Positions 1-64,000 of a stretch of 64,000 nucleotides of DNA are shown in pieces. This DNA comes from Thysanoteuthis rhombus (lineage: Eukaryota > Mollusca > Cephalopoda > Oegopsida > Thysanoteuthidae), in the NCBI GenBank assembly GCA_963457665.1, contig OY735207.1, positions 43,575,614-43,639,613 on the forward strand, given 5' to 3'. The notes below the pieces were generated by a model that saw only the letters and a list, made by a program, of their open reading frames with translations, was not told where the DNA came from and did not search any database. Positions within the stretch are counted from its first letter, which is position 1, and every line of letters begins with the position of its first letter. Position numbers and translations under genes: made by a program.

Positions 1-388
1 CAATTTACTAATGTAATGAGTATGATCTTCCCTGGATACATCACTACTTCTGCCCTGTGACAGGCTAAGCTAGACGTAGGGAATTGCTTTTCGTGCGTCT
101 CGCTGTGGAATCGTGGTCAGCAAGTTAGTCTCAAAAGACCATTACTAGTTTGGTGAATTCGATCCTTACTGAACGCTTAACACCTGAAACCTTTTGCTAC
201 ACTAAAGTAAACTTGATAAATACCTAGATTAAGATGCACCAGCCACGGGTTAATGGTTTGCAAGTTCGTCTGGCCGACAAATTCGCTGGCGTAAAAAGTT
301 TGATCCCCTTCTGTGGCTTTATGCAAGATTAAGCTAAGATTGATATGTATGAATTCTCTCACGTTTTTGTCCTCAATTTGACTCATCT

Positions 389-505
389 TTCGAACACAGC
401 GTTTCGGTCGTTGCATCCAACGGTCTTCATCGGGCGGTTATCGCATGTCCCCATTTACGACACCAATCTGAAGAAGGCCTAAGAGTACAACGACCGAAAC
501 GTTTT
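389..505. repeat. Penelope/hammerhead-like inverted pair, degenerate
   Basis: On the + strand, CTGAAGA (468-474) is followed after 21 nt by GAAAC (496-500). On the - strand a divergent partner, CCGATGA then GAAACGC, occupies roughly 391-432. The two face each other head to head, as in the palindromic element near 48.6 kb. Stem II pairing is weak in both, so this is probably a decayed copy. Confidence 0.5.
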
Positions 506-1856
506 GGAGCTAGGGTTTTTAGTGATGATTTCAAAAGAGAGCTTTTTGCTATCAAATAATTCTTTTGTTCTACAAACTCATACAAAAGTTTAAGAGGTTT
601 GGACAGATAAGACGATGTCAAAAGTCTTATCTAGTAAGGTGTTCCCTTGTACTCAACTTGAAGATTTTTTAAACCGCACCAATTACATTCCAATTAATCA
701 GAAAATTAAAATGATACTCTAGATTGAGTAAATTCTAGAATTATGTCAAGAATACTGGGAATAAATAAATTCCTAAGGTTTTTTACCTTCTAGTCAAGCT
801 AAGCGATCCCTCGGAGATCTTTTCCTTTTCGTTCATCTGGAAGTAAAACCACACAAATTGGAACAATAATCTAGATTGTCGGCCTGCACCAAGAACACCT
901 TGGAAATTTAGAAACAGATAAATTCTTATCATCTTGTCTGAAAGAATTGCAACATGAAGGGAATCAGTCAAGTCTAAAGAGATTGGGAAGACATCCAAGG
1001 GTAGTCACGCCCCACAAGGTAAAGGGCGGTCGTAAATCGTAACAATATGAAGATGGATGCGATAGGCCTATTGCGTAAAGAAATGGAAACACCCTTTTGG
1101 TGGCGGTATGAGATCCTTAGCTAATCAAATCATGTGATGGTAGTAAAAGAGGGCGGTTCTATCGACTCAGCAGAATTTCGTGTGCTTTAGACTAATCATT
1201 CCGACTATGATTAATTAGCAATTCCCCTTATTCAAAAATATCCCATGAATACACCTGAAAATAGTCAGTGGGTCAGTTCTGGGGAGTTCTTTGTTGGGGT
1301 CAGTTCTTCAGAGAGCTCCCTGTCGGTTGAGCCTTCCAGGCGACCTAACGGAGGAGATTCTGGCTGGAAGTTGACCAACTCCTAGATAGCTTCCATGTCT
1401 AAGACTAGACGTCTTTATTACCACTGCACATTGATAGAGTTTGCTAGAATCACCTGACCAGTCATTGGTGTGGGGGGGGGGTTAACGTAGATATGTACCC
1501 CTGTCAACAATGAACATTTTTTTATCTTGTTATATCGCCATGGTTTTAACATTTTGAACATCCAGTGTTCCTGAGTGCGTAACTAACACCCCTGTGCAGT
1601 GAAGACGTTTCAATCAGACCCTTGGTCAGTGAAACTTTAGAGATCTTCAAATCACAACGTTGGCTCAGAGGTCAAGGCGGGGGGGGGGGGTGACTGAACG
1701 GCTCGGGGTTAGTGGACATCACAAATCACAATGTGGATCCTCAGAGATCATATGCAAAGTAGTGGCCGGCAAAAAAAATGAGATGGCGTGACGACTGAGA
1801 TATTGGCTCCGCGAGACCTACAATCGAGATGTCAGGCGAATCGGGGGGAAGGTCCA

Positions 1857-1883
1857 TGATGATGATGATGATGATGATGACTA

Positions 1884-1967
<84 letters not shown>

Positions 1968-1968
1968 G
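1857..1968. repeat. Compound (GAT)n-(ATT)n-(AAT)n microsatellite
   Basis: A GATG run passes into (ATT)n and then (AAT)n. The last two blocks are mutually complementary, so the array can fold into a hairpin. Confidence 0.95.
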
Positions 1969-3486
1969 CAGCACAAACTGTCTTAGCCGGAATTAATTCG
2001 AAATAGGTTCACTGATTTAATGCCATTGACCGTTATGCCTCGCGCACATCGTGAGCCAGAATGAGAGTAGTAAATATCAAGATCGGAATGGAAGTTCAAT
2101 TGAAGAGACGACCAAGAATGGAATTCTGCCTCAGGCAACAAAATGTATTATACGAGAGGAGGAATCCCCCTTTGGGTAGCATACTGTGAACTCAATATGA
2201 TTGTGATTATCGGTATTTCGATTCAGAGCATATATTTCCAAGTACAAAATATAGCAGAAAGATATCCGTGAATTTTATGAATCTATGAAATAGGATATGA
2301 AAATAAACTCACCTTTTTCTGGCGATGGCTATTACTTTCTTAATTAAAATAACACCTAAGGCATTTTAAATCTGTTCCCTTTCGAGGGAGTCCCCAATAT
2401 TTACATGTCAGTGATACACGTTTAGATTTTCGCTTCTATTTTCGTTTTTATTTTGTTTTTGGGGTTTTTTTTGGGGGGGGGGCTCTGTTTTTATTCTTGC
2501 TTTTTTTTTTGCTGCTTTTTGTCGTTGTTTTTTTTAGAAAAAAGTGTTCAGAATTGAGATGCCTGCGTTATGGATGTGGAGTCGTGTGCGTGTTGAGATT
2601 TTTGGTTTGGTTTAACGGTGTATATTGGTTATTCTCCTTGTGGGGTGTATTAATGCGGTGACAAGATGTGGTTTACGCGTGGGTTATGAATGCACACACT
2701 GAATTTTGAGTCTCGATATTCCCTGTAAAGAAAAGAAAGATATTCATTCCTCCAAAAAGCTATTGTAATACATTGAAAGCTATCGGAAGAAATGATTGTA
2801 TACTTGGGAATTGCTGCCTGGAAACTTGTGACGCATTCTTTATAATCATGAGATTCAAACGATGAAGCAAACCTGCAATAACATGCTTACAGGTAATTCG
2901 ACACAGAAAACGGAACCAGCGAATCCCAGTTCGAATTTCGGTCAAAGAGTGTTATGTAGGTAAATGGTAACTAAGGCACCGTTCTCTTCTTTTTTTTTTT
3001 TTTTTTTTTTTCGTTAATATCAAATGCTTTGATACTTTCTGGATTTATATCATAAAAATGAAAATCTATAAAAATGAAGATGGGATGGCCACTTAGCAAG
3101 AAGAGATGACAACAGGTGGAGCAAAAGGCTAAGTGATTGGTGCCCATGAGACAGTAAACGCAGTTGGAAAAGATCAGACTCAAGATAGAGAAATGAGATA
3201 GAAAGGTTTGCCGGTAAGTAATGGCAGAGGTTAACGCAATCGCGGTTATCATGGGAAGAGACAGGAAAAGCCTTTGTCATGATGACGATGATACATGTGT
3301 GTGTGCGTGGGAGTGCTTATAGTTTAAGTAATTCAGAAGAATATTCTTCCAAATAGTTGATATTTGATTAAAGGTTAAAAATATTAGAAATAACTTATCA
3401 CGAAAGATCTACTTGAAGCGAAAAGAATCAAAGTACTGCAAGTCTTTAACCTTATTAAATTGTATTAACTCTTCATTTCCTTGCAG

Positions 3487-7141
<3,655 letters not shown>

Positions 7142-7920
7142 TGTGCCCACGTGATCTGCAACTTTTTCTCCTGATCTTATCTTTTCTTTTCTTTTCTTTT
7201 CTTTGTTTCTTTCTTATTTTTTCTGGATTTTGAATTATCTGTTATATCTTTCATATCCCTTTTCTTTTCTTTTCTTTTCTTTTTTTCTATCGCCTTTGAT
7301 AGGCCAGTTCGTTTGTTCATCTATTTAACGATTGGTTGAATGATTGCATGATTTAATGTCGTAAATCGTGGTATGTGTTGATCTTTACATGTGTACAGGA
7401 AGAAAACTGACGGAAAATAAGATGCGCGTACTAATGCTTGAAAGGATAGCCCGGGGAAAAAAGATTGTCGATTATCAGTATTGTTTTTTGATAAAGAGGA
7501 AAGGGTTGATTGTGTGGTGTTTCTTTGTTTGTTTGTTTCTCTTTTTTTTTCACTGGTTCTTTTTTTCTCCTCAATAGGCCATAAATATCAATTTGGACCG
7601 GCTCCGTGGCTGGGATAGATGTATATTTCCCACTAGAGCCAGCTGTCAGTGTTCAAACCTAGATGAACAACCAGAAATTCAAATACTGATTTCCAAGGAA
7701 GGCGGGTCCTCCCTACTTGGAAGATTGATGCTACACAATCTCCCTACTCCGAATTGTTCCAATTGCTTTGTGCTGTAAAAAATATCAATTTGAATATTAC
7801 CTTGAAATTATTATTTTATCGGTTGTGCGCATCACCATAATGAAAAAACAAAAATCATTTCTTAAGTTCCCAATCAGATATTGATTATTAACAAAAAAAT
7901 GTTGCTCGGGATCATTTTCA

Positions 7921-7921
<1 letters not shown>

Positions 7922-7992
<71 letters not shown>
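7922..7992. repeat. (AT)n microsatellite
   Basis: About 33 AT units. The flank to 8200 is rich in short TATATA blocks. Confidence 0.95.
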
Positions 7993-7995
<3 letters not shown>

Positions 7996-8309
7996 TGTGC
8001 ATACATATATGCACATCTTTCGTATATATGTAAATATATACAATCCTTCTCTTTATTTGTATATATATATATACTTATATATATGTGTGTAAACATATAT
8101 GAAAAATATATATTTTCCTTCACTTGATATATATAGAGATATATACTTTCTGTATATATAAATATATACATATACTAAATATAAGTGTGCATGTACATCT
8201 TCCTTTTAGATATATACTTATGTATGTACCGATAATGAATGGTCCTCATATTTTTATGATTGACAGGTCATATATGAATGTGAATGAAGAAAATATTTCA
8301 ATGTATCAG

Positions 8310-8310
8310 G

Positions 8311-8382
<72 letters not shown>
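8310..8382. repeat. (AT)n microsatellite
   Basis: About 35 AT units. Confidence 0.95.
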
Positions 8383-8384
<2 letters not shown>

Positions 8385-8773
8385 TGGATGTGTGCGTGTC
8401 TGTCTGTATATATAAGTGTGTATATATATACGAGTGTATTCATATGATTAAACTATGCACGCGTATATATTCCAGCCTACTTATATAATTAAATTGTAAT
8501 TAAATTTATTTCGTATATATACATTATTTAATACATTTATTTAAATATATACGGAAGTGTATCCAATTTATACATAATTATTATACATAACATTGAATAT
8601 ACATATTTTGCGTTTGGGACCTCGCCATTATTTCCTTTACAACCAGATGGGAGACCCTAGCAATGTCAAACTGAAACCAGTGACTATTTTTTATCTCAAA
8701 AGCTTTAACTTATTGCAAAAATAATTTTATGTATCGATATGTATTAGCATGTATGCATTTACTCTCTAAACTT

Positions 8774-8775
<2 letters not shown>

Positions 8776-8833
<58 letters not shown>
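8776..8833. repeat. (AT)n microsatellite
   Basis: About 28 AT units. Confidence 0.95.
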
Positions 8834-8835
<2 letters not shown>

Positions 8836-10589
8836 TGAAATGATTCGATCCATTATTATACATAAAAAGTATATTTAAGTACTAGTAATATAAACTACTA
8901 TATCCCGGGTAGGATCTATTCAACAAATATGTCTAGACTTTCATTCGCCTAAATGATAACTCGTATAGCGACGCGGCAAATATTGAATTCATTTATTGAA
9001 AGTAACCAGTTGCCAAAATCAAAATTGATATGAAATTTTTTGTACTTTTTGAAATCTGTAATTCATTTTAAATAGAGCGTTAGCGACCGACTGATTTCGA
9101 TAATAAAAAAAAAGAATAACCGTTTGATATAGCTTTATCTGCGATTATAATAAACGGCTTCCTCGGTATTTTCGTCTTGACTTTCATATATCATCATGTT
9201 AATATATATGCATGAGGGTGTATGCACCCTTATTGTGCATAACGTGGTTTTGCATAGATAACGACTGCAAATATATGGCTGGGGTAGCTGTTTGTGTCCT
9301 CCCCGCTGGGGATCGCGAAACCCACCAAGCGAGCTGCAGCACCCGATTCTCAAAGAGAGGAAAATGTTGCCAGTACCAAATTACGTATCGTCTGATACTA
9401 AAGTCAGTTCTTCAACAAACATTGAAAAGTTGATTGCGCAACTTCTGACTATCTTGCTTTCAACAAGTACATTTATACACAACATTTATGCCCATACAAC
9501 ACATATTTCAACTTTGAGAAATTCCAGCCCTTACCCCTTCGAATAAATCATAGTAAAAGCAGCGTCTGCGCCCAGGACGACATACTCGTCACTTCCTACC
9601 CGGGAAACTCCCGTAACACAAACCTCCAAGAAGAAAAAAAAAACTGCATACATACTTGGTTTATCAAAGTAAAATGCCACACAAATCCGCGAGAGTAAAT
9701 ACATGCGAGGCGAATCCATATATACAATATATACATGCGTGTGTGCACGCGTGAGTGTGTGTGTGTGTGTGTGTGTGAGTGTATGTAATTGTATGTTTGA
9801 GCAATATGGCTGTGTCCGAACACCATAAGTTGTTCTGTTCACTACAACAGTAGTAATAACGCTGGTTGAGGTTTTGAAACAATCATTGTGATGCCTCGTC
9901 ATCGTCATTCCCCATTGATTTCAGTCTATAATCTATTCGTAAACATGTAAGATTTTTAATATTTGAATTATATATATATATATAAATACAAACAGTTATA
10001 AATACATTTTACATTTGTAATTACTTGCATACATGTATACCTATAACTACGCACATACATAGTGATAATGATACAGTCTGTACGACTAAAATGGGCTCAT
10101 CAATAGTCTTGCGAACAGATACCCGTCTCTAAAAAGTGATATATACTTATATATAAACGTTTACCCCTTCTGGCTAGTTCGTTTATGGACAGTGTCAACC
10201 CTCTTTTCGGTCAAGGTCATTATTTATGAAGTCCTTGGCGTCAATGAAAACGTCCTTGCCAAGCTCACTGACCAACCTAACCGTCTTGCAAATTAAACTC
10301 AGTAGCATTTCCGCTAAAAACTAAAACGTTTGTCACCTCTGGGATCTCGCGGTTCAACTTACAAGTGCTAGACCAGATCAGCTCAGTCTTCATCAGTTGT
10401 GATTGTTTCATTTATTTTGTTTTTGTTTTGTTTTTTTTTTGGAGGGGGGTCAAACTCCAAGTTGGTGTTGACTTGGGGTTTTTCCCTGTAGCAACAACAA
10501 AAACAATCCTCACAAAATATAAGCAAGTAAACTCTTCACTGTTTGTCTATCACGTCACGTTCAACCAAACCGATATATGAAATTAACAT

Positions 10590-10655
10590 TTCCCTATTTG
10601 AATCACGGCCAAGTGATTGGTAGGTGGCTATCTTACCAACTGAGCTAAAGTAAAA
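10590..10655 (-). mobile_element. tRNA-derived SINE head, fragment
   Basis: The - strand reads TTTAGCTCAGTTGGTAAGA, a good tRNA D-arm/A-box. It is followed at the right distance by a degraded B-box-like GTGATTCAAATAG. The anticodon arm does not fold cleanly, so this is a pseudo-tRNA or SINE head and not a functional tRNA. Confidence 0.55.
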
Positions 10656-13517
10656 AGTCTTGTATGTATACGATTTTTTTTTCATCTATCATGTATACAA
10701 TAGAAAAGTTGCTGTAATCATCTTCAATGGAGGTAGAAGTACGTGAGGAGTTGGACTCAGGCTCGTCATTATTTGTGATTGTAGCCCTTTGACTAATCTT
10801 CTTTCCAGCATCTTCAACTCCCAAGGGAAATTCGAAAACTCCTGTTGGATCTCATTCAAATATATGGAATCGTTTATTTAGGAGCTGAGTAATATCTTGT
10901 GGTAAGAAACAGCTGATATGATACCTTGAGTTGCACAATTCTACAGTATTCTCTTGTAGGTATAGTAATTCAAGCATGTACAAGAAACATTACCCCTTTG
11001 GGAGGGGGAAACAATCTCTTCAGCAGATTATTCCAATAAAGTTCAAATTAGTCTCAAGCCAACAAAAAGCACATTAGTACATGCACAAAAAATCCGTTGT
11101 TGGACAGACGTCTCCCCCCACCGAGTTTTGTTGTTGTAAGTGTGGGATATTATGGAGAGTGATGGCCCATGACCTGTTGGGAGGGTTGAATGATCTTAGT
11201 CTGGCAGCTCGGTCTTGGCCCTCTCGATAACGTATAACGTACTCGGTACTGTTCCAGATTTCTTCATTGCACGTAAGCTTTTTTTGTTACATCCATTGAA
11301 AAAGGGATTGTTTTCTCAGAACTTCCATGATGCCGTCCGTTTTCTTTAGTTCCTATACTCCATATCTGTACAATACCAAGCACTACAGACATGGACGATA
11401 AGTTTACGTGAATGACATAATTATCATAAAATAATCTCGGGGCGCGTAGGATTCCATGAATCCTTTCAAGACTAATCTATTAAAGTGGTTAATGTCTGAA
11501 CTTTTAAAGGGATGTTAAAAAAAAACAAAAAAAAATGTTTATCTTTATTTGAAGGTTAAAAAAAGCTGGGGTTTTTTTTAATAGAAAATGTTCCATTATT
11601 TTAAGAACTGAAATCATGATGGAATAAATTTCTCCCATTAGTCATTTATCCTGGGATAGATGGAAAAACGCGTTTTCCTGTTCAGTCATGAAATGCGAAC
11701 ACATTTAAGTATGAGTTACATATTATGATAATGTCATAGTCTGCCTCTGTAGAAAAAAGAAACTTGAAAATTTAATTTACTTTATTTTTCGAGATATATA
11801 CGTCGTAGTAGACTTCTAAAAGAGACCTACGGGACATATGTATCTCAGAAGTCATTGGTGGATATATCGGGATAAATATCTTCCGGGAGTCTGGAAAAGG
11901 GTTAAATGAAGTTTTTTTCAAGAGCAATTGGGAAAGATAATCTGTTATTTCATCAATGTGCTGACAAGTTCTTTACCGACCCGAACTCCTTTGAACCTTC
12001 CCTAAACATGTCTGGTTAGTCACTCAATAAAAACTGTCAAGTTACCAATGCCTTTTGGCTGCATGCTGTGTTGGGATGATCAACTAAAAATTGGAAAAAA
12101 AGGGTCAATAATTTACTTCTCTCACCTTTTGTTGGATCACTTAAGAGTCCAAATTTTCAAAAAACAAGCGTGGACGCAACCGGACGCAAACTAAGGACCA
12201 ATTTAACATAAACCTACATCGTGAATTGAGCCTCCACTTAAATCCAATCAGGAAGGGTCAAAATGCGTAAAAACATTTTTCTAGATACAATAAGAAGTAA
12301 ATACTTGAATTTTCATCCCTATAGATCAATTGATGCGGCCTGTACGCGTGATACATAACCAGCCTGTCAGCCAGTCAGCCAGTCAGACCAACTTGAAAAC
12401 TAAAGAAACCTATGTTCACTGTTTTGGTGACAGTTTTCGTTGATGGTTTCTAATAACAAGACTAGAAGATGTCGATCGTCTACCAATCATTAATAAACAG
12501 AACTTATGATTCAGATTTAAATTCAAAATGAACTGTCTGACTGTGAACCTATCAGAGACTATCTAAGTTCTCAATATCCTTTTACGGACAGTTTATCCGA
12601 ACATTCGTAAAATCTGTGATAAATGAAGTACAGAGGAAGCTGCTTATTGTGATCATTCTGTGACAGAGTCTTTTAGATAACGATAACTGGCTAATAACTT
12701 TGAGTAAAGGATTTAAAATTGGAACAATCTACATTCATTGTTATAAATTTACATTCATTGCTATGAATTCATTATGTTATTTAATTCACTGTTACGGACA
12801 TCACATTATGAAAAATTATTAAGAAATTCATTTCTTGATTTTTTAAGACATTATAATTCATTTTAAATACAGCGCTTAAGGCTGAGTGATTTTGATAACA
12901 ATAACCATTTGGTAACATTATCCATGGTTATAATAAACGGCCTCCTCCGTACCAAACTCCTGCTACGTATTACTGTAACTGTTTTACTGGCACAAATGAC
13001 TCAAACGAGAAGAAACAATTTGCTGAATACATCGACGTAGCTGTTGTAGTAAATAACATTTTTTTTTTTTTTGAATATCGTTATTGACGATTAAATTGTT
13101 ATATCAAAGCACAAAATAACTTTACAAACCCTGTTTTTCCTTCCTTTTTCGAAGTGATTTTTATGAAACTTCTTTCTTATCACTAAAAATGGTTCTGTCT
13201 TCCCAACCCAATATTTAGCTCCGGACTTTGTCTTCGAAAATCTTCAGCTTTTTATCTCCGGACATAAATTTCTCGAACTTCTGTTGTCAGAGGAGGTCAA
13301 TTTAGACGCGGAATACAACATAACGCAAAGAGACATTGAATCTCGTGTTATAGGAGGAAATTCTTGTCAAGACGATTTTTTTTAATTCTTAAAGAAATTG
13401 GCTTTTTAAATATGTTATCCGCTTGTTTTACTTGATAATCTTCTACGTTGAGCAAATATTGGCCATTGACAAAAACAATTACTCCGGAACCTTTACAAAT
13501 TAGTTCCATTCAAGTAA

Positions 13518-13722
13518 TACACACACACACAAACAACACACACATATATATGTGGGTGTATATGTGTGTGTTTGTGTGAGTATGTGTGTGTATCGAATTA
13601 TGTACTCAACTATGGATTTACATACACAAACAGATATATATGTGCATGTTTACATACCTCACTATGATATTACATAAACACACGCGCGCACACACATGTG
13701 TGTATGTGTATGTGTGTGTGTG
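13518..13722. repeat. Imperfect (CA)n/(TG)n low-complexity region
   Basis: CA-type runs and TG-type runs alternate, giving several self-complementary blocks around CATATATATGTG. Confidence 0.8.
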
Positions 13723-14463
13723 AGTACTATTTGGCTATCCGCCTGTTTTAGCCAGGTCGCTTGCTCATATGATAAACAGGTGACTCAGAAATATTACGTG
13801 GTCATTTTTGTCATACATTAGTGATTGGTTGATTGGATCACGTGATGGTGCTTTCAATAACGCCAACGTAATTTTTCAAAGGTAATTCCGTGTAGTTTAT
13901 TTGCTGAGTGATATTCGACAGTAAGGATTTTTTTTTCTTCATTTTTATACAGTCTTACTGATCAAAATCGTATACTTATTTGGAGGAGCCCGTTCGCTGA
14001 TTTATACGTTGTACCGGCCTCCAGGTTCTACATGCTCCTCAACAAATGATTCTATTACCCATAATTCCGTTTCAGAAAGTAACGTCATCTGAAGAAATAT
14101 CGAAGCGAAATAGTAAATCAATAGATATGAGAGCGTCAGCAAATAAAACGATTGGTAGAACCAAAGAATAAATGGCGTAGATTTCTTCACATTTCTGCAA
14201 CATTTTATCCTTTGGACACGTCCAATCGAGATAGCTACACCCTAAAGTTTGGGAAAGATAATGTATTCGCCATTTTGAAAAATGTTGGCGCAGCAAATAG
14301 TATCAAATAGCAAAAGATGCCAGGTTCAATGACGAGTGAAGAGTCAGATGTGTCCATATAATCGTTACCTTACCAACATCATACCGAGAAACATTTTCCA
14401 GTATCATTCCAAAAAAAATACTTTCTTTGGTCTAGCACTTGTAAAATCCGCTATTGCTATAAA

Positions 14464-14541
<78 letters not shown>
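14464..14541. repeat. (AT)n microsatellite
   Basis: About 38 AT units. Confidence 0.95.
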
Positions 14542-14543
<2 letters not shown>

Positions 14544-14869
14544 CTGTATTAAACGGCAACGGTCCACAAAAGAAATTTTGAAATATCATGAAAGTTATAT
14601 AAATATATATGAATATAACAAATCTTATATTTACTTTTTATGGTTGCAGTATTTCGATGATGTAAAGCATTTTAATGAAGTTTGACTAGCTTTTTACTTT
14701 CATCTTCAAAATTGATAATAAAGTTTAAATACTTCATCCAAGAATAAATTTGCAAAAAATCAAAAATATCGATGTAAAGCATGTTTCCGTGTCTGACTTC
14801 GTAAAAATACCAACATTTGATTGCACTCTAAATTTACTAACATCTCTTTCCAATGTTCTAGAATCCTCG

Positions 14870-14972
<103 letters not shown>

Positions 14973-15642
14973 TGATTTTGATAGACAATATGGAAGCTCG
15001 AAATTAGGAAAATTGATTGTATTCATTTCTTTCACCTGTTTCGGGAAATTGTCTATCCCTTATTATAATTATTAAGGCGAAAACAGATACAAGGTTTAGA
15101 GTAGGGGGAGTTTGGAAGGTGTTACATGGTTCTTATTATCGTTGTTTCTAGTTCTTATTTGTCCCTGGCAAAAAGGGGGATCGTGATGTCGGTGCCGAAC
15201 ATAAAGACACATAACACATGACTCACCAACCCACAACATCCCAGATTAATATTCGCTATATACTCACCTACGATCTTTCTCAACAACATGGTCACTATAT
15301 GCAACCACAAAAACACGCACAGGAAACCTTTCTCCTTTTTCACTCCCATATTCAACTCTGCTGAACTCTAACTCCGACATAACAATCCCCTTTTTTGCCA
15401 GAAGCAGACAAGAACTAAGAACGATAAGAAGAACCACGCATCTCCTCCCCTACCTTCCAAACCTTGCATCTACTTACGCCCATCTCATTATCTTTCCCTA
15501 TGTGACATTTGATAACGGGATAGAAAACTTGCCGAAACATGTAACGGAATTAGATACAATCAATTTTCCAAATTTTGAGTTTCTATATTGTCTATTTGAT
15601 TCAGTATTATGTCGGATAAACCTCATCTATTTCTTACTATCA

Positions 15643-15669
15643 TTCTCTCTCTCTTTCTCTCTCTGTCTC

Positions 15670-15760
<91 letters not shown>
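15643..15760. repeat. (CT)n-(AT)n compound microsatellite
   Basis: A CT run with a few GT interruptions (15643-15720) passes directly into (AT)n. Confidence 0.95.
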
Positions 15761-15764
<4 letters not shown>

Positions 15765-16262
15765 TGTTTATGGCAACATTACCTCCCATAGTATTGCCAT
15801 AAGCAGCAAAAAAATGATTAATTATTTACTGCCAAACCTTTTCTCGGTCTTGAGAAACCCAAAATTTGTCGCAACCCTTGAGCGAGCACAGGGCGTGGCT
15901 CATCTGGAAAAGACGCTAGCTCTTTCAAATTCTGACAACATGTTTGGTTCGATTTCGGGTCAGAGAGCAGCAAATCTTTTACCCTATAAATGAAAAGACA
16001 GGTCTGTACTTCAGTGTACGTAAATCGATGGTTTATATATTATATTTAACCTTCTATCTTTCACTGATATTATTTCGTAAAATTAAACGCAGGAGAGAAA
16101 ACAATATGGACGATTCCCATTTTTTTTTCTTTTCTTCTATATCCGCCTTTCCTGTTCATTTTAATCAAACGTTTTTTTTTTCTCTTTTCTCTTTTTTTCT
16201 GAATTCAACAATGTTGTGAAATAAAGTTCGCATGTTATTCAATACTGTGTTATCGTATTTAT

Positions 16263-16263
<1 letters not shown>

Positions 16264-16321
<58 letters not shown>

Positions 16322-16372
16322 ACCTTTAACGTCCATCGTTGGACATTGACCTTCCCCAGGTCGTATTTATTT
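16264..16372 (-). mobile_element. LINE 3' end with (GAT)n tail, tiny remnant
   Basis: About 19 ATC units are followed by a sequence containing TTTAACGTCC..CGTTGGACAT..GACCTTCCCCA. The same junction is seen at 31.3 kb, where a LINE reverse transcriptase C-terminus follows. On the - strand this is the last 40-50 bases of the same LINE family plus its GAT tail. Confidence 0.7.
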
Positions 16373-16554
16373 ATTCGAAAAAAAAAATCATACAAGTATT
16401 CATTCTGCCCAGAGAAAAACATTGCTAGTGCGTTGCTTCGTACGTGATGTCATCATGGAATATCTAAAAAAAAAAAAAATGATGCCAAAACTTGATAGAA
16501 CTTGGCATTCAATCAGAGAGCACTTGTGCCAAACGAATCTAAATTTAGAAATTA

Positions 16555-16579
16555 CACACACGTACACCCGCACACGCAA

Positions 16580-16656
<77 letters not shown>
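16555..16656. repeat. (CA)n-(AT)n compound microsatellite
   Basis: ACACAC runs pass into about 29 AT units, and TG runs lie beyond them. Confidence 0.95.
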
Positions 16657-16659
<3 letters not shown>

Positions 16660-16797
16660 GTGTGTGTGCTTTAGTGTGTATGTGTGTGTGTGAGAGAAGG
16701 AGAGTTTGCATGTGTGTGTACATCACTTGCTCTAGAGAACTTCGCGTCAGGCCACTTTTTCTCCTATACAAAAAAGCGAAAATAGCATTAAGTACCA

Positions 16798-16882
16798 TCT
16801 CTCTCTCTCTCTCTCTCTCCCTTTCTATCTTCCTATCTATCTATCAATCTATCTATCTATCTATATATCTATCTATCTATCT
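16798..16882. repeat. (CT)n-(CTAT)n compound microsatellite
   Basis: CT units change to CTAT tetranucleotides with minor variants. Confidence 0.92.
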
Positions 16883-17520
16883 CTCATGCACTTTAGTTTA
16901 CTCTACAACCCCACCCCAACTTCCAATGACTCAGCCTAATAGAGCAACAGCATGACAGCATCTTTTTGTGTCTAGGAACTCTCAAAAGCTTTTCCCTGAC
17001 ATAATTAATCAGAGTTGCTTCTTTGCTTAATGCTATTTCGGCCTACGGAAGTTTGTTTTTTTTTTCGTTGGAAAGCTCTAATAGCGGGGGAGGAGCCTGA
17101 ATTCCAGAATGTTCAAGTTCTACTGCGCATACACCAGAGGAAGGTCAGAAAACATGTCACCCAAGACTTAGTGGTAAGAAGAATTGAGATGAAATGAATA
17201 TACGAGTCCAGATATTTTACAGAGTAATGATGATATTTTATCTCAGAACTTTCTTTCCAAGGGTCATACGTACACATATGCAATGCACAAATTTTAATTA
17301 ATAGCAATCTCGGTATTTCAGACAAAAAGATAGCCAGGAGCACGTATGCAAAGGCATATATCTTAATTTTTCTCACCACAAGGTTCCAGGCGGCATGTTT
17401 CCTGATCTTCCTCTTGATTCAGTCGAGTGAATATTTAATCGTTTGTCCGGCAATTGAAAAACTTACAGATTAAGACAACGTATTTTTACACTGATATAAG
17501 CTTAATCGATTGCGTTATTG

Positions 17521-17521
<1 letters not shown>

Positions 17522-17599
<78 letters not shown>
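17522..17599. repeat. (AT)n microsatellite
   Basis: About 38 AT units. Confidence 0.95.
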
Positions 17600-17600
<1 letters not shown>

Positions 17601-18014
17601 TTTGGTTCCTAGCTATTTATATGTCAATCTATCAACGTTTTTCTCCCGTTTTTTCTCAGCTTTCGGCTCTTGCATTTATTTATTCCTTCTTTCTTTTTAA
17701 TTAGAGCGAAAGCCTTTTCTAAAAGACCTAATTACAGAGGAATTAAAAGAAGAAATGCGCTAAGCTGCGAAAGTTAATTTGTTACCGAGGCAATTGCAGG
17801 TTGATTCGAAGCGAAGTCACAAAGGGAGATAATCGAAAATAGGTTTGTGACCAATTGAGTTAGCGAGAAAATCATTTGGGATTATTTGAAAATTAATAGC
17901 CCAACTAAATGTGGCTCAAAAGCATTCGCATACAACACAAACTATGTTACTACAAACTGGACGGAATAGCTGGTCACACAGAAAGACAGATACGAGCGAA
18001 TAGGTGATAAAGTC

Positions 18015-18240
18015 AATGGTACTGGGATATATCAGTGGGTACGAAAAGAATTGTCTGCTCGAAGTACGTCTGCCTCACATGCAGAAGGTCCTGGTTTTGA
18101 TTCACCGGTATGAACGAAGGGTGTGTATTAAGACAGCAGCTAAATGAGTACACTTTAAGCTGTGCTATTAGAGTGGAGGTAGACTTGCATCCTGCCAAGG
18201 GGGCCGTCATTAAAAAAAACTTGCAGATATCCAGTCCTGG
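18015..18240 (+). mobile_element. tRNA-derived SINE
   Basis: ATATCAGTGGGTA resembles an A-box/D-arm, and GTCTGCCTCACATGCAGAAGGTCCTGGTTTTGATTC resembles an anticodon arm plus B-box. The spacing suits a tRNA head. A tRNA-unrelated body follows (roughly 18120-18240). The head has a D-to-anticodon insertion and a B-box change, so it is a diverged SINE and not a working tRNA gene. Confidence 0.55.
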
Positions 18241-19142
18241 TCTTAGCCTGACTTGAAACTTGTAATGATCACTAAGCTGACGCATGCAACTGAAATCGGG
18301 ACATCGTCACTGGTCGTCATACTCCATTGGGGATCGTCCCTTAAGAGACGCGATTATCAAGGTTTCATGTTTTTCGTATCGCTGCCCACTGACTCTATCG
18401 TTACTCAACCGTTCACCCGATTCACTTCAGTCATTTTTCAATATCTCTAGAGGTAGAAAAATGGATGATTGGACATCGGATTTTTCTTTTCTAAACCAAA
18501 AATTTGATTAAACAAGTTTTGCCATTCCATCTGTGTATTGGATATTGAAAATCTGAGAGAAAGGAACCATTGTTTATGGGTTGGTTCGGACTCATCTTCG
18601 TTGGGTTTTTTATTCACGGCGTTTCGGTTGGGTATCCTACGGCCTTCCTTGGGTATCTTTGCGTTCTGGAATGTCGTCGAATTTTGCACTGAGGGGGCAT
18701 GTACTCATTTCATACACGCCACGTCAGGTGCCTGCGTCTGTGTGCACTTGGTTATCTTCCTCTGACTCGTGGCTTCCCTGTGTACCCGTTGAACTTTGTC
18801 CGAACCAACTCACATGCAATGATTAAAACATTGATCAACCTTCTGACGAATTCGTAATGTATTTTCTTCAATGAGTATTAAGCCCAGAAGATTTTGATAT
18901 GCTTTTTTTTCTCGGTGCCGAGGAACTTTAAGATGTGAGAATTAAAGGAGCATGGTAAATCAGGAAAAAAAAACGAAAAGGTAGAAAAATACTGTTATTT
19001 TTTTCACGGGAAAAAGATTTATCTTTCGTAAAGTACATAGTTGAAAGCGCGAAAAGAGAAATATACAAAGGCAGTGATAGATATCTTTGCCTCCAAGCAT
19101 GAAATAAAGTAAAACCAATCCAAAATATGTAATCCGAATAAG

Positions 19143-19146
19143 TACG

Positions 19147-19177
<31 letters not shown>

Positions 19178-19265
19178 GGAGATTGATTGATGGATAGATA
19201 GATAGATAGATAGATTGATTGATAGATAGATAGATAGATTGATAGATAGATTGATAGATAAGTAC
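19143..19265. repeat. (GATA)n tetranucleotide array
   Basis: GATA units alternate with GATT variants in blocks, giving a higher-order pattern. Confidence 0.93.
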
Positions 19266-20230
19266 GTAAGCAAGTGAGAATTCGAATAGACCAGCAATCA
19301 GACCAAAGAAATTAAGATTGGCGAGTTTCACACTCTTTCAAGTCCACATGCATGACATCATCACGTATCAATCATTTCACGATTCCAATTCATCGCTCCG
19401 TCAGTCTCAGAAAAGCTAATCAATGTCTTCCGAGTACTTCATTAAACCGTCGTCCGGTTTTCATCTGCCAATTCAAGACAATTTCGTACATCTTTTTGAT
19501 CTGTTTGATTTGAATAGGAGCTCTCCGTTTCCAAATGCTTTCTTCTTTCTTTTTTCAGTTGTTTAGAGAGGACATTTTTTTTTTTTTTTTTTTTTTGCGA
19601 AGGAAAGATCCAATGAAATAAGCCGCCTTTGCTATTTCAAGTGAAGAGGCTGTTTATCCTCGTCATCCGGGCATCCTTTCAGTCCATGACATCAGACAAT
19701 ATCGAGAAGGTAAGGCGGCAAGACTACCAGAATTGCCCCATTGTTTACAACAGGAAGTGACGTAAATCAGCTGCAGCCTTGCGACGTTTTACCAGGACAA
19801 CGGTCGTTTGATGACCAGCTCAGCTAGGATTAATTCCTGTACATTTTTTATTATCATTTTTTTGTCTATGAATTCAAGAAGAGCCATTAACATTCCGGCT
19901 CCTCATCGGACAATCTAATCTCTTCTTCGTAACGCTTGATATTGCCAACACAACGTTTTGGTCGATTCATTCTTCGGCCACTCTTCAGCTCTATGATTTA
20001 GGAAAAAAAGGGAAAACCATTTTTTCTCCAAACACCTGAATGACCGGTTAATAGTATGATTACATGTAAATGTAGCGTGGCTGAAATGGATTGATTCGAT
20101 GGTATATCAATGACAACGTTTTTTCTTCTTTCAAGGAAGAATATCCATACACAGATACACATACACACGCACGTACTCGCATATATATGTGGGTAATCAT
20201 ATGTTGAAGTGGCGTAAACAAGGTCACTAT

Positions 20231-20238
20231 ACACACAT

Positions 20239-20297
<59 letters not shown>

Positions 20298-20313
20298 CAT
20301 ATATATATATATT
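20231..20313. repeat. (CA)n-(AT)n compound microsatellite
   Basis: CA units pass into AT units, with a CATACAT interruption near 20294. Confidence 0.93.
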
Positions 20314-20687
20314 GAAGCAGCGTAAACTATTTTGATCATTTAAGATTATATTTTTGAACAGTAAAACACACATACGTTTCAAAATATCAAGGTACAAAGG
20401 ATATAAGTCAATTTTGGTACAAATAGAAGCAGAAAATTTGACCAATTGAAACTTTATTTTATTGAATCTAACTAAAAAGGATATGTCATTGTGAGCGTTT
20501 AGGGTTCGTGCTACGGTTAGTGTTTAGGGTTAGTATTACGGCTGGTGGGTACTTTCCGTTTCGTGGTTTGGGACAATCACGATAGAAATTCCCTGCAAAA
20601 TATCATCCCGGTGTTACCGAAGACAATAACTGTGCCGAAGAATTCCAGAAATTATAATACTGTGTGTTCCCGATTTTTCCTTGAGTA

Positions 20688-20689
<2 letters not shown>

Positions 20690-20738
<49 letters not shown>
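20690..20738. repeat. (AT)n microsatellite
   Basis: About 24 AT units. Confidence 0.95.
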
Positions 20739-20740
<2 letters not shown>

Positions 20741-22469
20741 AGGGTGACAAAGTTAAGGAAGACATTTGTATCCCCAGGATATTTTGGGGCCTCCAATTCA
20801 CAAATGGAGTTAAGTGACATGAGTAGAAGAGGCACCGTAATCATCAAATACTTTCCATGTATTCTATTGTGTACAACCGAAACATTTGTCAAAAATTACG
20901 ATGCTGCTAGGTCTAAATACTATTGCTCACTTAATAGTGCGGACATGCCTCGGTGAGTATTCTTTCGGCCAATTGATTTAATGAAAAGACGGCCGATCTT
21001 GGGGGACACATCGTTAAAGTCACAATTTTTCGCGTGACGCTAACCTATTACGCCAGGAGAGCAACTAAAATCAGCCCAAACAATTTATCACTGAGAACTA
21101 TCCATCACCGCTGATAATGATAATTATTATTTCGACGATGATACGGATATCGTGGTCCGAAAAAGAAAAAAAAACGGAAAAGATCCGATAAACAACGATA
21201 GGCTCAAATCCGAATATATCCTTGCTAAACACGAGAGATACAATCTACTTTTCAGGTAAAGATTCCTTCTTATCCCCTTTACCACACAAATAGGGTCAAG
21301 TTGCGGGGTAACCAGTCCCTCCGACAGCACCTCTCCATTGCACCAAGATTTATGGGGACAGGGTTAATCGCTGATGCCTGAAACGTACCATAAGGCAAGA
21401 GCCGAGGCAACTGGAACTGGACAGTTCTTGTCTCTACCAACATGCACGTTTTAGGGTCCCCACAACGGAGATTTTGTCCTCATAGGGGGAAGGGTGATAT
21501 TTACTGTTGCCTCGGTCGCCCAAGAAGTGTAGTAGAGAAGATGCTAAATGATAAAATTGGAAAAAAGGGAGTGCTGGAATTTATAAAAAAATATACTCAT
21601 GGCATAAATATGGCGTCTAATCGTCAGACTTTATCCTGTTTATGCAGGCATCATCTGTTCGCGACACACTGCATAAAAATTAGCGGACATATTGACGATG
21701 CAGCCTGCAGCAAATGGCGAGGGTGACATTTTAAAATTGAAGACAGAAATGAAGAGAAACCAGCATGTGACTACGTACAGAAAAAAAAGGTAGAGTTGAG
21801 TCAACATTTTTCAGCCTCGTTATGGAAACAAGTTGATGCTCAGGGGAGATAATTAAGATATCCAAAGTATCACTATGGAGAAAAACTAAAGGAAAGGGGA
21901 TTTTAAAAAAACGATGAGTTGAAGGAAGGAAGGAAGTAAGAGTAGATTATGAAATACAAACTATATATATATATATTTGTATGTATGTGTGTGTGTGTGT
22001 GTGTGGAAAACGTGATACACACAAGAATATAGGTTTTGACAAATGTTGGTTTGAACAGCAGATATGTATAACGAAAGAATGCAAAAATAAAGAAAATGTG
22101 AGAAATATGTAATATACATATGTGTGTGTGCGTGTGTGTATTCATATACACATAGCAATTTTCTAATCTTAGCTTAGGATTGGCACAAGGCCAGAGGTAC
22201 AGCAATACCTAGTGAGGGTCAAGCTCACTAGTAATGATTTGGTAACCTAGAAACACACACACACACATATAAATATATGTGTGTGTGTGTGTGCGTGTGC
22301 GTGTGCGGATAGATGGAGTGCAGCAGTCTAGTTATCTAACTGAATAATTCACTTTTCTTTATCTCGTAAGGGTTCATTCATAAAAAAAGATACTTTTTCT
22401 ACTATAGAAAAAACGATTTTGATGTCAGGGGTAACAGCAATAATTTAACAACGCACAAAAGGAAATCTT
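20739..22469. other. Intergenic, no recognised gene
   Basis: This is AT-rich sequence with short TG arrays near 21.98-22.0 kb, 22.12 kb and 22.28-22.3 kb. A 94-codon frame at 21442-21726 shows no family signature. Confidence 0.5.
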
Positions 22470-23490
22470 CCCATATCATTGAAACTTGATAACAGAATCA
22501 CAGAATGCTGTACCATATAGATCACTAGCTTTCAGATAGAGCGAGAGTTTTGAGGAAGGTCGGGAAAACCACAAATATGAACCAAGAGAAGAGAGATTGT
22601 CAACCTTGAAAAATGAAGGAACTGTAACTGAAATCCAGAAACTAGTGTGAGAAAACCGTCTAATTACTATTGATACGATGGCTATTGAAGTTCAGATCTC
22701 ACTTGAATCGGTATTATCAATCTTGAGCGAACATTTTGGCCTCGACGAGCTTCCGGTTCGATGGTTGCCAAAAGCCTGGAAAAAAAAATCAGCAAACTTT
22801 AAAAACTGATCTTTCCACCGGTCTTTTAAGCATGGTCGAGGCTGATAGAGACGATTTTATGGAGGTAATCGTTTCTGGGGGAAAATCTTCGATCCACGAA
22901 TAAGATCTAGAGGACAAACTCCAATCAAAAGTGTGGATTCGAAGATCTGCTTGCACAGTTAAATTCAAGGCAAAAGGGTCAACTCTGGGGTGACGGCGAC
23001 TGTTTTCTTTTTTTTATTATTATTCCTAAAGGGTAATCTGGATGGATTTTCTCGAAAGACACAAGATGTTCACGGGGGACGCTTATAATAAAGAGGTTTT
23101 CAAAAACTGCTTTGATAAGAGAACGGTCTGATAAGTTGTATTGAGGATTTTTTTCCTTCGTCACAACAATGCACCTGATCATTCTTCGACGGAAGCAAAA
23201 GCTGTCCTACGAGAACTGGGAGACCCAATCCGCCCTACAGTTCTGATTTTGCTCTTCCAGACTTCTTTTTATTCCCTTAATTCGAAGAACCCTTTAAAGG
23301 AACACGATTTGGGTCCTTCGATGATGCCAAAACTGCCATTTCGATATAGAACACATGAGAGAGCGCATAGTTCTTCAAGAAGGTGTTAGATAGACGAGTA
23401 TACCGCTGTATTGCTTCACTTGCATTCAGCAAAAATTACCATGAAACTAAATACGAAAATAAATACGCCCATAGATAAAAAATACAAAAA
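22470..23490 (+). pseudogene. mariner transposase fossil
   Basis: Successive frames on the + strand follow a mariner transposase in order. ATECxTI near 22505 is followed by KNEGTVTEIQKLV-stop-ENRLITIDTMA (22610-22685). Next come SILSEHFGL and VRWLPKAW (22715-22780), MVEADRDDFMEVIVSG (22830-22880) and VWIRRSACTVKFKAKGSTLG (22930-22990). The series ends with RHNNAPDHSSTEAKAVLRELG (from about 23158) and a tail reaching TAVLHLHSAKNYHETKYEN near 23460. Mariners catalyse cut-and-paste transposition with a DD34D triad. Here the first Asp region reads SGGKS and the HDNAP motif reads HNNAP, so catalytic residues are lost as well as the frame. No clear terminal repeats were seen. Confidence 0.8.
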
Positions 23491-24446
23491 TAGTGAAGTA
23501 GTACCATATCTGATGTCATTTCCTTTTTAGCTCGTAACAATAAAAAGGACAACCACCGTTTCTGAAGGTTTCACTCAGAAAGGTCTGCGGCTATAATAGT
23601 GAATGCACCGACCGCTCGGTCGGCTAATACCTTTTACTGAGACTTCCATGGCGTCTTTTCGTCATTTACATTTACTGGCGTAAAGTTTATCCGCAGGTTT
23701 GCTTCCAGCTTCTATCGTCAGGCGGAGTAACACGTGACAAATAATCCTTGCTATCTCATATTTCTCTTTGATTTCCATTCTCTCTACTTTCTAACTCTCT
23801 TCTTAATATTAATTTTATGATAAGCACTTCGTCATTATGCCGGCCTGTAACGATCGTTTGTATGCTGCCGGTTTGTTTGGGTCTTGTTTTCTATCTTCCA
23901 GCTTAGAAACATGTAAAGCCGTTTTTGTATCGTCATTTGTTTATCATTTAATATATGTTTTTAATATTTGTCGGAAGACATTTGCATTTGTTATCATTTT
24001 CTATTCATATGGACGTTCCATTTTTCTGTCTTCGCTTGATTGTATTTTTACTTACGTGCAACTAACAGAAATCAAGGTGGTTGACTTCGTTGGTACTTCA
24101 CCTGTGACATTAAAAAATGGCGATTTCGTCTTATCAAAACTTTCTCTCTTTATGGCAGCAGATATTTGGGGCGGGAATTGGAGGCATTTTCCCCCCATGT
24201 GGTATTCAGTTCACATGGAATCTCAAGCATCTGCACCTACATAAAACTAGAGGGCATTCATTAATATAACGACCCTGATCTGATGCAGATCTTTTTTCAC
24301 CAGCATCATATCTAGTGATTTTAAGAACATACAATCCTCTTACACTGTCCTCGGGGGTGTATAAGCTTCGATCGAGTATACATCTCTCTATGTTTTTGTT
24401 TTATGAAGGCGTCTATGATTTGGTAGCAACGCTTTTTGACTCACTG

Positions 24447-24448
<2 letters not shown>
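23491..24448. other. Intergenic, no recognised gene
   Basis: This segment contains a 135-codon open frame (23837-24244) with hydrophobic stretches. It has no recognisable family, no flanking splice evidence and ordinary base composition. I regard it as chance. Confidence 0.5.
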
Positions 24449-24536
<88 letters not shown>

Positions 24537-24537
24537 T
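24449..24537. repeat. (AT)n microsatellite
   Basis: About 43 AT units with one GTAT interruption. Confidence 0.95.
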
Positions 24538-25541
24538 GTTTTGATAATATGGGGGAAATACTTGTATTTAAATTGAATTTCTCATATATTAATATTCGGC
24601 TTTGTCAAAGCAGCAATATCTAATGAAACGATATTGAAACTTTCATTCATTTCAATTAACAACTACACGGGATATCATAACGCGTGGGCGGCCAAGGCCA
24701 AGTATTTAACGTTACAAAGAAACTGCTGTGCAAAAGATTTATCCATATAGTCTAAAACTCAAATCTGAAAGGGGCATGAACAATGCTTATAAAGGATTTC
24801 CAGGGTTATGTTTTTGTGCTATCAAATGGTCTGTTACTCTCTAGCTGTGTGCACTTATTTTCGATTGAGGAAATTTGTCTGCTCCAAATTGATTATGATC
24901 ATGTTCGCTGACTGATTTCATACTGTTTCAGTATTAATTTTGATAGGTGAGGGGATATGTTGAACAATCCTGATCTTTGTTCTATTGTCTTACATTCTTA
25001 GATTAATGCAGATTCTATACAACTTATTTTTGTTCTGTTTGGTTCTTTCCTAATCAAATGTGCCTTCTTCGAAATTATGGTCCATTTTGTTTCGATAATT
25101 AAAGAGGGCATTGTGGCTGTTACTATATGTTCCAAATTGATAAGTAATATAATCAGGGGGCCACACAACGAAGGTGTTTCTGGAGCTAGAATTTTCGGAA
25201 TACCCTGTAAGGACTGCTAAAGGAAGTATCTCGGTGAGATTTCCATCTACGAACATCAGAGAACATTGAAGTTAGATCACAACCTCAATACTTGAAATAA
25301 ACGACCGTTTTATTGTTTCATTTAAGATTGCTATTTTGACAATACTGAAAAAGCGAAACACGTTAGTATAATAAACGTAATTTAGATTAAAGAAACATTT
25401 CCCTTACTGACAACTTCATACATATTGTCGAATATATGGTTTTCACTTACTCACCATACATACATACATATACATATGTATATGTTGATACATACATGTT
25501 GTAAAAACAGAAAATGATTAGATCAATTTTGTATTTTGTTC

Positions 25542-25685
<144 letters not shown>

Positions 25686-25989
25686 GCTACCGCTGCTCGA
25701 TATTTCAGTCGTAACAATTCAATCATAGAGGGGCATATTTACAATGTAGAAAAATGATTTAGAAAAAAAGAAGAAAACCAAATCTAATAACGTTTGGCCA
25801 CAGAATGTGTACATCTATCATTTATATCTTCAAGACTTTAAAACTTAGTTATATTTTCTCATACTATTCTATCTGATTCTCGCCTGCAAGCAAATAAAAC
25901 TCCCGTCGGCTGTCTGCTTCAAATTGGGTTTCCTTTATTGACAAGAAATGTTGGTTCTGAACTCTCTTGATTTATTTGATTGCTTGCAT

Positions 25990-26050
25990 ATTATTATTAT
26001 CATTATTATTATTATTATTATTATCATTATTATTATTATTGCTGTTGTTG

Positions 26051-26097
<47 letters not shown>

Positions 26098-26113
26098 GCT
26101 GTTGTTGTTGTTG

Positions 26114-26152
<39 letters not shown>
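25990..26152. repeat. (ATT)n/(GTT)n interrupted trinucleotide array
   Basis: ATT runs are split by two near-identical GCTGTTGTTGTT blocks (about 26040 and 26098). This implies duplication of a roughly 58-bp unit within the array. Confidence 0.95.
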
Positions 26153-26155
<3 letters not shown>

Positions 26156-27347
26156 TCAGTGTGCAAAACATTTTCAATCGATATTTCTTATCAGAAAAGG
26201 GAAAAAGAAGAATTATAAAGATCGATTTTCTCACTAAAAAAAAGATTTGTACACATTCATAGACACACACACTTCAATTACATCATATCGGGTAATAGTT
26301 TTTACCTAACCAAATTGTTTTTAATTAAATTTGCATTGGAATCTATTCTGTGAGAACGTTAATGCAATCAATTCCTGGCATGTTGAATTTTTTTTTTCGC
26401 CAGAATGTAGGGTAATGCTTAATTCATTAACAAACAGGATGTTTTACTGACCTAATTACTGACATCTGCAAAAAGTTCCCGGAGATATCATGGAACACCT
26501 CTCTGAACTGAAACATTGAAGCAATACGAGTCATTCTAAAGAGTAAAAAAAGCATCTAAAACCTGGAGAAAAAGAATGGAGAGTTGAAGATTATAAGGTT
26601 ATTATAAACTCACTCGACGTTTAAAACTTCGATAGTATTTATGCTTGAATAGGACGATTTTTTTATTTTCTGGGGTTAAAAACTATCCTGAATTCTGAAA
26701 GTCTCATATCTATAAACGATATAATACGTTAATGATTGCTAGCTAACTGGCTAACTAGCTACTTAGACGGATAGATAAATTGTATCTTTTCGTAATATTT
26801 TCCTTTGAATTAGTTTAATATATAGGAAATATTGAACGTGAAAAGAAAAATGTAGCGCAACATAAAGTTTTTTCTCTAATATTTTACGAGTACAATCCAA
26901 TTACAAAATTGCTCAATCCAACACGTCATCTTTCTTTTCAACAGCAAGGGTATGCCAGTTAACGATAACCGTAGACTATACAATCCTACACTCGTTCTTT
27001 TCCTTGTCCTTCTAAATATGCATTTTGGAATAAGTGTTCATTCATTCATTCACGGTCGAATAGATTTGTCTGCGTTTGCTTGTACACATATCGTTGTAAT
27101 ACAGCTCAGTGGTGGGTTCACCCAACATGAATCAGAGTGACGTCTGGATCCAGTGAAGAGTTCACATGTTACACGAACAAAATCTCTCTAAAGAAACGTT
27201 CGCTAGTCTGAGCATGCTGTGAGTTGCATTGAAGCATCACGCTTTTGTCTGCCCATCATTGGGAAAACTGCTTGACCACTGAGGTTAGGCAGCAGATTGG
27301 GAGGGTTTTCATTGCATACACGGAGACGTTGAGTCTGCATCACTAAT
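26153..27347. other. Intergenic, no recognised gene
   Basis: This is AT-rich unique-looking sequence. I see no gene, RNA or clear transposon in it. Confidence 0.5.
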
Positions 27348-27348
27348 C

Positions 27349-27430
<82 letters not shown>

Positions 27431-27431
27431 C
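27348..27431. repeat. (AT)n microsatellite with GTAT breaks
   Basis: AT alternation with two G interruptions. Confidence 0.95.
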
Positions 27432-27496
27432 CAGTACTCTTTCTCTCTTATAGATTCTATGCTATGGAAAGATCGAGAAACACGAGAAAGATGACT

Positions 27497-27508
27497 ATCT
27501 ATCTATTC

Positions 27509-27542
<34 letters not shown>

Positions 27543-27549
27543 TTATCTA

Positions 27550-27605
<56 letters not shown>
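27497..27605. repeat. (CTAT)n-(CT)n-(AT)n compound microsatellite
   Basis: Three repeat classes follow each other directly. The order resembles the array at 16.8 kb. Confidence 0.94.
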
Positions 27606-27606
<1 letters not shown>

Positions 27607-27944
27607 TGTCGTCCATAAATGGGTGGGCCCTTACGTATATCATAGAAAGTTAATTTTCTTCCGAACCAAACATTGCAGGATTTTGATATTTGTTGTGGAT
27701 CATTACACAATCGGAACGGATATTATCAGATATTATTTATGACCAAAATCTGGAGCATTTAAAATCAGTTGCCAAAAATATGAGTATGTTGCCGTTCACA
27801 ACTGATAACACCCCCTAAAATAAAGTTCATTTAATGTCAGTATCTGGTGAGACAACATTTAATTTATACTATTGCTTATAGCTAAGACGACATTGACATC
27901 ACTACATTTACATAAACGGTCGCAGGGATATTGTTTCAACTCTG

Positions 27945-29215
27945 GCATCATCATCATCATCATCATCATCATTATAAGTCTGTTAACGTCTTTTGTTGGA
28001 CGTAGGCTTTCCCAAGGATTCGCCAGATCTCTCTGTCATGGGCATCGCAGAGCCAGTACTTTCTGAATTTGTCTAGATCGTATATCCATCTTGTATTCGC
28101 CCGGCCTCGTTTGCGCATGTGATCTCTGGGGATCCAAGTTGCGAGTCGTGATGTCCAGCGGTTGTTTGCCATTCTTGCAACCTGACCAGCCCATTGCCAT
28201 TTGAGTTTTCTAATGGATTCTATGATGTCTCGGACTCCTGTTTTCTTCTTGATACATTGTGCTGTCTTGTGATCTCTCCATGTGAGATTGAGCCTGATTC
28301 TTTCATGTGCACGTTGCATGGTTCTCAGTTTGCAGGTCAATCACTTGGTTAGGTTCCATGTTTTAGCTTCATAGGTGAATATCAGGAGGATGCATTGGTT
28401 GTACACCCTTCTTTTTAGGATTCATTGGATCATCTTGTTCTTAAACTTGCTTGCTCTGCCAAAGGCTTGCCATCCTCTAATGATTCTCTGTTTGATTTCT
28501 TCTTCTTTTGAGGATTTTATGGAGATTCGTTGTCCTAGTTGGATATAGTGATCTACTTTCTCCAGTTCTGCGTTTTCGATTTTGATCGGTGTATTTATTT
28601 CCGACTTGGTTGTTGTACATGATCTTGGTTTTGCTGAAGTTCATGTGAAGGCCGACTATCTTGCTTTCTTTATTTAGTTCATCAAGCATTAGTCATGTAG
28701 TTTCTCTGCAAAAAGGACAATGTCGTCTGCAAATCTGAGGTTGCCCGGATATTCGCTGTCAATATTGATTCCTTTGTTTTCCCGGTCTAGGTTTCTGAAG
28801 ATCATCTCGAGGTAGGCTGGGTGAGCTGTTATGCAGGGCCTACACCTTGTAGAGTGATGTCCTTCATGACCATGGAAATTTTTCACCAAGTCTAAAGGCC
28901 TTCTTAAAATCGATAAATGCTACAGCAAGTGGCATCTTGTATTCTGCTGCTTTCTCTTTTAGTTGATCTATCGAATTGGGATGGTCCATGGTCGATTAGC
29001 TTGTTCTAAAGCCAGCTTTCTCCCGTGGTAAGAAGTTTATATCTGTTATTCAGTTCAAGCTTGAAGGATCGTGTGAGCTCTTTTGATAGGTTTAATAGTT
29101 GCAGTTAGGTATGAAACATTCTTCTGCGTTTTTGTTGGTGTTAATTTGCATTCAGCATTTCTTTCAAATGTCTTTTAGGGTAGTCATTGTTCTTCTACTT
29201 TTCGTTTAGGTACAT
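27945..29215 (-). mobile_element. LINE retrotransposon, 5'-truncated, decayed RT domain and C-terminus
   Basis: The - strand encodes, with stops and frame changes, parts of a LINE reverse transcriptase. KAGFR and STMDHP are followed by MPLAVAFIDFKKAF near 28.9-29.0 kb. The catalytic RFADDIVLFAEKLHD lies at about 28690-28735 and MNFSKTKIMYNN at about 28615-28660. The C-terminal domain contains LRTMQRAHERI, LTWRDHKTA, WAGQVARM and YWLCDAHDREIW. The element ends in GAT units at 27945-27972. The Asp-Asp of FADD, which corresponds to the usual YADD polymerase motif, is intact, but the frame is broken. The clade is probably RTE-like or another non-LTR type with a short-repeat tail, an assignment I hold loosely. 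Confidence 0.82.
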
Positions 29216-29234
29216 TCCACAGGCGCTGGATTGG

Positions 29235-29590
29235 ATTTGAATCCGGTAGAAGGGTGTATAACCAATGCATCCTCCCAATAGTCACTTACGGAGCTGAACC
29301 ATGGAACCTAACCAAGAGACAGATCCGCAAACTGAGAACCATGCAACGTGCACATGAAAGAATTATGCTGGGCCTCACATGGAGAGACCACAAGACAGCA
29401 GAGTACATCCGGGAAAAGACAAGAGTCAGAGACATCATAGAATCCATTTAAAAACTCAAATGGCAGTGGGCTGGCCATGTTGCAAGAATGGTGGACTACC
29501 GATGGATATCGTGACTCACGACATGGATTCCCTGCGATCACATGCACAATCGAGGCCGGTAGAATATTAGATCGACGAGCGTTAAAAGAC

Positions 29591-29665
<75 letters not shown>

Positions 29666-29666
29666 C
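29235..29666 (+). mobile_element. LINE 3' fragment with (GAT)n tail, opposite orientation
   Basis: This fragment encodes YNQCILPIVTYGAEPWNLTKRQIRKLRTMQRAHERIM, then WRDHKTAEYIREKTRVRDIIESI, a stop, and WQWAGHVARM. It ends in about 24 GAT units. It belongs to the same family as the neighbouring - strand copy and lies head to head with it. Both copies keep their own 3' tails, so they are two insertions and not one inverted element. Confidence 0.82.
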
Positions 29667-29714
29667 ACTAGGTCAATCAAACATTTTAGGTTGATTTTTT
29701 TTGTTGTTTCATCT

Positions 29715-30115
29715 GACCCACAGTATGGTTTGCACAGGAGAATCAGAATAAAAATTCAACATTTGGAGACAGCGTACTGTGGTCGGATGAGACAAAAAAG
29801 TCAACCTTTTGGGGGCCTGATTGTTTCCAAAGAGTTTTGCATCTTTATGGCGAAGCGTGCTAAGAAGATGTTTATTATCAACCGTAAAGTAGGGTTATGG
29901 TAGGGTTGTGTATGATCTAATGTCTCTTGTGAGATGCACTTCATGAATGTTGAAGGTTACGTCAATATATTGGAAGAAAACACATTGCCTTAACTAAAAC
30001 GTTTTGGAAGAGATGTGTTTCAACTTGACACTGATCCAAAACACTCCGCTGAAAAAAACTACAGTGTTTTTGAAGAAGCAAAAGACAATAGTGTTCGATT
30101 GACATAGCATGTGCC
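29715..30115 (+). pseudogene. Tc1-like transposase fossil
   Basis: The + strand shows VLWSDETKKSTFWGP near 29775-29820, RVLHLYGEAC near 29830-29865, NVEGYVNILEENTLP near 29948-29990 and FQLDTDPKHSAEKN near 30018-30058. These are the classical Tc1 blocks around the first and second catalytic aspartates (WSDE and QDNDPKHTA). Stops and frameshifts separate them. The N-terminal DNA-binding domain and the last part of the triad are missing or unrecognisable. It starts just after the GAT tail of the LINE fragment. Confidence 0.75.
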
Positions 30116-30540
30116 CAGATGTACTTATTTATGGGAGACACTGTATTCATAATGAACAGTATGTTTTTTTTTAATTCTCTGTCCGTAACCATGGACTTTA
30201 CCACTTGAAGGTAGTAATTTTACCGATGAAACTATTTCCTATACACCATTTTAAACCAAGGACTTTTCGACTGAAAGCAGTTTTTTTAGTTTCTTTTCTG
30301 AAAAATAAAATTTGATGGAATTCAAATACACGTAGTCCCGCATTCCGAATACCAATGTTTAGCTTTTTCGAAAAAGTAGAGAAGCGAAAGTTGTGTTCAG
30401 ATTTTATTTTGCAGCAAAACATTAGAGAGGTTGTGCATACCCTCATCCTTTGTCCATCATAACCTCCGATGACACAGTCTGACATACCATCCGACATTTT
30501 GGAGGTCAGGGGACTCTCAGAAAATTTTTTCCATATCTGT

Positions 30541-30640
30541 TAATGGTGACTGCTTCTTCGTTTTACGCCATTTGGGCCTAGGGAGAGCTTTTATAGGAAC
30601 ACTCTACTTTTGGGGGTAACCTGTATATCTGTGATGTTAT
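30541..30640. repeat. Interspersed repeat, copy 1 (partner at 61.08 kb)
   Basis: The segment TTTACGCCATTTGGGC..AG..TATAGGAAC..TACTTTTGGGGG.TAACCTGTATA parallels 61077-61172 over about 95 bases with gaps. Confidence 0.5.
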
Positions 30641-30649
30641 TCATGGAAC

Positions 30650-30650
<1 letters not shown>

Positions 30651-30711
<61 letters not shown>

Positions 30712-30726
30712 CGCGCGCACGTGTGT
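30651..30726. repeat. (AT)n-(GT)n compound microsatellite
   Basis: An AT run is followed by about 24 GT units and then GCGCGC. Confidence 0.95.
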
Positions 30727-31291
30727 GGTAATGTATATACGTACTCTTTATAACTTGAGAACTACGCATCCGAGACATTAGAAAGATATCATCGAATTCA
30801 GCATCTCTCAATCCATGTTCAGCACACATTTTTAAATCGCTTTTAGAAATAAAAGGATTTTCATTTTTCAAAGTTTTTTGCGTTTTGTTGCCTTTGAAAT
30901 TCATCCAGCCGACTGCCAATCAACCGCAGTAGCTATCCCACCCTCTGTGCTGAACGAGGGTTCGGACTTTACCGGATCGAAGGCTATTACAATAAATGGA
31001 TCTTATGGTGGACAAGTAATTAGATTTTTTTCATGACGGAAATCGATGGTGTTTGAGGTTTAGGCCTGTCAGTTGCTACAAGTGCGTATTTCCCAAACGG
31101 GAAAATTGGCAAAAAACGACCTTCCTCTCTTTCCCGATGTGACCCCTGTAACCAGTGTAAACTTATCTCGTTAGTGTACTGTGGATATGTTGCTTGGGAG
31201 AAAGAGCTTCAGAAACCAGGCCCTGTTCATTTATGCCGAGCCACCGTCAAAGACGAGACACGATTAATCCTAGCCAGCTGTTTTTGATATT

Positions 31292-31294
31292 CAC

Positions 31295-31330
<36 letters not shown>

Positions 31331-31600
31331 GTCTTTTAACGTCCGTTGTTGGACATAGACCTTCCCCACGATTCGCCACAATTCTCTATCATGGGCGTCG
31401 CAGAGCCAGTATTTCCTGAATTTGTCTAGTTCATCTCGCCATCTTGTGTTCTGTCGGCTTCGGTTTCTTGTGAAATCTCTGGGGATCCATGTTGTGAGAC
31501 GTAATGTCCACCGGTTATCATTCATTCTTGCGACATAGCCTGCCCATTGCCATTTAGATTTTTTAATGGTTTCTATGATGATTTCGCGACGTCTTTGGTT
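31292..31600 (-). mobile_element. LINE 3' fragment with (GAT)n tail
   Basis: The - strand encodes MNDNRWTLRLTTWIPRDFTRN, WRDELDKFRKYWLCDAHDRELW and VYVQQRTLKD, followed by GTTAAAAGACTGATGATG. This is the same C-terminus and 3' junction as the 27.9- and 29.2-kb copies. It is truncated at about 31600. Confidence 0.8.
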
Positions 31601-34600
31601 ATTGTCCCAGTTCTCCTACTAATCAGACAGTGCTACATCTACAAGTGGACTATTTATTTATTTGGTGATTTAGACCTAGGATACTATAAAAATGTAAATT
31701 CTAAAAAAGTGCTTCAGATTCCTCAATGGGTAAGCATTTTTTTGTTATCAATACGGCACTTATACAACCATTCCTAAATCCGAAAAATTTCAAATTCTAG
31801 AGTGTACAGTTCTGATGGTCTTGGATAAGAGATTTTGTATCTGTAATTTTTTTTTCTTAATGTATTAGCATGTTTATATTAGATGTCTGGTAGTTGATGC
31901 AGCAGGATTTGGCGACAGCAAGTCTCCTTAAATCACCAGCACCTTTCTCAATATTTTTACCTTCCCCAGGGCTTCTGTAGTCTGAACAGTTTCAACCCTT
32001 CTTCAGCCCCCTCCCCCAAATTCCTCCAATCTTGCCTCTAGTGTATTGGGGCAATTCCACAGGTGCAAATAAATATGAACATTATGTTCCACGGCTTTTT
32101 CAGTTCCTGGGAGAGACCCTAGAATTTTTCTTTTCCTTTTCTTTTTTCATATTTATTGCATCTTCATCCTATGGCTCGTTGGGACAGCCAAGTCAGCAAC
32201 CTTCTATACTTTCCTCTACTGTTTCAAAAATATCAAATCCAGTCTTTTTTTTTGTCTTTTTTTTTTTTTTTTCTTTGGTGCAGTAGTCAATTTGGAGGTC
32301 AAAGACACTGAGTATTTTACCCTCTTTCAACTTCTATGACGGCCTCTGGTTTGTGCTCATACAATTTTGTTAATATTTCTGAACATGAGTAGTTTGCACA
32401 ATTCTAAGTCCCTTGCTGTTCCTACTCTGTTCTGCCTGGGGAAAGGGGAGGTTATCGATTTTGCCAACTTTCTACTTCTACTGATCACAAGGTTTACAGT
32501 CAAATCTATTTATCTGCGTTCTTGCCTCAAAAGATTAGTATTCGAAATTTCTAGCCTCGGGTCGGGCACTGACCACTGGTGCCCGTGGGACATGCGCAAC
32601 CACAACAGAATTCTTATTCTTTCGTATTGAATGAAAACTGAATACGGTAACTCTCAGCTGAAAAGCAGCGAGCAGACAAGCGAATGAAAAACATGGACAA
32701 CATAATAATAGCCCATGCCAATTTATCTTGAAAACATGGACGGTCTTCAGTCTTCTATGTTATCTATTGTTGATAAATGCCAACAGAACCGGACACCGAT
32801 CTCCTGGGATCTTTCGTCGGTATCTGTCGACAGAGATCCGTGAAAAAAAGATGGCGTTCTCCAGCTCCGTCGGGGCGAGGATGAAAAAGGAAACAAAGAA
32901 AACAAAAGATGGGCTGTACAAACATTAAACAAAAGTAAGAGTGCTCCGAGAACCGAGCGTCTCGTTAATCAGGTTATTGTTAATGACTGGTATTATTTAC
33001 TTCATTAAAATAGCAGCTGCTCCACCAACGTACGTACAACACACTTGATGATACTGAATATGATGCTATTAAGTATAACACAGTTCAATGACTATAGTTA
33101 ATATAGTCGTCACCGGAAAGTCAATGATTATAGATAATTTAGTACGTTGATGAGTTTGTAGCCAATTTGATGGCTCGTTGTACTGGGTTACACATTCCAA
33201 GGGTGTTGTTTATCAGAATAATCATTTATTTTCAGTTCGTAAATCTGCATTGGAGCGGGGGAAAATAAGGTTCCCATTTTCTGAAGAGAACATTACAAAA
33301 TGGTGGTGTGAGCTCTCTTCGAAGTACTGGTTTGTTTTTTTTTGTTATTTTTTTAATTGTTTTGAAGGGTTATTATTCTACGTGTGTATAATCACACAGA
33401 GACCTACAGGTATTTTACCCTTATTTCTACGTATTTACTAAGCATAACTCTTTTTCGTAGACTGTCCCGTGTGTAAGGCATTCATGAAGACCGAAATCAC
33501 TGTTGAAGTAATGGCTTGCTAGGCTAGCTTGCTAGCCATCACATTACGGTGAGAGTCTATTTCTGTCCATGTGTCTATCTAAAATAAAACGGTTGTTGTT
33601 TCACATTAGGAGTCGCTGGAAATGATGGAATATCATGAGTAGGTTTTGTCGGACTTCTCGTGCAGAAGTCGAAAAGACTAAAAAGAGACTGATTTTTTTC
33701 GGTCATTAAAGACGTGACCAAGTAAATGCACTTCATGAATTATGCGATGGGCTAAATTCAGGGCTGATGTGCCTTTTACCATGGAACGCATATATAAAGT
33801 GACCAATGAGCGCCCTAGAAAGAGAGTATTTTGCTCAGAGCATTTGTAGAAAGGTTCTTGGCTTTCGGGCGCTCAGTGATTCGACGCAGTGGGGTGGTTA
33901 TCAAGTAGCCACAAGCCACATTGCTTGGTGTTGTCGATTTGACGTAAGAAATCCTTGTCTCTTGTTCGACCTGTCTCCATTCGGTCCAAATAAAACGACG
34001 GTTCTAAGCAACCGTTTTGCATTTTCCAACACTTGACCGCAGACCTAGGGGCGTTGGTTTGTCTCAAGGAAGCCTTGAGGTGAATAAGGACTTTCAGGGG
34101 GTGTTCGAGCTTCTAGAAGGGAGCATGGTGAAATTTCCATTAACATTTATTATTCTGATTTAGAAGAGGCTGTCGTTTAGTGGTATTTGCTTAGACATCC
34201 ATTAATATATTTGCTATAACATTTTCCTTGATAAAACATTTGAATTTGATGTTGATATTTTTCTTCATGCTGACAAGCTACCATATGTCTCTAAAAATCT
34301 GTGCTCATTCATTATTCTCCAATATTCAAACTACAGGGGGTATTTGTATGTACTTAGGTGTCATAGGGGGTCGCTGGTCTGAAAAGGGTTGGAAAATCCT
34401 GCTGTATACTATATGCATATGATTTATAAATTCACAAGGTAAAGGAAACATTTGTTGAACTTTACACCGTGTGTTCTTTTCCACATAAATGTTTCGCGTA
34501 AATACAAGTGTTCACTCGCACGGAAACAGCAAAGGCTAAGTAAAAAAAAAAATTCTGTGACCTTTAATCAAACATGTATCAGTGAGGAATTGGTGACTAA

Positions 34601-36119
34601 ATATGTCTGTGACTGTGTGTGAAGCCTTTAATCGAATACTATGTATGTATTAATGAAGGTTTGTTATCTGAATATTCATGTGCATGTGTGTGTGTGTGAA
34701 GGGCAAAAATGGTAAATAATTCACTCGAGAAAAGCCCAGGCAATAGTCATATGGATTTACCTGCAGTCGCTAACAAGTGAAAAGAATTCACCGACCGCTT
34801 CATCGAAAAATGACTGAGATAGCAGAGTGTTTGCTATGCATTCATCAAAGCAATGGGGGATGTCTAATTCGTTTTAACACAAACAACTCCACTGTTGTTC
34901 ACAAGAACCATAGCTGCGGCACGTTCGAACCCAAAACAACACGCTATTGACCTTTTGGAACTACGTGACTTTGTGCTACATGTTGACGTCCAAGTTATGT
35001 GTTTACTCAAACCAAAGAGAGCAGAATGGTTGAGGCTTGTCTGGTGGTAAAACGTCGCACAAATTAATTCTCGTTATGTACAGATCTTTTCAGACTGTTT
35101 TCCTCATCTCAGTCCATCTTTTGAACACAGCGTTTCGGTCGCTGTACCCCACGGTCTTCTTCAGGTGGGTATCGACCTCTTAGAAAAACGCTCCAGTGAC
35201 ACCAGCTTCGGACATCGACATGATTTTGACATAAAAAACGATCGACAACGTTGTCCTACACTAGGATGGCCCATTCCACGCCCCGGCATTCCGAACCATC
35301 CCCATTTACGACGCCTAAATAGCAAGTAAGTTTGAGCCCTTTGGCTCTGTACGCTGTCACGGTGACATCCTCTTAGATGGACTGCCTTTTCTGAATCCAT
35401 CTAGAAGATTAGAAAAAATCTATAGCCTGACACTATCCAACGCTGGTCCCTAGCCCAGGTAAAGGAGGAGGTATAATGTAAAAACCTAATTGCTGCTGAA
35501 ACTGCAACAGGATGGCTGTGTCATTATGCTTCACAAGGGGTGTACCGAGAGAAATAACAAAAATCTATATGCAATGCTTTTAAAAAAAATCATCCAACAA
35601 AATTCCGACAACGTTTTGGCCAATCCTCTCCACGAACTTCTTCAGTTGGGCAATCCGTAATCTGTCTTGGAAGGGGGGTCTTGCATTGCTAAAAATGGTC
35701 GTGCCGGTAGCTACATTTTCGCCCATTTCTTTTTTGTTAACCACAATGTTTCATCACTTTCCTTACGAATAGGACACTCGGAGATGGTCGTTGAATGGAT
35801 CGGCCGAAACTTTGCGGTAACAAAAAAAAAACAACGTAAATAATGGGTTTACTAGTTCGAACGACTCTACAATTATTTCTATCGAATGAGTTTGGTACAA
35901 GTTTTTACAGTATGATGCTTCTCTGATAAATTGACCTTAATCAATTCTAACAGCGACTGGGGAACGAAAATCAAGTCTTTTACCTTCATTTGAACACCGA
36001 TTGCTCAGAGCAAAAGGGAACGAAAAGTACGACACAAAAGGAAAGATAACTCAGGCCTTTGCTTAGATTTCTTCAACTCCGAGTCTTGAAGTCTAATGCC
36101 TTTGATTCGTATGGATTTC
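31601..36119. other. Intergenic, no recognised gene
   Basis: This holds AT-rich sequence, T-runs near 32.25 kb, and hammerhead-like debris at 35.1-35.2 and 35.6 kb. Frames of 60-87 codons have no family resemblance. Confidence 0.5.
35132..35164 (-). repeat. Hammerhead-like PLE motif, degenerate
   Basis: On the - strand CTGAAGA is followed by 21 nt and GAAACGCTGTG. Core spacing matches the copies at 0.47 and 48.6 kb, but stem II no longer pairs well. A more decayed relative, with AAAAC in place of GAAAC, lies near 35600-35650 on the - strand. Confidence 0.5.
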
Positions 36120-36127
36120 CCTTAGAG

Positions 36128-36451
36128 CAGTGGTTTCGAAACTGGGGTCCGTCAAATAATGCTTGGGGCACGCAGCAGTGTTTCCTATGAACCTAACATG
36201 GAGAATCTTAGGGCAGAGAAACATCATCTATTGCACAGGTATCAAAGAACATTTTTATTGTACATGTACCATATATTAGAATTCGAATAGACGTAATCCA
36301 ATTTGAATAGACATAACAGGTCGAAAATTGTTTTTTGTTGTAGTTCATTAATTAGTCTGAAGACTAAATGCTAGGGGTAGGAGTTTGCCAAAATATTTTC
36401 TCTATAGAAGGGGTCCTTGGATTTTTTTTTCTTGAAGTTTCGAAACCATAG
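36128..36451. mobile_element. hAT-type MITE, 324 bp, with target-site duplication
   Basis: The left end CAGTGGTTTCGAAAC and the right end GTTTCGAAACCATAG are inverted repeats (13 of 15 match). The flanks carry 8-bp direct repeats, CCTTAGAG and CCTCAAAG, that differ at two positions. Eight-base duplications and a CAGTGG-type end are hAT traits. There is no coding capacity, so it is a nonautonomous element. Confidence 0.72.
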
Positions 36452-36903
36452 CCTCAAAGCATTGTAATTGTGATATAAAAGAAGTCTAATCTACTGCAGA
36501 AAGTCAGACATTGCTATTGAGACAGGAAGGAAGAGTAGCACAGACAACATAAAATGATTTAATTTACAGATTAGAATTTGACTGCTGGAAGTCGAATCTG
36601 CAACTAGCAGCATTTAGCAAGCTTGTCTCGCAGACTATTATAATGCAGCAAGTTCGACACTACTAAGCTAAGATCAGTAAATACCCACATAACCTTGTGA
36701 TATCATAAGCCTAACACTGACTACAAAATTCATTACTCAAAGATAAAGTTGATTTTAGTATATCTCTGAATTTTTTAAATGTGGTATTTTTATTATTCCT
36801 ATTATTATATTAAGATGAGGATGGTCCGAATATTAATAGAAATAAAGTTGATTTTATTAGAAACTCTGTGTAAAAATCAATCTCTTGTGTCTGGAATGTG
36901 CTT

Positions 36904-36905
<2 letters not shown>

Positions 36906-36945
<40 letters not shown>
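36906..36945. repeat. (AT)n microsatellite
   Basis: About 20 AT units. Confidence 0.94.
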
Positions 36946-36949
<4 letters not shown>

Positions 36950-39304
36950 CAGACTGATTGAATTCATTATAACTGAAACGTTACTGTTATCAATTTAGCT
37001 ATCATTGCCTGACATAGTGAAGATCGAACTCACCACATTGTGAAATCACCCTATTTCATAGCATATAATACCCCGTATATATATATATATGTCATAATCT
37101 ACCAGTGCGTCATAGTAAACTATGTTAAAGACATTAAAGATTTGAAATGTTGGAAATAAAAGGAAGGGTTGAGACCACTGCTGGATTTACCAGAGTATTT
37201 GGGAGGATACTGGAGACTAACCACCTCTTAGTCGTTAAGAATGGCCTCAAAGTTAGAATGAACATGGCATTAGAAAATTGGGACCGTACAAACCACAGTA
37301 CTGTTACGATCTGCGAGAACACTTAGAGGAGGAATGGAGACTTGTGGGTACTTACTGTCACTCAGAGTTCAGATGGCCACAAGACGTCTGGTGAAAAAGT
37401 GAAAACCATAGCGCTGCTGTAAACTACAAGAATATTGAGAGGGGGACTGGAGACTTGATGTCACTCAGTCTTCAGTGATGACCACCAGACATCTAGCGTG
37501 AACTTGCAGATGCATGAATGGTGGTGATGATTGAGTAAATAATAATACATTATTATGCAGTTTAGCAATGAAAAACTTCCAGTAGTTCACAACAACGAGG
37601 TAAACCGGCCATATACTTCAAGTTCTCATATAAAACCCTCGTGCTCCGAAGGGCATCCTTACTGGAATCTATATGTCGAAGGAATGGGGGTCTCAACCTC
37701 GAGAAATCGATGATGTAAACTAGGTGGCCATTGTTTTTGTTACCCAATTTGTATAAAAATTACCAAGTTTGACTTAAGCTCTCGAGTGCTGATTTTCAAG
37801 GTTAGCAGACTCACCCCATTCGAAAGATGAGAGTAGCACTATCTTTCCCGCGTCATTTCTCTCAATCTGACCTTGTGCCAGGCTAAGAGTAAAGATCAAA
37901 CGTGGTGTTAAGGAAGCTTTATTGCAATACAAGTTAATATCGCAGGTCATTATTACTGTAACAAGTTCGACCCTCATGGGGCGACTCATACTTATGAACT
38001 TGTACTGTACTAAGACTAATTTGATACAACACTATATCCTTCTCAAAATTAGTACAGCTATTCCTAGGGGAGATAACTTTCTAATAAACTACGAAATTAA
38101 TTCCCCTGAAAACATAAGTAATTTTGCAATCTAAAATGTAGGAATGACAGCGCTCATGAAGATCCATCTTTCATGGTAAAAAAATGTGAAACGAAAAACC
38201 AGATACGAGATTTGTCCGGAAAGTAAGCAGCCATTTTGAATATTTCGAGAATCTATTATTCGGCCTTGATGTGACTTGAAAACCAACCAGAAGGGACCTT
38301 ACTGTGCATCCATGAACAGACACAGGCAGTGATAGCATAAAATAAAGGATTATTATTGAATTATTTATCGAAATGTTGTCAATAGCTCAGTTGCAATAAT
38401 GGACCTGAGCCTCAGCCAAGAGCCGACCTTCATTTGAAGATCTTGATTGTTTGGTAGAATATGCAAAGAATCATTCAGTAGAAACTTTTAAATAGTAACC
38501 CAACAGTTACAGCTGAAGTTTTCAGTCAGCAACTTTGGCCTTTTGTCAAAACCTTGTTGATTGATAGAATAGGGTTACTAAAAGCGAAAAAAAGTATATT
38601 ATTAATAAAGCATATCTTTAATCCCCACTATACATGTGTTCCTCAAAAAATGAAAGGTTGGACAGAACTTCCATTGCAGCTTAATAGATAGCAAAGTTGT
38701 CTAAATAAGTAGTCTTAGGTTAAGAAGTATAAGTATAGCATGAATATCAAATGCAAAGACACAAAGCTTGATAACCATAATTCCATTCTGAATCACCCAG
38801 TCTCCCCTTTATTTTTGATGATACTAGGACATTTGCATCCTGGACAACCAAATCCCAGTCACTGGCATCCTTAGGCATTTGCATCTGGTGTTTTTTATAG
38901 CCTGGTTATTAACATCCAACTTTTTTGTTATTTTACAAAGGGATGCGTACGACAGGTATTCTTTTCAAGTTTTTAAAACTAATAACTTCATAGATCACAA
39001 AAGAGTAACTTTTGATTTCAATTATTTTTGTAACAAAATAAATGAAAAACGTATTTAATGACTTCTTGGGTAACAAAATTTGACAGGGACATAATAGACC
39101 AGGAAGCAATCGACCTGTCACCATATTTGACTGGCCTGTGACACAGAGACAGTAGATGTGGGTAATAAGTAGTCCAAGACCAACAGGGATTGCAAGTGTT
39201 TTAAACACCAAGATATTGGCATATACAAATTTAAAAGTAGAAATATACACACAGAACAATTAGGAAATGAGAAACAAAAAATTTACAAGATAATAAAAAT
39301 AAAT
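36946..39304. other. Intergenic between hAT MITE and UTP4 3' end
   Basis: Apart from a mariner 5' terminus near 38.2 kb and a short AT run at 37.08 kb, nothing recognisable was seen. The 37.32-37.53 kb region holds two diverged copies of a GGAGACTTG..GTCACTCAG..CCA..AGACxTC motif about 110 bases apart. Confidence 0.5.
38205..38330 (+). mobile_element. mariner-type 5' terminal fragment
   Basis: CGAGATTTGTCCGGAAAGTA followed by CAGCCATTTTGAA opens a block of about 120 bases. The block aligns closely with 47528-47650. A TA dinucleotide, the mariner target, precedes it. No transposase follows. Confidence 0.6.
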
Positions 39305-39310
39305 TTTATT
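39305..39310 (-). terminator. UTP4: UTP4 poly(A) signal
   Basis: AATAAA on the - strand lies 45 bases beyond the UTP4 stop codon. It is the nearest canonical signal. Confidence 0.6.
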
Positions 39311-39354
39311 TGCATTCCTCGATTGACCACCCACCCCAATTTTTTTGTGTACTC

Positions 39355-39474
39355 TCAAGATGCCCCAAATTTTTTCATCTTCAGCACAGCAGGCAAATCA
39401 TTCTTTATTGCTTTTTGCGTCCTTTCCACCAGGACAAGTTGTCCATCACTGAGGGCCTTCAGTCCAAGAATAAA
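39355..39474 (-). CDS. UTP4: UTP4 exon 18, stop codon
   Basis: Residues 644-682 then TGA: FILGLKALSDGQLVLVERTQ to VLKMKKFGAS. LVLVER corresponds to the family's LVAVERP. Confidence 0.93.
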   Translation of the reverse strand, partial: FILGLKALSDGQLVLVERTQKAIKNDLPAVLKMKKFGAS

Positions 39475-39668
39475 CTAAAACAGATCAGGAAAGAAGAACA
39501 AATTAACATTTTGAATAAAAAGAACTGACTACAAGAATAAATGCAAAATGTAAAGCAATCACAAAAAATTAAAGAAACTTAGACATAATCAATATCAACC
39601 AACAAGAAGATGTCATTCATTTTCAAAACACTACTCTAAAATGGTATGAAATAGAATTTTTTTTCTTC

Positions 39669-39699
<31 letters not shown>

Positions 39700-39989
39700 G
39701 AGAATGTTCCCATGGTATCTGGTCTCAAACAAGCCACTGACCAATCCTCAAAACAGCCATCACCATCAATCCAGTTTGCTGACCCACAGCAACAGAGTGG
39801 ACTTGAAATGAAATGTTTCATTTAACTGATTTTATTAAACCATATACTGCTCTACCAACCCTGGAGATGTCAGACATTTCAATGGAAGATGGAGCATTTT
39901 TGCTTCAAAACATGTTCAAAATAACTATGTAGATAAACAACTCCATTTATATAAGACACTTCTGCTTTGTCTCAACTTTTTACAATACA

Positions 39990-40060
<71 letters not shown>

Positions 40061-43000
40061 CACAGGGTCTGGTTTGCCAAGTTTTCACCAACTAGGAACA
40101 GCTGATACCTCACTAGAAATGTCTTTGCCTCAGAGACAACCCCCCCCCCTCACCAAATATCTACAATTACCTGGATGAAAAGGTTTGCCTCTTTTCTCAG
40201 ACTATACACCTGACAAAGGCTGAAAAATGAAACATTGTGTTGACAGTATTAAAGATGGGAAGATATTTGATTGTCTCAACAAATTTGGAATGTGTTCAAC
40301 TTCACTATTTTTTTTTTTGAATCAAAATAGGATAAATTTGGAATAGCATAAGTACTGTGGTTTGTCTTCAGAAACATACTAAAAGTAAAATTTAGTATAA
40401 ATGCAAAAGTTCACCCTCAACTCGCACAGAGCTGAAAAGAGAGAAATGCACATCAGGAAGATTGCACAGCACCAATCTTCCATGTGGGGAGGGCCTACCT
40501 GCTTTGTAAATCAACATTCAAAATCCCGATTTTTAGTTGTTGTACTGGGGTACCAACAATAGCGCCAGCAGGATATCTCAGTCTTAAAGGAGATGCAGAA
40601 CTGTGTGGTATAGCTTAGCTCAACTCAGTTGCTTGCATGTCACATGATACAATGATTTTATCTCTAATCATAGGATGATCCATAGAAGCCCAATTATAGT
40701 TTGTAGAGATTGTGGGTTTTTACAGGGCCAGGGTGCTTGCCTGATGCCCAGGATGGACTGTCTAACAGACTGAGTTTAACATTCTTATAACAGAAAGCAA
40801 TATAACTTGAAATGATATTAGTTTTGAAGTTTATCTACACAACATTTACTGAAAAAGGCTGGTCAATGTAAAATGCGTCAACAGATATTTGTTTCAAAGT
40901 GAGCAAAATGAAAGAAAGAAAAAAAAAAAAAAAGATTTGTCACTTAGAAACAACTTTATCTTACCTTGAACTTCCAAGTGATATGAAAGGCATGTAACTC
41001 ATTCTGAGGTCCCTGACACCCAAATCTTTTATATTTGATACTTCGATCTGGGAAGGGCTGCAAAAAAAAAAAAATAAAAGTAAAATCAAACAATAATTCT
41101 AACAATCTCCAACATTCAAAGGAACAGAAATTTCATATCATAATCATTCCACTACAAAATCTGAACCAAGTTAGCTAACCTCTTGGCCAACTAACATTTG
41201 CAGTAAGGTTAAGGCTAACAGTACTTTATCAGACACTAAGCAAATATATTTCTATGTCATTGTTTGATATAGCAATCATCTGAGACATCTGTTTTGATTG
41301 TCAAGCTTTCTTCTAATTTAAGGAATTCTATCAATAAGATTGCAGTTCAGGAGTGTTTACTAAAACAGAAGATGAAAGATATTTTTTAGCATTTTACTGT
41401 AAGAGAGAGTAATGTTAGATTTTAAGAGCATCCTTGTATTTCACCAGTCAATATCAACCTTACATAATAAAAATATGTAGGTAATCCGACTAGTTTTCAC
41501 CTTCATCTTAATTTTCATTGATGTAAGTAATTTGTTTGATGAAATTTTTTATCTTTTCCAAGTAATTATCACTGCCACGATTTCTCAGAAAATTATCTAA
41601 ATCACATTGTCACCATAACTTATCACATTTGACAGAATATAGGATACATTAACGAAAGAAATGTTCCCTTATTGGCAACTGAACATCCTTCACTTTAAAG
41701 CAGTCTGAGGGGGGGAGAGCTCTCAGAAGATTAAATCTTAATCCTTAAACTCCTCCTCTATCCTACTCCAATTATTTCTGTTTTTGTTAAAAAGCAAACG
41801 AGATGGAAGAAAATACTAGTCAAAAACTAATAACCGTTGGCAATGTATGTTTTAATTAAAAAAGATAAATCAGGATGATAACTCACATGTGTCTTGTCAA
41901 GTACACAAATCATCTTTTCATCATAAATAATCAACTGGTTATCATTGTTTGGGTTGTACATCAAATCTGTTATTTTCGTGGTTCTTTGCAGCCATTGTGG
42001 ATGGAAATTCCTTCGACCCTGTTTTGACCACATTGTGTAATCATTTCTCGTGTAACAGAATTCATGAATCTGAAATAGATTTTTCAAAAATGTATTGGAA
42101 AATATGTTTATTATCAACAGTGTTCAAACTCATTCCAAAGAAAATATTCCATTGAGATTCCATCAAATATTTTCGCAACCAACTTCTGGATCACATTGAT
42201 AACCTTCCCCTTTAGCCAGGTCATTTGAACATCATCATCTCCCCCTAAATTTTAGCAATTAAACACCCTTCACCTCATAGGAGTCCAAGGGGTGAATCCT
42301 GTATTTTATTGACAAAATTAAAGATACTGTTCACTCATATGAATACATGAATTTACCCATTTGGTCAAATTCAATGTTTGATCACATCATACAACCCAAC
42401 TTTCTTCTCTCCCCTTCCAACATATTGGTCACACTTAAAGCATCAGTCTGCAATTGTACCTTTCTGATAACCATCAAGCCCTACACGGCTTGGGTTAGTG
42501 TCAAAACAGTGTAATTCAATACCAATATTACTTACCTCAAGATCACTGTAAGCAAGGAATAAGACAGGCTGTTTTGGATGGAAGCTGATTGCAGTGGGGA
42601 GATATTTTCGCACTGGTACTGTGGTCACATGCTGCAAGGAAAAATCAGGATCAATTACATCTAAATACAACAGTATTACATTTACACATTGATAGCATTA
42701 TATGTTTAACTCCAGTAATTGGAATTAAATAACTGAACCAATCAAAGATGGCATTAGAACTAGTTTTTCTTATTTCAGGGAAAAAAAAAAAAAAAGCTCT
42801 TTAAAACTTTATTTTGACAGGTTTATAAATAAGATCTAAATTCTCCAGAATCTAAAAATTTCAAGATGTTTTTCTTTACACTATTTTAGGTGTTTGTCAA
42901 TGGAGAACACCAGTGATCTCATAGATGGAATTATTTTACATGACAGTAAATTTTGATACAACGATTGTGCAATTATTGACTGTGATGGCAAGTTGTTCTT

Positions 43001-44385
43001 AATGAGTGCTATCCTACTTACTTATACGTACAGACCTACACCCACATATAGACATACTGCATACATACAAACACATACATATATAACTACACAAATACAT
43101 GCATACACACATGTGAAGGAGTTCAAATGCTTACTACTTACCTGAACTTCCTAATAAAATCAATTCTATTCTCGTAGTGGGCATAACAAAGAACTTAATG
43201 AAGTCACTATGACTACATTACACAGAAAAATATTTCCCCCAATACTTCAACTATAAACAAGATCAACAGCCACATTGGTCAATTATTTTGTATTTTATCT
43301 CTCTCAGATTATAGAGATGAGTGCTTACCTCCCCTGACGTCGTATCAAAGACGTGAACCTCTCCACTTCCATTACCAGTCGCCACGTATCGACCATCGGA
43401 ACTAACTTCCAGTAAATGAATAGAATCTGTAATTCCTAAACACAAAGGAGAAAAAAAAAAAAATTGAATGCATTCAACTTCGAAATTAGAGTTTTATTTA
43501 CCTCTGCCAACGGAGGGATTTTTCCCTCCCTTGACATTTTGTAGAAGGGTGGGATTTGAGCTACAAAGGAATCGTTTGAATTTACAGGTCGACCAAGGAA
43601 TTTCTCTAAAAGTTACCTCCCCTGCATGACAGCTATATGTCCCCTCGATATCTCCAAAAGTTCTCAATGAATTCCAATATGATTTACCGGAAGGGTAGGC
43701 CATGCAGTAAGCGGGGACTGGTTAAATTATGGGGCAGATCCAGGATTTTTTTAATTTTTGTGTGAGAGATATTTTTTTCATTCATTTTTACAACCGCTCA
43801 TGGTTGTTTATACAATACCTCCAAATGTTATCAATGAAATGCAATGATATCTTGTTGAAAGGTAGGCAGGCCATGGCATAAAGGAAATTGATCAAATTTC
43901 GGGGAAGATCCAGGAATTATTTACAATCACCTCCTCTGCATCATACCTGTGAGCAGATTTTCATTCATTTTTCAGTGACAATGGAGTTGGCAGAGGTATG
44001 CACTCCCCAAGTGCTTCCTAGCCAGATATGTACAAACATTAACAGGAAGTTCATATATGCGCATGCACACACATACTTACAGTCGAAATGATCTACAGTG
44101 GCACTCTCAACAAAGTTTTCATCGCATAACATTACCACGCATGGTTTCAGGGTTAACACTAACTCAAAATTTGCTACCAATACCCCATGATATCAGAAAA
44201 CTAATAGTCAAACATTTTCAATCAAGTGGCTTATGATAGGCTTATATCACCCTACCAGATATACAGTCTCTACATGGTTCTGGAGTTTTGTCATAAGTTT
44301 CCTTTCGAGTTAGTCATACCTGAAAATACCAGATATTTTGAAATATATATGTTTGTGTGCACCTGATGTACACACATACACAAAT

Positions 44386-44435
<50 letters not shown>

Positions 44436-47400
44436 CACATGCACTTACATGACTTCTCAGTTGCGAGATGAATTCCTTTTTTTGGGGGGACCTCATCAGT
44501 CAGGTACCATCCTATGATAAGTTCAAACCTCGACAGAAATTTATTCTTTACTTCAGATCTGAACTGAACAGCATCATCTTATTTTTGTTGCTTTTTAATG
44601 CAACACTCAGGTTGTTTTTTTTACATTCATACTTCAACCGTACAGTGAGTAACATGGACAGTATACAAATAAACAAATCTCCGGTAAAGACAGAAGACAA
44701 AAAGGATTTTTTTTTTTTTTTCTAAAAAGTACCTTTGGCTGGGTTGATCCACGTTACTTCATTTTGCTCAAAATTGAGGATCTGTAACGTGCCAACATTT
44801 GTGGCTAGGATGAATTTAGTGCAATCAGGGGTGAAGACCATTTGATGAGCAGGAGGCAGTTCGAAGTTTCTCAGACGCTCAACTGTTGGCTTTTCAGACA
44901 TACTCTGATCAACAGGCTGGAAAAAAAAAGGGGTATACTTCTATTAGCAACAACTAACTCTTGAAAATTTTTGTCTGAATTTTTTTTTAGATGAGGTGGT
45001 GTCGTTTCCTTTGGGGACACTAAATGCTCAATGTCTTGTTCCAGGAAATAGCTTTCCCAAGCTCTGCCCACCCCCGTTGTACTAAGAGGGGTATAGTCAA
45101 TCTTTGATGTCTGAAGTATGCCAAAAGGCTAGTGCGAAAGGAACCAGACTATTTCATCTATTCGCACGCGTCCCAATACTAAACTCAACCTTGTATCTTA
45201 TTCTTCCTCAGTATAGAGCTGGATAAACACCATTGTATATTGGTTCATTCATTCTAATTTCTTTGTTTTTGTTATATTTTTTTTGTTACAATATTTTGTC
45301 CACTAAACTCTTTGGCTTTTCATGGATGCCTGTCATATTTGGGAATGCCAGCACTTGATTTGAGGAAAGAATCATTTCTCTCCCCAAAGACATCATGCCT
45401 GTCCTTGTCAGTTTTTAGAACTGTCTGCCACTTACTAACTAGATATCCTCCCACAGAACCTCAGCATGTCAGACCCAAAAGTTGAGCTCAAAATCTTGAA
45501 ATAGGAAAATTTCACCAGCTCTACAAGTTTTAGTTCATGTTTTGAGGGAGACAGGTCGAAAAGAAAAAGAAAAAATATTGATGATGAATAGGAAGTCCTA
45601 AAAACAAAAATCCATCCCTTGATAAAAGAATATTTTAAATTCTTGGGTGAAGTATAACTAATTTTGACTGGCTTTTTACCACAACTTTGAATTGGACAGT
45701 AATTCTTTGCCAACAATTAAACAGCATAATCAGAAAATAAAGAGCAAGCCCACCATGAGAATCAAGCTCACACCCTCTAGCCAGAAGGGGTTCAGTGTAC
45801 GCCTGGCCGCTGCCGCGGCTTAATGATTAATGCAAGTCCTTGATCTCATTATCCTACCAGTCAGCTCAAAACAACTCATAGATAGTGATAAAAGCAGTGA
45901 AAGTAATGATTTTCCTGGAACAACAGACAAGATATTTTACAAGAGATTTTTTTTTGTGTCACACAAAAAATATCCTGGTCCTCAGGATTGACATGAAATT
46001 TCACCCAAACAATGACAAACATCAAAGTCAGTAAAAGTGTGTATAATCTGAGAGAGCTTCTTTCAAAAATTGAAAAAATATATCTCAACACAATAAATAT
46101 CTCGAAAAGAAAAAAAAAAAGAAGAGAGTTTGTGCATTTACTCACCAGGGTAATGCAATAGATTCGTGACTGGTCGACTGTGGAATAAGCCAACAGTTTG
46201 GCATTGTTTGAGATTGTTGAACAGACAATAGCTTTACTGTTTTTGCTTTCGAGTTGGATCTGCTTCGCAGGATGACAATCAAGAGGAAGAATTTCTTTGT
46301 CACTTCCTAGATAAAGAAAAGTAAAAAAAAAAACAATAAAGGTAACCTTATTGCTTCAAGGCAACGTAATGGTTCATAGGTTTTTTAGGAACCCGCCTAC
46401 TGGAACAAGTCACATAAAACAACATGCTACTGCAAAGCAAGACCCATATGAAACTTTAGAAGATGGGGGAAGGGATCTGTACTTACCAACTCTTTCGACA
46501 GAACTATGCCCCAGTTTCCACACTTCAAGATGAGTTGGGTACTGTAAGAGTAGAATATTTGTATCCTTGGCAGTATGTACAAGTTGTTTCTGTAAAAGAA
46601 AATTCACTAGATTTACTAAAGGAAAGAAAAAAAAAACATTAAAAGGTAAATTTGCAAATAAACCATAATGAAAAACTGTTAATACTATTTCTTGTGAATA
46701 TAATACCTCCATTATGTCAATTAATGCTTGCCTCAATTGCTGATCACTGGTGTCACTTTTCTTTCTGATTTCTTATGCATTTCTGTGTTAAAATAATTTG
46801 CAATGTATTTCTATAGTAAACTAACATTCTTTGAAAGAGAACATTCCTGAAGCTTTCGAAAAGGCATTTTGAAGAGGGATCTGGAACTGAATTTTTCCTG
46901 AATAGTCAATAACTCATAGCTGACAAAATGTTATTTTTTTATAAATGAAAAAAAAAAAAAAAAAAAAACACCCTACTGTCTAATATTTTAAATCATAAAA
47001 GAACGCCTTTTTACTCACGTGTGGCAGTCCACTGATTTTCATAAACTTTGTTGGAGAGGTCACCACCGTAATGTTTGTATCAGTACCTGGAATATACATC
47101 ATGAATAAATCATAAAGCTGCACAAGTACTTTCAATCAATATTTGAACATACACACATAAGAAATACATGAAATTTATCAGTATATCAATATACTTCCTT
47201 GTTTTACACCAATGTGTAATGCTTCCTACACTCCACCCCAACATGACTTTACTTTCTAAAGTTATCTCACTACCTACGGATCCATGATTCATTCTCCTGC
47301 AATGGAACAACTCCATGTCATTTAAAAATAATAAATAAGGCCCCAAAAAGCAGCCTGTCTCAAGTTGTATTTTCCACAAATACCAGTGGTTAGTATTTGA

Positions 47401-50400
47401 GAGCACATGTAAAAAAACTAGAATTCAAAATACTGATTTCCAAGGCAGGTACTTTTCCACTATGTCATTAAATTTAGTAAAACATCATCAAGTCAAACTT
47501 CCAAAATCTGACAACTTTATATCGGTACGAGGTCTGTCCAGAGAGTATCCAGCCATTTTGACCATTAGAAGAACAAGTTGTGTGGCCTCAATGTAACTTG
47601 GCAACCAATCATAGGGGACCATACCGCACATGCATAAACAGACACTCTCATAAAGTTACTCAGTGGGCAGTGAGAGGCCACGAAGTGAGCATGTTTTGTG
47701 TGACCATCGCATTTACAATGATCGAGCATGTTCATCCAAAAAATTGCCGCACCCAAAACTGTCGCCCTCTTGCTTACAATCAATATTTGACTACCAGGCT
47801 TTTCCCAAAGTGTGGTATACCACCACTGTAGTATAATGAGTTTTGCATAAGCAAATTCATAAACAATTAAGTCACATTTCAAAAGTGTAAATATGATTCT
47901 GTACGAATCAAATATTCTCACAGAACAATGTGCAAAATATTGGGTTTGGAACTTTAGCATAAACCTAATATTTTAACTCAGTTCCTCTGAAGAAAGGAAC
48001 TTTCGCAAAAACCTAATATTTCAACCCATTCTCTCAAAATAAAGGAAGGAAAAGTAAAAAAAAAACAAAAAAAAAACATATTATGTGACTTACTTCCAAG
48101 AACCAAATGTCTCCCAATGAATAGAGCATCTCGGACATCATGTGAATGGAAATGCAGAACAGTTGACCGTGTCCACGTGCTTTGTGTTTTCCCTGAGATG
48201 ATTCCACTATGTTTGCCTTTGGCCCGTTTGGGATGCGGACCAGAATCAGGATTAATGTTTTCAATATATACAATTGAGGGATCCACACCACTTCCCACTA
48301 CAATGTTCTCATCCTTAAAACAGAAAAACGTAGTCATGAACACCTTTACAAAACTACGAAATAAGAATTTATATAATCAAGAGTTTCAACTCTTTGCAGG
48401 GTTGCATTTTTTCCATGAAAACAAAGAACATTTATTGCATTTTTACAACATTTCCATTTTAATACAAATCATTCAATAAGTACAACAGATATCTCAGAAT
48501 TTTTGAGATGAGGTATTATTATTATTTCTACTGATATTTGGACCATCCTTATCTTGGTTGTTTTTCATACAACGTTTCGGCCGTTGCACTCTACCTGACG
48601 AAGGCCGTAGAGTGCAACGGCCGAAACGTTGTATGAAAAACAACCAAGATGAGGATGGTCCAAATATCAGTAAAAATAAGTACAACGGAATATCTAATGA
48701 CTGTAATATATACATAGAGATATATAAGAAAAAAAGACTATGTTCAAAATCTGCAATGTTGTACATACAATTTTTGAAATCATTCAGCAACATTTGTTTC
48801 TGTAATAAAACTATTTGTTACCAAAAGATTTTTCGAATTAATCCCTCTCAAAACAACTGGAACAAAAATAAATAATCTAAATAAAATGAAAAATGTTGTC
48901 CAAAATGCAATATGATTCATAAATTATAAATATGTACATGAAATGTATACATTAGTTATAAATACTACATAATCTGCTTTCTTCCTTTCTTGTCCTTTTT
49001 TATCAATCTTGAGAATTGATTTCTAAAAAAGGAATATGACACTGTGACATGAAAAAAGAAAAAAAAAAACTCCCCTTTCTTTGCCCACTCTCTATGTCGT
49101 ACCTTTCAATCTTCACCAATGCTATGAACTAATTCAAAATGTCTGAATGGAAAATCTTCTGCCATCCATAGAACTGTCGATTTTTGTCGCAGTTAAGAAG
49201 ACATTTTTGTAACTTATCTCATCATTAACACTGGACTGACAACTTACTCAGACAATTTATTTCATCCATGCTGCTAGATGGATGACTTACTAAGACAAGT
49301 TATTTCAAATAAATTGAAGAAGTTTCTTCAGACTAAGCCAACACTGGATCAAAGTCACAGAGCAGTTTTGAAAATTCAGCACTGAATTCTCTGAAACTTT
49401 GTTAGAATTAAATCCATTCAAGATTCCTACATCTGTTTTTTTAAACATTGTGAAACCTGTTAAATATAATAAAATTACTTGGCAAAACTATTATGTATTG
49501 GTGATAGTATTTCTACATTTACAACCTTGTATTAGGATTGCTGGAATAGATAGGATTTTCAAATTATAACTGTATCTTCTGCTTTCCTTCTAATATTGAT
49601 TTGCTCAACTTTTTGAAAAAAGTATGATCAGAATAACAGTGAAAAATGAAAAGTTCCAGGATAAATTATTCGCCCCCCGGGAAAAATAATTGCATCTCCA
49701 ATACCAAATTTATGTAGCTAAAAAAAATTCTTGAATGGTATCTGAAAAAGGAAAAAAAATCTTACCCGGTTGACAGCCAAACAAAGAACATCAGCTTTAT
49801 GAGTGCAGAGACACTGAAAGAAAAAAACATACACTTCAATAAATATATTTTCAATATGTATATTAAAAATAAACAAAAACAAATTCAACACATTATTATT
49901 ATTATTATTATCATCTATTATAATCATGCACAATGTTATTATCAAACAGGCATTGTTATCAAAACCAGTTGCTACTTTTTCTCTTGTTCATGGTGAAAAG
50001 CAAAAATAACATTCACCATTGGTTCTGCAGCAAGCAAGATTCTGGGAGAATATACCCCAAAAGCTTTCATCCAACTTTGATGATATTTTGTAGAATGGTG
50101 GATAATGAGCCACAGAATTGATTAAATGTGCAATTACCTCCCCAACGGTGTTGGCAGAGGTATATGCTCTCCGCGTGCATTCTGGTTACGACCTTTCCAC
50201 AAAATCTAATTGAAATCTATAGAGAACTTTTAGATATATTGTGTGGACAGATACGAGCATGTACATAAATGTAGGGGGGGGGATATCTTCCAATCAAAAA
50301 AGATTCTAAGATCTGCCCCAAAATTTGACCACTCATTTCTTACCCTATAGTCCACCCTCCCAGAAAATTTAATTAAAATCTATAGGGTACTTTCAGATAG

Positions 50401-52345
50401 TTTTTGCAGACAGATGGAAAGACATGGCTAAACACATATGCATGTCCAACTTTGTAGGCAGAAATAAATAAGGATACAGTTTCGCAGACAATATCAAAAC
50501 AAATTTTCTGGTTAGTAATAATTGCCAATCACTCTAGTTAGAAACAGGCTTCACATCTGATCAGTGATTTGAAAAAATTCCACTGAAGTTGAAAGTACAA
50601 CAGCAAAAAATAAAAGACATTAAGAGATATCAAAACCAAATAACTGACCTTCAATTCTGTTCCAAACTTGCTATCCCAGAATGTGATTCGCCCTTGAGAA
50701 TCGCCACTCACCACGGTCATGTCCCTATAAAGGGAGAACACAATAGATGTAGAAAGAGAAGTGTATTCAAAGAAAAATAGAGTCTTAGGAGCTGATATCT
50801 AAATATAACTACAATTTAGCATAAAGAAATGATTCTGGTAACAAAAATATTCTGTAACAGAGTTTGAAAAGTCATTTTTTTTAAATCATAAGCTTAAATG
50901 CAAGCTTTTTCAGAAAATGGATGGTTCTCTTCTGAACAGACCTTATAATCTTTCAAGTACATAAAATTTGCTGGATTTTGTGTGGACTTACAAGCTAGTA
51001 CAGGCAAAACGGAAGGACAAGCAGTGCTTTACCTTTGAGATTAATAAGAAAAGTAATAGTTAATACATGGTCATCATGGTTTAAACATAACAGCGAATTT
51101 TGGATGGAAGGAATTGCACCAAATATGGTCATATTGTAGATTGTAAGATAGCAAATTTTGTGCCAAGAAAAGAGAGAGGAAACCAGAAAGAAAAAGGGAG
51201 AGAGAGAGAGAGGAAACCAGAAAGAAAAAGGGAGAGAGAGAGAGTGGAAACCAGAAAGAAAAAGGGAGAGAGAGAGAGTGGAAACCAGAGAGAAAGAGAG
51301 TGGAAACCAGAGAGAAAGAGAGTGGAAACCAGAGAGAAAGAGAGTGGAAACCAGAGAGAAAGAGAGTGGAAACCAGAGAGAAAGAGAGTGGAAACCAGAG
51401 AGAAAGAGAGTGGAAAACAGAGAGAAAGAGAGTGGAAAACAGAGAGAAAGAGAGTGGAAAACAGAGAGAAAGAGAGTGGAAAACAGAGAGAAAGAGAGAG
51501 AGAGAGAGTCGAAACCAGAAAGAAAGAGAAGGAGTGAGTGGAAACCAAAGAGAACGAAAGAGAGTGAGAGGGGAAAAAAAAAGAGAGAAGTAATACAAAT
51601 CTCAATGATAAACTTACGTCAATATTTTAATACACCATACAATGCTCTGACGCATTTTATCCCTTTTCAATGTAAACCGTTCAATAGCAATGCCAGAATT
51701 CACACTCCACACTCGTATATTATCAATGCCACCCGTAACAATCACATCTTCAGAGACATGCCAGTCAAGACAAAGGATTCGACCTGATGAAAAAAAGATA
51801 AATATTATCATAGATGAATAAATTTGTACAACATTAAAAATTTGTATCATACTTACCATTATAAACATAGTATGTAAAGAACAAATAGGGATATTTATTA
51901 CCCAATTTCTCATATATATATATATATATATGTATACAATGTGTACTGTAAAGAGTGAGACAGACTCGGGAGTAAAGTGTTTAGAAGTAAGGTTTATTAA
52001 TCCTTAGATGTAAATGGTCCAGACATGTTCCGGGGTTTTTCACATCTTCAGTGGTGTGTGCCGTGTGAGTATGATATATATATACATATATATATAAATA
52101 TATACGGAAATAAATGGTTGGCGAAACTATCTCACTCCACAGTAGATTTGAATGTGTGTACATCTGCATGTATTTGGTAGTAAACTGCAAGACAAACCTA
52201 ATTTCGAAATCAGTGAAAAAGGAGAGAAAATTACAAACCTTCTTGTTTGCTGAATGCCTTCAAATACTGTAAGTCATTATTTTCAATATTAAACAGCACA
52301 ACAGCACCCCCATCAGTTCCAACCTAAAAAAAAATAGAAAATTCA

Positions 52346-52393
<48 letters not shown>

Positions 52394-53348
52394 GAAGGAA
52401 GAACATGTAAATATCAAACACAGCACTGAAGAGATTAAATTTTGATCTGACAACCTTCATCAGTAGCCAGGAACTATGATTACTATTTTTTGACAGTTGT
52501 TTCTGATGACCCTCACACAGCATTCCTCTGTCACTTGACATATTATGTAGGTATTAGGCTACCTGGCTAGAAGGAGATGTTCATCTCTCATGCTCCAGCA
52601 TGTATATCATTGATTCCAATCATACAAAGTGAAGGGTGAAAGCATTCAGAATGAAACCCTAACAACATGTAAACCACTAAGTCGACCTACCATTTTACGC
52701 TCCATCAAGAATATACATAGATTAATAGAGAAAACGAAATATCACACATTTATTGTAAACAAAAAATGCACACCTAAAATGAAATTTATTTTTACTTTGC
52801 TGACTTTCTACAACTCTTCATATTTTCTCTTTTTTACTGATTTTATAACAAGGCAACAGAATTTCATAAAAAATGAATTACTTTTTCAATATGAAATAAA
52901 ACAAGTTTCATTCATGAGAATACCAATGTTGCCAATATTTGTTTTCTGTCCCACTACAAAGACATCTTCAGCAGCAACAGTAAAAGAAGTGATGTAGACG
53001 TGAACACAGACACAAGTGTTGCTTTACTTATTTCCTCTCTTTTTGTTTGCTTAAGCATGACAGAAACAAACTGAGAAAGTGTCATTGGCTTATATATATA
53101 TATATATATATAATGTGTACTTTAGAGAGTGAGACAGACTCGGGAGTGAAGTTTTTGGTGGTAAGGTTTATTAATCCTTATATATCTATAGTCCATACAT
53201 GTTTCGGGATTTCTCCCATCATCAGTGGTGAATGTTGTGTGAGTGTGGATTAAAATGTACCATGTGGAACCAGAGTCCACTGCCAGGGACTATGCATTGT
53301 GGGTAAGTTTTGTTGTCAGGGCTACTAGATGCCTCCTGCTGAATGTAA

Positions 53349-53414
<66 letters not shown>

Positions 53415-55375
53415 TCATATAAATACTAGATTTAGTGAAATAATAGTCAGCAAATTAGTAGTTGAAATGACTTACTGCCACAATCAGAGAGTCAGCTCTA
53501 ACACAATATTTTCCCAAAACTTCATAAAATTACAATGGATGCATATCTTTGAAATGATCAGGTTGTAGTAAATAAAGAACAAGTTTCATTACAGTCAAAT
53601 TCTGTTAATACCAGAGGATTAAAGAAAAATCTACATTGTTTTCACTTTGCTGTACATCTAATGTAATTTGCTATAACACAATTCAAAAGAGAAAGACTTC
53701 ACAATTCAAAGCGTTTTGTTCTTGCAATATCAAAACAACTAAGAGGATCCTCTCCTGTTCCAGTCTTTGTTCAATCACAGCCAAGGATCAATCAGAAGAA
53801 TAAGGACTAGATGTAGGAGACACATTCTCCAAAGCTGTACCTCCTAACTGCACTAAAATGATTAGGGTTGGGGCTATTCCCAGATGTTCGTGGCATGCAA
53901 TAGGCAAGGCCAAGGTAACTGGACATATTTTTAGAAACAAAACTTGAACATTTCTTACCGCTAAGCGTGTATTTGAGGAATTCTTCACCATGCACCAAAT
54001 TGAACCAGCATTACAATGAGCTTTGGCCTGAAAAAAGAAAAATATTGGTCAGGATAATACCGAAAAACTAGCAAGGTCATGTGGCACTGCCTGACTTTTT
54101 ATTAATACTCTTCATAGAATAATCTGTTTCTTTCATATACATTTTTAATGAAAATTAAACAGAAAGGAGGAAAAAAATCATTTTACATTGTGTAGCAATA
54201 GAAAATACTGTATATACATGTACATTATTTATAGAAAATGAAATTATTCTGAGTATTGCCAAAAGAAACTTCTGAGAGTCTAGATGGTGGCAACAACAAA
54301 GATGAGGAAATTGGTCAGAAAGAATGAATGAATAATAGAATACAACACCTAGTCTCATAAATTCAGACAGAAATGAGACAAAGTACACCATAACTTTGTG
54401 GTATAGACAACAGGGACAAGAATCAATGTATACTAATAACATACAATAGAAAAGCTGTTACTTCAAGCATAGAAGAGAAAAATAAAATGAATTTCTCACC
54501 TTTGGTGCTAACCTGAGAAGGTCATACTCAAAGACTTCACCAGAAAGTCCAGCAGAGAAAAGACGATTGCCAACCCAGACCAAGGTTTCTACAGATCGAT
54601 CAGTATCACCTGGAATCACCTTTTCTTTGTACCAGTTTCCAAGAATTTCTATGGATCCATCTGCCCTGAATAATAATGAACATACAACAGACTTAGCATC
54701 CAAATGAATTTAAGCTCAATGTCTTTATAGCTTTATACTCAGAGGTCACAATAGTGGAGCAACCAGAAAAGACTAATCTGAGGAAACTATCTTATGGTCT
54801 GCAAGACTAGCTTGTTAAACATTGTACAACAGGCTCCTCAACATCTTTAATTGACTACAAACTTACAAAAACTATGCAGTTCTTATTGATAACTTCTCTT
54901 TATTAGCTAATATATGACGGGTGAAATATATAGAGCCCTCACCCAGAAATAAATATCATCCAATCTGGTTAACTTGCTCCAATGTCTGAGGGAAGTGGGT
55001 GTTAGAATTCATTGACAAATTGATTTGAGTTAAAGAACAGCATTCAACAATATTCAAGCCAGTGTATGCAGTTTTTCCAAATGTTTTTAATTTTTTCAAC
55101 TTTTCTTTGTGACAACTTGGTTCCAGCTTGAACACATTGCACTGTTCATTGCAGGAGTCATTATGAAATTCACTGGTGACTTAATTAGTGTGCTTGGATA
55201 TCTTTGCCTAGATGATCTTTGTTAAAGGAAGATGGAAGTGAAAAAATCAAAAATCAAAACCTGTTTCTTACCTTGACAGAGCCAGCTTCTGATTGGTCTC
55301 ATTATAACAAAGATTGGTTATTCCTTGTGGAACATAATTGAAAAAACGGACTTGATGGAGGCGAAAATCAGACAT
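39355..55375 (-). CDS. UTP4: UTP4/cirhin, WD40 protein of the small-subunit processome, complete, 17 coding exons
   Basis: Seventeen coding exons join without a stop into 682 codons. Human UTP4 is about 686 residues. Exons in transcript order: 55375-55272, 54665-54500, 54027-53959, 52323-52239, 51783-51618, 50724-50649, 49813-49766, 48313-48094, 47086-47019, 46589-46487, 46306-46146, 44916-44733, 43435-43329, 42631-42536, 42069-41887, 41057-40965, 39474-39355. All introns are GT-AG and phases match throughout. The start MSDFRLHQVRFFNYVPQGI parallels the cirhin N-terminus (MGEFKVHRVRFFNYVPSGI), and the end VLKMKKFGAS parallels the family's KKKKFGT tail. Between them run WD40 repeats (GTDGGAVVLFNIE, GGIDNIRVWSV, GDSQGRITFWDSKFGTELK, GNGSGEVHVFDTTSGE). 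Known role: UTP4 is a t-UTP/UtpA subunit needed for rDNA transcription and 18S pre-rRNA processing in the nucleolus. Human cirhin mutation causes North American Indian childhood cirrhosis. No truncation or frameshift was seen. Confidence 0.96.
39475..40964 (-). other. UTP4: UTP4 last intron, with AT arrays
   Basis: This contains AT microsatellites at 39669-39697 and 39991-40060 and a C-run near 40140. A hammerhead-like decayed motif (CTGACAAAGGC..GAAACATTGTG) lies at 40208-40240 on the + strand. No exon was seen. Confidence 0.7.
40965..41057 (-). CDS. UTP4: UTP4 exon 17
   Basis: Residues 613-643: PFPDRSIKYKRFGCQG through LHAFHITWKFK. Confidence 0.88.
41058..41886 (-). other. UTP4: UTP4 intron 16, no features
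   Basis: This is AT-rich sequence with an A-run at the acceptor side. I saw nothing else. Confidence 0.7.
41887..42069 (-). CDS. UTP4: UTP4 exon 16
   Basis: Residues 552-612: IHEFCYTRNDYTMWSKQGRR, then FHPQWLQRTTKIT. It parallels the cirhin VFEYSIPDKQYTDWSR..HHLWLQRDTPIT. Confidence 0.94.
42536..42631 (-). CDS. UTP4: UTP4 exon 15
   Basis: Residues 520-551: LPTAISFHPKQPVLFLAYSD. It is phase 0 to 0. Confidence 0.92.
42632..43328 (-). other. UTP4: UTP4 intron 14, no features
   Basis: This holds only short ACATA-rich and A-run segments. Confidence 0.7.
43329..43435 (-). CDS. UTP4: UTP4 exon 14
   Basis: Residues 484-519: LLEVSSDGRYVATGNGSGEV, then HVFD, a clear WD40 blade. Confidence 0.94.
43500..43997. 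mobile_element. MITE-like interspersed repeat in UTP4 intron
   Basis: It is bounded by perfect 11-bp inverted repeats, ACCTCTGCCAA (43500-43510) and TTGGCAGAGGT (43987-43997). Inside are paired blocks around CCTCCCCTGCATGA and CACCTCCTCTGCATCA. A related TTGGCAGAGGTAT segment recurs near 50.15 kb, where similarity seems to continue past the inverted repeat. The true ends are therefore uncertain. Confidence 0.55.
44388..44433. repeat. (AT)n microsatellite
   Basis: About 22 AT units in a UTP4 intron. Confidence 0.94.
44733..44916 (-). CDS. UTP4: UTP4 exon 13
   Basis: Residues 423-484: HQMVFTPDCTKFILATNVGT, then LQILNFEQNE. The donor GTACTT is suboptimal. Confidence 0.92.
44917..46145 (-). other. 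UTP4: UTP4 intron 12, no clear features
   Basis: This is a 1.2-kb intron. A GC-rich segment near 45.77-45.87 kb (CCGCTGCCGCGG) stands out from the AT-rich surroundings and may be a SINE or other repeat scrap. I could not identify it. Confidence 0.6.
46146..46306 (-). CDS. UTP4: UTP4 exon 12
   Basis: Residues 369-422, including IVCSTISNNAKLLAYSTVDQ, which parallels the cirhin IICSCISPCGSWIAYSTV. Confidence 0.93.
46487..46589 (-). CDS. UTP4: UTP4 exon 11
   Basis: Residues 335-369: KQLVHTAKDTNILLLQYPTH, then LEVWKLGHSS. It matches the cirhin LLLFQFAHHLELWRLGS block. Confidence 0.92.
47019..47086 (-). CDS. UTP4: UTP4 exon 10
   Basis: Residues 312-334: STDTNITVVTSPTKFMKISG. Confidence 0.88.
47418..47475 (-). 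mobile_element. tRNA-derived SINE fragment
   Basis: On the - strand, TGACATAGTGGAAAAG resembles an A-box. CCTGCCTTGGAAATCAGTATTTTGAATTC resembles the anticodon arm and B-box of a tRNA. A scrap sharing ATACTGATTTCCAAGG occurs near 7680-7705. Confidence 0.45.
47528..47760 (+). mobile_element. mariner-type 5' end
   Basis: After a TA, CGAGGTCTGTCCAGAGAGTA begins a block homologous to 38205-38330. Near 47720 ATGATCGAGCATGTTCATCC resembles the start region of mariner transposases (MIEQR-like), which quickly decays. Confidence 0.6.
48094..48313 (-). CDS. UTP4: UTP4 exon 9
   Basis: Residues 239-312: DENIVVGSGVDPSIVYIENI, a basic linker (PKRAKGKHSG) and HFHSHDVRDALFIGRHLVLG. The HxHDVR motif is conserved in cirhin. 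Confidence 0.92.
48526..48690. mobile_element. Palindromic Penelope-like repeat with hammerhead-like core
   Basis: Two arms of about 60-70 bp are near-perfect inverted copies around 48595-48603. Each arm holds CAACGGCCGAAACGTTGTATG, the GGATGGTCC block and the ATATCAGTA edge. On the + strand CTGACGA (48595-48601), a GGCCGT/ACGGCC stem and GAAAC (48623-48627) make a well-paired hammerhead-like core. Confidence 0.7.
48595..48632 (+). ncRNA. Hammerhead-ribozyme-like motif
   Basis: The hammerhead consensus is CUGANGA, stem II, GAAA, stem III. Here CTGACGA is followed by one unpaired A, a perfect 6-bp stem II (GGCCGT/ACGGCC) with an 8-nt loop, then GAAAC and GTTGTA. The extra A before stem II and the short helix III are departures. 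Activity is unproven. Confidence 0.4.
49766..49813 (-). CDS. UTP4: UTP4 exon 8, 48-nt microexon-like
   Basis: Residues 223-238: CLCTHKADVLCLAVNR. Both ends are in phase 0, so skipping would delete 16 residues without a frameshift. Confidence 0.88.
50020..50480. repeat. Interspersed repeat related to the 43.5-kb element
   Basis: TTGGCAGAGGTATATGCTCTCC..GTGC (50153-50180) matches the end of the 43.5-kb element. Two parallel tracts containing AATTGAAATCTATAGAGAACTTTTAGATA and AATTAAAATCTATAGGGTACTTTCAGATA (about 50207 and 50368) show an internal duplication. Confidence 0.5.
50649..50724 (-). CDS. UTP4: UTP4 exon 7
   Basis: Residues 197-222: DMTVVSGDSQGRITFWDSKF, a WD40 blade. Confidence 0.92.
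51160..51590 (+). repeat. Purine-rich minisatellite, 22-bp unit
   Basis: Three longer units of 34-36 bp (GAAACCAGAAAGAAAAAGGGAG..) lead into about ten copies of a 22-bp unit, GTGGAAACCAGAGAGAAAGAGA, with an ACCA to AACA variant block near 51415-51500. It lies at the very start of a UTP4 intron. The transcript therefore carries a CU-rich array directly after the exon 6 donor. Confidence 0.93.
51618..51783 (-). CDS. UTP4: UTP4 exon 6
   Basis: Residues 142-197: RILCLDWHVSEDVIVTGGID through RQSIVWCIKIL. A GA minisatellite starts within about 25 bases of its 5' splice site. Confidence 0.93.
51913..52090. repeat. Penelope-like repeat copy with AT tract
   Basis: An AT tract is followed by GTGTACTGTAAAGAGTGAGACAGACTCGGGAGT, TAAGGTTTATTAATCCTTA and a - strand hammerhead-like scrap (CTGAAGA at 52051-52045, GGAAC in place of GAAAC). 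It is homologous to 53091-53250. Confidence 0.7.
52239..52323 (-). CDS. UTP4: UTP4 exon 5
   Basis: Residues 114-142: VGTDGGAVVLFNIENNDLQ. The donor GTTTGT is weak, yet the protein alignment and phase require it. Confidence 0.9.
52350..52391. repeat. (AT)n microsatellite
   Basis: About 20 AT units, about 30 bases beyond the exon 5 acceptor of UTP4. Confidence 0.94.
52392..53090 (-). other. UTP4: UTP4 intron 4, distal part
   Basis: A - strand scrap (CTGATGAAGGTTGTCAGATCAAAA, about 52456-52433) looks like another decayed hammerhead-type motif. The rest is AT-rich without recognisable content. Confidence 0.5.
53091..53250 (-). repeat. Penelope-like repeat copy with AT tract
   Basis: This is the second copy of the 51.9-kb repeat: AT tract, GAGTGAGACAGACTCGGGAGTGAAG, GTAAGGTTTATTAATCCTTA, then the hammerhead-like core on the - strand. 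The two copies differ at roughly one base in five. Confidence 0.72.
53196..53232 (-). ncRNA. Hammerhead-ribozyme-like motif, best preserved copy
   Basis: On the - strand CACCA precedes CTGATGA (53225-53219). A T, the stem GGGA/TCCC closed by GAAA, then GAAAC (53205-53201) and ATGTATGG follow. CCA before the core can pair with TGG after a GTA cleavage-type triplet, forming helix I. All invariant core bases are present. The T before stem II and the minimal helix III are atypical. Function is not shown. Confidence 0.45.
53351..53411. repeat. (AT)n microsatellite
   Basis: About 29 AT units in a UTP4 intron. Confidence 0.95.
53959..54027 (-). CDS. UTP4: UTP4 exon 4
   Basis: Residues 91-113: AKAHCNAGSIWCMVKNSSNTRLA. 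It is 69 nt, starting and ending in phase 0. Confidence 0.9.
54500..54665 (-). CDS. UTP4: UTP4 exon 3
   Basis: Residues 35-90: RADGSIEILGNWYKEK through the first WD repeat FSAGLSGEVFEYDL. Confidence 0.93.
54666..55271 (-). other. UTP4: UTP4 intron 2, no features
   Basis: I recognised nothing beyond the splice signals. Confidence 0.7.
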
Positions 55376-55398
55376 TGTTCTGTAAACTTTTTTCACAC
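55272..55398 (-). CDS. UTP4: UTP4 exon 2, start codon
   Basis: The acceptor TTGTGCGCAG is followed by 23 nt of 5' UTR and the ATG at 55375. It encodes residues 1-35. Codons upstream of the ATG are open, but the cirhin family begins at this Met. The donor is AAG|GTAAGA. Confidence 0.9.
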
Positions 55399-56554
55399 CT
55401 GCGCACAAGAGAAAAAACGAAATTTTACAAACTGTTTTATGCATTATAACTAGGGCATACATTTGTATATGTATATATATGTGCGAATGCACAGATGCAT
55501 GTATACAAGGGTTCTACCCAAAAGTTCAGGGAATCAGAACAGCACAAGCAGCCTGAATTTAGTATGGATTTTTTTTGAGCTGTTTACATACTCAAGAGGA
55601 AGTACTTCAAAGGAAACTAGCACCTAATAATCTTTTTTATCCATGGTCAATTACCCAACCTTTTCAGTCACACATCATACATCTTGTAATATATTTGGTG
55701 ACTTAAATGTCACAACTGGCATCACTTCTGTCAAGAGAGATAGACAAAAGCAAACCCAAAAGAACTCCCTCTCTTTTCCAGTGCTTCGAACTAACACAGT
55801 TGAGGGAGAGTCAGTCAAATGGTGACAACAAAAGTTTTATTTCCTATTCAACCTTCTTATCACTTCCTCTTTCTTCCTATCCAATATCCTTAATGAACTG
55901 GTACTTCAACCAATATGAAAATACATTTCTTATCTTAATTCATCATTGCTCAGTTTTGTTGACGAAAACTTTGGGAGAGGATTCAAAGGTTTGCTGCGAG
56001 TCTGACTTAGGTCACTTTGGCGTATATGGAAGAGGCAATCACTTCCATGGCTGCTGTAGAAGGTCTGACAACCAAAGGGAGATCTGGTTTCACAGCATCA
56101 CTCCTTCTCAGCTGATGGGCAGCATTGATAGTCCCCAGGTCTGAACATTCTGATTTTTTCTAAAAGTGGATTGCGGTGTGCACATTGCCATCCCCACCCA
56201 TTAAACCATATCGTTACTTGCATGACCCAGCAATCTGAACCACAAACCCATTTAATCAATTAAACATTTGAATTGAAATATCCAGTGATGCATTAAAAAA
56301 GATTTGCCACTTACATATTAGATTAAGAAAATACAGGTATACCTCGATAAGTGCAATAAATTACTTTCCTAACCGCACAGTTCATTATCTTATAATGATT
56401 TAAAGTGTTTTTTCTTCAGCTTATTTTCAGTTACAATAGCTTTCAATCGATAAGAAAAGAAAAAAAAAAAGAACTTTTAAAAATGTAAATTTAACAAAGC
56501 TCTGAATTTTTATTCTTTTTTACATGTCTTCATGAAATCTTTTCCAAAACCTGC

Positions 56555-56607
<53 letters not shown>

Positions 56608-57553
56608 TAGTTGCTTCAACGTAGCAATGCTCTCACTATACTACTTACTATATATATATGTATATATTAAATCAAGCCAAATAATCAGAAAACTCAATTG
56701 ATATATTGACTGTTGGTGTTTTACACATTCTTCTTAAAACTGCTAACTAAAAAAACAAATAAATCAAATATTTGATTATAAAAAAATAGGGGAGATGAAA
56801 TGCAAAAGGTTGGTAGCATAAATTTACCATTGCAGACAATCGCAGAAACATAACTTAGTAAGAAAATGATTTCCAAGTTTTAAGAATGGTTTTAGTCATA
56901 TTCAATAGATTGTTTACAATTAAAAAATATATTATCAAATAATGAAAAAAAAAAACTCATGACTTGGAGTAGAGGTCTGTACTAAGAAAAAATGTAATTT
57001 ATTAGTACTATTTTTTTTCGTTGAATTAGTGGATTATTGATATTATTATTCTAATTTTATCAATCTATTAATTTTATTATCATAAAATACCAAATATCAG
57101 TTTGATATACCCTTTCAAGAAAAATAAATAAATAGTTGAATTTTCAATCGAACAGTGAACAATATTTCCATTCCTAAACGAATGTTACTATAAGATTTCT
57201 CCAGTTTTCAGATTTAAACAAATTGATCGACACAGTGGCACTGAAAAAAAAACATTTTCTAAACTAACATTATTTCTCATAGAACAAATTTTTAATTCAG
57301 ATCAATTACCAACGTGTGATCGAGGTTGGAGGACTGAAAAGAGAATAATTGGAACAATCACCACGTGTTTCTTCTCTCTCTTTTAAATACAACGCTTCTT
57401 TTTTTTTCTTCAGACAGAAAATCGGCACTCAGAGTGAGTACCACAAAGTCCTGTAAATAACGTTTTTTGGGGGGGATAAATTGCAATCCCTACCAAGGAG
57501 AAATATCATTCTTAATCGAATCTTCAGAGGAAGGCAATGTGACATGTACTTAC
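55399..57553 (-). other. UTP4: UTP4 intron 1 (5'-UTR intron)
   Basis: It carries an AT microsatellite at 56557-56606 and A-runs. A 145-codon + strand frame at 55707-56144 has no family signature. Confidence 0.5.
56557..56606. repeat. (AT)n microsatellite
   Basis: About 24 AT units. Confidence 0.95.
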
Positions 57554-57620
57554 CCACATGGAAATCAGCTTTCGTTTACACTTCCGGAAAAATAAACGGT
57601 GTAATTTCCCCTGCTTAAAA
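57554..57620 (-). promoter_or_regulatory. UTP4: Probable UTP4 noncoding first exon and ETS-box promoter
   Basis: On the - strand a strong donor (GGG|TAAGTA, with GTAAGT starting at 57553) follows 5'-UTR-like sequence. The ETS/GABP-type box CCGGAAGT lies at 57587-57580. Such boxes are common near the transcription start of housekeeping and ribosome-biogenesis genes. Exon 2 has an acceptor 23 nt before the ATG, so an upstream noncoding exon is required. The true start site is not visible. Confidence 0.55.
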
Positions 57621-57699
57621 ATAACCCGCCAGATATTTTCAAACAACTAATGTTCAGCGGTCATGTTGCCAGTACGGATATTTTACATCCAGATCTGGA

Positions 57700-58085
57700 T
57701 ACTTTTCCAGGCATTTAGATATTTCACATCCAGACAAATATTTTTTCGACGAGATTTAGTTATTTTGAAATCTTTCCAGATATTTTTTAGATATCGGTGA
57801 AATTTTTAGGTATTCACCTAAAATATTTAGATATTCATCTAAAAATATCTAAAAAGTTTAGACCAGAACCAATAATCCAAATTTAATCACCGTGTACGAA
57901 TTCAAATATATCCGAATTTTTTGTGAGTCTGATTTTTTTTTTAATGTTAATTAATTTTTGTACAAATGTTGAATTGCATTTCATTTTTATGAATTGCATC
58001 GAAAAAAAAAGTCTTAATGAATGCATAATATATTTTTGTAATTCTTTTTCAGATATTCTTCTGAAAAATTTAGATATTTTTTGAC
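57700..58085. repeat. Diverged TTTAGATATTTT-motif region
   Basis: At least ten copies of AGATATT or its near variants are scattered at irregular 12-40 base spacing just upstream of UTP4. This is cryptic simplicity and not a clean tandem array. Confidence 0.6.
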
Positions 58086-58170
58086 TGGATCAGAGCCAGA
58101 TAGACGTGGATTTAGTCAACTTCGACAGAGTTAAAAGGCTGAAGTTGATGACGATGATGATGGCATGGTA
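58086..58170 (+). mobile_element. Possible LINE 3' junction scrap
   Basis: GAGTTAAAAGGCTGAAGTTGATGACGATGATGATGG resembles the LINE junction GTTAAAAGACTGATGATG at 29.58 kb. The similarity is too short for certainty. Confidence 0.35.
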
Positions 58171-61100
58171 AAATTTGAACACAGGATGGGAGTTGAAATC
58201 TCATTAGAGGCAACCAAATGGGGAGGTTCAATTGGCCATCTTTGTGTGAACTCGATTTGTGACAATATATGGATTTTAAAAATCCCCCAAACCAACAATT
58301 TTATAGATTAGAATATGAGCATTAGTGTAAATACATTTTGGGTGGTAGTACTTATTCCAGTGCTGTAGATCCCACATTTAAAAGAATGCCGATATCGCAA
58401 CTTTAATCAGGGTAGCTGTAATTCCAGCATATCAGTTCCATAATATCATAACAAAAGCTCTTACCATAGGTGTATGAGCAACTGACCCCCTCTCCCTGAA
58501 TTCAGGCAAAACTATGGAAAAATTTAAGGAAATCAATCACTCTGCACCATCCAACCAAAGAGTCCCTATGGGCCTATGGCTCCCGCCTACTTGGCAGGTG
58601 AGAAATAAAAGAAATATCTTACTAAAGATATTAGAAATAACAACGACAAAAATTTAATAAAACTATAAAATACTACAGTAAATTACTATTTGAATAAAAT
58701 CTTTTTTTCAAAACTTTATATTTACAACATTTGAGCTTAAACTTTTGGTATCTGCTGAATCAGATTTTCCTCTTGGTTGAACAGTTCCTTGGTAGTTTAT
58801 ACTTTCTAATAATTCTCCATTTGGCAGTCATTTTCTTTGGTGAGGGAAGGAATGAGAACAATACTAGTGTTTTTTGTTTTTTTTAAATGCCAAAATTACT
58901 TCTGAATTATGTTCATATTAGGGTCACCCTATATATCTTATAAATTTGGGTAAAACTGGCATCTTGAATAAATTAATCCTCTTTAAATGTTTCAAGTGCT
59001 CGAAAACTCAAGATGGCTGGTATTAGGAGCATTGCTGCCAACTTTCGCGTTAAATCCAGAGTGTTTCTTGCTTTGGCAGCTCGAAAGGGAAACCAGTTAC
59101 ATGGGCACACTATTTTGGTAACCCACCTTTTTTTTTTCTTACAAACCTTTCCTAGCATCAAGTCATCCGACAGTGGCAACGCTTCTGAATTCAACCGGGT
59201 CAATGTTGCCATTATTTTCTCCGTACTACATATTTAGAATATATATTCAACCAATTGATCAGTTTTGTATCTAGTTTTTTTTATTCTCAATTTTCTTGTC
59301 TAACAAAAAAAAAAGTAAAAAAAAAAAAACATTGACTTTGAAACAGTTGTTAAATTTAATTTGAAAACGATGTGTAAAGTTCTTATCTAAATGGGAACTT
59401 TAAACATGTTTTCAAAATTGCCTCTGATTTGTGGAAGGTGAAATTAAACCGGCCTCTGATGAATGAGAAGAATTTTTAAAACTGACAGGATAAAGAAAAG
59501 GGAGATTCTATTCATTTGGGCAGACCAGCCCGCAGTCAGCAGAAATGATAGAGAGAAATGAACAAAACCGCATCTACCTAGAAATAAGCTTGTCATCCAG
59601 AATCATTTAATCGACCAATTTGAGAAAACTAACTCAAAAGATACTTTCAGACCAATTTTGTCATTTTTGTTGTCTTCACAACATTTCGGCCAAAACTTGT
59701 AACCGTCGATTATGATACTCACCATGTCCACCAATATATATTTCCTAATAATCTGGTCCTGGGATCAAGGTCGTGACTTCTAGGGAACCTGATGAGATTT
59801 ACCAGCAGTTTTATCCACTCAAGCATTGGTTTTGGAAACCTTAATCTCCATGTTTTTTCTTTTCAAATTGGAGGCATTTATGGTGTTTACATCTATGCCA
59901 GGCATACTGATTGGATTATTTGATCACTGCAGACAGGAATTAATAAACACAAAAGATGAGCCCGAGGATAATGGCAATTCATAATTTATCATTACAATAA
60001 GTAATTTTCATTTCTATTTCCAGTCTACAAATACACTATTCCAAATAATTTTTTAGATGAGACATATTAACCTTCGTATTGTTTAATTTGAATTAATTTT
60101 TTTATCTTCTCAGAAGCCCACAGAGTACAGCAACCAACATTGAGATAGAAAGATAATAAAATGAAATGAAAACAAAGTCAAGAGAAAAAAAAAAAGCCAG
60201 TATTTTTATTCCACCTATATCTAGAATTCAGAACTGACTCTGAATCCACTGCTTTGAAATATACATCTACTATGGCATTAACACTGGCCACAAGTGGACT
60301 TCTTATTTTGAAATGCCAACATTTCAATTCCATGTCTCTAACAAAATGGATACCACCAATAGCTGATGCAGACAAACATGCATTTCACAACCACCATGGA
60401 TTTACCGTTCACTGTAAAGTTTGAAGCAATAGAAAGTAAAAGAACAAAAACAATATCGTAAAGAAGGATAAAATGATTTTAATTGCCATAATAAAAACTG
60501 TACAAGGGTTATAATATATACATTTTTTTTTTCCTTTCTTTTGTATATTTATTTACATTGATTAATGAAAAAAAAACATAATGGTGAAAGGATAGGAACC
60601 AGGTACAAAAGAACTGGGAAGAATGAAACAATAACAAATGTCTACAGGTGTAACGTGAGACTTGATTGTGATTTCGGAATTCAATCCAACCAACATGTCT
60701 TCATTTTTTTTTTTTGTATTACTGCCCTTTAAATGGTGTACACTTTAATCATACCTCATCAGACAATCATCAGGAAACTTAACATTGAATTCATCATTAT
60801 AATTTACAGGTATTCCCCACTCTTCAAAAGTTCACTTTATTTCACTTCGTTTTCACAAAAGACCTCAAACCACCATAGCTTTGAACTGTGTCTGTGAGCA
60901 TCTGTGCTTTACCCCGATTTATTTAGTGCCTCGGTTAGCAAGATGCATCTTGAAATATTAGAAAAGCTTAAGAGAGCTTGTAACGGTTTTACACTTGGCA
61001 TAAAACTGACAAACATAGGAGGTTATGTTTGGGTCCGGTAACACACATAAAATTTTATCATCGGAATTAGTGGTAATTGTTACTTTGCTTTATGCCATTT

Positions 61101-63736
61101 TGGCTGGCAGAGGTTCTCATAGGAATGTTCTTCTTTCGGATAGCGGGGCGGGGGGGATTACCTGTATAACGCAATATCCTGCAAACATATTTTGATTTAG
61201 ACATTAAACAAACTTACAGAGGAAAAAAATCCAAGTGTTACATCGAAACTGGATCAAATTTTCTGCAAGTAATTTCAACAGGTGAGATTCATCTTTCATA
61301 GGTTAAAGGTTCAAATCAAGCTGGTACTACAAATTCTTTTTCTACCAAAAATTTATAGTTATCTTTTCTCAGGCAAACAATATGAACAGTGCACAGACCT
61401 TGCACAAAGGTTGGTTTAACAAACATTGACACTACTCACTTACTACTGATGATCATACAAAATAACAGACCTTTCATCTCCAACATTTTTTTTCTTTTTT
61501 TTTTTTTTCTAAATATTTGCTAAGATAACTTAATTAGATTTGGTCATCATAGTTTTAAACAGATTTACAAGCACCCATAAATATGAGAATAGGTACCAAC
61601 TTGATTTTGATTATCCTTTTTTTCTGGACCATCACAACATTTTCAGCCTCTATTTCAATCTTTGGCTTCATTCAAAACAAATAAATAACAGAAGAAAATT
61701 TGAAAAACAAAAAAATAAGAATACAATTGAAAGGAGACAACTCCTTATAACTTTGGAACCACCAGACATGGTAGTCTATCTTTATGAATTCTGTGTTACT
61801 GAGTACAAAAATTGATAGAATTTGCAAATAACTTCTACCCACAAATGAAAATCAATATATATCTTATAGGTAATGTCCTTAAGAAAAGGAAAATATTACC
61901 CAAAAATAGACTATTGCTGGACAGTAACAAATTCATATACCTGATGAGATTATACTTTTTCATAAAATTTTCTATTAGTTCTAACCTTTATCTTAATTAA
62001 TGAAAATAACATTACAATACTCCATCCAATAATAATAATAAAGATTGAGATTATACTTGTTTTACCTCTAACTGAAAACCTATCTTATGTCATTCTTTGC
62101 TTGTTTGTTGGTTTCTATCATGCAAACAAAAAGAGAAGTGGGTAAAGCAGAACTTAATTGTGCCTGTCTATTTGCATCTATATCACTACTACAACTACTA
62201 CTACCTCAACTACTACTGATGTCTTAGTAGTGGAATGGAAAACAATTCCATTAAAAATAGGAATCTCTGATTGTTCATGTATTTCTCATATTAAAAAAAA
62301 AAGAAAGAAAAAAGAAATTCATCATTTCCCCAATTCTACAGCCTTATTGTTTTAAGATTATTAGACAAAAACTATGAAGAGATGCAGAAAACCAAATGAA
62401 AAATAAACTCTGTTTAAGGTGTGTGCATTTTTGTTAGCAATAAATGCATTTATTCTAAAATATATATTTGAATAATTTATCCATACATGAATAACCCAGT
62501 CATTTTTTTTTTACAGGTGCTATGCTAGTAACAACTGATTCTGATGGCCTACTGCAAGCGTTTTTCTGTATGTCCGACATACTTGGCTTTGCCTTTTGTT
62601 CTTTGCAATCATGAACATTGGGAAAGTGTTGGGAGCAAACCTATCTGCATTTAGTTAATAGCTGATCAAAACACCTTTCTTCTGACAATCTGCTTTACTA
62701 CTAGGTCACAACCTCAACTGACAAGTGGTCAAGAGATCTTCTTTAAGATAACTGAGAGAAAACAGAATATAGCAATCCAGGTGACAAATCATGAAATGGT
62801 AAAGAGCTAAAATCAAAATGAAGCAAAAAGAAACTGGTGAGGAATCTGATGAAAAGATGTTAAAAAAAAAAAGAAAATAAATAAAAATAATCCCCAATTA
62901 AGACTTTTTATATGAGTTTCAATTTGTAATTTTTACCCATTTTGTTAAGGGGTAAAATGGCTAGGGTGTACATTGTAAGAATTTCAGATCTGACACTGAC
63001 CAGGGCAGTCATTTAATGCCCAGACCTTTAGAGGAGGTATCCATTCAAAAAAAAATATCCCCTAGAAACATGTAAAACTACAAATGAGAAGAAAGAAGGA
63101 AAACTCAGCATCAAAACAGACTGAAGGTCAAGCCAAAGAAAAATAACTACCAAAGGGTAGAATACCACTATATGCACTCTTATAAAGGAGCCAATATGGT
63201 TTAACTTGAAAACTGTAAATTTCATAACAATAATAATGATGTTCTCATTTTTACAGTGATAATATTTAAAAACTGTTCTTTGGTGAGGCCAGTAAGTTAT
63301 TTAACAGGTAGGTATAATAGATAAAAAGACAGAAAACAAACAACTTTCACAGAGAGAATATCTCTGCATTCTTGCAGTGCAAGTGATGAAATTGTAGCAT
63401 ACGATGATCGAGAGACGAAACTGTTCTTCAAGGTCATTTATCACAGATTAGACATAAAATGATTGTACATGGATCAATAAGTTCAATACAATAAAAGTAA
63501 TCATTTATTAGTTACCAATTTGTGTGTGTTTATCATGAATTAGTTACTAGTTGATAGATATATATGTATATAATCATAAATCAATTACCAGTTGGTATAT
63601 ATATATAAATAATCATGAATTAGTTAACATTTTGTATAATATATATATATGAAATAATAAATCAGTTACCATTTTGAATGTATGTATGTACATATATATA
63701 TATATAACTATAAATTAGCTACCAGTGTGTGTGTGT
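58171..63736. other. Upstream flank of UTP4, no recognised gene
   Basis: This is AT-rich sequence. A GC-richer patch at 59.0-59.2 kb holds overlapping 74- and 79-codon frames without a recognised family, and a repeat copy lies at 61.08 kb. I found no exon, tRNA or rRNA. Confidence 0.5.
61077..61172. repeat. Interspersed repeat, copy 2 (partner at 30.54 kb)
   Basis: TTTATGCCATTTTGGC..AGGTTCTCATAGGAA..TTCTT..GGGGG.TTACCTGTATA parallels the 30.54-kb segment. Confidence 0.5.
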
Positions 63737-63738
63737 GC

Positions 63739-63813
<75 letters not shown>

Positions 63814-63840
63814 GCATATATAATCATAAATTAGTTACCA
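63500..63840. repeat. Tandem array of AATCATAAATTAGTTACCA-type units
   Basis: The units begin near 63500, 63535, 63572, 63610, 63656, 63706 and 63822. The 20-25-base core is conserved while the AT/GT spacer changes in length, from about 10 bases to about 100. Confidence 0.75.
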
Positions 63841-63848
63841 GTTTGTGA

Positions 63849-63883
<35 letters not shown>
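63737..63883. repeat. (AT)n and (GT)n arrays in an iterated unit
   Basis: From about 63510 a unit containing AATCATAAATTAGTTACCAGTTTGT recurs six or seven times, each followed by GT or AT runs of varied length. The whole forms a decayed tandem array with nested microsatellites. Confidence 0.8.
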
Positions 63884-64000
63884 GTGATCAAGTGAGTGAG
63901 TGTGAGAGAGATAGAGAGGAGGTATGATCATCAAAAGATAAGTATGTAATTTGTTTTAGCTAGAGCTGCAGTTTAAAATCTAACATACTTAATCATTAAA

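Follow-up and report, generated by a model that had tools for sequence, protein, structure and literature searches.

A candidate dimeric hammerhead ribozyme with an extra core base in the terminal repeats of a non-autonomous, Penelope-like element of Thysanoteuthis rhombus

Small dimeric hammerheads of type I are said to occur in the pseudo-LTRs of Penelope-like elements, as Lunse, Weinberg and Breaker reportedly described in 2017. Eukaryotic double hammerheads need a palindrome in the loop of stem III together with a tandem arrangement, according to a review that cites Lunse et al. (PMC6466107). In the Poseidon element PAc of Anolis carolinensis, it is the initiation of reverse transcription in the tail, rather than cutting by the hammerhead, that sets the genomic 3' end (PMC11167929). 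Among cephalopods, the giant squid genome is credited with 235 Rfam hammerhead I hits (PMC6962438). The role of Penelope-like hammerheads in transposition is unsettled, and a family with near-identical copies, arrays, and compensatory variants permits a direct test.

In the plus-strand hammerhead of CChMVd, an extra A sits after A9. The additional A of that hammerhead, a natural viroid ribozyme, is documented (PMC3705267), and Perreault et al. report that some insertions into the hammerhead core depress activity, whereas others may be accommodated (PMC3088659).

The window (the whole stretch of 64,000 nucleotides analyzed here) holds a motif that recalls both situations. It lies in an intron, on the strand of the UTP4 gene, and is very probably a true hammerhead ribozyme, if a slightly atypical one, that belongs to the end of a mobile element both young and present in many copies; its membership among the ribozymes is something we infer from the sequence.

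The core and its repeat family

Read directly on the minus strand, positions 53228-53193 of the window run CCA-CTGATGA-T-GGGA-GAAA-TCCC-GAAAC-AT-GTA-TGG (Table 1). The initial annotation had named CTGATGA, GGGA-GAAA-TCCC, GAAAC, and GTA on this strand, and each of them is present where it had been placed. Our descriptor asked for a stem I of at least 3 bp, CTGANGA, zero or one extra base, a stem II of at least 4 bp, GAAA, two helix III pairs, and NUH. Within the window, it matches only this core (copy A), against a mean of 0.083 expected from 60 same-length Markov-1 sequences. The looser pattern CTGATGA-N6-30-GAAAC was found once in the window versus 0.28 expected, which is not significant alone, and no second match to the 25-base core with up to three mismatches was found there. 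Across the genome (2.73 Gb in 514 contigs), exact copies of the 33-nt core number 1163 (576 + 587), with none for the reversed control. A chance origin of the motif is ruled out by the rarity of descriptor matches together with these exact copies, and a decayed relic by the identity of the focal copy to many others in the genome. As expected for an animal repeat, pattern searches of viral and prokaryote sequence collections gave no match.

Table 1. Features discussed in the text, with positions numbered from the first letter of the window.
Feature	Position	Strand	Basis
Copy A, a pseudo-LTR (terminal repeat) of the 1.84-kb element, truncated at its 5' end	53111..53350	-	Genome matches, border comparison
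Copy A (TA)n tail, 3' end of the element copy	53091..53110	-	Sequence, fetched copies
Presumed target, a (TA)n tract bordering copy A on its 5' side	53351..53410	.	Sequence, borders in young loci
Copy A hammerhead core	53193..53228	-	Direct reading, descriptor search, genome-wide exact copies, pair statistics
Copy A stem I, CCA/TGG	53228-53226 paired with 53195-53193	-	Sequence
Copy A CTGATGA	53225-53219	-	Sequence
Copy A extra unpaired T (U in RNA)	53218	-	Sequence
Copy A stem II and loop, GGGA-GAAA-TCCC	53217-53206	-	Sequence
Copy A GAAAC	53205-53201 (GAAA 53205-53202)	-	Sequence
ACATGT palindrome, A15.1 to U16.1	53197..53202	-	Sequence; kept in 30/36 distinct cores
Copy A GTA	53198-53196, H17 = 53196	-	Sequence
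Copy A predicted cleavage, H17 (A, 53196) / 53195	53195..53196	-	Hammerhead geometry
Copy B, 84% identical repeat, another subfamily	51917..52073 (reads 52073-51917)	-	Sequence comparison

With 53091-53349 (259 bases) as query, 22 places, the focal one included, are 100% identical over the full length among the best 40 of 1140 candidates. These full-length identical copies and the 1163 exact cores together mark the focal copy as a member of a young, expanded family. The match sets behind these and the following counts comprise the best 40 of 1140, 2542, 2980, 960, and 718 candidates, and 102 of 11429 for the ORF; from each 40-row set we fetched 18-20 places, to which we added 19 diverged places and one array from the ORF search.

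The element of this family is about 1.84 kb long and consists of a repeat, a 410-codon ORF, a second repeat, and a TA tail. Its complete order is seen in locus L009, where a repeat (160-404) is followed by the ORF (414-1649, 410 codons), 351 bases, and a repeat with tail (2001-2259). Units sometimes stand head to tail, spaced by 1841 or 1832 bases (range 1832-1841); locus L063 has five hammerheads in tandem, and further pairs appear in the genome searches with the ORF and the core. Many of the copies fetched stand alone and are truncated. Past the terminal repeat, 20 fetched loci continue either into a (TA)n tail and flank or into the start of the ORF. Of 76 ends read in fetched copies, 48 have a TA tail, 26 continue into the ORF start, and 2 are variants; of the 15 5' borders visible in the 20 young loci, 13 adjoin TA-rich repeats as judged by eye. 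The predicted hammerhead cut lies some 84 bases upstream of the TA tail and thus does not set the insertion ends.

A further repeat of this kind, copy B, lies 1.17 kb downstream of copy A on the same strand. Its core reads CTGAAGA-T-GTGA-AAAA-CCCC-GGAAC-AT-GTC, with stem II broken and A13 changed to G. Judged by these changes, copy B is probably dead as a ribozyme; it retains ACATGT and GTC-TGG.

Conservation, covariation, and pairing of the core

Identity inside the young lineage A is uninformative, and the comparison was therefore made between lineages: A (the focal family), A subfamilies (with 90-95% identity in the ORF), B (to which copy B belongs), and Z (a family from the flank of L085). 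The alignment has 96 rows; L094 of the Z group, whose core is altered at G8 and G12, and L062 of the A subfamilies were dropped at the BLAST step, three rows were reassigned to their best-matching lineage, and L044:3184-3340 was kept separately as "other." The focal copy and the consensuses of A, the A subfamilies, B, and Z all have C3, U4, G5, A6, N7, G8, and A9, G12, A13, and A14, the A15.1-U16.1 pair, and H17; individual genomic copies vary. Between the A and Z consensuses, 17 of 72 flank columns differ and none of the 22 columns made up of the invariant core, stem II, the extra U, and C15.2-G16.2. At the flank rate, the probability of 0/22 is 0.0027 for A-Z, 0.054 for A-B, and 0.15 for B-Z, the last being not significant and two of the contrasts weak. 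The A-Z differences within the motif are at N7 (U to A), at H17 (A to C), in three loop columns, and in one compensatory stem I pair. Read against the hammerhead consensus, these changes fall where a hammerhead leaves freedom or as a compensated pair.

Standard pairs fill 308 of the 324 pair cells of 36 distinct cores, and at most 153 of 324 when the 3' partner is slid by one to three columns, a control that favors the chosen structure by construction. Genome-wide, 281 copies have a base other than G on the left of the second stem II pair (control, 0). By hand count of the first 100 in genome order, GAGA faces TCTC in 87, and the right C is retained in 13; GAGA/TCTC, first noticed in L053, is an amplified lineage with both changes. 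Covariation of stem II, whose absence the initial annotation had offered as an argument against a hammerhead, is thus present. In stem I, the middle base is other than C in 366 copies (control, 0). Among the first 100 of these in genome order, again counted by hand, it is T in 85 (facing A in 56, G in 24, and T in 5), A in 13 (facing G in 9, A in 2, and T in 2), and G in 2 (facing G). Variant copies of either stem often share ancestry, and the events are possibly few, yet they involve two stems and run in the direction that a hammerhead predicts. Such compensatory variants strengthen the earlier description of the core as hammerhead-like, and from the aligned copies the hammerhead structure appears to be under selection.

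Two features had been given as reasons for doubt, an unpaired base before stem II and a minimal helix III. Both are real, and both change their meaning when seen across the family. Of the 36 distinct cores, 35 have U after A9 and one has A, and an identical core lacking the extra U occurs 0 times genome-wide versus 1163 times with it. A9 does not directly adjoin stem II here, a departure from the usual, non-defining hammerhead layout. Across the aligned lineages A, B, and Z, the extra base reads as a fixed trait and not as damage.

As for helix III, a single copy would have two bases left inside the pairs A15.1-U16.1 and C15.2-G16.2, and that is not enough. When two copies are joined through the self-complementary ACATGT, six helix III pairs are predicted, and a palindrome in this place is what dimeric hammerheads have. 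A palindromic loop III and a genomic tandem layout, the two features that double hammerheads need, are both found in the family, and by this analogy it fits the dimeric small hammerheads of Penelope-like elements. The hammerhead probably acts pairwise, on RNA of the element itself. On folding energies alone, the dimer is not favored: the double hammerhead has -15.1 kcal/mol, whereas two tandem units at their best fold reach -21.9 kcal/mol, and the minimum free energy fold of a single copy is not the hammerhead. In lineage A, the stretch 53199-53221 (minus strand) has a competing, non-hammerhead fold in which A6-U7-G8 is paired to CAU within the palindrome of loop III. With A at position 7, the consensuses of B and Z cannot form this AUG/CAU pairing.

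The genome holds other hammerhead-like families. One is SINE-like (L016:3068-, L020:3454+, L023:609-, L027:4166-, L048:1003-, and L108-L127), with a B-box-like GGTTTCGATCC recognizable by eye, although six of its loci gave no tRNA call in ARAGORN. It ends in CCACA-CTGAAGA-GTTGT-AAT-ACAAC-GAAA-CAGCTGT-C-TGTGG, a canonical-looking hammerhead with no extra base and with the palindromic ACAGCTGT, usually followed by TA repeats. The core is intact with a 5-bp stem II in 17 of 25 copies, and the descriptor is unmatched in 3 of 25; stem II covaries, with GTTGT/ACAAC in 15 of 22 and GATGT/ACATC in 3 of 22. There are 960 candidates genome-wide, of which the best 40 were scored. Another family, or several, is represented in the window at 468+, 409-, 48595+, 35164-, 35645-, and 19988-, and elsewhere by L128-L145. 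These copies have CTGANGA, one extra base, a stem, and [GA]AAAC[GA]NTGT, the 48595 type being without a matching stem I by eye and forming a 160-base inverted repeat at 48522-48679. Their genome-wide candidates number 718, and the best 40 are mostly 97-98% identical.

Rfam gave no match to the focal stretch at the gathering threshold and no hammerhead at E ≤10. A Hammerhead_1 match, to copy D at 48589-48612 (18.5 bits, E 0.041, gathering 34), was set aside, as it ends before the GAAA of that copy. A control with ten loci, five of them with the SINE-like family's textbook-spaced core and three of these five intact, also gave no match, including to the intact, canonical-looking cores of L016, L027, and L048. 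Because intact cores in the control are missed as well, failure in Rfam is weak evidence where helix III is so short. The score is below threshold, one half of an outcome that the initial annotation had named as refuting, but the control makes the threshold itself uninformative here; a gathering score is a detection rule and not a defining feature of hammerheads. As this result suggests, small hammerheads that form abundant families can go unnoticed at Rfam thresholds.

Coding capacity and the UTP4 copy

The ORF is without internal stop in 88 of 103 best-scoring matches by hand count (102 of 11429 candidates scored). Against L009, which is common to all comparisons so that they are not independent, its dN/dS is 0.25-0.40 in 14 of 15 and 0.57 in one. 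The 410 codons have no match in Pfam or the PDB, neither RT nor GIY-YIG is recognized in them, and the structure model of the protein is poor (mean pLDDT 37.3). The ORF product may resemble the N-terminal region of Penelope-like proteins. The initial annotation had called the repeat Penelope-type. In form this holds, with tandem, hammerhead-bearing pseudo-LTRs, 5' truncation, and a 3' tail; since no RT or GIY-YIG is recognized, the element is at most a non-autonomous relative. As its sequence stands, we would class it as coding and non-autonomous, related to Penelope-like elements and to retrozymes, and not as a Penelope-like element proper.

A search for an autonomous partner by GIY-YIG gave seven places at E ≤0.001 among the best 150 of 1163 candidates, five of them with stops; at least one is presumably the host gene SLX1. 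In the fetched flanks of the seven places, one descriptor found no matching hammerhead. The flanks of two contain a frame starting at a TA repeat that we call RT-like on the strength of its motifs; these flanks show no match to the 410-residue ORF product, and Pfam is silent on the frame. Used as query, this frame returned about 39 rows without stops, mostly partial, and many more places with stops; the best full-length match other than the query itself is 57% identical (all among the best 150 of 895 candidates). No intact RT-bearing partner, or RT that moves the family, was recognized among these 150. Very long open frames in the ORF and RT-like searches proved to be runs of N in the two places inspected. 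Remnants with GIY-YIG (by Pfam) and RT-like frames were seen at L033 and L146 (C18, ~25306500-25308500), L032, and L148 and are possibly true Penelope elements; the L146/L033 remnant likewise starts directly at a TA repeat.

The motif had been placed on the strand of UTP4 transcription, and two minus-strand stretches bear this out. One, a conceptual exon at 54461-54709, aligns with residues 34-93 of human UTP4 (E 1.2e-10); the other, 51617-51799, matches UTP4 residues 145-202 (E 8.5e-5), where other WD40 proteins match better. A candidate exon between the two has no PDB match, and none for residues 94-144 was located with certainty in the window. The further suggestion that copy A could cut the UTP4 intron finds no support, as the core is common to more than 1000 places, has almost no helix III alone, and gives no sign of a role in UTP4. 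Standing alone in UTP4, the copy would probably cut poorly and is most likely a passenger.

Mechanism, alternatives, and known systems

The reading we favor, with a probability of roughly 0.7, is that a young Penelope-like retroelement, non-autonomous and some 1.84 kb long, carries the motif as the hammerhead of its terminal repeats, with dimeric cutting, copying in trans, and a passenger copy in UTP4. It starts from the observed sequence, family size, anatomy, tandem layout, compensatory variants of stems I and II, and low dN/dS of the ORF, and adds cleavage, dimer use, circle formation, and a trans-acting enzyme, which we infer. Each unit would contribute a single small hammerhead of type I that has a palindromic ACAUGU but lacks a helix III it could use alone. 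Two units, in one tandem transcript or in two transcripts, would pair through ACAUGU to form a double hammerhead, which would cut after GUA and set free RNA of unit length that ends in 5'-OH and cyclic phosphate. Either as a linear molecule or after ligation to a circle, this RNA may then be copied at TA microsatellites by RT supplied in trans. Such copying would leave 5'-truncated copies with TA tails, and the UTP4 copy would be a truncated end of this sort.

Alternatively, the hairpin and core may be kept for another step of the element, such as binding of the ORF protein or of RT or the start of reverse transcription, the fixed extra U having silenced catalysis. The extra base in all of lineages A, B, and Z, with no otherwise identical core found lacking it, would suit a silenced structure, as would a single-copy minimum-energy fold that is not the hammerhead and the Anolis element, which is reported to insert with no need for hammerhead cleavage (PMC11167929). 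Yet the 11 classical invariants stay between lineages while N7, H17, and the loop change, a pattern beyond the needs of a simple hairpin; the AUG/CAU competitor cannot form in B and Z; and an extra A is present in the CChMVd plus hammerhead too (PMC3705267). We consider this alternative unlikely.

It is far less probable that the motif is functionless and uniform merely through recent amplification of the family. The 22 places identical over 259 bases (best 40 of 1140) do make the uniformity of lineage A uninformative, and the B-Z contrast (~0.15) is not significant alone, but the A-Z contrast (~0.003) and the amplified compensatory double changes in two stems speak against such an origin. Least probable of all is the recruitment of copy A to regulate UTP4 by cutting its pre-mRNA. 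In a double hammerhead, the core of one copy acts on the strand of the other, so copy A could even act on the GUC of copy B downstream; the motif is on the UTP4 strand, and the two copies, 1.17 kb apart, both have ACATGT, with GTC-TGG in copy B. Against this, copy A is one of 1163 identical cores, its stem I has just 3 bp, and the sites are far apart.

If the dimeric, trans-copied element is the right reading, its fixed base after A9 raises the question of how far the core of a dimeric hammerhead can vary, and its conserved ORF with no recognized RT that of what the protein does for an RNA copied by the enzyme of another element. The family might even be a retroelement of a new kind, which could be called a coding retrozyme, with dimeric hammerheads bearing an obligatory extra U, a conserved accessory protein, and no RT, mobilized in trans into TA microsatellites to well over 1000 copies; this broader proposal is tentative, and we lean somewhat against it. 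Among the mostly freely accessible papers searched, none had a title or opening of its abstract that describes an RT-less coding element of this sort.

Among described systems, the non-LTR retrozymes of animals (PMC7229834) are likewise non-autonomous and tandem, with one type I hammerhead per unit and a proposed use of Penelope-like RT. Their circles in invertebrates measure 170-400 nt as described there, in contrast to about 1840 bases here, and the present element has an ORF of low dN/dS and a minimal rather than canonical hammerhead; with its length and ORF, it departs from the short non-coding tandem unit of an animal retrozyme. PAc (PMC11167929) shares the tandem pLTR-ORF-pLTR order, a hammerhead placed where the ORF region begins, and an insertion end not set by the hammerhead cut; it encodes RT and a GIY-YIG endonuclease, whereas neither is recognized in the ORF here. 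With the dimeric hammerheads of Penelope-like elements, the family has in common a type I core, a diminished stem III, a palindromic loop III, tandem copies, and a site in the pseudo-LTR; it differs in the fixed U between A9 and stem II and in an element with no recognized RT. The plus-strand hammerhead of CChMVd (PMC3705267) is alike in having an extra nucleotide, an A in the viroid and a U in the mobile element.
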